A stretch of DNA of 64,000 nt from Apostichopus japonicus (lineage: Eukaryota; Echinodermata; Holothuroidea; Aspidochirotida; Stichopodidae): NCBI RefSeq assembly GCF_037975245.1, contig NC_092579.1, forward strand, positions 19,118,678 through 19,182,677, read 5' to 3'. Shown piece by piece: positions 1 to 64,000 of the stretch. The notes beneath the pieces were generated by a model. That model made no database searches, was not told the DNA's origin, and worked only from the letters and a program-made list of their open reading frames with translations. The translations under genes were made by a program, and so were the position numbers. The first letter of the stretch is position 1; each line of letters opens with the position of its first letter.

Positions 1-312
1 TGTTGTGAATGTGTTCCGGTGACTTTAGGCAAAATTAGGGAAATTGCGACATTTTATACTGACCTACATCTGTAATAATAGCTATGTGAAACTAGTTGTC
101 ATGCTAACATTGGCGCTACAGGACGGAATATCGCTTCATCATTTTTTGCGCTAATTTCCGGGGGAAAACAGCGAAATTTCTCATCGTTAGTTGCTACATA
201 TAGTGGAAAAACATACAACAGAGATTTCTGATCGAATACAACTTCGAAAAAACACAAAAGAAAAAACAGAATACGTGTAGTGGTTCCGATGCACAAACAT
301 GTTCTTGGTGTG

Positions 313-1806
313 GTGCACCCAGTTGGGGTGTTACTAAAACGAATGACAATTGCGTTACACATAACGAATGCCAATATGTTGTACACACTAAAAAATTGCG
401 TTGACTAAAACGAATGACAGTAATAACAGCACAGACATTTGCTTCAACCGGATATCACAGTTCAGACTTCGTGGGTATCTAGATCTAGTAAAGTACGGAT
501 AAGATAAAACGCACCTTATAGTAAGCGAAATTGTAAGTTTGATTTTAAGAAGTAAATTTAAAGTCATTTTTCAGATATTAATTGTTAGAAACTAACAATA
601 CTATAATCTTGAAACGGCTTCAGTTTTCTTTCTATATAAATCTACAGAGGTAAAAAGCACAGCACTCAAGCCCATTCTCTCACAAAAACTTTCCCTGTGG
701 TTTCTATCCGTAAATTACACCAAAACCCTGCAACCACGTAACATGCGATTTTCTCAAATTTCCTCAAATCATTTTTGCGCAGAAAACCAATAACCGCATT
801 TACTCCACTCCGTTGATCCAAGGGCGGCGGAAGCACTTTTAATCTGGGGGGGGGGGCACCGACATCAAAGGGCACTTTGCAGAAATTCGATTGGACTGAT
901 GTAGCCTGATATTTAGTACCCTTTATAACTCTTAATGTATTATCTTATTTGCGTATACACATCACCCCATCAACGCCCCCCCCCCCCCCCTCAAGGAAAA
1001 TATGCATACTGGCACTGCAATATCCAATGTGCAAATTGGGAAACAAGGAACAAGTTTTCTATTGAGACAAATGAGGTGAAATCATGCTAGTTGCTAATGT
1101 ATGAATTTTCCGAATGAGAGTTTATTTCTTGTTAATATCTTAACAAATTGTTTCCATTCGAAATAGCTTTGAGTTTGACCCACATAAATTCATTAAAACT
1201 CAGGGGCGTAGCCAGGATTTGCAAAGTTGGATGCACGACTATCTGAGCGGAGCGCCACCATCGGTTGGCGCGGAGCGTACAAGAAAAATTTTGGTTTTAC
1301 AAACCCCTCAGATGGCCGGAAACGGCCCTTCCAGAGTGTTCATTCCGGTTCCCTGGCCTCTTGCTAACTTAAGACACCTCAATTTTTATGTAGAAAAAGG
1401 GCACATTTTTAACCCTGAGGAAAAGTGGGGGGGGGGGGGGCACGTGCCCCCCGGTTCCGCCGCCCTTGCGTTGATCATTCTATCTTCTCTCAACACTGTC
1501 CTTCGTTGTCATTCGCTGTCATTCGCAAATGATAATTAACCCTGTACAAAGTCAATTGTCGTTCGCTGTTATTCGTTTTAGTTTGTCCCCCCAGTTGGGA
1601 CAATATTTAAATACTATATCATTAATGTCCCGCTTCAGAGCACTCGTATTGTCAATGAGAGCAGTATGAATATCATGTTCTTATCAGATGAAGGTCAGGA
1701 ATTGTTTGTACTGTCAATACCAGTGCTTTGAAACATGAATATGATGGGAGGTCAGTTTAGCCTGGGAGGAATTGGCATTAGGAAATTGCCCCAACTGGCT
1801 GTGCAC
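313..1806. mobile_element. Older inverted-repeat element, split by a hAT insertion
   Basis: GTGCACCCAGTTGGGG at 313-328 has an imperfect inverted partner at 1789-1806 (CCCCAACTGGCTGTGCAC). The word CTAAAACGAATGACA occurs at 333-347 and 405-419, with an inverted near-copy at 1567-1581. A second inverted partner of the CAGTTGGG motif sits near 1590. The young 650-bp element at 819-1468 lies within. The ends are not well defined and no target duplication was found. Confidence 0.4.
819..1468. mobile_element. 650-bp non-autonomous hAT element
   Basis: Termini CAAGGGCGGCGGAA (start) and TTCCGCCGCCCTTG (end) are perfect inverted repeats, flanked by the 8-bp duplication CGTTGATC at 811-818 and 1469-1476. 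Both ends carry oligo-G/C tracts next to GGGCAC-type subterminal motifs. The 8-bp duplication and CA...TG ends indicate hAT. The internal segment contains CAGGGGCGTAGCCAGGA at 1201, itself the terminal sequence type of another repeat family, so the element may be composite. No transposase. Confidence 0.9.
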
Positions 1807-3204
1807 ACCAAAATGAAGAGGGATTATCTATTGACTATAATAGCATATAAAGGAAGGTACCAGGAATCAGTTATCATGTTGAGTTATATATTTAGTGGCA
1901 TTCTGTAGTTTAAAAACATACATGCATGAATATTAATGTCAAATTTTATGATCCATAAGCATGTATCTATATATACTTGCATTGTATTATCCCAAGTTAA
2001 TGTATAATGATAATTAGACAAACTAGTGATATCTGATTAAGAATTTTATGCTCACTGCTTAATATTCATGATATTCACACAAAAAGCAACACGGTTGATT
2101 GTATGAATGTAGTGTGAAAAACCTAACATGCCAAGGATGAAAACCATAGAACATTTTGGTTCTTGTGTTGTGTTTTAAGCCATTTCTTGCAATTAATGAA
2201 TTTTAATGGTATCAAGTTGGAGATGTCAAGAAAATGTGCTCACTATGCCATTATGCATCATAACTGAAAATCTAAATGAAATTTTGCTGTGAGAGTGTGG
2301 GAAGTACCGTATTAACATGCCGGCTCCCAGTAAAACCACGAGACTGTAACTGGTGGTCTTTCTAACATTTGGTCATTTTTCTTCTTACAAAGGGTATGTG
2401 AGTATGAGTGAACAGGAGGACGGGGGAGGGGGGATGTGGGTGTATAAAACACATTATCAAGGTACACAGAGAAGAGAGTAGAGTGAGATGTACTGAGACA
2501 ATAAAGTAGAAGAGAAGGTATTTTCTTTTCCATAAATTGAATTTTCAATCAACTTCTTCATAAGAAACATTGTACAAAATACTACATTTACATTATTTGG
2601 TTCTACTTCTTGTGGCAGGCATCTTGGACATCCTATATCTCCATGTGATAGTCATCCCGTCACAATACATTTTCATTTCAAATAAATAGCCATTAAAATT
2701 CAAGTCATGCAATAAGCACAGGGGCTGATACATAGCAAGATTTAATAATGGAGGGGGTGTTTCCGTGGGGTCGTTGAAGCAGACTCATGTGGAAGGGGGA
2801 GGGGGTGTGGGTCTCCAATGGCACGCAAAATGAGGGAGATGGCTATCATTCCCAACTTCCACCATCAGTCCGGGGAAATTTTCTATTGGGGTGGGGGATT
2901 TACAAGACCCCTTTCATGGGAGCCTACTTCTCTAACCCCAGGGCCACATCCAACACTTTGCAAAATCCTTCAACTCCATCTGCTGGTTCTTCCATAAATG
3001 TCCATGTCCTTTATTAACAGAAATTGAGAATCCCACCCCCAATTTCGAATCCGGTCCATGCCTCTGGTCCTCCCCCATATACACAAATAAAGGTTTAGAT
3101 GACAAATTGGTGAATTCTAAACCCAAGGTTGTGCTTGTGAATACTTTTTGAATTTTTGTGCAAGGTTGAAAAGGTGGTTGGTAAATTGGGAAGAAGTGCT
3201 TCCT

Positions 3205-3230
3205 CCATCCCCTGGATCCACCTCTGATGT
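3205..3230. mobile_element. Remnant end of a hAT-like repeat
   Basis: CCCCTGGATCCACCTCTG resembles the right terminus of the TGGATCCGCCAGTG family seen complete at 6367-7358, but no matching left end was found. Probably a truncated copy. Confidence 0.35.
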
Positions 3231-4706
3231 ATTTCCTTCGGTAACTTTCATCAACACTGAATGTGACTAAAGCCTCAGGTAATTTTTCATAGAAAGGAAT
3301 TGTAAACAAATTGCCATTTTCTTTCCTTTTCTTTATTTTTAGCATTCTTCAAGCTAACTAACATCAGTTTACTCGACAAGGAATAGTGTCTACCTAGGGA
3401 ACCCAATCAATCGAAGAGCAGGGCCTCGATCATGATATTTTGATTTTGAAATTCCTACTCCTCATCATGTCACCCCTGCACCATGGTACAAAGAAAATCC
3501 ACTTCCATTCACATCAACTCAACATATGGCATTATTAACCTCTCACATGTTGGCAAATTACCCTCATCTAGCAGCAATTGGTGGTCCTTCCTGGAGGGAT
3601 ACTCTTAAAGGGATCATTAAATAGACAGTCAGATGTCCTGGATAATTTCATTCATGAACTTACAGTTTACGTCGGATCACTGTAGCCGCATGTCCTGAAT
3701 GGTGGAGAAAGAATATTTGCCATACCAAAAAATCACCAGAAACAGAACTAAACACAGCCTGGTATCTGAAGGAGTGGTTCCTTGCAATGTATCTGTCAAT
3801 GGCCGCTTGAGACACTGTAACTGGGAATAGCAACACTCCGATGGCACCCATTATGTTGTGGTTCTTTTCTGTTCTGTTTCCAAGTGGCTTGATTGGTCGG
3901 CACCTACAATCGATCAGCCATCAAAGAAGCAAAGCTAACCTAAACAAGGTTGCTCTGACCTGTCGTCACCCGGGGCAACCGACTTTCAGGAATTTTCATC
4001 ACATATATGTTGTATGTGTAATTTTATATACTCTGCATTGACCTTGTCTATCAACCAACTTTTAGTCAGTCAAATACGAAAATCAAGTAACCAGTGGAAT
4101 GAAAGCAAAAATATAATCCCATATTAGGATGTTGGATCTGCCAGAAAGTTTTCATCAGTTCCTTCTAAGCAAACAATTACAATTTAAACAAAGCAAAAAC
4201 AACTTATTATTTCATTCATTCATTCATTATTCCAGTTTCATTATTCCATATTTGAAATGGCAGGAAGCAATGACTGTTGTGAAACATGTTAAAGCTCATA
4301 TAATTATGTAATTTTTAACGTAATAATTTTTTATAAATTATGGGCACTCTTTTCATTTTTTTATACCTTATATGTCCAACTCACTATGTGATCTAAACCA
4401 ACCCTTGTTTTTGAATTTTTTTTTTATGAGAAAAGTGAGAAATAAAACCTTTTGTTCGCTCGCATGATTATTTGAAGATTCCAAACACAAAAGTAAAGGG
4501 TTAAATTCGCTTCTCTCTAATCAGTAGTGTTTGATATATTTTTAACGATTCAATTAGTATTATTTGATGCACACCACGAAAAGCAAAATACAAAATAAAA
4601 TCTTCTAAGATAACATAAAGGAATGGTTTTCATTGACAAAATTAAATTTAAAAAAAAAAAAAAAAAAGTTATATGTAAGTTTACGATCAAACGTAAACAA
4701 TTTTGT

Positions 4707-4796
4707 TTTTTTCGCCAAACAAACCAGATAATTTGGATTGTTGGGGACTGAATGAATCAGTCCAACAACAGATGATATCCATCTGTTGTGAAAGTG
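4707..4796 (+). repeat. Cloverleaf-like inverted-repeat motif, copy 1
   Basis: Closing stem TTTC/GAAA encloses three hairpins in a row: one beginning GCCAAACA and ending TGTTGG, one GGACTGA/TCAGTCC, and one CAGATG/CATCTG. The junction words TTTCGCCAAACA, TTGGGGACT, AGTCCAACA and CTGTTGTGAAA are shared with copies at 7884 and 8007 although the stems differ. No known RNA family was recognised. Confidence 0.6.
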
Positions 4797-6366
4797 ACAC
4801 CATCTACACAAGAAAAGATTATCAAGGAAGGACTTACTGGCCAGCTCGACTGGTCAGTCAACAGGCTGGACTTAATCAGATGTACCTTGAAGGACAAAGA
4901 AAATGTTGCCAATTTTTAAACATAATCATAAGAAACCAAAATATTTGAGAGTTGAATACAGATCTAGATTGTTCAAGACACTGAGCCTAATGTTAATTTA
5001 ATGCCATCAACTGTTGGCTCCAGAAAGTAATGCGATATAGTCTCTCTTCTGGTATGTTACAGAATATGCTTTTCCTGATGCTTACTTCTGTTGCAGTATT
5101 TTTTACTCATGCTTGTGATAAGTGGAAGGTTGGGGAGAAATGTACAGTAAATGCATGCCGTGACTAGGGATGTTGAGAGCCAAGTTAAGCCCCAAACTAC
5201 ATAAATTTTATGGCACATTTATCAGTGATAGAATGAGTTTCTCCAAATATAAGTATTCAATATTCTTCGTCCCACAAATTTTCCCAAGCCCCTAATTGAC
5301 CCTGGGTCCTCGACTCCCTGAGCATCAGGCCTAGCTGCGGCACGCATACTACATAATGCTGAATGATGTAAGCTGCCATCGGATAAAGATAAGGACTATA
5401 ATATTAGGTGGTATGGTAAAATTCTCACAAAAATGTTGTACATAGGAAATGGGAGTTGGAGATTTATCACTTATGAAGCTTGCGCCAACAAATGCTATTT
5501 GAAAACTTGTTTTATATTCCCAAAGAGAGTATCACTTACATGATAATTCGAAATATATAATGTTGAGCTGAGGTTTGTATCTTTGTTTCATCCTTCCCAC
5601 ATGATCTGCATAGCTATCAGTCTAACATAGAGAACTATGTGGTTACAACCACTTATTTTCTTCTTATTCTTTGAGTTCATTATATCTATTCTACTCGAAT
5701 GCAACATTTTGCAAACACCTTGGGAGGTTATGTAAATCATTTCATTGATCCTGGGTGTGAGTTTGACCATCTTCAGTGAAAGGTGACATATTTTGAACTA
5801 CCTCCATGTATTTTCAGTCCTGTGGATCCCTGTTATTCCAGCTTTTCGACAACAATTTTCACCGCGATCACCATGGCGACCCTCCAGTGGCAAATTTTGT
5901 GGCCTGGAATAGGTGGTATTCCCCTCCCCTTTGAAAATTTTTTAAAAATACATTATTAAGGGTGCTACATTTGGAAATGGTGTTATACTTTGTGAGTTTT
6001 TCGAAGTAATATATGATCAAGAATGTTCCACTTTATCCCCACAAATAACTAATTTTTTTCATTCTGACTTTTTGGCGACCCAAAAATGGTAGCAACCCCC
6101 CCCCCCAGATTGATTACCAGGACTAAAGACTACCATTACATGGTTCAAAATTCAACACAAAATGCACCACTAACATGGTTTTTGTATTTTAATTCTTCAT
6201 TGAAGAAAATATGGCCCATATGGGTATGACTAAACAATTCCAGATGCTAGCTAAGAATCTCACATCGAAATATTATTCCTAAAGTTCTCGCAACTGAATA
6301 TGGTTCAATTTGAACGCAATGTGGTTTTGTCCGGTGAAGCAAAAGTTTATACAGAACACAAACTAT

Positions 6367-7358
6367 CACTGGCGGATCCAAGGGGGGGCCAAGGGGGGCC
6401 ATGGCCCCCCCCAAAAGGTGAGCCAAAAAGTGTTTCCGAACATCTGCTAAATCATATGATTGGTAATTAAAAAAATCGAGAGGAATAGCAGTGGTAGACT
6501 AGTCTAAACCTTTTCGTTTTCTGGTTTAAAATTAAATGCAGAGCTCCCAACTGACCCGCCATTCGCGGGAATTAGACCCGCAGTCTAACACCCAAACCCG
6601 CTGACCGCACAAGCATCCGAAAAAAACGCATTGTAATTGTCAAGTATACATAAAAAAAAATTGCATCAAATTTTGACTTAGCAACCATTATTTCTTTAGC
6701 ATTTAGCATAATAGAGTATAAAACCTCCTTTACAGCATCATTTGAACCTTTGAATTGGGGAGAGCAGCGAACATTTTCATGCCACGGGAAAGAATGAATT
6801 ATCACCTATTCAATTTATTGATGTTACACACAAAAAAATGCATATTTCTCAGAAAATTTTGGGTGACAAAATAAGTGCCACCATTTTACATGTAGGCATC
6901 CCCAGGATTCCAAAAAAATCAATAGGGGAGGGGGTGGGTGTCCCCCCTTATACCCCTCCCCCAGGACGGCGATTCGTGGCATGGACCAGCATTTGCCTTC
7001 TCAAGAGTTGGGAGCTATGTAAATGTATGAGCATGAGGATTTACAGTTTAACACCATTTTGCAGTTACAGGCTGGTTGTAAGAAATTCATAACCTATGAG
7101 AAATAAAATTTCTTGAGAAAGATGATCCCAACTTTGTTTTATAAATATTTTAGAAAATTACACCTGGGAAATATTTTTTTTAGAAGTCAGTTAACATCAC
7201 CATTGTACACTTTTGTCGCACCAAATTACATCTGAGTGCATTCAGCAATAGAAAATTTTCCAAAGGGGAGGGGGCACCCCCTCCCCTTAGACCCCTCCCC
7301 CATATCACTCTAACGCCACTTTGGCCCCTCCCAAACAAAGGCCCTGGATCCGCCAGTG
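6367..7358. mobile_element. 992-bp hAT element with a nested insertion
   Basis: Termini CACTGGCGGATCCA and TGGATCCGCCAGTG are perfect inverted repeats, flanked by the 8-bp duplication CAAACTAT (6359-6366 and 7359-7366). Oligo-G/C tracts lie just inside each end. No transposase open frame. A second element occupies 6539-7019. Confidence 0.92.
6539..7019. mobile_element. 481-bp element nested inside the hAT element
   Basis: Inverted termini CAGAGCTCCCAACT and AGTTGGGAGCTATG differ at one position of 14 and are flanked by the 6-bp direct repeat TAAATG (6533-6538 and 7020-7025). Lying inside the larger element means it inserted later. The superfamily is uncertain because the duplication is 6 bp rather than 8. 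Confidence 0.75.
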
Positions 7359-7883
7359 CAAACTATAGTCTGTGACGTAATGTAATCATGGTTTTCCAAA
7401 GCTTCCTTTCTCTTGCATGTTGTAGTTGAGTACCCATTGAAATCTGGATAGTTGGATATACTTGGAATATTTGCTTAACTGACAGTTTTCCCCAGCTGCA
7501 AGGCTTCATCAAACTTTTGTCTTAATACAAGTATTACCTTCCACTATGGATTTAAAATTAATACATTTTGCAAAGAAATGCTTTTTGCCAAACCAAGAAC
7601 AGATGAAATATTTATGGATCTGCAATATTGTGTGCTATTAGAAGCTAAGCTTCCTCCATCCACAGAACAACTCTGTCCTAAATTAACGAAACATGGATGA
7701 CAAAAGTTGTATGAAGAGTAACTCTTCCCAATGCAGTCTTTGACTGGATTTTCTAGGTGACAAAAAGGTATCCATATCTTAATAAATTAACTGTTTTAAA
7801 ATCATACCATCAGAAAAGTTCTTAAAGTATATTACATTTTTAAGGGGGGGTCTTCAAAATAACATTTTTATTTTTCCTTTGCA

Positions 7884-7950
7884 ATTTCGCCAAACACTTT
7901 TTACAGTGTTGGGGACTTGGAAAAGTCCAACAGCTATAAAGCTGTGAAAA
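7884..7950 (+). repeat. Cloverleaf-like inverted-repeat motif, copy 2
   Basis: The most compact copy. TTTC/GAAA closes; hairpin 1 is CCAAACACT/AGTGTTGG with one bulged A; hairpin 2 is GGACTT/AAGTCC; hairpin 3 is CAGCT/AGCTG, followed directly by TGAAA. It lies 57 bp upstream of copy 3. Confidence 0.65.
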
Positions 7951-8006
7951 GTTTTACAATTTTACAAATTGACAACTTAAGCACACTCTTGGACATTTTG
8001 CTGAAC

Positions 8007-8110
8007 ATTTCGCCAAACACACTGAAGCAGTGATGTTGGGGACTTTTTGAAAAAAAAAAAGTCCAACAGCAGTCTCATTTTTTTTAACATGTTCACCCTG
8101 CTGTGAAAAC
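8007..8110 (+). repeat. Cloverleaf-like inverted-repeat motif, copy 3
   Basis: Same plan as copies 1 and 2. Hairpin 1 is CCAAACA-CACTG/CAGTG-A-TGTTGG, hairpin 2 is GGACTTTTT/AAAAAGTCC, and hairpin 3 is CAGCAG/CTGCTG with a long T-rich loop. TTTC/GAAA closes. Confidence 0.65.
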
Positions 8111-11100
8111 GTTGCCAGCTGTTACTAGAAATTGATCAAAGGGACTTGCCTGCACATAACAACCCACACCAAGAAGGCTTAGTAAATCCTCAGTTTGGTG
8201 GGAAACCTTTAAGATAGAAGAAAAGATCACGTCCGGTGAGTCGAAAGTATGCTGAAAACAGAGAGAAACTGGTTGCCATGCACTTGTATTTTATAGTAAA
8301 ATAGACATCACTCTAAATCAATGTTATATCATCGCAGCAAAGTTAACAGTCCCTGGTTTCTTTCTCTTCCTTGTTAATTTTTTTTTTTCAAATTGTTACT
8401 CAGTATAAAACTTGAAAAGGGCAAAGTTGCACCATATGCTTTGCTTCTGTGTTTAGTGAAAAAAAAAACCTTATAAAGGAAGGCCTCTTTCATTTCAACT
8501 TTGAATTTCATTAACCCTATCGAGACACACCCCTTGAAACCTTTTTCCCGTTTTCAAAAGGGTGCTTACACTATTGATCAATGGTTCACCTTGGATATTA
8601 CTATTTTTTCGATCAATCGACATATGGTCAGGGTAGTTCGTTTTATACGGGTTATTAAAGTTTACTAGATATCATGCCAGATAATCAAATTTCAGATTTT
8701 ATGTTGCCTATGATGCAATATACAATAGTGATGCTCTGATAGGAAGATACTGATGTCGTAATTTAAATGACATTTCCAAAGTTTATATTAAAGTACACCA
8801 AACATGACTTTAAAGTATGTTGTTTAAAGTATGTTTTTACTAATCTCATCAGACCAGAAGGGTTTTACTGCCTTGTAAGAAACTGGTAATAATTCTAATA
8901 TATTTGGTTACGATATTGTGAAACTGTTTGGAGGAAAGAGAGAATCATGATATATCCAATCTTACATTTTGACAGCTCTACTGTTCATTCCATTCATCAT
9001 TTAAACTTGAACTCACTTTGCTATAAACGGAGGATACCGCAGTCTTGCCTCGAGAACATTTTTTGAGTAATTTTGGTGTCTTAACTCCTTGTTCGTCCAA
9101 CACAAGTGCATTATTGCTTCTAAGTTAGTACCTCATAAAATTAACATTAAATTATTTTCAAAAAGTTTCTGCATGATTTATCAAAAGCCCCTGGGATCCA
9201 CGCTTGAATTTTGAGAGAAGTAAGCGGCCACCGAAATGGAAATTGAATAGAATCAAGCATTTATACTTTTTTTTTTAATGATTTATATTAATTAATTTCT
9301 TCTGCATAAAATGGGAGTCCTACAATACGATACAATTACAAATGCTGAAAATAACATAAAAATCCATGTAATTCTGTTATGGTTATCAAATCTCTTGTAA
9401 CACTCAAGTTACAGGAATATAAATTATTAGTATTACTTTTAATTATTTTTGTAAATATCATCAACAATACAAACAGTACACTTTGTGTGTGTGTGTGTGT
9501 GCATAGCTTCAGGTTCCCTTTAAGCAATGTACCATAGTTTCTTTAAGGAATCTAGTTATAACCATGTCCATGACTTACCTTGAAAACAGAACAAAAAGGG
9601 AAAGAAAAACAGTACTTTTTGTCCACAAGATTATAACAGACCATTGTTTATTCAGAAGTTTCACTTAAATTGTACAATTAACAGTTTTGGCTAGGGAATA
9701 CTTCCTCATTTGTAGTTCTCTGTGATTAATAAATCATTCTTACCTTAAAAAGACATTCCAAAAATGAAGGAAAAAAATAATTAAACCTATATATTACAGT
9801 CTGAATTAATTACGTTTACTGAAATTGAACTGAGAAGCAACATCACCTTCAAATTATATGATATCATGACAAACATATGATAGAGATGAGAATAACTTCC
9901 CCTCACAGCTGACAAAATTCTTGCTCTGTATGGGATGAGATATTTTTTTGTTTAAAAGAAGTGTCTCCGGGGGGGGGGGGGGGAGGGGAGGGTTGCTGTA
10001 AACGTGAGATGTAACTAGGAGGTGTAATCTATTTACTTTCTTTGAGTTTCTTCCAGATTTTCAAGAATGTGAACAAGTGCTGTCACAGAAACCAACAACG
10101 ATATTGTGTCATTTATGTAAGAACCTCAATAGTTCTGTTTTAGCATTCGCAAAACCCAATTTCCATGAGAGAATTAAATTGTAAAAAAATAAACAAAACC
10201 ATGGCACATTCAAGCATGAGGGTATCCATGATGTCATATTTAGACTTGCTTAAGTTTGTAGTGTGCAAAACAACATTAAATCTGTGATATCTCCCACAAT
10301 GAAAGAGAGTTTTTGGTTAGCTGTTTGAGAATGTTGATCATATATCTCTATCACGATGACCAATGATGATGGTTAGTTTGAGGGTGCTACTGCCAAAATT
10401 TGAGCAAATTGAGAGAAAAAAAATTGAGAAGCATACATTTTAAAGGATCATAAAGCATTTAAAAATGGAAGCTTAGAAAGATGTTCTCCAAATTCTTGTT
10501 TGCTCCTTATAACTTCAATACTGAACTTTCAATTAAGTGCCATTCAGAGCAAATAGAATCCTTCTATGACAAACATTAAGATTGAATATACATCAAATTG
10601 CTAATTCCCTTTGAAATGCTGCAAACTGAGCCAGCTGATTATCATGGTATTACGATGCATCTCAATCCAACATTCTTTGAGTGAAACGTTTAGTCCATTT
10701 GTCTAATGTTGACTTAACTGTTCTCCATGGTCAATAATTCAGTTATGTGTTACAGTGGTTTAAAGTCAATCAAGCAAATTTCATTACACCATCTTATGGG
10801 GAAACCTACCTTTGTACACAGAAAATGAAAACTGCATCATGCGCCTTTTCCCAGTCACCGCTAGAAATCCACCACACTTCACCAGGAGAACATCTCCTCC
10901 TCCACCACCCACCCCACGCCCAATCTAAATTCTTCACCATTCCCCACACCACCTATTACGGCTAAAATCTGTCAATTGTCATAGTTCAGATCTCTTTTGA
11001 ATGAAACAACCCCCCTCACCTCCCCCAACCTGGAGCCACCAACCATCCCCCCCTCCACCCCCAGTCATTGAGTGAAATAAATCCTGAATTTCATATCAGA

Positions 11101-12425
11101 CCGAACTCCGGATTATTTATCAATATATTCAGTTTTACATACTATCAACTATAGAGGGCATGACTAAACTATACCATCATTTCTTTCCAATGAAATGAAG
11201 TAATACACACGTCCACACCCTCCCCCCCCCCCCTTTTCTTCTCCCAGCTTTGTTTGACTGGACATAAACTGTCACCTTTGACATATTTTCTGACACACCT
11301 ACCCTCTGGAGGTCAAATATGATTCATCTTGGTTACAAAACTTACCTATCTTTTATCCTCCCTGCAGTAAGAAATTGCTTTAAAATTTTACACCAAACTC
11401 AAGTGTACACATCAAAGTGAAACTTTATAAAATATTTACATGACTACAAATTCCAGAGAGAAAGGTCAGACAGACGATTTTTCTCAACGATGAGAATTGG
11501 ATAAACCAATAAAAAACAACAACCTAAAGGGTTTACTACCATTACAAAATCAAATTTTCACTGATAAGAACACATTACAGGTTGTTGAAATTAAAGACCA
11601 GACTATTTGTTCAAAGAATACAAAAGAGCACAATGAGTCTGAAAACAATAGACTTGCATCAACAGGACAAAAGCTCTTTGTCTTTATCCTTAAGAAAGGA
11701 TTTGACCATAGAACTCAGGACACTGGCTGTAGATTCCTAGGTTTGGTCAGGAGTTGAATATGGATAACATTGATGCCATCACAGATTAAACACGAAATAC
11801 CCAACGCAATATTTCGTTGAATATCGCATGGTTTGGATTTCTTAGGTTTTTGGTAACAATTAGTGGATTGAGTAATAAGTAGATTGACAAGCCATTTAGC
11901 TATATTTTCATGTTAACTAATCGCACACAGAGACACTGTATTTGCATATATGTCCAATGATGACCAATCTTTTCACGCTCACTGTGCTACTAACAAAGAC
12001 GGTAAACACGTTAAGTTCAGGGTTAATGGATTTTCAAGATGCATTTTGAAGTAGGTAAACCACCAAACATATTCTGCAATTTATATTTGGATTTAGTGTT
12101 GTCGGAAAGAGTTGACATTTCTTTAAAAGCAATTTCAACTGAGACCAAAAAACACATTACGGAATAGACTCCATTTTCTAAAGTCAACGGTCAAGTCTTG
12201 ACTGATGTATCTATTCAATGCAAACCTTTTGAAAAACCCTGGCAGGGCCTCAAGAGCCGAGGCTAAAGAATCAAGAATGTTTTCCTAACATGAAGACCGC
12301 AGGTTTTATCTTAGGTCTTCCAAAATCAATATGCACCTTCAACAAGTAATACAGGAAACTTTTCTTTCTGTGACAATCAAATTGATGCCAACCTTCGTCT
12401 CTTAATCTTTCAACCAGCTGGTCTA

Positions 12426-15400
12426 TCAGAATCTTCCTCCGTGCATGTACGGGGGTCCTCTGTAAGGCATTCGGTCCATCATCTGCGGAGGCATGCCAAA
12501 TGGGTGACCGTCTGACCTTGGGGGCATCTGGAACATCATCGGCATGTGAGGTATACCACCCATTTGTTGTGGATTCATACCACCTGAAGTAAAGGAAGAA
12601 AAAAACCAAAAACAAAGTATGAAACTGCATCAAAGTTAGAAAGCCTGGCAATCCATCTAGCTTGACATCCCCCTCGCTCACTGTCTGCTATTCCTATTTT
12701 TGTCAGTCATGTCTCAGTTCATGCCCCATCAAGTCATTTAATCTTCTGGCTACCATTCTTATCAATATCAGTCATCCCCCCCCTCCCCTGTTTGCCATCT
12801 TCTGTATACATTACACATACTCAGTTCTACTTAAACCTTCAATTGATCAATTAATGAGTTGTAAGTCAGTGCCTTCTTTCTTCTTGCTCGTTTAAACTGC
12901 TTCTGATGAAGATTGGGCTAAGATTCAAGTTTTTCGTAATTACTTGGTCAACTTTCATATCTAGCATTTTGCTAGCATTTTCTCTTCTATATGCTCTTGC
13001 AAGTAGACAAAATGCTTTCCATACTTGTTGGCAATGGTACGTACACATCTGTAAGGTGAAAGTTCAAGTTCAATACCACCAAAGTCATGCTGGTCACAAG
13101 CCAATAAAGTACATGAAAATGCCACACTTAAAAAGGTGATTGCATTGACTGGTTGTTTGGAACCAGATTATCCATAATCAGAACCAAAATATTAAGCTTT
13201 GAATTTTTCGGACAATGACACTGGAAATCTCTTCTCAACCACATCCCCTCCCTCCCCCCCCCCCCCCAAAAAAAAAGAAAATACAAATGGGAATATCGCA
13301 GACAGCCTTTTATCTATTCAGCACATCAAAATCGTAAACGAAAACTTACTTCTTGCTCAATCTCAATGATGGATGGATCCCACTTTTGAAAGAGGATCGA
13401 GATTTGGAACTTACCCATCATCTGCATAGGAGGCAGTCTGGCATGCTCTGGCATACCTGGAGCCATAAGGGGTTGGCCCATACCCATAGCACCATCCATT
13501 CTTGGGTGCATGACCATACCAGATGTTGGTGGCATGCTAGATACAGGCGGCATGCTGGAGACGGGAGGTTGCGAGGAAGCCTGCGAGACCTGGTGGCCCA
13601 TGGACATTGACGAGGACGTCATCGGTAGACTGCTTGGCTTTGCTGAGTACTTGGGTAACTTGGCTCGGATTTCTTCCTGCGAGTGAAAAGCAAAGAAGAG
13701 TACTAATACTATAATGAATAGTTGTGGCTAGCTTTGCAGTCTACAAGTCTACAAGCATATCCAAGAAGATTCCCAAGTTTACAAAGAAGACAGAGCTTTT
13801 CTGTGTGTGGGGAGGGGGGGGGGAGGGGAGGATGCATACATATCAATGGCCAAATTCATGAAGTCCTATATAATAATACACGTCGCCAATAATAATCTGG
13901 GTAATCTGTGATTGACATGACCAGGTAATTGCTATTGACAAAACAAGAATGTATTTCACATTTCAAAAGGAAAGAAAAGTTTTTTCCCTCTTACAGTCCC
14001 AAATACAAGTACTGCATCTGAAATAATGCAGAGAAGACCTCCTGTAAAGGATATTTTTCAATTTGAATAAAAGGATTATTACACTTTCTAGGATATTAAA
14101 CTTCCTGTCTTTTCCATGACCAAATGAAAGAAATCCTATAACCCTTTCCACAGAGCATGTCTGACATTTTGCTTTGAGGCAAAGTTTGAATTCAACTTGG
14201 AAACATCGAATAAGTCAATAGATGGAGTTCATACCTGAATTATTCATTTCATTACAAGCTAAAAGTTACTTTCAAATTGTCAATTCCCATACTTCACAAC
14301 TTAGGAGTGATTTATTAAACCTGCTAATACTGAGGGTGTCATTAAAACTCTTGTCCTTTTCTGATACTCTTTTGTAGTAATACCAGCTCGCTTTAAAATC
14401 TCCTTAGCAATGACCTCCCAAGGTCACCCAGATTCAAATGCTATGTGTGTGTGAACTGACCAATGAGAGCTCTTCATCAGGATGAATGATTTTACTGGTG
14501 GCGCTGGTACTTATCGTTGTCTTTGACTTGGATTCTCCAGACAAGGTCACTTTGGCTTGCGTGGTCGCCGAACTAGAAGCTGCTGCAGATGGCATAGGGG
14601 GCGCCGCGTATGAAGGGAATGTTTGTTTCGACTGACTGGGTGCTGAAGTTGATGGCGCACTACTCTGCAGTGGTTTGAAGTCTGCTCCGACTGGTCCCGA
14701 GCTGGAGGATGTCACAGAGGTCTGTTGTGGGAAATATACAAAAATTAGGAAATGCCATCAGAATGGTGATTGTCACCTTAGAAAAAAAAGGAGATGTATA
14801 AATAATATAGGAGCTGTAGTTCAAGCACTGCATAATATTATAATAGGATAATATCATGAGAGAAGAATTTCTTCAGTCAAAATCTACTTTCTTAAAGATG
14901 GAAAACATCACTCAGACAACTAGAAACACTAGTCTGTGTCCATGGTAACATTCATTTTAAGTCAATAAGCCATCTTGTGATACTAATATCTTATCAATTT
15001 ATCAAACAAGTGAGTTCATATTCTTGTATTAATGTCCATGACAATATGTCTGGCACTTTGCATAAAACCTCTTTGAGGCAGAGTTTACATGTGGAAGTGT
15101 AAAGAGAACACTTACCGATGCTGCACTGGGAAAGAGCGGCTTGGGTGGCGCTGGCCGAGGAATTGCAGCGCTTGATATAGACGGTCCCATTGGGAGGCTA
15201 GGTTTACTGACAGGAAGATCAGGCATAGACGACCTTGGTTGAGGCGGCCTCATGTGGTTCATTTGATTATGCATGGCTCCACCAGGCATCCGTACCATTC
15301 CTGGCATGGGGGGCATTCCCGGCATTCCAGGGAGTGGGGGCATCGGTAAGCTATTCAGTACAACGTGATGAAAAAGTGTCGTTTTCGGTAGAAATATGTA

Positions 15401-18400
15401 CATTTGTTCAAGACACTGAATAGATCTAAGATAATTGGGCTCCTTCACAGCAAGAATCAGGGTTTGATTCAGCCTGAAGAATCAGGGTTTATATTCAACC
15501 TAAAGGATCAGGGTTTGATTTGGCCTCATTTTTGATTCGGCCTGAAGAATCAGGGTTTGAATCCAACCTCAAGGATCAGGGTTTGAATCCAACCTCAAGG
15601 ATCAGGTTTGATCCAGCCTGAATAATCATAGTCTGATTCAGCCTGAAGAATCAGGGTTTGATCAACCTCAAGGATCAGGTTTGATCCAGCCTGAAGACTC
15701 AGGGTCTGATTCAGCCTGAAGAATCAGGGTTTGAATTCAACCTAAAGGATCAGGGTTTGATTTGGCCTCATTTTTTATTCGGCCTGAAGAATCAGGGTTT
15801 GAATTCAACCTAAAGAATCAGGGTCTGATTCAGCCTGAAGAATCAGGGTTTGAATTCAAAACTCAAGGATCAGGTTAAGAAGCATTTGAAACAGCATCAA
15901 TATGTCAATCAAAACAACATGCTCTCGTAATTTTGTAAAAGAAGCGAACAGTTAAGGAAGTAGCTTCTATATTGTTAATTATCTGTAAGACTAATAATAA
16001 AGTGCAAAGATGGATTTACATGCTAAACACTGCAAGGGTATAATGAATGTATCAAAATCATTTTTCACCTATTTACCTCATATGAATCATGCAGAAAACA
16101 ATCACATTACTGGAACTTCACCCCCAAATCTTGCTTTTAGTCAATATATGATTAACCTCCAAAATGGCCACAAAAATTTGTTCTCTACAAAACTATGGGC
16201 CACAAACATTCTGAGCTTAATGTAATGTTTTAAAATTTGCTATAAATGAAAATTCATTGAATGAACGAAGAGATTTTCAAAATACTTGGAGAAACATAAT
16301 TATAACAGGAACGATAAGGATAAACAGAAAATTGGCTAAATGCCAGTGGATTTCACCATTTGCAAGTTGAAATAAACTTTTTTTCTGCAAGTAGATATTA
16401 ATGACATAAAGAGATGGAAAGTATTTGGCAGCTCTAAATAGCCTCTAAAATAACTGATGTGTGTTATTATTCATGTAAGTGACAGTTACAACTTGATTTT
16501 ATAAGCTAATTGCATTTCTTAGCAAGCGATTAAAAATGTTGAAATTCTACGCCTGAAATCTATGTTGAAAGTTAGCAAATACAACCAACTGCTTGACAGA
16601 TGACGCACTATCACTTTTGCAACAGACAAGCTGAAATCGCCTGATCGATAAATCCAGAATTCAGACAGCACGTGGAAATTAAAAATGATCCTGTTACAAA
16701 GTACTTACCCAGGAATGGGTGGAGGTGGAACAAATGGTGGTAAACCTGGCATACCAGGCATGGGCATCCCCCTAGGAGGCATTGGCACTGGTGGCATACC
16801 AGGCATGGGCATGGGGGGCATCATTCCCCCTTGCATACCTGGTATTGGTGCAGCTGCCGGGGCTGAAGTGGCCACAGCCTGAGAAGGCCCGGCTGAGGTA
16901 GACGCTCCTCCATCTTGCTCTGCTTTCTTCTTGTTTGCTGAATCTTTTGAGAACAAAAGAAAAGAAGGGTGTTCCGACTTAGGAAGCAAGTGTAACGATG
17001 TACATCTGCTTAATATTTGACAGGGAGTGAGCACAGGATGGGAATTTTGAACATCCTTTAAAGGCAACAAAGGAAAATATACTCACATGGTATCACCTCT
17101 GTTTCAAGAAATGACAATTTTGATGGCAATGGGCCTGTTTTTTACTGTTTTTGTTTGATTTCTCCACCAGTGCAGTTTGGCAAATGCATATCTCGACGAA
17201 ACAGATGGTTTTTGCCATCGCATGACATTTTCTTATTTCAGAAACAAATAATGTCATTGTGCCACTTGAATGAATAAACAAATCAATTCTCCTGAAAAAC
17301 TTACCAGATGCCAATTTAGCAGCATGCTCTTTCAGATCTTTTTCTGGAATTCCTTCCATACCGTATATTTCAATCTCTATATCTGTTCTGTTTGGCAAAG
17401 CATTTGGAACTTTGTCCATATTTTCTTTGTGAACCTGTAGAAAAAAGGGGAACAAAATCCAAGTTTGACAACTTGACAAGATGCAAGAGAAAGAGCTCTT
17501 TTTACTCCAAATATATAGTGTCAGATCCATTCTTTAATATCTGAGAGAATGTATTTTGTAATCTTCTTGTTCATCTTCTTGCAATGTTCCAGTTCTAACA
17601 CTTAAGACCTGACGCTAATTTGAATCTAAGTCACTCTTTTCAACACAATACTTTCCCTGTCACAGGGTCAGTGTAAAAACTATTCAAAAACTGTTTTTTC
17701 AATCCCTGATTTTGGATATTACCTTTAAACACATAATGAGATAAAAGGGGCAAGTATTGAGACACAAGAGGCCCTGAAAACTATATTGAAAGCAATTTGA
17801 GTTATTTGAGTTAAAGATTACTGAGGCATATTAATATTAGTGAAGGCAAACAAGTCATTGGGAACTATTGGTCTGAACGTTGTGCAGCTGCAAAACACAG
17901 GAGAGTTTAGACATTGCAGAGTAGTACAGCAGTCAGCATAGCTCAGTCGTTTCCGAGAGTCAAGACAGCTGAATCATTACAGACATAGTTGTTGGGACAG
18001 TTAAGTAATTCAGACATAACAATCAGCAAAGCTGAGTTGTTTCCGTTGGTCAGGACAGTTGAGACATTTCAGACACAGAAGTGAGGACAGTTATTATAAG
18101 CAGTCAGTCAAGTCATAACGGTCATCAAATCGTGGACAATTGAGCCATTTTAGAGATTCAGGACAGTTGAGTCACTTGAGACATTCCAGACAGTAGTAGG
18201 AACAGTTGAGTTATTCCAGTCAGCAGTAGGCACAGTTGAGTATTTCCGAAATTCAGGACAGTTGATGCATTCCAGATAGAGGTATGGGACAGTTGAGTCG
18301 TTTCAAGCAGGGAAGTCAGGATATTTGATTCATTCAGGCAGTCAGGACAGTTGAGTCATGTCAGACAATCACTCGGTCAGTAAAATCATTTCAGACAACA

Positions 18401-19675
18401 GTAGGGTCATTTGGGTCATTGTAGACATACCAGTCAGGAAAGACAAAATAAAGACAGTCTTTCACTAAAACAAGTGCAACACTAAAAAGACTTCACTTTC
18501 GGTAAAAATTGTCATATTTGCTTACCTGCATGCAGTGAATTGCTAATCCCGGACCTGTGTAGAGCTTTTTGTGACATATGTGACATTTGAAGTGCTTAGC
18601 CTTCTGGTGCTGTATTAAGACCTTCTCATCTTCAAAATCCCTGTTACAATACCTGTCACAATTTTGTTAAGGAATTTAGATACAAAACATAATGAACACA
18701 AATTTATACATGAAAGGCTATGAAGCAATAATTTTCTGAACACATTTTAAGCAGGAGTTCTTTAACCCTTCATTTTGCTTTTGTAGCCTCAAAATGTACT
18801 TAAAGGAGAATAAACCCAACCATCAGCTTTAGCTTAAAGGGGAAAGGATCTTTGTGATGAACAACAACATTACTATTACTCTGAAATTGTATAAATTAGT
18901 TCTATTGCAACATGTCCCATACCCCAAAAGAAAATACTGATACTCCAAAATTGTAGAAATAAGCTTTAAAATTGTTCTATTTGTCACATTTAAAAAAGAA
19001 AATGCAAGTCTATCCACATACAACCAACTGTACACAAAGCACAAAGACATTACTCCAACAGAAGAAATACATTTAGTACAATGACTGGGTGAGATTCTGC
19101 ACACAAAGAATACAACCAAAACAAGGGTTAAAAACATAATAAACAGAATATACCAGCCCGATACAAGAAAGGCATCATTATGCAATGCCCAGTGCATCAA
19201 GCAGGTGACACATTTCACTTTCTATTTGATTTCTTTTTTATGGGACATACTTACTAATGTCTTAATCTTTGAAGTTTGATAGGCTATGTTGTGTTGTTCT
19301 CAAAATGTTGAAAGCAAGCATAACTTTGCTCACTGCGACTCAATGTTTTCAGAAACGTGTTGCTTCTATTGTCACTCCGAAAACATACCGTATTTTATTA
19401 AACCTAACGCTAGCTCTTAAGTGGGTCTCAGATGCACATTTTGTAAAATATCAACTTCGAACAGCCAAGATTTCAGCTTAGGCTACCATAGCCTAACACT
19501 AACTACTCAACACTGACAAAGTAACATTAGCCTAAGTTACCTACATTACGGTAGTCTTCTTTACAACTAACATTACCTATTTTTTTCAATCTAAAACATA
19601 AGGATTAGCCAAACTATATTCATTAAAAGGATACCAGCACCATGGCCTCTGTGGCTTCTTCTTTTTTCGACCCAT
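12426..19675 (-). CDS. ZNF207: ZNF207/BuGZ zinc-finger protein, complete, 8 coding exons
   Basis: The exons in transcript order are 19675-19635, 18652-18526, 17434-17305, 16943-16709, 15350-15116, 14721-14461, 13676-13415 and 12583-12426. They sum to 1449 nt (482 aa plus stop; the human protein is about 480) and all phases agree. Residues 1-60 hold two C2H2 fingers: C13/C16/H29/H34, then C37/C40/H53/H58. The start MGRKKKK and the later segment [15 protein letters not shown] are family signatures. Next comes a long Pro/Gly/Met-rich low-complexity region, a stretch with [17 protein letters not shown] and QTFPSYA that corresponds to the Bub3-binding (GLEBS) region of the family, then [20 protein letters not shown], and a C-terminus GGRF (human GGRY). 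In vertebrates BuGZ binds and stabilises Bub3, binds spindle microtubules and forms condensates. Donors are GT, including an unusual TTG|GTCAGT after exon 6. The function is taken from the family; the gene model is read from the sequence. Confidence 0.95.
15452..15870. repeat. Minisatellite in a ZNF207 intron
   Basis: This is a run of roughly 26-30 bp imperfect units built on AATCAGGGTTTGATTC and AGCCTGAAG, alternating with variants containing CAACCTAAAGGATCAGG. A higher-order pattern is visible: a block with TTTGGCCTCATTTTT recurs about 250 bp apart. It lies wholly within the intron between the 16943-16709 and 15350-15116 exons, about 100 bp from the acceptor of the latter. Confidence 0.85.
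17930..18440. repeat. Degenerate minisatellite in a ZNF207 intron
   Basis: About 500 bp of diverged units of roughly 25-35 bp share the words CAGGACAGTTGAGTCATT and TTCAGACA. It sits just upstream (in transcript sense) of the third coding exon of ZNF207, after the zinc-finger exon. No coding potential was seen. Confidence 0.75.
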
Positions 19676-22600
19676 TTTGGTTCTGTTTTCACGTCGGTGC
19701 CTACGTTAGTGTCTTTTTGTGATGTTCTACGAAGTGCAAGCGTGTTATCTGTAATACTTTATAGCGCAATTAGAGCAGCGTACCTAGCCTAGCCTGCATC
19801 GACGGTATTCATTTATTGAATTACTATTGTGGAATAGCCCCCTCGAAACGAACGCTATTTAGACCTAGAGTAACGAACAGTTGTACTACAAGTCCAAAGA
19901 ACCAGTATAACCTGCTAGAATTGTCCCTTCTTCAGGGTCAGAGCGTCCTGGGAGAATAAGTTAAATCATGCCGATGTTTTAGCCTTAACCTACTACTTTT
20001 TTATACTTTTTTTGATACTTGAAACTATCAGTAATATCTTTTTGATATGCAGTAACACTAACAGTTTTTATTTACATCAAAGAAATATAAAGCATAATCC
20101 AATTTATTCAATAATAACATCATTATACGAATCTGGGAGTGCCTGCAGCAGCCAATACTTTTAATGGGAGAGGAAACACCGTTTGCAAACCGCGATTTTT
20201 GTTTAGGTTTTGTCAATATGGTAGTTAAAATGTAGTTGATTATGAAGTGTTTAAGGTCTGTTGTATAGACCCCAACTATAGCACCCTATCTTGTTCGTAA
20301 AATGACCTCTTTTTACCAATTAGTCTGCAACGCCTGCCACATATTTTTCCTTGTAAGCGTCTTTGTGTGAACGCTGAATGATTTACTACACTGTAGACAC
20401 GAACGTACTTCCAATGTTTACACAAAGAGCCTTTTAGTGTTAAGGAGCTATGCAGGCTAATTGTAGAGCCTGAGGTCGATTTACGACCGTGGTTGGTCGA
20501 TTACATAATCACAAAACTTTCCTAGCAATAGTGTGCTATCATTTGAGCCAATAAAGCAGATCTTTATTGTTACAAATGAAAAGGATATTAAATTTCCTAG
20601 GGAAGGGAGAGGTAATTTCTGAAGCAATGATTAGGTATTATGTTCAGTCACTTTTCTTGAAGGGAGAGGGAAAGGAGTGAGGGAGAGGAAGTGGTGGTTT
20701 AAATCAGGGACTACAAACTATTACCAATAATACAGATATTGACTGACACTAAAAATAATAAAACAATGAAAAAAACTGAACATGAGATATTTAATTTTAA
20801 TAAGACTCTGTCTGATTCACACATGCAATACTTTCTCATTCTCTGTCATAAATATTGATTAATGAGACAAATTCATTTAAGATTCAAAATACATAGAACT
20901 TGCATTAAGGTAACTTTAATCTGTTTAAATACCAGCTACATACTTACTGTACATTACGCAGGACTCAATGTAAGTACCTTATAGATTAACTATACTTCTA
21001 TCTGAAGGCTCAACAAATGGAGTTCTATCTTTTTCTAGTTTACTTTTTTTCTTCTGAAACATGCCATGTTTGAAAGTTGAAAAAAACTAATAATGGCAGC
21101 TTGTCATGAAACTGATTCTACCAAATTCCAAAAATCTATGTTTTTTTTTAAATGACACACTACCTGCCATACTTTCTTTGCCAACTTATTAAGATAAAGG
21201 AATTCGTCAATATTTTGTGCATTACGATGGCACTGTGCGCACCTCAAAGTTTTCATACTGAACGATAATAATAACAGTTTACCATGCTTAATATACCATT
21301 TTGCAGTTGTAACAAGATAATACAAGATTTAATTGCACATGTTAATGATAAGAAAGGAACAGGCATGGGTTTTGCCCTTGATATAATGCAAAAAAAAAAA
21401 AAAAAAATCTTGCCCCTACCCCTTTTTCCTACTACAAACAATTGATCATGTGACCACATTTCTTTGTTTACTTTTCACATTTCTTTTCAATTTCATACAA
21501 ATTTCTCTCACACATTTGACAACACTATAATATCTTGTTTACAAAGAAAATCAAAACAACACTGACAGCTTTATTTCAATCACAAATTATTTCTAATATA
21601 GGTCCTGAGATTGAGAATGTTGCATCATTTAAGTTGGTCATGCAGATTTCAGATTAATTCAAGTTTCTACCAAAATAAACAAACCTTGGACTATTTCTTA
21701 TTGGTTAGATAGCACAACTCAAGCAGTAGAATACTAAACCTGTTCCCGTACATGACATTGCTCCAATGGAACACTGCCATTTCGAAACAGCTATTATTAA
21801 ACATATATTCTTTCATACAATGAAGCCTTTGAATTCTGCAGGAAGACAAAATTATATTAGACAAGTTTCAAAGACCGAGGCTGCTCACCTCTTTTATGAT
21901 GTAGCGTTATGCTCAAATTTATACTTCATTTCTCCATTTGTTGTTTTTGCAATATTGCAACGATTCGTAATTATCTGGAGGGTCACATCCAGAAAAAAAA
22001 ACGTTTGCAAACTTTACGCTATTTGTGCATATAAAAATATGGGACAATGGACAATATTAATGACCTTTAAGGTGAAGTAGTTGACCTAATAAACAATTTT
22101 ATATGCAAATGTAGTTTGCAAGCAACAAGGTTAAACATGTCATCAAATTCCATACAGGAAGACTGACACATACAAGTGTACTGTTACAGAAGTTTGCATT
22201 ACTCTGGGAAGTCATGGCCCAAGTAATTCAATCTCAAACTTAAAGGGACACTAACAAGTTTATCAAGTCGTTCCCATAGAGGTAATACTATGACTAGATT
22301 CTCAACTGAATAGGTTCAGGAAAATTACTGATAGTGACTTTGACTCGAACGCAACATGAAGTGATACATCACTTGTGATACATTAAATACAGTCAAAGCA
22401 TCAAGCGAGTTTGTTACCTGAATAAGGTCACCTATTAAAGGGCAACTATACTTTCATAACAAGAACTAGCCTATCTTGCATACTGGAATTAGGGCATAAT
22501 TGATCTTGTTGTTATGGCCTGATTTCCCCCTTTTTGGGGGAGGGGACAAGAGGGAGGGAGGGAAGGGAAAGCAAGGGGAGGAGGGATAAGGAAGGCACGG

Positions 22601-23155
22601 TTTTGGACTAGTTACTCGAGGAAATCGGAAGGGAAAGTGGAGAATGGCAATATATGGTAATTGAAGAATATTCTGCTAGGGTCGAAACGTTAGACCCTTT
22701 AACTTTTAAATATAACCATCTAGACAGATTTTTCCAATAGATAATAATTTGGTAACAACTCTCTCTATCTTTGTGTATCTGTATAATATGCCACCAGAAT
22801 GCTTGGATGTTGATAACAGTATTGTGCTCTGAGTATTTACCAGAGATAAAAGCTTGCAAATACAACATGCCTTTTTTTGGTGAAGGGGGGGGGGAGGAGT
22901 TGGGGAGTAAAATTGTTTGCTGACATACCTCATAGGATCTATTGCTGAAATCAACTTTTTTTAAATACTTCTGACCAATTGTGTCAGTCATCTCTCCTTC
23001 CCAAGCCCTTCACTTACTCCTACTTCCACTGCTAACCACTATAACCACTACTCAAAGCAAGTACAGAGAAGAATAAGAAGAACTGGACATTTGAGACGAG
23101 CCCTGACAGTACACAAAACATCGGCAGAAAAGATGACAAGACAAATGGGCACTTT
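19676..23155. other. Intergenic DNA between ZNF207 and CYBC1
   Basis: The left end should contain the ZNF207 5' UTR and promoter; the right end the CYBC1 3' UTR. G/A-rich tracts lie at 20630-20690 and 22530-22600, an A17 run at 21391. A CTGCTAGGGTCGAAACGTTA word at 22673 is related to one at 29576. No gene was recognised. Confidence 0.5.
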
Positions 23156-26100
23156 TCAAGATGCAATTTCGATTTCTTCTGCTTCGTCAGCTGGCAGTTT
23201 CTCGAATGAGCATGAAGAGGAAGAAGTAGTCGAAGAGTTGTCCTCTTCTTCCGGTACCTCACTCTTCTCTATCTTTATTGGTTCTGTCGATCTATCGGCT
23301 TCACAGATCTGAAGGAAATCTTGGATGAAGTTCAATACTGCTAGGTGATTCCTGTATGTGACACAAATACACACTTGACAGGTTTAATTTTTTTTATAAA
23401 CAACAACAAGTTTCATCAGAAAATTTCAACTTGCATGTAATAAGCAGGTAAAAAATGGTAAAAAGTTACAGGAAATGTAATAACAATCCTAGCAGGAATT
23501 CTCTGGAAAGCAAACTAAAATGAACACATAAGAAACCGGTTAAATAGACAGTTGATGCTGTATGGTGTAACTGCACAATGGAAATGTTAAGGGACAATTG
23601 TGTCATCAGCACTGTTATTAGTACTGCTTTCAGGTTATCATGAATAACTTGAGAAATTTCTCATGAATTCTTTTCCAAATTGCATACAATAAATCTCCTT
23701 GGACAAAAAAAAATGCATTTGACTATGAAAGCCCAAAACAGATGGCAGGACTGAAGGTGGGGAGGGGAGAGGTGAGGATCATGAGGGGGAGACAGAGGTA
23801 GCAACTAACACTTCAGATCCTTGCTTATGACCATTCTGTAACATGTTGTACTTACTCTCCAGAACCCCTAGTAGCTTTGATTGTAAGGGGTAAGGAATAT
23901 CCATCTTTGAATACAAGCAGCAAATACTTGGCTTTACCAAAAAACTTGACTTCGTCTTCTGCCATCTGTGCATCAATTACATGAGAAAGGGGAGCTGTCA
24001 CTATTAAAGAAAAGGAGAGAACAAAAGTTAAAACCAAAGGGGAGGAGGTGGATGGAATACCAACAAAAATAAAACAGTTACATGGGTTGTCATAGACAGG
24101 CTCATAGCAGCCATTTTCCAAAATTTCCAGGGTTTGGTAGATGGAATTCCATTGCAAATTGCTTACTAAATCCCTTACTGGATTGCAGCTGTTCCTTTAA
24201 CAGGGGAAATTTTCGAAGGTCGTCTGGTTGTCTGAGACGGCCAAATTTCTGTTGGGATAACCAAACTCAGCTGTGGAGGTCACCTGGTGGGACGACTAGT
24301 TGCTAAATTCAAATTCAGATTGCATAATGTAACTTAATACCCCCAAATAGGTAAAATGATAAACTGGTATGACCACCAACATTGGTGTCCTATTCATGAA
24401 CCTATTACACATATCTCCTACAGTGTACATATCAGTGTTGAGTGTTCTATTAACCAAACCTACACATCTTTTCTTAAGTGTACATACTGGTGTTCTATTC
24501 ACCAAACCTACAAGTATCTCCTACAGTGTACATATTGGTGTTCTATTCACCAAACCTACACATCTCTCCTACAGTGAACATATTGGTGTTCTATTCACCA
24601 AACCTACACATCTCTCCTACAGTTTACATACTGGTGTCCTATTCACCAAACCTACACATCTCTCCTACAGTGTACATACTGGTGTTCTATTCATCAAACC
24701 TACACATCTCTCCTACAGTGTACATATTGGTGTTCTATTCACCAAACCTACACATCTCTCCTACAGTGTACATATTGGTGTTTTATTCACCAAACCTACA
24801 CATCTCTCCTACAGTGTACATACTGGTGTTCTATTCACCAGTCCTACACATCTCTCCTACAGTGAACATATTGGTGTTCTATTCACCAAACCTACACATC
24901 TCTCCTACTGCACATATTGGTCATTGTTCATATCTTGATACCTTTTTTTGGGCAACCAAATTTACTGTTCCGACAACCAATATGTAAGGCATGGTTCGAG
25001 AGACAACCATAAAAGAATCCATAACAATTTTGCCCTGTTTTGTATAAGATAAATATTAGAAAGCCCCTGCAGAAGGCTGGAACTCATTGCAGGAATTTCT
25101 TTCCAAAGTCATCCTCTTTTGTCCGAAATAATTTTATAACAGGCCTCACCATTTGCTACATTTCCATGATAAAAACTACTAACCTTGTTTTTAATTTTTA
25201 TGTTACACCTAAAGATGTATGAATCCTCATACTTAAGCAGGTGTCTTACCTACATTGCATGACTCCTTACGGGCAAAGACGACTCTCTCTACTAAGCTGA
25301 GACGTTTCAATTGCACAAGGTCCTTCTTCCTGTCTAGAATACACTCCTAGTGACAGAAAACGGAGGGGTGTATGAAAACATTGGTTTATCACAGAAAACA
25401 TTTTCAGAACGGAGGCAAAAACATAAGAATGGGGTTAAACAGACAATTTCGGAGATGGTTAAGTGAAGCAAAGAGAACAATTGCTTGATAATACCATAAT
25501 TCACACTCGGGGTGAAAAGACCCCTACGGGCGGGCAATGGCCCGTCTAGGCTATTGGGCATGAGTTTTAACTCAATTAATTTGGCAAATTTTTGTTCTTT
25601 TTTAACCAAGTTTGATATTTAATTGACAAATGTCAGTGTAAAACAAACTTCCTCCTTCCCATCCCCCCCCCCCTTCCACCAAACCAAAACAAATTTACTC
25701 TTTGTTTTTTACACTTAAATACTGGTTAGACTTTTTTGTGACATGGATCTTATATCAATGGCAAAAGGTACAAAACTTTGTGATGTCACAGCCATTACCT
25801 GTGATGTCACAGCCAGTATTTGTTATATCACCACAATCCCATGACAATTGGCAACCTTACTCACCTCCCAATCATCTAAAGATAGGAATGCACCCAACAC
25901 ACCACAGGAAAAACAAAACAGCTTCCACAACATAGAGTCATCTTCATGAGAGAATACAACCACTCCAAGGCCGATGGACAATATTCCTGAAATGAAAGCA
26001 AATTAAACAAACAAACTTAAACCAGGCACATGACTATACCACTTACTGTATGCAAATAAAAACACCTGCTGAGAGTGCAAAATATTTGCAACACATAATT

Positions 26101-26983
26101 TTGTAAATTAATAGGAAATGTGTCATGTGATCAAACCGAACTGTTCAAAAAGACATTATGGATTAATGTTGAAACTGGAGGTGTTCACTAATTAGTAATA
26201 GTCGAATGTCCTCCTTTACCCACAAAGCAATCTAGACTTGATATAGGAGTACTTCTCATGAAATGTTCTCATAGTTCAGAAAATTTTGTTCCTCATACAT
26301 CTTGTTATATGTTAAGTATCTAGAATAACAAGCTCTCAGGCATTGGTCACGTTAGTATGAATGCATGAAAAACAGCTAATGGGACCATAATTCACGACAA
26401 AGGACTAGTCTTGGCCTTACAAAATTTCAAAATTAAACTGTTCCTAGCAGTTGCCTAAGAGCTATTTCAGGGAATTTAACCTTTCTGTAACCACCCAGGG
26501 CAATAACAAATTTAGGTTATTACCTAGATTTATGCAAATCATAGTAAATTGTTCAAACATTCAAAATAGCTTTTGATACAAAAATGGGTGCCTGGAACCT
26601 GGATAATTTACAAAACCTTTCATATTCAACTTGAAATCATCATTTTTACACTTCGGGTACTAATTTAGAATCTGTACCATTTGACCCTACTTCCTAACCC
26701 CTAACCCTACTTCCTAACCCTACTCCCTAACTCTATTCCCTACTTCCTAACCCTAATTCCTAACCCCTAACTCTACTCCCTAACACTACTTCCTAACCCC
26801 TAACCTTATTCTGCCGATTCGAAGTAAGCTTTCCCATTCATATGGTATGGATTCTAAAGTTATGCCACACTTCCTATACATGAGTCTTGCATCAAAATAT
26901 TAACAATTCAAAGGAAAACTGCTTCAGTTTGCTTTACCGGTTGAAGATGTTGGAACGGGAGATTTTATTGGAGATCCTACCAT
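23156..26983 (-). CDS. CYBC1: Cytochrome b-245 chaperone 1 (Eros) homologue, 5 exons
   Basis: The exons in transcript order are 26983-26938, 25986-25865, 25346-25250, 24000-23856 and 23351-23156. They total 606 nt (201 aa; human 187) and all phases agree. The diagnostic match is GILSIGL followed by a hydrophobic pair of segments (about residues 16-27 and 35-52), then DDWE-ECILDRKK. Human Eros has VGILSIGL and EDWEEAIFD at the same place. EDEVKFFGKAKYLLLVFKDG then aligns with the EEEKVRYFGK region. Eros is an ER membrane chaperone for the gp91phox-p22phox heterodimer of the phagocyte NADPH oxidase. The tail is long, Ser/Glu-rich and acidic (EEEDNSSTTSSSS), and unlike the human one. The N-terminus before GILS is only 15 residues (human about 28). 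The frame stays open upstream of the chosen ATG, so another start or an upstream exon is possible. The acceptor of exon 4 could also lie 6 nt further in, same frame. Confidence 0.9.
24378..24915. repeat. 48-bp coding-length minisatellite in a CYBC1 intron
   Basis: About 11 tandem units of 48 bp, each containing CACATCTCTCCTACAG, TGTACATATTGGTG and TCTATTCACCAAACC. Because 48 is a multiple of 3, two plus-strand frames stay open across the array, one reading a 16-residue repeat (THLSYSVHIGVLFTKP). It is antisense to CYBC1, in the intron between the 25346-25250 and 24000-23856 exons. The outer units are more diverged than the central ones, as in arrays homogenised by unequal exchange. I regard the open frames as a consequence of unit length, not a gene. 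Confidence 0.9.
26683..26812. repeat. Degenerate telomere-like CCTAA array
   Basis: About 130 bp of CCCTAACCC/CCCTACTTCCTAA words. The CCCTAA hexamer is recognisable but interspersed with CTACTT and CTCTACT variants, typical of an old interstitial telomeric repeat. It lies in CYBC1 intron 1, about 130 bp downstream of the first coding exon. Confidence 0.75.
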
Positions 26984-26987
26984 GAGA

Positions 26988-27000
26988 GTTGCCAGGTAAC
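26988..27000. promoter_or_regulatory. Possible RFX X-box beside the CYBC1 start
   Basis: GTTGCCAGGTAAC is an imperfect palindrome matching the RFX half-sites GTTGCC and GGTAAC with a one-base spacer. It begins 5 bp upstream of the chosen CYBC1 ATG, in the divergent CYBC1/NOL11 promoter region. One motif alone is weak evidence. Confidence 0.35.
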
Positions 27001-27130
27001 AGGCTACCGAATATAGGCCATAAAATGGTACTTGTGGAGTAAAATAAGTGATGCAATACAAATATGGGCTGCATACTGTTAATTATTATTATAAAGCAAA
27101 GAAATGGCTATAGGGATCACCACTAAGTAA

Positions 27131-27201
27131 GGGCTGGGTAACTCAGTTGGTATAGAGCACTGGGCTTGTAACCCAGACTCCAGAGGATCCTATTCTAGCT
27201 A
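27131..27201 (+). pseudogene. tRNA-Thr(UGU)-like remnant
   Basis: An A-box-like AACTCAGTTGGTATAGAGC is followed by a perfect 5-bp anticodon stem CTGGG/CCCAG enclosing CTTGTAA, which would place anticodon UGU. The D-stem has one mismatch. The T-arm, expected to hold GGTTCGANTCC, is not recognisable (AGGATCCTATTCTAG instead). This is therefore a decayed tRNA gene or a SINE head rather than a working tRNA. Confidence 0.5.
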
Positions 27202-27728
27202 TAAATTCTTTGCTCTTTTCCAGATATTATTTTGTAACCAGATTTGCTTGTTTTACCCTACAATACTGTTGTGCAGGAACAATAAATGAGTATGATTATC
27301 CCCTATGATTGACGGACTTAGGCCTATGTTCCCTAACACTACCTACTATACAGAGGCTAACCCAACCTATAGTCATAATTCCTATAACGAGTAACGTTAA
27401 TCATTTTCTCATACTGTCTTACTCATACTCATACAAAGGTGGGTACGTTTTTACTCACAACCCACCTATGAAAACACTCCATGAACGCAATCCTGGTTTT
27501 CTAACTAAATGTAGAACTTCGGAATTCTTCAATTTGACATTCATGTACGTCATTTCAGATTTGTTAATGATTCGCTTCTGGATGAGTTAATCCGTTGTTG
27601 TGTTGCATTTGTTTATGTTTTTCAGCTGTTCTAGATGCAATGTTGAATCTAGTTCACGAATCTGGTGCTGAATCTGTTGCTCGCTATCTTCAATCTGGCA
27701 ACTGCTACAATGCCAAAGGATCGTAAAC

Positions 27729-30700
27729 ATGGCAGTGCTACACGACGGAGTGAAGGTTTATCAAGGAATTGGGACGGATACCGTAATAGGAATAGCTTCA
27801 TCATCCACTGAAAATGAAATAATCGTCACAAAGCTTCGATCTGTTGAGACGTTTAAAGTTAGCATAACTCCTAGAAAGTTTTCTTAATAAAAGATACTAA
27901 CCAGGCCTAGATGATTCTGTGTAACATGTGGGGCATAATTTAGTGTTGGGATGGCCCAGTTACGCGATGTTTCTAGCCTAGATTGCCCTCTGTTACTGTT
28001 AAGACTGGGCCTACCTAATTATACTCGGTCAAACTTCTTAAGATTTATTGTTCACAGTAACGTTTTCCAAACGTAATAAGTTGGTGTGCATTATTACTTA
28101 TAAAAACACAAAATGACCAGTCTAACTATTACAATTGTTTATAATCTACTGAAGAAACAAGGCCGTGGCTATTCTTATACGACGAGTCGTAACAATTATT
28201 TATAAACTATTCTTACGACAAAGGCAAATTCAAGAGTAGTAAAGTAAATAAAGCAACTGCGCATGTAGTAGGGGTAACCCTAACCCTAAACATAACCCTA
28301 AACCTCGATCCTAACCCTTACCCTAACCCTAACCGGAAATTATTGTTACTCCTCGTCGTAAAAATAGTACTCCTGGTCATGAAAATAGCAACTGCGCATG
28401 CGTAGTCGGAAATTATTCTTACGACTAGTCGTAACAATAGCCACTTTGAAGAAACAAATTTGTTGTGCTGATTTGTGTATATGGTGGTCAGTCATAGCCT
28501 GCTTTTGCAAATCTGACAAATTGAAAGACAGTATATTAAACCAATAAAGTTATGAATTTTATCTCTTTCATCAGGTCGGAGACACAAAAGCATTAAGCAG
28601 TTGGTCAACAAAATTGCCATTACCTTTTTCATGTCCTGTGATCTTCAACCAGTCATCAAATGAATTTGTTGGAATTTGTAACCAAAGTGTAAGTATCATT
28701 ATAAAAAGTTTGAAAATGTTTTGTTTACACTGACAAGTAAAATATGTACATACAACAGTAAGACCTATACATCATGTGAATGACTTAAATTGTACAATTT
28801 AAGTTTATTTCCTGTCAAAGTAGTCACTCACCTTTCCTGTGGTAGAATGCAGGCAGCAACATGTATTTGTCAAATGCACTGTATAGAACCATTCATAGGA
28901 CATTTGAAACTAATCATGGGTCAGGTGATATCTGTTCCAAATCGGTTTGCTTATTGAGTCCAAGTAAAAACGTTTTAACGATGCAAGTTTAAATGCAAAG
29001 TTCCAATCTGGGCCTGATCAGTCTTCCTAATTCTCATTTCTGGATACCATGTTACAGTCCTTGGCAAGGTGGACGTACGAGACTCAAGATTTAAGCAAGA
29101 AACATTTCAAAGACGTAGGATCTGATGTCAGATCACTATTAACATCCGATGAGCTGGACGAGCCAGTGGTAATATTTTGCAACGGATATGTCGAGGGTCT
29201 CGACTCGGTCTCTGCTAATAAAAAGAAAACGAGAGGAAGGAAACTACTCCGGAATGAGGAAATAATGAACCAGTGGTTGGCAAAGGAAGGACAAACAGTG
29301 AATGTTGTGCTTCTTACAAGCAGGGCAGAGGTAAAGAACAAACTTTGGGCATGACCCCAAGGTTGTCATTCTCTTCTGAATTGATTTCATTCTTGCCTCA
29401 GGGCACCAAGAAAAACATTTGGCTTTACTTTGTAAGGCCGTCATCTCATTTGACATCTAGCGCTCAGTTCCGATTACAGTTAATCAAAATAAAACAAAAA
29501 TGTTAGCAAACTGCTTATCCACTAAAGAGCCTGTGTAAGAGAATGAGTAAAAGTCAGAGGGCCAGACGAAGAAGATGCTGCTAGGATCGAAACATCAGGC
29601 CCTCTTACTTTTACACATACAATTAATCAAACTTAGTTGCCCTGCTAGACTTGATGTGAGTTTTTCAAGCTCTTCTAACCTTTGAAATCCATAAATTGCT
29701 AATGGCTAACATTATAGTTGCACAAAGAATGCACACAGGGTCATTTTTCTTATATTGTGCATTTTTTGCTCTGTGACAAACAGTTATAGCACTTTTCTTC
29801 TCCTTGCTGTTTTTTGAAGGGATACCAACTTTTAATGACTCCTATTCCCTGTGAAGATGGAGGCACAGCAGTTCGATGTTCACTTAAAAAACCAACGGAA
29901 CAAAGCACAGTCTGTGACTCCTGCGTCTTCGAGGATGGAAATATGTCAAGCCTGTTCATACTCTGTGAGTGATATTTCAGTCATGTAAAATGTAATGCAT
30001 ATGTGAAGTTACAAAAGCAACTTTAACACTTCATAAAAGCTTTGTAATACTGCTTTATTTTCTCTCTGTCAGGGCATTTATAAATCAGTATATGAAAACT
30101 ACATAACCTTTTAGAATAGCTTCTAATACTTTGTGGAGTACCAAACACATTGAAGTAAGCATACACCTTCATATATCCTACAGGAATCAGTTTATAACTC
30201 ACAAAAGTAAACCTTCATTGATTCCTTTCATTTTCTCAGGGAGTGATGGATCGATTTGGCGGTACCATCTGGCAGCAGTGACACAACAGGAGGACAGAGC
30301 ATCTCATCTGGATGGTCAGAGGATATTAAAACTATCATCTGAAAATAACTTGTCAAAAGTAATATATTTCACTTCTGTGGCTTATAGACATATCAACCTT
30401 TTCAGTGGTGTCCTGTCGTTGTGTATCCATGCAAATATGTTAGAATGTTTATGTGCTAATTTCTACAGGGTGTATTGGTATCCACTGGGGATATGACCAA
30501 TGAGCTGTTTATATTGTTACATCGTAAATTTTTGAAATGATCAGTAATAACATTCACCACTTGATGGTATACCAAGTGGTTTAGTTAGCATTAGTTGGAG
30601 GGGGGAGGTTGGGTGGTGGAGGGGAGGGGAGGGGTACCTCAGTAGTAATGTCAGAAAGTTGACAAAGTTTCACAGACCAGATTGCACACTCATTTATCAG

Positions 30701-33700
30701 TGATTTAGAATGATCCTGGTGGTTCAGTTAATATCTCCATTGGTCTGTCAGTTAAAAATCTTGATTGGTTCGGGATGATGATGTATATGTGGACATCACA
30801 GGTCCATTTTCTATTCCCAGACAATGACACAGCCAAGATGGTGTCATCTCAAATGTAGCAGATAAATGCAAATGTTGTTGTAAAATATCTTTCTTCCCCT
30901 AATGGTACTCATTTTAACACAGGCGAGGTAGCATCATAGATATTTAGTTTAGTTAGTAATTGTAAACATTTGTGTTAATATCCTTCCTTTCCCTCTACTG
31001 TTCTCTCTGTGTTTATTTCAGGTGTGCATTGAGGTTGTCCATGCTGATTTCATAGCAGTTTCTGGTATCACAGGTCTGGACAGTCAAACGTCAGGTGACA
31101 GTCACTTTAAAAATGCTAGCCTACACTTTTGGGTTCTCATGGCAAAAGCAAACATCAGACGCAACATGTACTTGTGTTGTCTGATATGTTCATGTACAGC
31201 ATTTTGAGGAATTAGGGGCTGGAGAGAGGTAGGAGTTGGGTGAGGAATAAGGGGCCGGAGAGAGGTAGGAGTTGGGTGAGGAATGAAGGGCCTGAGAAGT
31301 AAGATTTCGGTGATAATGGTGATGGGGATAACTTTCTGAAAAATGGCTATACACTACTTATCTTTTCTAGTAGCTTCTCCTGCTCCATTTATTATTGTCT
31401 CTGTTTGAAGAAAATGAAAAACAACAACATACACCCTATGTCTGCTATAACTTGGTGGGACCTTACATTAATTTGTTTTCCCCCTCCTCGAAGAGACTTC
31501 AGACGAGGGACTAGAAATATATTGTTGCAGAGATTTAGTGGATCCAACAGGCCCATCCCCCTCCCCACCCCCCCCCAATAGTAGGATAGTGCCCACTCTA
31601 TTGTTATTTTGCAACTGAAAGGTTTCAGTAGATTTTATATTTTCTTTCCTTAGTAGAAAACCTCTCTATATGGAGCATCCCTTACGGTACGTTGCAAGGC
31701 CATGTGACTCTCTCAACGGCCAAGGAATCTACAAATAAAGACAGTGGGAGAAGACATCTAGTCTATCTTCACAAGTATCTCATTTCTGCCACACCGGACT
31801 CTCTGACCTGCCATTTCTGCCGCTGTGACAATGGCACCCTGGCTCAAGCTCTTGGGAAGTTATCTACCGTTCAAGTGGATGATAATGATCAGAGGGAAAA
31901 TTTGACTATTAACTGGAGCACAGATGATAAGGTAACAATGTCATATAGAAAGGGTTTTTTTTTGGGGGGGGGGGGGAATGGGTGTCTTTATATGATATCA
32001 GTTTGGTTTCAATGCCAACATTTTTTAACATTCTGTGGTGAACATACAAAAAGAATAACAAAGAGCACATGAATGGTTTTCAGGTCCTAGTGACACTATG
32101 ACATCACATATTTATACAAAAAAAATTATATGTAGATTATTATATAAACCAAATATGATTGTTGGGTTTGTGTCTGGTCGGTAGACGTGATACTTTTCAT
32201 TGGTGTTAATGTGAAGTGATGAATTAATCTGAATTGAGTTGCATCTGTTTTCCAAGACAGTAATTGGTAGCTCGCCCGTTTTGTTTCTCAATGTTTGAGG
32301 AGTGTCATATTTATTATTGCCCATGAAACGCCTTGCACTTAGTATCTATACTAGATAACCCAAAATACCCCAAGTATGAGTACAAATCTATAACAGTGAG
32401 CATGTACCGGCAAGTATTTGTGAAAGCGTTGTGGTCAAGTGGTTAAGGCAGTGGACTTGTAATCTGAGGTTTGCAGGTTCGAGTCCTGGCCAGATCATTA
32501 TGTTGTGTCCTTAGGCAAGGCACTTTATCTCCATTGCCTCTCTTAATACCCAGGTGTATAAATAGGGACTTGCGTGGTAACTTGTAAATAGTTGCACGTG
32601 CCGGTTTGTGGCTGCATCCTATGGGAAGTTCCCCAAGAGGACACATTGATGTGGTGCACTGTAGTGCCCCGAGAGGAATTGTTTGAATTGTGCGCACTTT
32701 GGTGTGTGGGTGTGACAAGTTACCAATGACCAGGGTTAAGTTTTAAAGTCATGTGAGAAGAATTTGGCTGCAGAACAAGACTGTAAACATTCCAACTTTT
32801 TTAACTTTACCGACAACTGTTATGCTATAACACAAGTACAGACTTTCTCTATGTCTGGTGGAAAGTATGTCCTAACCAACTCCAACACCTGATTGTTTTG
32901 TTCATGATTTGTTTTTTTTTGGCAGGAACAAAGTATATCATCCGTGGAAATCGCTAGTACTAAAGAAAGAACTCTGAGCATGCTGCTAGGATCAACTAAG
33001 GTAATGATGGGCATCATAAATTAAGACTCCTGACGCTTCTTGTCTTGTGTGTTTTGTTTTGTCCATAAATGAAGTATGATATTGTGTCCCTTTAAACTTG
33101 ATCTTTCTGATAGAAATATTTTATTAAGCTTATAAATTATTTTGGATAGAGTACAGCTCTGTCAGTGTCAGTATATTAAATGTTGTTGAAGTTTGGCGTA
33201 TTTTTTGTGGTAAAAGTAAAGAACAGTAGAGGAATTGACAGATCTTTCAACTTTCAATGATTAAAAGCAATTTAACTACTCTGGCTTTTTTCCTTCAATA
33301 CCCTCCTTCCATCACTCTTGTAGTAAATGCTAGAACCGTAACTGGATGGACACCAGATGAGAAGTTTTAGGCTACACAGGATTTAGCATTCCTCACATCC
33401 ATTATCCATACATGTCTGTCTAGCATTAAAAACAAAGATCGGCATCGAAGTCTGATCAATGATCGGATTTATAACTATTTTGATATTTGTGACATTTTTA
33501 TGTTTATGAATATTTCAACATGAGGCCATGTTTTCCTTTTAAGTTCTTCAAAATATCACTGTCTTTACATAGATAGAATTCATTGTTTATTATTATTATT
33601 TTTCTTAAGTTATTATTCTGTTATTATTGCCTTCTTTTGAAGGTTAACAAAACCGTGTTGCGGAAGGACATAGAGTCGCTTCGGGCTCACAACCCTTCAG

Positions 33701-36700
33701 ACATATTAGACATCCTGAAGAAGGTGGCCGAAGATTTCCAGAAGAGAAAACCAAAGAAGGGGTTGCCAGGGACAACGTTAGAGATTGTCGTAATCATATC
33801 AAGTTTAGCAGGGAGGTTTGTTATTGATTTATTACTTTTTGTTTGTTTTGATTTTTTTGCTTTGTGTTAATTAATTTGCATATGAAGCCTTAAGCTGAAG
33901 TTGTCATTGTTATGACAAGCTGATTGATTGATCCATTGCTGGGAGGGCATGAAGAGATTGTCCATCGCCATGGAAGTAGAAAATTTGTCGATCTGCTGGG
34001 AATGCAGTAAAGGTTATCATAAATTCAGTAAGGCACCTTGCCAAAAAGAAACCCCTCGAGCAAGACTGAATCATAACCAAATAAAAAAGATTATCTTGGT
34101 AGTGACTGTATACAACAATATGTGTTTTGACCTTCCAACCAGTAAGTGGTCACGGTAGAAATCAGCGAAAGAGTTGCGTTTACTGTCCCAATCAGCGGTT
34201 ATTATAACAAGCTTCAAGCTTTTATTCCTTTAAATATGAATTCAAAGTAAGAAGAAAGAAAAAAGACGATCATTTTCATGATGCCCTTTTTTATGCTTAA
34301 TTCTTTGTTGTGTGTCTTGGAATGAACATTAACAGTGACCTGTAAATTATGCACAGTTCTCTAACCTGACAGTGTTGTCTCATTTTCTAACATCTCGTCC
34401 TATTTTGAACACTTTCGATAATCATCAAGTTCCTAAAAATTGTTGAACTATTATTCTTGAACTTTCTTGAAATTTTCTGCCCTGTCTTGCACTCTTGCAT
34501 AATGAGATTTGAATATTTATTGGTGAACAATTGTAACTTTTTTATGATGATCAAACATATCTTGTATATTTGTATTTTTTTACAGTGCGTGTCCTGAATT
34601 TCTGTCGGCGGTGTTAGAGGATGCCAATGCTAACCTGATCCTGACGTGTCTGGAGCGCATAAAAGATCTACCAGAACCATTTGTGGTCAAATGTCTAGAA
34701 CTCATCCTCAGGTGAGGGCTTTTTAAATGTAAACATTGCAACTAGTAACGCTATCTAGTGTGGTTTATCACAATGTCCCTTTAGTTCGAATCAGGTTTGA
34801 TATTTTCTCGTCTAATGTGTTGTTATAACTTGTTTAAATTTTACGTTTGTTTGGTTTCATTTTTTTACTGGAAGGATTCTTGAAAGAAACTTCTTTGGTT
34901 AATTCAGTATAACCCATCATGCAACTGAAGATGATTCTCAGATGTTCTCCACAAAGAAGAGGGCCGAAGGAAGTTGTTGGGGGGGGGGAGGGGGGAGGCA
35001 TAAAAGGAATGCTGTGAGAGGTGGGGCTTGTGCCTGTCTGAGACATAACCCAAGAAGTTTTAAAGATAGATACATAGACTTAGAAGTAAACTCCAATTGA
35101 AGGAGTTGTGGAGAGGTGTGTCGTTGACATATTGTGTACATCACAGCAGAGTTTATCCTGCACAAATTATAGAAAAGGGCAGAGGTGATGTTTATATCGA
35201 AGTTAAATATAAATTCTAGTCATTTAAATACCTGTCCTTGACATAAATGAGGTGTAAACTATGTTGTTGACAAAGAGTCCCTGAATGTATTAAATTGATT
35301 TCTGTGCTATTATTGCATTAAAATAAAAACAATGCTTTGATGATCTATAGTAGTGATTTTCTCTTTTTCTTTTATGCAGTTTCGAGGAAGGTAAAATACC
35401 TGCCTTAAGTCGGAACAGAGGAAATGTCCGCCCGAATGTTGGCAAACTCTGCCCATTGGGGCCAAAACAAGCTTGGTGCCTGTATCCTTTTGAACATAAT
35501 TTCGAACCATATTAGAATTGTGAGGAGTAGTAATAATTTGGTTGTGTTGTGAATTATGAAATTATCTTCAATATCATGAAATTAGTATCGTATTAATCAA
35601 AGCAGCTCACATAGATTGCTCAGGAAGTTGCCATAGCTACCATGTTTCATTCATCAAAAGTTTGCAGTATTCATTTCATGTTTCATTTCTTTTGTCGGAG
35701 ATTCATGAAACAGGGTTCAAGATCATCAAATTGCAAAAATTACCCTTTTAAAAAATCCAAATTAAATTTAATATAAAATTCACTTTAAATGGTTGTTCCA
35801 CAAAGTTTTAAACTTAGTACTATTTTATTTCTGGTATAATACCTTGCATCCTTTTACCTCTGAAAGAATTTCTGTTGAGGTTTCTTGCAATTTTAATTAA
35901 TTGACAGCCTTGTTGATAAAAATTCACATGCATCCCACATGCTTTGACTGAAGAAAGCCATTCAATATAGAATGCAGTACTTTCAAGGCTGTTTCTATTT
36001 TTCCCATTAGTGAGTAATTATGTAAGTGAAGTATCTTTGAAGTGCCTTCAAGTCACCACGACAATCTATGCTTGGACTGTTTTCTCTAGAATATGACACA
36101 GCTTATACTGGATGTATGAAATGTAGCAGTATCATAGGATTGCGGACATTTCCTGCTGTGCTTTCTTTAAAATATGGCACTTTGTCGTAAAAATTTGTGC
36201 TTGATTTGCAAGATTTACTAAAAAATGACATAAAGAACTGGCGATTTTGTGTAGAAGTTTCAATGTGATTTTAGTCGTTCCTAGCACATTGTTGAAACAT
36301 GAAGTTTATCTGTGATATAATATTCTGATTTTAAGTTTTCTTTGTCTCTTGCTTATCTCACTGTGGCCATTTTTGTTGCTGATCTAAGAATCTTCACTTC
36401 GTCATGATCATCACTACATCTTGACGAAGCAGAAACTTTACAGAATTGCCATATCGAGCTTGTTAACTGTGTTTGAATAGTAAAAACATAAGACATTTCT
36501 CCTTAACTCTTATTGGTCAGAAACCAAGTCTTGGGTTGTCCATTCAATACTGTATTTCTCTTGTCCAGTATGAAGAAGGTCCAGTTTGATTTAATTTTGG
36601 TAAGTTATGTATTGTTTGTATATTTAAAGCAGACTGTGTAACACATTACCCTGTGTACTTCAGCCAGGTGGGTGATACAAATCACTGTTTTACATCTATG

Positions 36701-39413
36701 GCATGGTGGGTGGGGGTGGGGGGCTGTGGGGAAAGGAATCTGACAACTTAATTGGAGTTCTATCACTTTGGAAAAATTTTGCTCATGATTTGTTAGCACA
36801 CTTGTAATAAGTACTTAATTTAATCACTTAGACTTTATTGTGGAGGCTGGCTTAGAGAAAAACCCAATTACTTCCTCCTCTGGCCCAGTGGCACCTGGTT
36901 TGCTTTTCCTTGGTATCTGATTGCCGAGAAATACCTCTGAATGAACATTCAAATTTGAGCTAAATTTGTCATTTACCTTTGAGCAAAAATTGTGTCCTTG
37001 AAAGAGGGATGTTTGACTAATCCTCAAATGATGGAACAGTGGGTGCAACCACGTATACTATGATAACAATCAGGGGGTATCAGTTCCCCCCCCCCCCCAG
37101 TTTACAAAGGTTGAACAAAATATGGACAGTTCAGGTCATAGCTTGAAATTTAAGTCGTTGCTACAAAGGCAAACCATTGGTAGATCAGCAGTAGTTTTAT
37201 GTTTTAAACTGTTAACAAGTGTATATTTTATACCTGAGTATTAAAGTCAACAACAGAGAACTGACTGGAGGAAATATAAACACATGGGAGAGGGCAAAAG
37301 TATTTTTCGGCTAGAATGGTTATCAGACCAATGAGCTCAGGAATTCTTTTTTCCTGCTAAATATTCAAGAACCTGGGTAACACTACCAGCTACTTTAAAT
37401 TTCTTTCACTTTTTTTGCAGCTGTTTCTGAAGTACTTGGCGTTTCTGGTCAGTAAAGAATGCCAATGGAGCGAAGGAGATCTACCTGATGAAACTGTAAG
37501 TAAGATATGTAAAGAGTTTATCCTAATCACATTTGTCGAATTTTCCAATCTATGTTAATCTGAATTGTATTTTCAAGTAGTATTAGACATACCTTTGTTT
37601 TACTCTCCTATGTAATCGCATATGAGCACACTATTCATTGGAGTAAAAGTTGCCCAATGTCGCTCCTTGATGATTATGGATGAAACAGTTAGAACTGTTT
37701 CATTGTTTTATCATCATACTTGAGTTTATTTCAAAAAGACTTTCTTTCTTTGTACCATTTAAATTGTTTTTATATTGTCATTGACAATAAGTCTAAAAAG
37801 CTTGAACATCTTTCAATCCAAGAAGCATTGCTTGAAAGGTAGAAAAAAGACACACTGAAACATTTTGAAAGGAGTTAGTAGCGTTAGAGATAACTGTGAT
37901 AGAGATAACTGTCATGAACAGTTTCCCCAAACAGCTAAGAAAAAATGTTAGGGGGAAAAGGAACATATGAGGAGAATGACAGATATAGACACTTCCTACC
38001 CATCGAAGATCTTCCTGAATTCAAACCTGAATTCAATATTTATCTGTCTCTCAACTTCCCCCCTCCCCACCCCCCGAGAAGTGTTAAGGAAAATGTTTTT
38101 GTCTAGAAAGAAGGTTCTGTGCCTACAACCCTAGGTAAATTTTGAGCCCCCTAAACAAAGAAGTCTAGCTATGTCCTAGATTCGAACATCAGGGCTAGTC
38201 AACGTTTTGAATGCAAGAAAGTCTTTTTTAGTAAAAAGCAAACTAAGTGGGTGTATTTCCATGATTAATGACTTTGCATGATTTTGTATTTCAGTGTTAG
38301 TTATTGATGGTATTGGATATAATTTCATTCTCCTAATAGCTTGTGGACTGGATCTCTGTCACTCTCGATGCTCATTTTACTCAACTTATCTTGACTCCCG
38401 AAGCCAAAGACATCCTTGTCAGTCTCCAGAGTCACGTCCAACAACAGGTAAAGTATTATTAAACCTTGATATGAAAACTACCATCATGTTTACCTGATAT
38501 GATAGACTTGTGATGAAAAAACTTGCCTGATTCTCTGATTCCTTGCAGCCTTCTTCCCTGCTGAGTAATATCATTATGCAGGGTCATTGCAGAGAGTTGC
38601 CATTTTGTCTAATGTGTGATGTCATACCACCACTAGATGAAACTACTTTTCTGTTTTTGGCTCCTTGCTGAACACAAAAGGCTTGAATTAATGAGATGGT
38701 GATGGCATGTGTGTGTATGTGATGCCTTGGCTTGTAAACATGATAGTTAAGACAGTTCATTTTGGGTGATAAACTTCATACATCTGAGGTCAACAAGGTG
38801 ACGGGGCGATGTCCGAAAACCGTGTTAATAATGATAACTCCAAAAGGAAAACTTGGGTCAGATTCATACTTGGACTGAGTACAGATCCTGATTGTTTTCT
38901 TTGAAGTTCAAATGTAATTTGAGTTCAACAGAGGTGGAAGTTAAAAACCTTGTTAACAAGATTACTCCAGTAGTAAAGCTGGGGTTTAAAGTCATACTTG
39001 TTAAATTGAATACAAGTAATCGAGTGTTATCTTTGGAGGTCAAATGTTTCTCGACATCAATAGTGGTCACATCTGTAAACTTTCTGAACACGGTTGTTTA
39101 TCAAATGTTCTAAGATAAAAGTTGGTTAGGATTCCCAAAGACTGTTAACATTCTGATTGTTCTCACTACAGCATATGGTGAACGGGGAAAAAAGATGTTA
39201 ATGAAAACCAGTGTCAATATTTTGCAAATACTGTTGAAAATACCAATCTTTCTTTCATGCCTTTTTTACTTCTTTTCAAAGCTTGTATTTTATTCAGAGG
39301 TCAATGAAGTAAAGTGGTTTGTACAGGCAATATGCAAAACAGCAAAGAAGAGTCCCAAAGATATCAAACAGAGCAGAGAGAGCACTTACTCAGTCGAGTT
39401 TATGGAGTTATGA
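27729..39413 (+). CDS. NOL11: Nucleolar protein 11 (NOL11), complete, 15 exons
   Basis: The exons are 27729-27857, 28575-28688, 29058-29330, 29820-29964, 30240-30358, 31022-31094, 31654-31931, 32926-33000, 33643-33815, 34586-34711, 35380-35481, 36569-36599, 37421-37495, 38340-38447 and 39300-39413. They total 1935 nt (644 aa; human 719) with consistent phases throughout. Matches to human NOL11 include FKVGDTKALSSWS (human VSDQKPLGSWS), SDGSIWRYHL, a short ALGKL motif, LFLKYLAFL, VDWISVTLDAHFT with TPEAKDIL, and the C-terminus YSVEFMEL (human YSIEVLELF). Residues 1 to about 377 should form the WD-like beta-propeller; the rest is the alpha-helical C-terminal domain. NOL11 belongs to the t-UTP part of the small-subunit processome and supports rDNA transcription and 18S rRNA maturation. 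The start follows from position against the human protein. Exon 12 is only 31 nt. Confidence 0.93.
28150..28457. mobile_element. Miniature inverted-repeat transposon in NOL11 intron 1
   Basis: The same 11-mer TGAAGAAACAA occurs at 28150-28160 and 28447-28457 and looks like the target-site duplication. Inside are inverted termini of about 33 bp (28166-28200 and 28408-28443) starting TGGCTATT and containing a palindromic TTACGACTAGTCGTAA-type core. A further inner pair of direct repeats, AGCAACTGCGCATG (near 28252 and 28387), flanks a telomere-like stretch at about 28272-28335. No coding sequence. The 9-11 bp duplication would fit a Mutator-type or foldback element; assignment to a superfamily is inference. 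Confidence 0.75.
28272..28335. repeat. Telomere-like CCCTAA repeats inside the mini-transposon
   Basis: Several CCCTAA hexamers (TAACCCTAACCCTAAAC and CCCTTACCCTAACCCTAACC) form the core of the inverted-repeat element in NOL11 intron 1. It is less than 1.7 kb from the other telomere-like array in CYBC1 intron 1. Confidence 0.85.
29545..29610. repeat. Hairpin repeat with CTGCTAGGATCGAAAC core
   Basis: CAGAGGGCC and GGCCCTCT pair around GAAGAAGATGCTGCTAGGAT-CGAAAC. The core recurs at 22670-22700 (CTGCTAGGGTCGAAACGTTA). It is in NOL11 intron 3 and looks like the conserved tail of a dispersed repeat family. Confidence 0.5.
32425..32740 (+). mobile_element. tRNA-derived SINE in NOL11 intron 7
   Basis: The head has an A-box-like GTGGTCAAGTGGTTAAGGC and a good B-box GGTTCGAGTCC, both spaced as in a tRNA. 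The central part, GTTGTGTCCTTAGGCAAGGC followed by CTCCATTGCCTCTC and CCCAGGTGTATAAATAGGG, resembles the deeply conserved SINE central domain found in several metazoan lineages (the Nin type, as I recall it). The insert lies in the intron between the 31654-31931 and 32926-33000 exons. Exact ends and target duplication were not resolved. Confidence 0.8.
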
Positions 39414-39715
39414 TGATAGAAGAGTCGAGACTTGTGAGTACCAGACACTGAAGCACTCCTGGTGACTTACAATCAATCCCGCGCAGGCACTCGGTCAAAT
39501 TTATGGAGTTATGATGATAGAAGAGTCGAGACTTGTGAGAACCAGACACTGAAGCACTCCTGGTGACTTACAATCAATCCCGCACAGGCACTCGGTCAAA
39601 TTTATGGAGTTATGATGATAGAAGAGTCGAGACTTGTGAGTACCAGACACTGATGCATTCCTGGTGACCTAAAATCAATCCCATGCAGGTACCTGGTGGA
39701 ATTTATGGAACAGCT
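39397..39715. repeat. 101-bp tandem repeat that starts inside NOL11
   Basis: Three clear units of about 101 bp, the third already degraded past GACACTGATGC, begin at TTTATGGAGTTATGATGATAG. The first unit starts within the last codons of NOL11 and includes its stop codon, so the later units are copies of the coding end plus 3' UTR. Units 1 and 2 differ at only a few positions, indicating recent duplication. Confidence 0.85.
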
Positions 39716-42030
39716 ATGACAGCAGATTTCAATCTCTATGACAGAGATTCTGAAGCCTTCATGGTGACTCCATAGCAACAACCATCTGTCGAGATAGTAA
39801 AATGAGTTAAAACTCATTAACATCTCTGCAATATAAGTGTGTTGTCATTAGATGTATTTTAGCTGTAACATGCTAACACAAAAGGTGTATTTGTCATGTT
39901 CTAAGGTCCAAATATTTTATACCTAGATCTGCACAATCAACAGCACAACATGTTGCCTGTGTAATATATGCACACTTTTGAGCCTGTTTGAAAGAATGAT
40001 TTTTATGTGGCTACTTTAGTACGTTGTTAGAATTTTTACAATGGTATTATTGTGGTAATACAGTGTTGTAATGTATTAGTGACCAATATCACAAACTGTC
40101 ATTGTCAAAATATTAATAACAAAAGCATTTCGTGAGATAGGAAGCTGATGAATTTGTTAAATCTTAAAATAGATGTATATTTTGAGAAGGAAGTTACGTG
40201 CAAGTTTTTGTCTCATTGCTTCAAAGTATTTGCCACCAAAATAGCAGTTTTCTGTGTCTTAGGGAGGATTTAGCAAAGATATGCGTGGTTGTTTGGTGAT
40301 GACCATCGGACTGACTGACAATAAGTCGAGAGCCTTCCTTCTTGAAATCTGGGTATTCTATATAGAAGATAGCTAGTTGTATTTGCATTTACTCACTATG
40401 TTGATATGAAAGCAAAGCAACTTGTTTTGGTCTGCATTATTAGAATTGATACAAAACAATTGATTGACATCAGGCATGCACTGATGAGCTATTGAGCCTA
40501 ATAGCCTTACAGGAGCATTCCAGAGATTGAGCATATTATAAAGCTGAATATCTTAAAAACTGGATTAGCCATTAGAGACATTAGTAGCACACAAACTTTC
40601 TTGAACTGTAACATATTAAGATTGAAATTCTTCATATTTCATCATTTAATAGATGAACAGGATACCTGTTTAACAAGGGGGATCTATTGGATATCTAGAC
40701 AAATTGAAAGAATAAATTTTTCAGAACCGTAAGCTTGTTTGCCTCAAATTTCTTTTATTTAGTACAACTTTCTTTCAACTGGTTTGATGACAAAAATAAA
40801 CGGTTGTAACATATTCTGTTATAGTATAACATTTATGTATAGATAATCTTTTCATACTCAACTTTCACATACAATTTCCAAATATAGTTTAGCAATACTT
40901 ATAATATATAATATGATAACAGCAAAAAAAAAAATTTTGTTTGTGAGAAAACAAGTAACACTCTACTGTGAAACTGATTCTATGTGTTCAATATTTCATA
41001 ACTAATTAAAATATAACAAAGAAATCATAACATCAGCAAAGTTAAAATGAAAATGAAGATATACAGTAAATTTCTCTAAATTGTGACTTTCTTCGCAACA
41101 GGAGTTAAAAATAATTCTATCATATATTCTAATACTACCAAGAAATAATTTTTTAATTAATAACTTATTTCCTGCACCAGTAAACAAAATAAATACCACC
41201 CATAAAACTGACGCTATATGCTCAATATTTCATAAATAGCAAAGAAATTGAAAATTAAGATACACAGTAATTTCTTAATTTTGACCTCTTTGAAAAGAAG
41301 AGAAAAATATATATTTTAAAATACCTTTTAAAATACTAAAATTCTGTTATAGATCTTTCAAATTTTAATGTAACAATACCCAAAAAGATTTTGAGCTGTG
41401 TGTTATTGTACTTAAATAAATAATGCATACCACAAAACTATTTTTATAATCGATGAGCAGGTAATATATACTATGGAGGAGACAAGCTAATTAAAATAAA
41501 TCAAGCTTCAAATAAAGGGAAGCAATCATTAAATTGTTAGACAAAGTAGTGGAACTTCCCAAGTTTCCTATAACTTTTCTTCTCCAGCTTAAAAAAATGA
41601 CTTTTACTAATAATAGCACATATTATTGCAACGTTTATGATAAATATTTCTCTAAAATAAATCTTACTTCCTTCATGAAGAATTTTGTTAAAGGAAATTT
41701 GGGTTCTAGGAAGTTAATAAAACTTAGAAGATATAAATTATAATTTATGAAGTAAATGTACATAACAAAGGTTGCCTTTTTCTTCCTTATTGGTATCAAT
41801 GGATAATAGTATTTTTTCTCTCTTTTCTAGTTTTTTTTCTCTCTTTTCTAGATTTTTCATCTCTCTTTTCTATTTTTGCTTGGGGTGGGGGGGGGGGGGG
41901 AGAAAACTGAATTTTTTACTTGTATTCAAACAAATGGGAAAAAATACTAGGGTAACTTTCTGCAAGACTTGTAACTTTGAATCAATATATGGAATACTTC
42001 TGATTCTCAAGGAACTTTTTCTTTAAAAGT
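39716..42030. other. AT-rich interval downstream of NOL11 and MEIOB
   Basis: The two genes are convergent here. The interval should contain both 3' UTRs. AATAAA occurs at 40711-40716 and 40795-40800 on the plus strand, far from the NOL11 stop, so poly(A) sites are not settled. Around 40970-41250 a short unit is repeated about 220 bp apart (CTATGTGTTCAATATTTCAT and CTATATGCTCAATATTTCAT). A T-rich run and an oligo-G tract lie at 41815-41900. No conserved coding sequence was seen. Confidence 0.5.
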
Positions 42031-45000
42031 TTAAACCAATTTGAAGTTATTGTAGACTTCCTTAGGATCAGCACGCTCACACGCTAACAGTCTTAAAGTG
42101 TTGTTAGCTCCATTGAAACCAGATGGCACAACCTTGAAATAGACTTTGCATTTCTCCAGAAGGTAGCTCCATTTCAGATCAGTTTTACGAGCCTCTGGTA
42201 GCTGCATAAACTCATCCACCTGTTAGAAAAGATGAAAGATAAAGAGATGGGTATGAAAACATACATAGAGAGAAAAATGTGCAACAGACCATATACACAT
42301 AATGAAGGATACTAAGATATGTGTATTCATATGGTCCTGTATGGCAAGAAAAAATCAAATGTGTGATAGGAAACACATCCTTAACAAGGACAGTCTTACA
42401 GGAAGTATACAAATAATTAACAGTAATATAAACAAAATATTTACACAAGAAAGGGAATTTAGCCAGAGAAAGTGCACTTATAAACAAGTTAGAGCTGAAT
42501 TGATGTTTGGTTAGGGTGTTCTTTAAGGGGAAACTTGTGGGATGTGGTGGTAAACTAAGAGGGTAACACCACTATATGGTGTTGTAGGTAGCTGGGTGCT
42601 GTCATATATTTCAAGCCTTATTGACAAAACAAGGAGTACAAATAAAGATGTGAATTATTTCGATGCACCAACGAAATAGAAATCAGTGTTATAGGAAGCT
42701 AGCTAAAAGGGTGGTGGTTACAAAGGATCCAGGTAAATGACTTAGTACTACTGTGAGGGAGGGGGGGGGGGGGCATCTGTAGTTGTACAAGTGATGAGGG
42801 GGATGGAACATACTCCTGCCACACCCTCTATTCTTGCGTCTATGCGAAGAGTACTCACAGTGCACCCCAACAGTTCTTGAACCAGGTTATTGGTCAGGTA
42901 AGTTCCTGCGACTGTACCGGTGTGATCTGATAGGCTCACTCTCATGTCAAAAGTTAATGTTTGCTCGGTTGTATCAGCAAGGGAAGAAGCACAGGATGCG
43001 TTGCTACAAAGTCCAGTATCTCGGTTCAGTCGGAAATTGCAGCTGGCGCTACAAGAAGGAAAAGGAATCAGGAACTTCTAAACTTTTGCAGAGAGAAAGA
43101 AATTCTGGAAATACCTCACTATAAAGGAAGATAAGACAAGCCACTGTTTCTTCAGTAGCCATTGGTAAGTTTGAAAGAGAATGTCTGAGAACACTTCACA
43201 TCCAAACAAAGATAAAAAAAAAGAAAGAAGCTATGTATTCACTTTTTATCAGTTTGGTAGAGTCCAGCTGGTTGTGAGATAAAAACTAGAATCTAGACAG
43301 GTTGAACATTTCAAGAGTATAACTCAGACTCTGGTAATGATTCGTTTTAGAACAACTTTGTTTTATGTCATAAAGTTATAGTTTTAAAGTTAAACTACCC
43401 ATACATTGGTAACAGTTCAGCCAGACTATCTATTTTCCTAATTTTGTAATCAAATGCACACAGAAATTCATGATTAATCTAAGAAACTAACCCCCCCCAA
43501 CGACTAACCCCCCCCTTAACAAAAATATTGCAGTGTAAGGATATTCATTTAAGGCAAGATGAAGGAAGACCTACCACCTGTAGGAGAGGACGTTGGTCAG
43601 AGGTCCATCCACGTCAAACGAGCTGAGAAAGGCAAACATGAGGCCATACTCTACTTGACAAGATATGTTGTTTAGCTTGCTCTGTAGTTGTGCTGCATTG
43701 TAGACATCCTTGATGGTAGATACTATAGTAAATAAGCACAAACTGGTAAGTTACCATTTGCTACTCATCTATGTGTTGCAATTGTATATTTTCTCAGTCT
43801 AACTTTGATCATAAATTCATCATTTGCTGTCATTCTGTCATCAGAGTCCACTAATGGGAACAGCATGCTGTGTATTGGCCCAATAATTGCTCTTGAATTA
43901 AATATGTTTGGATTGAATCACTTGAAACAAAATATATGACAATGCACACAGCATATACACCATTATTTCAATTACATATCAAATTTATTATTACACAGTG
44001 GTTCAATTATAAAATTAAAGGACTATTGAGGAGACTTACTGTTAATATTAGACGGTGTGAAGACATCTTGTTGGGTATCATCGTCAAACTCAACAGACTT
44101 GCCATATTTATACAATGAGTGAGCTTCCTTTGTATCTATAGAAGAACAAGGGTACGTTGTGACATATGTATGTATTTTTTGTATGTATGTATTTTAGGTC
44201 CTCCTGCAAGCAGGAACTTGCGAAGAAGCCATCATTGGCTCATCAAAGCCCCAAGCTGACCGAAGTCAGTCTCTTAGATTCATATTTAACGTCCATGATC
44301 ATGAATTGTCAATTGTCAACAACCCTGTAACTAGATGACATACATTAATCTTGGAGTGACTCGAACTCGATACCTTATTATTGAAAGGCACCGGCGTTAA
44401 CCACTGAGCCAACACTACTAAGTGTTATCCTGACACTTATCTATTACACACCTAAGTGTTATATCCTGAAGTGATGACTGTATCTTACTAGTTCAATGGT
44501 CTGTGGCTGTATAGACCTCAATGATAGTCTAAGATATGACACTAAAGAGAACCTGAATGTGTCCTTAGGAAAAAAAGGTGTAACTTTGGAGCAATTTTAA
44601 TTACCTAATTTAACATACAATGCATTTATGTAACACACAATATTTCAATACAAATATATATAAACTTTCACAAGTTTCCCAAAGAATCTCAAATGTGAGT
44701 AAAATCTTGTCTACTTCAAAAAGAAAATACCATAACTTCTGTAATACCTCATTACAGCTGTAGAATGCAATTTGTATCTGTATACAACTAAACCTATTCT
44801 TATTCATTTTTCATTCTTAAATTGATTGTCCCTCTCAACACTCATAGCAAACTTAACATTTATCACAGGATTCATCAGAACATAGCTTCTTATGGGAAAG
44901 TTTTTTAACATTCTTACCTGGATTTGTAATGAATATAGTCTTTCTGTCTGCTGTAAGGGTCATGGTGTGTCGAAAGTCATCAAATTTGGCAAGGATATCA

Positions 45001-48000
45001 ACGGCAAATATGACTGAAAGTAGAATAAAGCTAGCTTGGTAGGGAAAACTACATTTGGTTGACTTAAGACATGTAGTACAAATGTCTTTGTTCACAATAG
45101 AAAAATGTAAAAATATTCCAATGCATTCTTTTTACTTGAGATTTCTTTCATTTTAACTATCAAATATTACTTATTCATCTCACTAAGATGATCTCATTGG
45201 TTTCTGGTAGCGATGGTATCTTCTATCATATCTTGTAATGCTACTGTTATTTCTAGACTGTTTGTTGGTGTTTGAGTTGCAGACTTATTTTTAAAGGTCA
45301 CAAAATGTGTCAGGATGGTTGTGAAATAATGGGTGCAAAATAACATTCGTAAAATTAACTTCAATAAAAAGAAGAAGAAGAGAAAAATAAATAAGCAATG
45401 CATTTTATAGCAGGTCCAGTATTACATGACTCTTGACATGAGCACAACACATTATTGGTTAATAACTGAATTACATTAATTAGGGTTAAAATAATTGCTT
45501 TAAAATTCCAAGAAAAGAGTGTTGTGAATTCTAAAAAAACAAATTTGATCTTCTTTTTAATCAAGAAGTTGTTGGTGTCATCACAATGGCCTACAAACAA
45601 CCAACTTGTTTCCTTTACTGTTTTATTTTTTGAGGGGGGGGGGGGAGGAGGATAAAATACTGCATAGCATTCACAGATATTGCATAATTGGGTGAATTTG
45701 GTGTTAAGACTTGAGTGAATTTGGTGTTAAGAATATAACTTACAAATAACAAAACAGAAGTAGCTTCTATAGGATACTGGTATTGGTTCAAAATTTAATG
45801 TAAGGGCAGACAACATCACTTCTCTTTTGTGCATGTCCCATGTTCAATTTTTCCTACCATTGCTTTTCTAATAACAATTAATAACCTGACAACTATTGTG
45901 AATCAAGAAATAAAATCTTGAATCCACAATCGTACACACCTGTCTCTTTCTCAATCCAGTTTTGTTGTGCATAGTCTATTATTGCATCATCCCACCTGTT
46001 CATAAAAGAATAGTTGCATAAATTCAAACAAAATCCACTTTTAAATTATTCCCATTAATGTGAAAACTGAAAAATATGCACATTAATCAATATATGCAAA
46101 GGCCAGATAAATATTGTATCCTTTTCATTTTAACCTGCAAAAATTTACCTTGAGACAAATATTTGTAAGTATTTTACCATTTTTAACTGTTTTTCCATTT
46201 TGAGGGTAATTTTGTAATACTGTAGGGCAAACAACAATACCAATGAAAATCTCATTCACTTACGAAACATTTCAGTTGCAGCTTGAATTAACTACATGAC
46301 AGTAACAGTCTGTTATATTTCATGTACAAACCAAACTTGTGAGAGCCTTTTAGCTGCAATCGTCAATCTCTGTAGTAAATTTTTATTTGTTCAAATGTAA
46401 AGGTATTGTCCATTAATTTGACATCTGATGAAGTAAGCAATAGCATACCCTGGATGAAATATTTCTTTCACAATTGCTGTTTTCACACAAACAATGTCAT
46501 GTACGTGTTGAAGTTTTCCCTGACCTCTCAAAGATAATACCAGAAGTACAACTGTTTCATTATTTCTAAGTAATTTTTGCTCTGTTGTGTACTTTTCTTT
46601 TCTCTTTTCTTGCTTTATATGAAAAAGGAGGAATATGAAAAGGACTTTGCTTGTTGCTTACATAATCATAGCAAGCGAAGGACAGGTCTCATCCAACAGC
46701 TTCACTTCACATCTCTTGACTTGGTTACCGGTCTTTGTTGTTATATCTTTAGCAGGGCTTACCTAAAAAAGGAAAACTTGATCCATTCATGTAACTGATG
46801 AAGGCTTCACCTCATTCAGAAGAACAATACAAATCTCAAAAGCAGTCTTTTGGGTTAATTTGTTGATTTCAGACAGTTTAACAAAATGCAGCTGGTATTG
46901 CTTAAATTATTAAAACTCACTGAAAACATCCTTCTAAATATTTTCTCCAAAACAAATTTAATTAAAAACCAATTATTCCGTTCAATTTTGAAAACTGTGT
47001 CATCCGGACTCTTTGTGTATAGTATAATCAAGTGGCAATGACAAAGCTGTGGTAATCCCCAATTTTGTCCTTGAAATAAAACTGTTCTTTCTCAGAGTAA
47101 CTGACCAATTAAAAGGAAACCTGCATGAAAATCTTTGCTTATAAATGATTTCACTTTTAATTTTCGCCACAGATTAGACAAGTAATTTAAGCTATACCTT
47201 GAATAATACCAACATTGAACACGTTTACTTTAATACTCATACCACGAAGAGCCCAAAACCTACTAGCCAATCAATAACAAAAGAACAACGCACACATACA
47301 GAAGGCTTACATGTTTGATCATTGCAAGAATGTTGACATGCTGTTGGCTCAAATTTTGTCCATTGGATAATATTTCACCCAAGTTGTGGAAGTCTTTGCT
47401 GTCCTGAATCGGCATGTGGACCAAGCTGGAGTATTTGTCTGTATCCCAACCCCCGTAGAGTTGAAAAGATGAATACCTTTCACTGAAGCTCAACTGAAAA
47501 TGACTTGAGTAGAGAAAAAAAAATAAATAAATAAATAAGCAACATATCAGCATTTGTATAAAATCAGGCATTTGTTTGACAGTTCAAAGACGACACAATA
47601 TATAAAGAAATATATACTTTATAAAGCCATATGTACTATATAAAGACATGTATACACTGCAGCATATTAGTACACTACAAGGATAAAACACTGTACAATG
47701 TATATCAAAGAAGGAATACATGTCAGTACTTTTCTTCCCTTCCAATATCTCTTGGATCCTTTGACATTAACAGCAACACAATTTTTAGTTTAAAATACAC
47801 TTCTAGCTTGTCAAAGTTACAGATATTTGTCAAGTACAAAGTTTCTTACACAAAAAAGTATATATATGACATGAATGAAAGCCTTTGCTTTTTATCTTAG
47901 TGTGATGACTGCATCAAGGGTTTTACCTTGGAGTCCAAGGTCTGCATCTTTCATCCATTTCAGTGTTAGACTTTGGCATGATCTGCGGATTTTGGAGTTT

Positions 48001-50575
48001 TACTGTGGGGATAAAAAATTGGCCATTATTCAGCCGCGATTTGATGAGATCTTGTCCAAATATTTTGATATTAAGAGCCAAACTCAATAATAATCATAAT
48101 AATAATAACAATACTGTTGGCCAAGAAAATAGAATAACTATAATTAATAAAATCTAGCCTGTATGAAATTTTGCCAAAAGGGCTTTTATGTCCATGGATA
48201 AAGTTTTTTGGGTAAAGAATTTTGTGGATGATATATTAATTTCATGGACCAATAATATTCCCTGGCATTTGATACACAACGTAACTTAAAAAATTGAGCA
48301 ACAACAGAAGGTATGAGTTTTTCCTAGTTGTGACAGATCTGTATCAAACACAGCTAGCAGGCAATACAATGCAGAAACTTTGCAATGAAAAGTAAGTACA
48401 TTTGTTCTTGTAGTAGTTACAAAAAAAAAAGTTTGAAAAGGAAATCTGTTCTTTCTATGAATTATTTTTCAACATGAAATACTAACCAATATCTCCTATC
48501 TTGAACTTCCTGGCAAGTTCATTGATGAAGAATTTTCTTCCCCAGCAGCTGACATTAATATAGTCCACAGGTGAGTCCCTGAGAGTGAAACTCATGACAG
48601 ATCGTTCCCCTCCATTATCTGACAACATTACATGGAAAAGAGAGAAGCAAAAATATCAGGGTTAGAATGGGATTCAAGTGATTTGGCCTCTCAGTCAAAA
48701 GATCAAATCCACTCTAGCAATACATTGTTTTTCTTTCTTTTCTGTTGCGCATGATTTCCAAAATTGTTTTTTGTTCATTCAATTATTACAACATAAAATA
48801 TGAGCTTCATTTGGTACTCACAATTAACCATTTAATAACTTATTTGTTACATAAATTTTCCGAGAATTAGACCATAACTTTTATACTTCTTGTAATACCT
48901 TATGCTAACAGTCAACAATTGTTAGTGCTATCATGAAAAATTTTCTGACATTTAAGATCTACGTTGAATTGTGCATTTGTGTGACGGAAACATGTGTTTT
49001 AGCGCCCTTTAAAAATGTGTCATTAAAACTTCATGAAGAATCTTATATCTTGAATATGACTTCAAAGAAATACTCACTGTGGATAAAAAAAAACCTCAAA
49101 AAGGAGAATATTTCATGATGTGACTTAACTTGATATGAGAAATTATTATAAGCTAATATTTCAATTAATAAAAAGAAATGAACAAAATTATAGAGTAAAC
49201 CTGATCCCCCACTGATCACAATTACAAATTTAATATGTCAAAAAAGGTTAAAAAATGTCTGCTTTGATTTAACACAACACATAAATATAAAAGTCACATG
49301 CCTGAATATATGTGGCTTCTTTTAAGCTGTTTTTTTTTTCTTTTGGGTTAGGTCAGGATATTGCTCACATCTAAACTTAGTTCCTTTGCCCTTGTTTTAC
49401 TTCATCTTAAGCCCTTTCAATGTTACTACACTTACTGTTCTGGTTCTTAATGGCTCTCGGGCACTGCTTTGCCAAAACAATTCCAATCAATGTCTAAAAA
49501 AAATTAGATTAGAAAGAAAATGTTTGATGAGTAATAAGTAGAAAAGAATGATTATCAGTTTTTCTAAATGTTTTATATATCATTCAAGTTAAGTCTATAT
49601 TTAAGATTGTTGTCAATTGTTGTCGGGAATTAAGTAAAAAAAGTATGCAGAAAAAATGAAAGCACTAGAATGTTAACATAGTCTCTCAGCAGCTATTTCA
49701 CATACTATTCCTAGTGTCAGAATCCAAGCAGTGTTATATACACTGTACAAATGAAACAATAGCAACACTCAGGATGGTACATTACACATTTCAATTACAG
49801 AATATTGTATGTTCACACTTATCCATTACACCTTTATGCAAAAGTAGGAAATGATTTTGGAATAAAAAATATATAAAGGTAGGAAAACAGTGGGAATTAG
49901 ATAGAAGAACAGAGTAGGACAAATGTTCATATGACTGTTCTAAACAGACAACATTATTCATGTTCATGCTGGATCAAGAAATGTCTGAAATCAAGAAAGT
50001 GAATAATATAGAAACATACAATTTTATTGCTTATATGACGCATGAGCCCGAGATGGCATAAAACAATATTTCCTAAGAATGTTTTACTTTCATAATTATG
50101 CAGAGCATTAGCACACTTTTTCATTAATTTGCCCCACTTCATGTATTGCAGTGCAGTTATCATTGTTACTTAACTCAGTTACTCATTGATATTTCTTCCA
50201 CAAACAAATTCTCATGGTTGTGAGAAAAAGAACTAGTTTGATACTTGCAGAAGGTACTTTTTGTGCCAACAACACATTTAGGAATAACTTAGTCCTTGCA
50301 ATGTATGAAAACAATAAGTGTTGAAGAAAAGTATATCAGAATATTTCAATATACAACTTACTACTTAGGCCATAAAACCATATTTTTCAGAAAGATAGCT
50401 CTGTATTTTAGGTGAGAAGGAAACTTACCACATCAGGTGTCTGTGGCCACAAATCTTTGATCCCTGTAGGCCCCGGTTGAGAAATGCTAGAAGTAGAATT
50501 ATTTGCGATAGCAGAGCCATCAGGCCATGTTGACTGACTTCCAAATTCACTGGGGATGTTGCTTGCCCACGACAT
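42031..50575 (-). CDS. MEIOB: MEIOB meiosis-specific OB-fold protein, complete, 12 exons
   Basis: The exons in transcript order are 50575-50429, 49493-49436, 48618-48487, 48002-47927, 47503-47311, 46762-46662, 45995-45940, 45013-44918, 44135-44040, 43722-43575, 43048-42859 and 42219-42031. They sum to 1482 nt (493 aa; human about 442-471) and all phases agree. Family matches include SFTLRDSPVDYINVSCWG, LGEILSNGQNLS, KRCEVKLLDET, IFITNPD, ISTIKDVY, LSDHTGTVAG and LLGCTVDEFM. A Cys motif C368-x2-C371-x10-C382-x4-C387 inside the third OB fold matches the RPA1-like zinc site. MEIOB works with SPATA22 and RPA on single-stranded DNA in meiotic recombination. The protein starts with about 49 residues before the first OB strand (TLIGIVLAK), longer and more Ser/Pro-rich than in mammals. 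The head-to-head neighbour is peflin. Confidence 0.93.
44195..44425 (-). mobile_element. tRNA-derived SINE, minus strand, in a MEIOB intron
   Basis: Read on the minus strand, the head GGCTCAGTGGTTAACGCC (A box) and ATCGAGTTCGAGTCAC (B box) is tRNA-like. The body runs to a terminal region near 44195 that contains GCTTGCAGGAGGACC. It sits in the intron between the 45013-44918 and 44135-44040 exons in the same orientation as the gene. Confidence 0.75.
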
Positions 50576-52282
50576 TGATGCAAGAGCTATTCAGCACTAA
50601 AAAAGAAGAAAAAACAAGGAAAAAAGAGAAAAGCAATAAGTATAGCCAAACCGAAAGTATTTTGTTTCGTAGAAACATATAAGTAGATAGGCTAGCCTAT
50701 CTTGGTCAATTGTGCCTAGCTAGGCTATTCAGTTTGAAATAACTCATGCCATCACAATAATTTAGGCCCTAACTATACGTCAGACCATATTACTAGGCCA
50801 AATGGACTAGCCTAATTGCACAAACTTGAACCTCTTGTGTTTATTTGTCTAGACATAATGCTGTTAGAAGGTAAATGCTTCATGAGAAAGTTTTACGGCT
50901 AATGTTAGCTGGTCTAGCCTTGCCTAAAGGTGATGTGTTGTATTTCTAGTGAACCAAGGATGAAGGCTATGCCTAGGGTACTTTGCATGGATACCACTGA
51001 GTCGTGGCTTAGCATTAGGCCTAGCCAACCTAATCTGGGCCTACCATTAGTGTAAGTACTGTTACTGTTAGACATAACCTAATTTAGGGCTAACTGCCTG
51101 TCGAAATATTGATCTTTTCAGTGGTCTGAGTTAGGCTATCCCGTCGCGTACGAACAGGTAAATATAAGTTAAGTAACACTGTTACTATCAGCATAACTTA
51201 GACTAAGTGAGGCATGGTGGCCGAGTCGGTGAAAGGTTCAAACTCACGACAATATTAAACGTATTGGGATTAATAGTTTACAAAATGAATATTAATGAAA
51301 GTAGCCTAAGTAACCTAGGAAACGAAAAAGCAGGTAAATGTCTATGATCCTTCGGCAGTTCTCGTCACGAGAATCTAATACTTAGTAGCAGAATTACATT
51401 GAATTCTACGACAGGCAGATCAGGGTGGTGTCTCCGCAATACCAAAGATTCTACTACAAAAACAGAAAAGTTTTCCTTAAAATTTCGTTGTCAAATAGCA
51501 TGCAAATCAAGATCTTATTCAACTGACTTCATCCTGGGCGGAATGTGATTGGAGCAAAGTAATTAACAGAAGTTATGATTCATCATCGAACTGCGCAGAC
51601 TCAGCTTTATAGCGACAGCTACAGGTGGCATACTCCTATTAAAGTTTATATCCATCAGCTTGATTGTTCTCCTGTTTCAGGAAAAGTGCCAAAAAGCAGC
51701 AGGAGAACATCTTTTTTGACCTGTCAGTAATCATGATCTTTTTTTGTGGCTCGCATGTAGAAGAGCTTGAAAGGAAGTAAATGTGGTACAAAAATCAGGT
51801 CAATTGAGGCAATGTTAGACCCCTTTAGGCCTCCCAGGAGCAGTGTACGAAAATTGTTTACTACTGAGTGAAAAGGTTTGTTCTGTGTTTACAAGTGACG
51901 AAAACTTCAGGCTCTGATAGAAAAAATCTGCGCGGTCATGATACGGAATATTAGTGGTGCCATGATAGGCCAACTTGTCAGCTATCCAGTAATGGGTGGC
52001 GTTTAGCTAGTGAGAATTTCTATATAGACTTAGAGATCACATTACTTTTGTGATTTAATGTGTAAGTCAAAATGGCTTTTAATGGGCGTATACTACCTAC
52101 AGCAACGAGGTAAATGAATGATTCATTTACCTCGTTGACCTACAGCAGAAAGGAACCAACTAACATATTGTAACTGCCATATATGTATTCACTACATTCT
52201 TCCTGAACACCACACCGAAGACTGCTTACAAGCTAGTCGTACGAAGTCTTACAACATATAGGCCTTATGTACATTTTTAACC
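50576..52282. promoter_or_regulatory. Head-to-head gap between MEIOB and PEF1
   Basis: The start codons diverge across about 1.7 kb. The interval is rich in words such as CCTAGCC and GGCCTA. No clear TATA box or known promoter motif was identified. An inverted pair AATGATTCATTTACCTCGTT / AACGAGGTAAATGAATGATT centred near 52117 forms a near-perfect palindrome about 170 bp upstream of the PEF1 ATG. Confidence 0.4.
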
Positions 52283-55200
52283 ATGGCATGGCAAGGACAG
52301 CAACCGCCAGCCTTCAATCCTGCTTACAACACACAATATGCAAGTTTTTTCTTTGTTATTTTCACTAAATTACTACGTTAGATCTATAGGTCTAGTTCCG
52401 TCTATGTGATCAGTTCACCTTACTAGCATTAAAACGTCAGTACCGGTTACACGAAATTACATTGCTACTGACAATGTTCACACTTGGCTAAGTTCCAGTG
52501 TTTTACCATGCAAACGGTTGAACAGACTTTTTACGGAGCTTTGAACAGATCGTGGGTTTCCTATCAATCATCAGTAAAATGTTGCTAATATAGACCAAAG
52601 ACTAGCGCTATTACCCCGATAGTGGCTTTGTAACTCTAACATTACTACTACTGTAGTGTTATGCCCCTAATTTGTCTTACTCCTACTTCCTATTCCTAGC
52701 ACTATGGCCTAACTGTCATGTCTAACTGAATGAAGGCTGAAGTAAGTTAGCGTAGACTACATTGGATTGGTGTTAAAAACACTAACAGGTGCATAGTTGA
52801 TATACTGTTAGCAGTTTGTAGCTGTACTATAAAGCATGATGCTACTGCACTTAAGTGGTTAATTTGGGATGGTAGTAACATGTACTTATTAGTACTACCA
52901 ATGTAATGTGTATATTTCATCCAACAACACTGTCAATGGAAGGAAGAATGCACTAATAATCTTTGCGATATTTTTGCAATAATTGTGAATATTTACAGCT
53001 TTATTGATTATCACCTGACCAAAAGAATAATACAAAACTCCTTGCTGTGTAATGATCTGTTTACTTATGTTTAGTGAAATGCTTGTATTCATTGTTATTC
53101 ACCCTATATTATGAACAATTGTGTTTGGCATGGTCATTGTTTTGTTGAGGATTTTCCTATGTGACAACATTGCCATCCAGACTACTTTAATTTTAAAATG
53201 TAGGATAATCTAACTAATTGAAATTGGTGTCATTTCCATCATGAATTACTTAGCAGATGCTTATTTCACTTTCACAGAATCAACCACAAGGTAGCAACCC
53301 TTCCGCACCACCAACACAGACTGCACCGCCGTATAACCCTTATCAGCAAACCCCTCCTCGTGGTTATCAACAAACCCCTCCAGGTGGATACCAACAAACC
53401 CCTCCTGGTGGGTATCAACAAACCCCTCCCGGTGGATATCAACAAACTCCTCCTGGTGGGTATAGTGGTGCACCCACTGGATATGGAGGTGCACCCACTG
53501 GGTATGGAGGAGCACAGGCAGGAGGTTATCCAGGCCACCCACCTACAGGCTATGGGGCACCTGGCTATGGTACTGGAGCCCCTCCAGGAGCAGATCCAAA
53601 CCTATGGGCTTGGTTTCAGGTAATTAATCTTTGAAGTATGTACAAATTCCATAGTTATGGTAGATTAAATTACAAATTTGGATGATGATAACTTCAAGCT
53701 AATTAATTTGAAATCATCTAGCAAATTTTTAGCGCACCAAACTTGACAGCTGTAGCGATGACTGTTAAAGTGCAATTGCATGATTGGAGGCATTTGAAAA
53801 CAGAGTTGTAAGTTTTGTAACGAGCTGCTTCAATTTAACATTGATTTGAGACACTTTCAGTAATTTACATCAAGTAATGGTATTACTGTGAAGCGTATTC
53901 TAGTTATTGTTATTGTGAAGCGTATTCTGCAGCACCCCCCTCAGCCCCCCTCACCCCCCCCCAAAAAAAACTTGTTCAAGTCAAATTACTGTTTTTATAC
54001 TCAAGTTATTACCAGTTACAACACTGCTGAAATAGCACAAGGTTCCAACTTCTTTGTACTTTTCTGAGTTTGGAAGGGGGATGAGGGAGGGGGGGGGGTG
54101 TAAGAGTAAGGGCAAGGAGAGGAGGGAAATGTTGCTCATCATTCATTCACTATGAAGGAGACTTCACCCATTGAGTTTTACACAAAATTACAGGCAGTGA
54201 ATGTATCAAGAAATGGTTCAATCAAGGCAGAAGAGTTACAGCAAGCCCTCTTGAATTCAAATTGGTCGACTTTCAAACGAGAGACCTGCGAAACCATGAT
54301 CAGAACGTTCGACCAAAAGAGGTTGGGAAGCAAAGAGTAATTTATTGTGGTTTGCTGTGCTGTGCAGTGCTCGCATGCAAAAACATGATTGTTCCTTTCG
54401 ACTTTGCTGAAACAGCAGTTTGACGTACAAGAAGATGACATCACCGTTGACTTGACTGAATGTGTGTGCAAGTTTTGTGTTTCAACAGAAATGTGAGGAA
54501 ACTGACACACCTAAATAAATATTGTGGTTTCTTCACAATCATCTGTTACTCTATAGATAGTGGTTGACAACATAAACTTTCTGAGGTTCAGCTATATGTG
54601 GCTTTGACTAACATACATGGACTTCCCTATAAATTTCCCTTTTTCCTTCAAACAAAAGTTTTCAATTGGGCCTTTTGAAAAAACGAAAAAAAAAGGACTG
54701 GTTTCGTGTATCACAAATTTATCATGAACTGTGTTTATCCTTGAAGAAATGTAAGCCAGACTAAATACTGTAAATTCAAAAAAAGAGAAAAAAGATACCA
54801 TGGATATAACATGGGTATTAGTTCTAGTAAGTATAGTACAATGATATAGTGTTTGATTCAGAGGAATGTTTGGCTTGATATAGATCCACTACTGCCCAAA
54901 TTTGACTGGGTAAATACCTTTTGTGTACAGTTACAGTAGTACAAATTTGGAAATTTAGGGCTATTTATTGGCTAAAGGCCAGTGAATTTTGCTGCCTGTC
55001 AGTAAAAAAGCCTCGTACAGTAACTGATGTGTGAGAATTGGATTTTATCCAGTTGGTGTTTCAAACACTGGCAATTTTCTAGCAAGTGGCTATGATCTTG
55101 AAATTCATTTTCTAGGACTCCAGTGCATGCATTCCACTCATTGAAATCCTTTCCTCAACAAGGCAGTATCTTTTGTACCCCACTCATTGCATGTAAATGT

Positions 55201-58200
55201 AAATTTTCCACAAATGTTCACATAATCTACAGAGTAACTTTAGTATGTTGCAAAGAGGCTCATGCAATCCAACCAATGTGACCAACACTTTTCCTGCCCA
55301 TCCTCCTTGAATTTAAGTTAAATAATCACCTTGAAGCATACTTCGAATAATCAAATAAAAGATTAATAAAAATATCTTAGATAATTATTACCAAATATGT
55401 AGACATAATATAAAGGTTAATGTAAACCAATATTGAGTACCATTCAGCCAGATGATTTTGAGCATAATGAATCTTCTTGTTTTACCAGGCAGTCGATGTA
55501 GATCACAGTAACTCTATAACGGCCCTAGAGTTGAGGCAAGCTCTGGTCAACGGTAATTGGACAACATTTAATGAAGAATCTTGCCGACTAATGATCGGAA
55601 TGTTTGATAAAGATAGGTGGGGATTATTTGATTTATTTCATTTCACAATCTGTCAAAATTTTACAATTAGATGTTAAGAATATTCAAAGAAAAAAATCGT
55701 TCAGTCCCCAGATGAGAATAGTCAGTGGTATATTCCCTGTGCTGTTATATAGTGTTAGCCTGTGATTTCAAGTAATACATTCAAGGGATATACACAATTC
55801 CATAGCAAACCTTGAGGAGGACACAGTGTAAAATGGCTAGGGAGGTAGCCGAATATGTTGATGGTAAAGTCTCTTAAGGCATTTTGTTTTCAAATTATCC
55901 TAAACGACTTTTTTTTGAAAGAGAATGGCTGCAAACCTGTAGGGCTATTGGGAAAGTTTCGAATATAGCACTTGATACAGAATAAGGGATAACTGATGGA
56001 TGAGAATTAATTACTAATTCATAACTAATTTTGCTTTCCATATGTCCAAAATTTTGAATGCAAATTGTATAATTTCTAATTGTATACTGTGCATGACATG
56101 CAACTAGAGATTCAGTCTTTGACTTAATACCCAAACGGACGACAAGGCTTGGTGTTGTGTTCATTGGTAACATGTTGTTCTTCAGGAGGAGTCCTAAGTT
56201 GTCATACTTCTATTTAAGTACTCTGATACTTAGTAAAATTGTATCAGTTAAACCCACACTTTTACCGCATCCTTGTGATGATCGGACTTTTGTAAATTAT
56301 TTTGTGGTTTCACGGTACGGGATGACCCTCTCTGTGTAAAACTAGAGTTCAAAGGAATAGAGACTGACTTGTGACTTGATATTGAATGCAACCAAATGAT
56401 TCGCTACTAAAACATGACTTGTTACCTAGTCACCCGAAATATGACCAGGTGACTTGACTTGAGACCAAGTGATTTGATTTGTAACCAAACTGATATGACT
56501 ACTTGACTTGACGACTTTGAAGACTTTACCGGAAGACATTCTACTCGTTGACGACTGAATCCTTACTCTCTCTCTCAGTCATTTTAATTTCCTTTTAGTA
56601 TGAAACTTGTCTTTCTTTAGATTCTTCATTTCACTTGCAAACCATTCTTGTGAATTTGTTTCTGTGTAGAGAGTATGCATGTAATATACTTGTCTATCAT
56701 TTCCTGCTGTTTTTTTCTTGCTGTGCCTTTTCTTTGTATATAGTGTGCTGTTTGTATGCTTACTGTCTATTATACAGTACTACTCAATATTGCATGTACA
56801 GTATGTAAGTGATCTTCTTTCTTATGATATACTTAAATCATGGTTTAGTACAGTGGAAAGATAACTGTACGTGCACCAGACTATCTGTACGTATTGATTC
56901 TAAATAATTTATGATCAATAAAATTGTGAATAATGGATATTAAACTGACGTAGAAATTATAGACAATGGGAGAAGAGCGAAGAAGTTTATGGCTACGATT
57001 CTAGCCATACACTTGGCTACAATTCTAGCCATAAACTTCTTTGTTCTTTGCCAAATGAAAGTATAAATTTGTTGTATAATAAACTATAATCTAGTTAGCT
57101 ATTGTTTAATGCATCCTTACATATTCATAGTACATGTTGGGTCAAAACCTGTAGCCCAGGGGTTCCCTAACTGGGGTGCATGAACCCCAAGGGGGTGCAT
57201 GAGTTCATCCCAGGGGGTTCGTGAGACGTTTCGGAAAGTACAAACTAGAGTATTCTTTGTTGAACTAAAAAGTCTGATATATCATATAATTTATTAATGT
57301 ACAAAAGTCGTACCTACCAACAAACTCTACAATATTCCACTATGAACTTGATCTTTTACAAAGCACTGTTATACGTATTATAGTATAATAATGACTAAGA
57401 TCGTGTCTCGAAAAGTTGGGGGTTCGTGGACAACTCTGACATCCACAGGGGGTTCGTGGGGGGATAAAGTTAGGGAAACCCTGCTGTAGCCTGTACACAC
57501 AACTGGTGGGTGGTAGAAGGTACTCACATTAAAACTGGTATTTAGTAAAAGTATAATGAACACCTCAAACATGAGAATTGGTAGAATATTACACTGAATT
57601 TGAATGAAGACCATTATTCTATCGAAGACCTTATGGCAGAGTTCAAAAGATCCTGCATTCCTTATTGTTTCTGCTTTTCTATGAACGAACATAATGAAGT
57701 TGCTAAAAACAAGAAATACTGTTAATAAAAACAAAAATTCAAAATGTGTTTATAGATTCTTGTTTCTGATCTGTTGTTGCTTTTACTGTGAATACTATGT
57801 TTTTTTGGAGACTTACCTATAAAAGCTAAAACAAATAAAATTTTGTGGATATTAGAATGTGATTTTTTTGTTATTTGCCTTTCAGAGATGGAACTATCAA
57901 TTTCCACGAATTTGCAGCTTTATGGAAATACATACAAGACTGGAACCGCTGTTTCCAACAGTAAGTTTTCTCTTGTTTTTAACCACTGGACTACTTCATC
58001 TGTTATAATGGTGGTTAATAGAGTTCTTACACTCCTGATATCTTAGATTAGCACACAGACCATGATTAGAAAAGAGTAGTTTCAAGTAACAGAAGTGTAT
58101 ATTTTTACTTTGTTGTGAAAAGTATGTGTAAATAGGAAAATATAAACAACCGGGCTTTGCTTGCTTAATTTCTGTCTGGTTTCCTTGTATTTGTTGAAAG

Positions 58201-60295
58201 TTCTTTTCCACTTATTTTATATGAGGTTGCATGTGTGGGAATTGATAGACATGGAAGCTGGCAAAGAGCGCATACTACATCAATCCAGTTGTTTTATAAT
58301 TAAGGGTTCGGACCGACGAAGAAGAAAGAATTCTTGATAAAGTAACGGACTGGCAAGTTAGCACAGCCGAAGTTAGCCTAGGCCTAAGGTAGGCGCAAAT
58401 AGGCTAGATAGATTAAGAAAAGAAAGATATGTTTGTAGCAGACAACGTTTGTTTCCTTCCCCAAAAGACCATTTTAGCATATTAGGTATGTTACATTCTG
58501 GTCAGGGATGAAGTACCCCAGTGAAGTGAGGACCAGACAGCAGAAGTTATCATAAATACTGTCATAAAAACGTAAGCAAGTTTAAAAGAAATCAGTTTCC
58601 TGTCGCTTGACCTTGAATGATTTTCTTTTTTCGTCAGGTTCGATGCGGACAGATCCGGTAACATCGATGCCAACGAGCTCGGTAATGCTTTCAGAACGTT
58701 TGGTTATGTCTTGTAAGTATATCAGTCACATTTGCTATTATTTTCATCAAAGGACACTGACGAGGACATTAAAAGTATATTCCATTAAATCAACAAATGC
58801 CACAGTTCGACATTCCTACATTCTTCACTTTAGATGTTCTTTTTATTGTCAAAACCATCAAAGGCAAACTTGATTCAACTGTGAAATATTCGATTTTAAA
58901 GAAACTTTTCAAAAACTAGACAAGGATTCTACTCTCCACGTTCACAGCAGCCCTGCAGAGTTTGATTTCCATAGGCTAGCAGTTTTCTTCCCTTTTCCTA
59001 TAAAATTGTAACATAAAAATCAAATAAAATTGGTATTGTTCACTTCATCTCAAAGGTGGTCTTATTGAACAAATTATGGAGTAAGTCAAAGTGGATTTAT
59101 ATTGTTTTCCCTGAAGAATGCTTTGTTAAGCAATGACCATGTGAACCGTGTAAACCTGTGCATAAGTATTACGTTGCCATGGAAAATGTCGGTTTCATAA
59201 GGATAACAAATCAATTTAATTTTTTGTATATCACTTCAATGTTTTTTTTGTCTCAAATATTGATTTTTTTTTTGTACATCACTTCAATGTTTTTTTTCCT
59301 CAAATTTTGATTTTTTTTTTGTACATCAATTCAATGTTTTTTTTTCAAATGTTGATTTTTTTTGTACATCAGTTCAATGTTTTTTTTTCAAATGTTGATT
59401 TTTTTTGTACATCACTTCAATGTTTTTTTTTTTTCAAATGTTGATTTTATCGTAAATCACTTCAATGTTTTTTCTTTTAGATCACCACAGTTCTGTGTCA
59501 TGATCGTGAGGAAGTTTGACCGAGACAATCGCAACACAATCAACTTTGACGACTTCATCCAGGTGTGCGTCATGTTGAAGGGTCTCAGTGAAGCCTTCAA
59601 AAACAAAGACACAAACAGGACTGGTACAATCAATATCCACTATGAACAGGTACGTGTAGGAAATGACTTTCTTCTTCTATTTTTAAAAGGTCAAACCACT
59701 TCCTCCTATCCGTATTTGTATTGGCAAAGATATGAAAAATTCAAAAATTTGGAGATTCATTGTAATATTGAACTCAGTTTTTCTCAGTGGAAATTCTCTC
59801 AGCAAAAAAATTGCATATTGATGAATCTTCTAAATACAGAGAACATTGAAATACAAAGATCAATTCCAAGTGTATCACATTTCAAGGACAAATCAACAAG
59901 GTGATGATAACAGGAACATAAAGTTTTGAAGAACCTTTGCTAAGGTGACTTCACAGTGGAAGAACTGAAGGTTTAGCTAGTCAAAATAGGTTACAAACCA
60001 TAAATCACATCTCGAGTTAGGGAAAAAACATTTTTTATTTTCAGTATTTTACTGTAAGTTGTTCATTGTGACCATTCACTGATACTACAGAGTCTCTCTG
60101 AAGTCCAGAACCTTCTGATTTTTATAATTATTGTATCCATCTTCACTTAAAAGAAGTGCTCTTTACTAGTATCTGGTAATGTTTGGGATTTTGACAAATT
60201 TTCAGTTAACCTTACATGTAAAGGTGTGTTTGTTAGAATACTATTTTTTCTTATTTCAGTTTCTGGAGATGGTTTTGGAGAATGCAATACACTAG
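52283..60295 (+). CDS. PEF1: Peflin (penta-EF-hand protein), complete, 7 exons per transcript
   Basis: The exons are 52283-52339, 53278-53619, 55489-55616, 57886-57960, 58638-58712, 59481-59649 and 60260-60295. They total 882 nt (293 aa; human 284). The first 133 residues are Pro/Gly/Gln/Tyr-rich with QQTPPGGY repeats. WFQ then leads into five EF-hands. EF1 loop D136-E147 (DVDHSNSITALE), EF2 D173-E184 and EF3 D203-E214 (DADRSGNIDANE) keep Ca2+ ligands. EF4 ends with Asp. EF5 (from D269) is non-canonical, as in the family, where it mediates dimerisation. Peflin pairs with ALG-2 and acts at ER exit sites and as a CUL3-KLHL12 co-adaptor. The start has a good context (ACCATGG). Intron 1 appears to use a GC donor (TAT|GCAAGT), since no in-frame GT joins exon 1 to exon 2. 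A second version of exon 3 exists at 54194-54321. Confidence 0.93.
53338..53530 (+). repeat. Coding minisatellite in peflin exon 2
   Basis: Four to five in-frame 24-bp units encode QQTPPGGY (CAACAAACCCCTCC core). Two 24-bp GGTGCACCCACTGG units follow (GYGGAPT). The units differ mostly by synonymous changes, so the protein repeat is probably constrained while copy number could vary between individuals. Confidence 0.85.
54194..54321 (+). CDS. PEF1: Alternative EF-hand-1 exon of peflin (duplicated exon 3)
   Basis: This 128-nt open segment is flanked by AAAATTACAG and AG|GTTGGG, so it has both splice sites. It has exactly the length and phases (0 in, 2 out) of the standard exon 3 at 55489-55616. 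The translations share about 23 of 43 residues, including NxNW, TF, C, MI and FD at matching positions. The EF1 loop reads NVSRNGSIKAEE in place of DVDHSNSITALE: ligand positions 1 and 3 change from Asp to Asn and Ser, while 12 stays Glu. The first residues of the EF2 loop become DQKR instead of DKDR, losing ligand 3. No stop and no frameshift despite this divergence. It is probably a mutually exclusive exon giving a Ca2+-insensitive EF1/EF2 isoform; a pseudo-exon is the alternative. Confidence 0.75.
56979..57045. repeat. Compound inverted repeat in a peflin intron
   Basis: Outer arms CGAAGAAGTTTATGGCTA and TAGCCATAAACTTCTTTG enclose two direct copies of GGCTAC(G/A)ATTCTAGCC, each of which is itself a small hairpin. 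The structure could extrude as a cruciform. It lies about 110 bp upstream of the hAT MITE. Confidence 0.7.
57157..57483. mobile_element. 327-bp hAT-type MITE in a peflin intron
   Basis: Inverted termini CAGGGGTTCCCTAAC and GTTAGGGAAACCCTG are flanked by a perfect 8-bp duplication CTGTAGCC (57149-57156 and 57484-57491). Subterminal repeats GGGGGTTCGTG recur on the right side. The CAGGG ends plus 8-bp duplication identify a non-autonomous hAT element. No transposase fragment seen. Confidence 0.9.
59225..59480 (+). repeat. Tandem T-rich repeat ending at a peflin splice acceptor
   Basis: Six imperfect units of about 42-50 bp follow the pattern TTTTTTTTGTACATCACTTC-AATGTTTTTTTT-CAAATGTTGA. The last unit, ATCACTTCAATG then TTTTTTCTTTTAG, ends exactly at the AG of the exon that begins at 59481. 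The array therefore multiplies the polypyrimidine and branch-site region of that exon. Confidence 0.85.
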
Positions 60296-61857
60296 CTGTG
60301 TCTGTGAACTGTTCAGCTTGGATGATACCAACGACCAGATTCTGCAGTAGAAATATCTGACACAAACCAGTAGAAGCATGAGTGATGATCAGTTGGTAGC
60401 CTAACAAACATAATGTACCCAAAATATAATCCTAGCTGAATAAACTTTGACATGCATTGCATGGTAGTGTAGATTAAACATTTTTCCATCTGTTTTTGAA
60501 TTTGCAAAACAACAAAACAAAAGAGGTTTATATGAATTGAGTAGCTTATGTGATGGGATCTCCTGTAAATATCGTACAGATTGAATCAAGTCTCTTTAAT
60601 TAAGTACTTTCTCACTTAGATTGTTAGTCAGTTCTTCTTCTGAACTGCCTTCTTCCATGTACTGTTTGTATTCGTACAGTAAAAATGTGACTATTAAAGA
60701 AGAATTTGTTTCTTAAACAATATTATTCTTTACAAGTTTTTATATATTATTAATCATTTAACGTTACTATTGAAAATAAAAGTTGTTAAGCAATGCATGA
60801 AAAATTATTTTGATTAGCGATGGTCCTCAGCTTTTTTTATTGCCTTGTTTTTGTATCAGTAAAATCTGGCTCGAGTCAAATTGATCCAACTGTAGGCCTC
60901 AAATTTGACATGTTATTAAGATAAGTTTCTCTTTAGAAAAAAAATGTTCCGTAAGAAACAAAAATACACACGGTTTTTGTAATCTTTTCATTAAAAAGTA
61001 TGTTACAAGCAACAAAGGATGATGGATGTCTCAGCTATTTTATTCACTGCTGATTGTATTAATATATTAAGAATCATTTCCATACAATAAATTGTGTCTC
61101 ACGGAGTGTTTTAAAGGTTTTTCTAAAGTTAATTTAAAGTAAAACATAGATGTTGACTCTATACTTTTTGCATGAAGAAATCCTGTAGCTGAGACTTCCA
61201 AACAACTCACAGACAATTCTGAGATGATTAAACCTTAGATGTTATAATTACCAAGGGATATGGGTAATAATCTTGGTTTTCCTTCTTTTTCTTGAAATTT
61301 CAATCAGAGTTCAGAGGTCGTACTTTGAAATAATTTCTTATCAATTTCCCATCGAATCATCTCAATACATTGTGTAACGATAGAGGGATATTGCACTGTT
61401 AGTCTGCAAGAGGACCATACAGGGCAAACTGCAAACCTTGATAGTTGACAAAATAAATAATGTATATAAATACCATACTTCATTTCATTTGTTATTTTCT
61501 TAGTACCCAGAATACTGGCAAGAGTTTTGATTCCTTGCCGGAGGCAGAAGGAATCCATGGGATTGTGTGTGTGGTCCTTGCTTGTAAACACCGTAACTCA
61601 AAAAGCTCATGGTGGATTAACTTCCTACTCTGTATGTGGATCTGTCTTATTGAGTACAAGAACCCCTTTCGTTGTCTGTGAAGTTCAACGGTCTTTTGGG
61701 GTGAACAGGGGTCAAAGTCGGCAAACTTTGTAAACATGATAACTCAAAAAAATACATCTTTGTTGAATGCAGCAGCATCCTCAGGAGATATTCTCAAATT
61801 TTTAACCCCTTCGGCCTTCAGGCTATTCACCTTCTCTTGACAAAACATCTTGACATG
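60296..61857. other. Convergent interval between PEF1 and BRAT1
   Basis: The interval presumably holds the peflin 3' UTR, with candidate AATAAA signals at 60439-60444 and 60775-60780, and the BRAT1 3' UTR on the other strand. No conserved coding sequence or structured repeat was recognised. Confidence 0.5.
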
Positions 61858-63548
61858 TCAATAGCAATCAATGTCCTGATTGGCATTTGACACCTTGTCA
61901 GTAGCATAGAGGATTTCTTGTAGCAATGGAGCCATTTTCTCGGATGATGCCTCCAGACATCCCCTGTAGGTTTCCTCAATTCCATACCCCTCCAGGTTTT
62001 TCAACTCTTTCCTTAACTTTTCAACCTCACTGGAGGGAATGGCACTGTCCTTAACAGAATCTCCTTTTGAGATGTATTCACAGAGTTCTTCGAGGTGTCT
62101 TCTTATATCGCTCAGAATCTCACAAGCCCTTTCGCAGACTGTTGTGTCCTCATCTGAAAGCTTCTCAAGTAGAAGATTGAAGAAAGTATGATTATGTAAC
62201 ATCTTTATCCAACTCAACTTCTCCAGGACGACATTGTCCTTACTCTCGCCATGACAACAAAGTACTTGGTCTACTTTTGAATCAAGTTTGCAAGGGTAGT
62301 TTCCATCACCAAGGCCAGTCTCCATTTCAAATACTGCTGCATACTCTGGGGTATTAGATGAATCCTTCAGAGGCCCATTATTTGGTGTAACCGAAGTGGA
62401 TTGGTTCCCATCCACAATGTGGACTGACTCTCGAATATGCTCCACAGGAATAGTTTCACCCTTTCCACAGTCAGTCTTTGTTGTCAAGCCCGAAGTTAAC
62501 TGTAATCCAGGAACGATAGCCGTATAAAACTCTCCCCAGAATTCCAATGCTGATAATTTCACTTCCCAGTCAAAATCTCTTGTTGCCGTGACAACAGCTA
62601 AGAAAACCACTTCTGCAATTGTTGAACACTGGTCAACTGTAAAAGGGCAATGGAAATTAATATCATTAGATGGTGCACATGGATATACAGGTCTATCTAC
62701 ATGGAGGCAGATTTAAGTGGAAAATTTCCTAAATTCATAGTTTGCAATCATAGTGCCAGCAACAAGGTAATAATTGAATACACATTTGTCTTCTTTTTTT
62801 AGCAGGAAAGCTTAGAATACTATCCAAAATCAGTTACAGCTTGGCCAGCTAGTATCACTACACTCACTGGAGAATACTTCTTTTGTTTTGTACTTCAAAT
62901 GCACTGAAAGTAGCATCAATTTTATTATTCACAGCATATACGGTAAGGTAAGGGAGGGGGGTGGGAGAGGGTGGTGAACTATCCATTTTCAACCTCACAC
63001 AAAAAGTTAAAAGTAGCTACTAGCACAACTTTGCATGTAGAAATGTGTGGGGTGGGGGGGGGGGTGGGGGTGCTCTCAGACCCTGTGCATGAGCAGTCAG
63101 CTTCAACAACCCCAGTGCCTCACCCCCTGGTTTATAAAATCCTGGAACCGTCCCTGTGGTACTACACAAATGACCTCACTCATGGTAACTGATACATGAT
63201 TAGATGTCAAACATAATAAAAAAAGTCAAATCAATCAAGGTAAAACAGTCTTTCTTGCTAAAGGAAACATTTTCCCCACTTTATGAGAGGTTTGGGTAAC
63301 TATGTAAAAAATGATACACATGTGGGAAGGTGAGTTTTCACATGCCAAAACCTAATAGTTATTTTGGTAAAGATGAAATTACCTAAGGTAACCCTCCAAT
63401 CTTTATCCGATTCTTGATGTGACAGTACACTGAATCTGATCCAGCCTTCCTTCTTAATCCATGTGCAATACAGACTCATGGCCGCGCGTCTAGCGAATCC
63501 ACCGGAATCGGTCATTATCACCAGGGTGACCTTTCTAGCAATGTCGAT
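61858..63548 (-). CDS. BRAT1: BRAT1, last two exons (gene continues beyond the right edge)
   Basis: The exons in transcript order are 63548-63383 (166 nt) and 62636-61858 (779 nt). They join in phase (G|TT) to give the last 314 residues. The match to human BRAT1 lies in FDWEVKLSALEFWGEF (human LDWEVRAQGLEL), the following helix DEDTTVCERACEIL (human DRPVAQKSCDLL) and the C-terminus LLQEIL-to-DCY (human LLQDML-to-DCY). The HEAT-like C-terminal part here is interrupted by an acidic, Ser/Asn-rich insert (about 90 residues). BRAT1 stabilises the INTS9-INTS11 endonuclease module and was first described as a BRCA1/ATM partner. Upstream exons were not found between 63549 and 64000, so they lie outside the window. 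The terminal Cys-Tyr is preserved. Confidence 0.88.
63128..63158. mobile_element. Remnant transposon end in a BRAT1 intron
   Basis: AATCCTGGAACCGTCCCTG resembles a terminal inverted repeat of the CAGGGACGG type. G-rich DNA and a Pro-rich open frame to its left (62950-63120) fit the interior of a truncated element. No partner end was identified. Confidence 0.35.
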
Positions 63549-64000
63549 CTGCATTGATGATGTAAAAGAGAAGTATAGGACTTATTGAAATGTGAAGATA
63601 AGGAAGCATTAAGACTAATAAGAACAATGTTACAGAGAAGAATGCAATTTACATGAAATGTTTAAGAATAATGACAGGCAGAATTCTAGTCTTTGTATGT
63701 CATAGTCCAAGAAAAACTTCAGTGAAAGCTATAGCTATTCCAGGTTTTGAGATATTCTGCTTTGAAAAATTTTACCCATGGAATTTAAATTTCAGACCGA
63801 AATGTTAAGGTTAACTTGGTGTGAACATTTCTTCAACTCAACCAAAAGATAATTCTTCTAATTTCACATGAACAACAAAGTAGCCTTGAATGACATTCAA
63901 CACCATTTATGGTTGACATATTTGTAATTATTATTTGTATTGTTATTTGTATTATAAAAATACAAGCTGGACTAATAGCACACAACATGTGAGCACTAAT

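Follow-up and report, generated by a model that had tools for sequence, protein, structure and literature searches.

A tandem pair of EF-hand exons, one with its Ca2+ ligands replaced, as a probable splicing choice in a peflin-like gene of the sea cucumber Apostichopus japonicus

Can the choice of a single exon switch a penta-EF-hand (PEF) protein between a Ca2+-responsive and a Ca2+-blind form? The question is raised by a gene of Apostichopus japonicus that lies in the 64,000 nucleotides of genomic DNA analysed here (the window), where the exon encoding EF1 and the first part of EF2 occurs in two versions: an upstream copy, exon A (54194 to 54321), with replaced Ca2+ ligands, and a downstream copy, exon B (55489 to 55616), with canonical EF1 and EF2 ligands. 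Our analysis makes it probable that A and B are a real alternative exon pair, born of an old tandem duplication, of which one member is used per mRNA.

All exons of the gene lie on the plus strand. The first (MAWQGQQPPAFNPAYNTQY; 52283 to 52339) was placed by reconstruction of the reading frame and junctions and has an apparent GC-AG intron donor, TAT/GCAAGT. Exon 2 (53278 to 53619) encodes an N-terminus rich in Gly, Pro, Tyr and Gln, with (GGYQQTPP)n, and ends at WAWFQ/gt in phase 0. Past A and B, an exon at 57886 to 57960 takes phase 2 from either copy and encodes the remainder of the EF2 loop (RDGTINFHE) and the start of the EF3 helix; it is followed by the EF3-loop exon (DADRSGNIDANE; 58638 to 58712) and by an exon carrying the EF4 loop and most of the EF5 loop (59481 to 59649), both reconstructed in the same manner from reading frame and junctions, and finally by the last coding exon (60260 to 60294), where the protein ends in FLEMVLENAIH and the terminal TAG is the stop codon. 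Joining either A or B to the remaining six exons gives a protein of 293 residues.

For intron 1 (52337 to 53278), the apparent GC-AG junction TAT/GCAAGT ... TTTCACAG/AAT is the sole frame-keeping one found by eye. A coding tandem repeat at 53341 to 53463 (24-nt unit, 5.1 copies) encodes the GGYQQTPP repeats, and a T-rich intronic tandem array at 59220 to 59473 (43-nt unit, 5.7 copies) ends just 5' of the acceptor at 59481, whose AG-free zone of 108 nt is unusually long.

The original prediction took this gene to be peflin, an orthology that our comparison within the PEF family does not bear out. The genome holds three group-I PEF genes, on contig C3, on contig C17 and in the window. The C3 gene is ALG-2 (70% identity to human ALG-2). 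In a small tree the C17 gene is placed with human peflin (bootstrap 87) and the window gene stands apart, and this peflin grouping is to be read as a lead; the human sorcin sequence used is identical to its PDB entry. A Gly/Pro/Tyr-rich N-terminal exon is present in the C17 gene as well. With each of the C17 and C3 genes the window gene shares ~56% identity, and it branches apart from both. It matches ALG-2 and sorcin chains over their full length (E = 4e-51 and 1e-39), so that a penta-EF-hand domain is present, and its N-terminus of ~130 residues, rich in G, P, Y and Q with GGYQQTPP repeats, is a peflin trait. It thus resembles peflin (PEF1) in combining this domain with a long Gly/Pro/Tyr-rich N-terminus, but lies apart from the pair formed by the C17 gene and human peflin. 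It is a third group-I PEF paralogue, of peflin architecture, for which "peflin-like PEF gene" is the safe name. The probable true peflin orthologue, at C17:33163152-33166602, has a different EF1/EF2 intron layout, with an intron between MIG and IFD.

Exons A and B are each 128 nt long, begin in phase 0 and end in phase 2, have AG and GT borders and contain no stops, and in all of these respects, coordinates included, the original prediction was accurate. So it was for the estimate of about 23 of 43 shared residues, since 22 of 42 complete codons encode the same residue, and 23 of 43 when the Arg codon that runs on into the next exon is counted. The nucleotide sequences differ at 51 of 128 sites, with 16 differences at first, 12 at second and 23 at third codon positions, and the similarity between the two copies (E = 6e-13, tblastn, 64-kb window) is far beyond chance. 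The reading frame also behaves as had been proposed, with a full protein arising from one of the two copies only: inclusion of both A and B breaks the frame and leads to a stop after four codons (RQSM-stop), and skipping of both causes a frameshift with a stop ~32 codons on. Synonymous sites are saturated between A and B (NG86 Ks 3.6, Ka 0.41) and the introns flanking them share no similarity, from which it follows that the duplication is old. The evidence supports an origin of A and B, as a pair of coding exons, by this tandem duplication.

No additional copies of the EF1/EF2 exon above noise were found in the 64-kb window, nor was a second copy seen in the 10-kb stretches searched at the C17 (peflin) and C3 (ALG-2) loci. 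Exon A is single copy in the 671.6-Mb genome, which rules out a recent copy borne by a transposable element or otherwise repeated as its origin. Its identity to the C17 exon (23/42) is in effect the same as that to B (22/42), and an exon phylogeny meant to date the duplication did not separate the position of A from those of B and the paralogues.

The two copies differ in their loops. The EF1 loop reads NVSRNGSIKAEE in A and DVDHSNSITALE in B, and the EF2 loop DQKRDGTINFHE in A and DKDRDGTINFHE in B. Exon B has D-x-D-x-S-x-S-x-T-x-x-E at EF1 and D-x-D-x-D-x-T-x-N-x-x-E at EF2, whereas the EF1 ligand positions of A are N, S, N, S, K and E, and position 3 of its EF2 is Lys. This comparison confirms the replacements first proposed (EF1 D1N and D3S, EF2 D3K) and adds S5N and T9K in EF1. 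Given these changes, and given that in ALG-2 both EF1 and EF3 coordinate Ca2+ in the typical way (PMC5037681), exon A should lose or weaken EF1 Ca2+ binding, as judged from its residues. Among the columns invariant in B and in the C17 and C3 genes, A keeps 14 of 17 non-ligand columns and 2 of 5 ligand columns, a preferential loss of ligands that lies in the expected direction with a Fisher p of 0.10. Three residues common to the C17 and C3 genes and lost in B, namely a G at EF1 position 6, a Q and a T, are kept in A, which speaks against A being simply a degenerating version of B.

The same residues bear on a regulatory explanation, by which A would act mainly as a poison exon whose inclusion together with B shifts the frame, triggers decay and lowers the amount of protein. 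The stop four codons past the A-B junction would serve such a purpose, and occasional inclusion would fit weak splice sites, but a pure poison exon does not need a conserved EF-hand coding sequence, and yet A keeps its hydrophobic core and family residues; we consider this explanation improbable.

Had exon A been a dead duplicate, evolving neutrally ever since the duplication, one would expect it to lie further than B from other PEF genes, and this is indeed so (BLOSUM62 sums of 115, 101 and 80 vs 146, 128 and 101). A codon model that assigns A and B the same time since duplication, fitted to just four sequences (the two copies and their C17 and C3 counterparts) that are saturated, nevertheless gave omega_A = 0.20 and omega_B = 0.10, and rejected omega_A = 1 (2dlnL 8.7, chi-square p 0.003, none of 160 parametric bootstraps). 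Equal time is a reasonable assumption for exons ~1.2 kb apart; when the constraint is lifted, 2dlnL falls to 0.24 and omega_A is unidentifiable. In simulations of neutral decay from B, with an assumed indel rate, the joint probability of an intact frame and splice sites together with at least 22/42 identity was 5e-5 at the fitted 0.43 substitutions/site. Neutral evolution since the duplication is thus rejected, under the equal-time model and by the simulation, as the original prediction had argued from the lack of stops and indels, and the dead duplicate is the most improbable of all the explanations weighed here. Given the equal-time model, these results support purifying selection on A through most of its history.

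Past selection is no proof of present use, and the splice sites of exon A leave room for a more recent loss. Its acceptor, TTTTACACAAAATTACAG, has a poor pyrimidine tract and scores -3.3 bits, the weakest of 14 acceptors scored in the three PEF genes (the other 13 range from 0.5 to 9.6), on approximate vertebrate-type weight matrices; a score at least this high is reached by 23.5% of random intronic AGs. The donor, GAG/GTTGGG, is nonconsensus, and at 1.35 bits falls inside the range of the other donors. The splice sites of B are ordinary. Weak splice sites are common in regulated exons and likewise in dead ones. We also note an upstream AG (TTGAG; 54174 to 54193), 18 nt before the acceptor of A, the use of which would add six in-frame codons (FYTKLQ).

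It is possible, although less likely than continued use, that A was long functional as an alternative exon but lately ceased to be used in this lineage, so that it now persists as an unspliced relic with a decayed acceptor. The data leave room for neutral decay up to ~0.1-0.2 substitutions/site, but little neutral time is compatible with the intact frame of A, its two splice dinucleotides and its unchanged length: in the same simulations, with the indel rate assumed, the joint chance of keeping the AG and GT borders and at least 22 identical residues, with neither a stop nor a frameshifting indel, was 0.15 at 0.1 and 0.023 at 0.2 neutral substitutions/site.

Another fate for exon A would be that of a composite terminal exon, in which read-through past the donor gives RLGSKE and a stop, and an AATAAA at 54514 ends a transcript for a truncated protein. 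The early stop and this one signal are what such an exon would have, but AATAAA and ATTAAA are frequent in the AT-rich introns here (10 in 4.4 kb), and it would be left without explanation why A is exactly 128 nt long and why its donor, in phase 2, fits the exon at 57886. This is marginally less probable than the poison exon.

Returning to the alternative exon pair, we find none of the devices that enforce exclusivity in some genes. Neither a short intron (a steric device) nor a distant branch point, as in OGDH or tropomyosin, is visible, the A-B intron being 1167 nt long and the AG-free zones, 18 nt before A and 26 nt before B, being ordinary. Competing RNA pairing gave no signal among the three introns, where the best duplexes reach -39.8, -33.6 and -36.0 kcal/mol and the most extreme values in 8 shuffles each were -38.4, -38.0 and -38.2. 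Such devices are common in mutually exclusive exons and not obligatory. Since they are not seen, the means remaining for an exclusive choice, if it is exclusive, are frame-dependent decay and trans-acting factors.

We propose that the EF1/EF2 exon of a PEF gene of peflin architecture was duplicated in tandem long ago, leaving two alternative exons, and that each mRNA would take one copy, A or B. Transcripts with both or with neither would yield no full protein and would probably be cleared by nonsense-mediated decay. In the B isoform both Ca2+ loops of the N-terminal lobe would be canonical; in the A isoform the fold would be unchanged, while its EF1 and EF2 loops are expected to have little or no affinity for Ca2+. 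Which copy is chosen would thus decide whether the N-terminal lobe responds to Ca2+ and, if ALG-2 is a guide, might affect the EF1-EF3 target pocket, since the ALG-2 pocket for Sec31A is built from EF1 to EF3 (PMC5037681). The switch had also been expected to tune pairing with ALG-2, an effect that would not be direct: PEF dimers pair through EF5 (PMC5037681), and since the exons for EF5 are shared by the two isoforms, any pairing with ALG-2 would be altered only indirectly. By the same analogy, a more direct effect of the swap would be on the N-terminal Ca2+ response, possibly with a change in target choice through the EF1-EF3 pocket.

Comparable choices are known from other protein families. 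The closest likeness is to ACTN1 and ACTN4, which, in the part of PMC9741552 that cites Waites 1992, are described as having tandem duplicated EF-hand exons with Ca2+-binding residues in one copy only, thus a mutually exclusive pair with one Ca2+-dead copy, as proposed for A and B. The alpha-actinins belong to another protein family, and their exon use is proven, while that of A and B is predicted; moreover, a short-intron or distant-branch-point device is reported for such genes, in contrast to the 1167-nt intron and ordinary AG-free zone here. Alpha-actinin EF-hand splicing is reported to be limited to chordates (PMC9177970). In OGDH, Ca2+-insensitive and Ca2+-sensitive isoforms arise from the duplicated exons 4a and 4b (PMC7969005). 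This is a Ca2+ on/off choice made by a duplicated exon pair, comparable to the one proposed for A and B. The P/Q-type channel CaV2.1 has exons named 37a and 37b, which differ from our pair in lying in a channel tail, not a PEF protein, and in being both proven. Splicing between these EF-hand-like exons switches Ca2+-dependent facilitation, according to the work cited in PMC9177970. Within the PEF family itself, an ALG-2 (PDCD6) isoform lacking Gly121-Phe122 has lowered Ca2+ affinity and changed target binding (PMC5037681); this too is alternative splicing, but by a two-residue alternative donor and not by a duplicated exon. No report of mutually exclusive exons in peflin or other PEF genes was found in the literature searched.

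If A is used, the PEF family (ALG-2, peflin, sorcin, calpain) would join the few families that splice an EF hand between Ca2+-binding and Ca2+-blind forms, such switching would extend outside chordates to a new family and phylum, and a natural Ca2+-blind PEF variant would be at hand for probing the role of EF1/EF2 binding in ER export and membrane repair. The kind of mechanism is already known from alpha-actinin and OGDH, and no new one is revealed. The wider claim, that sea cucumbers, and perhaps other echinoderms, switch a PEF Ca2+ sensor between a Ca2+-responsive and a Ca2+-blind N-terminal lobe, as the first such choice in the penta-EF-hand family and independently of chordate alpha-actinin, stands in our judgement evenly balanced between true and false.

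Apart from this gene, the window contains overlapping open frames at 24369 to 24987 that are made of repeat only (HLSYSVHTGVLFTKPT units) and are probably a minisatellite. Elsewhere in the assembly, contig C35 (16,099 bases) is mitochondrial, and its cox1 is read correctly only with AAA as Asn and ATA as Ile (table 9). Its genes follow the order cox1, nad4L, cox2, atp6, cox3, nad3, nad4, nad5, nad6 (minus strand), cob, and nad1 and nad2 (plus strand), which is the echinoid and holothuroid order and fits a sea cucumber, not a vertebrate. Five cox1-like pieces with TGA codons lie at C29:14745-31219 on a non-mitochondrial contig, and represent either nuclear mitochondrial DNA or a partly mitochondrial scaffold.
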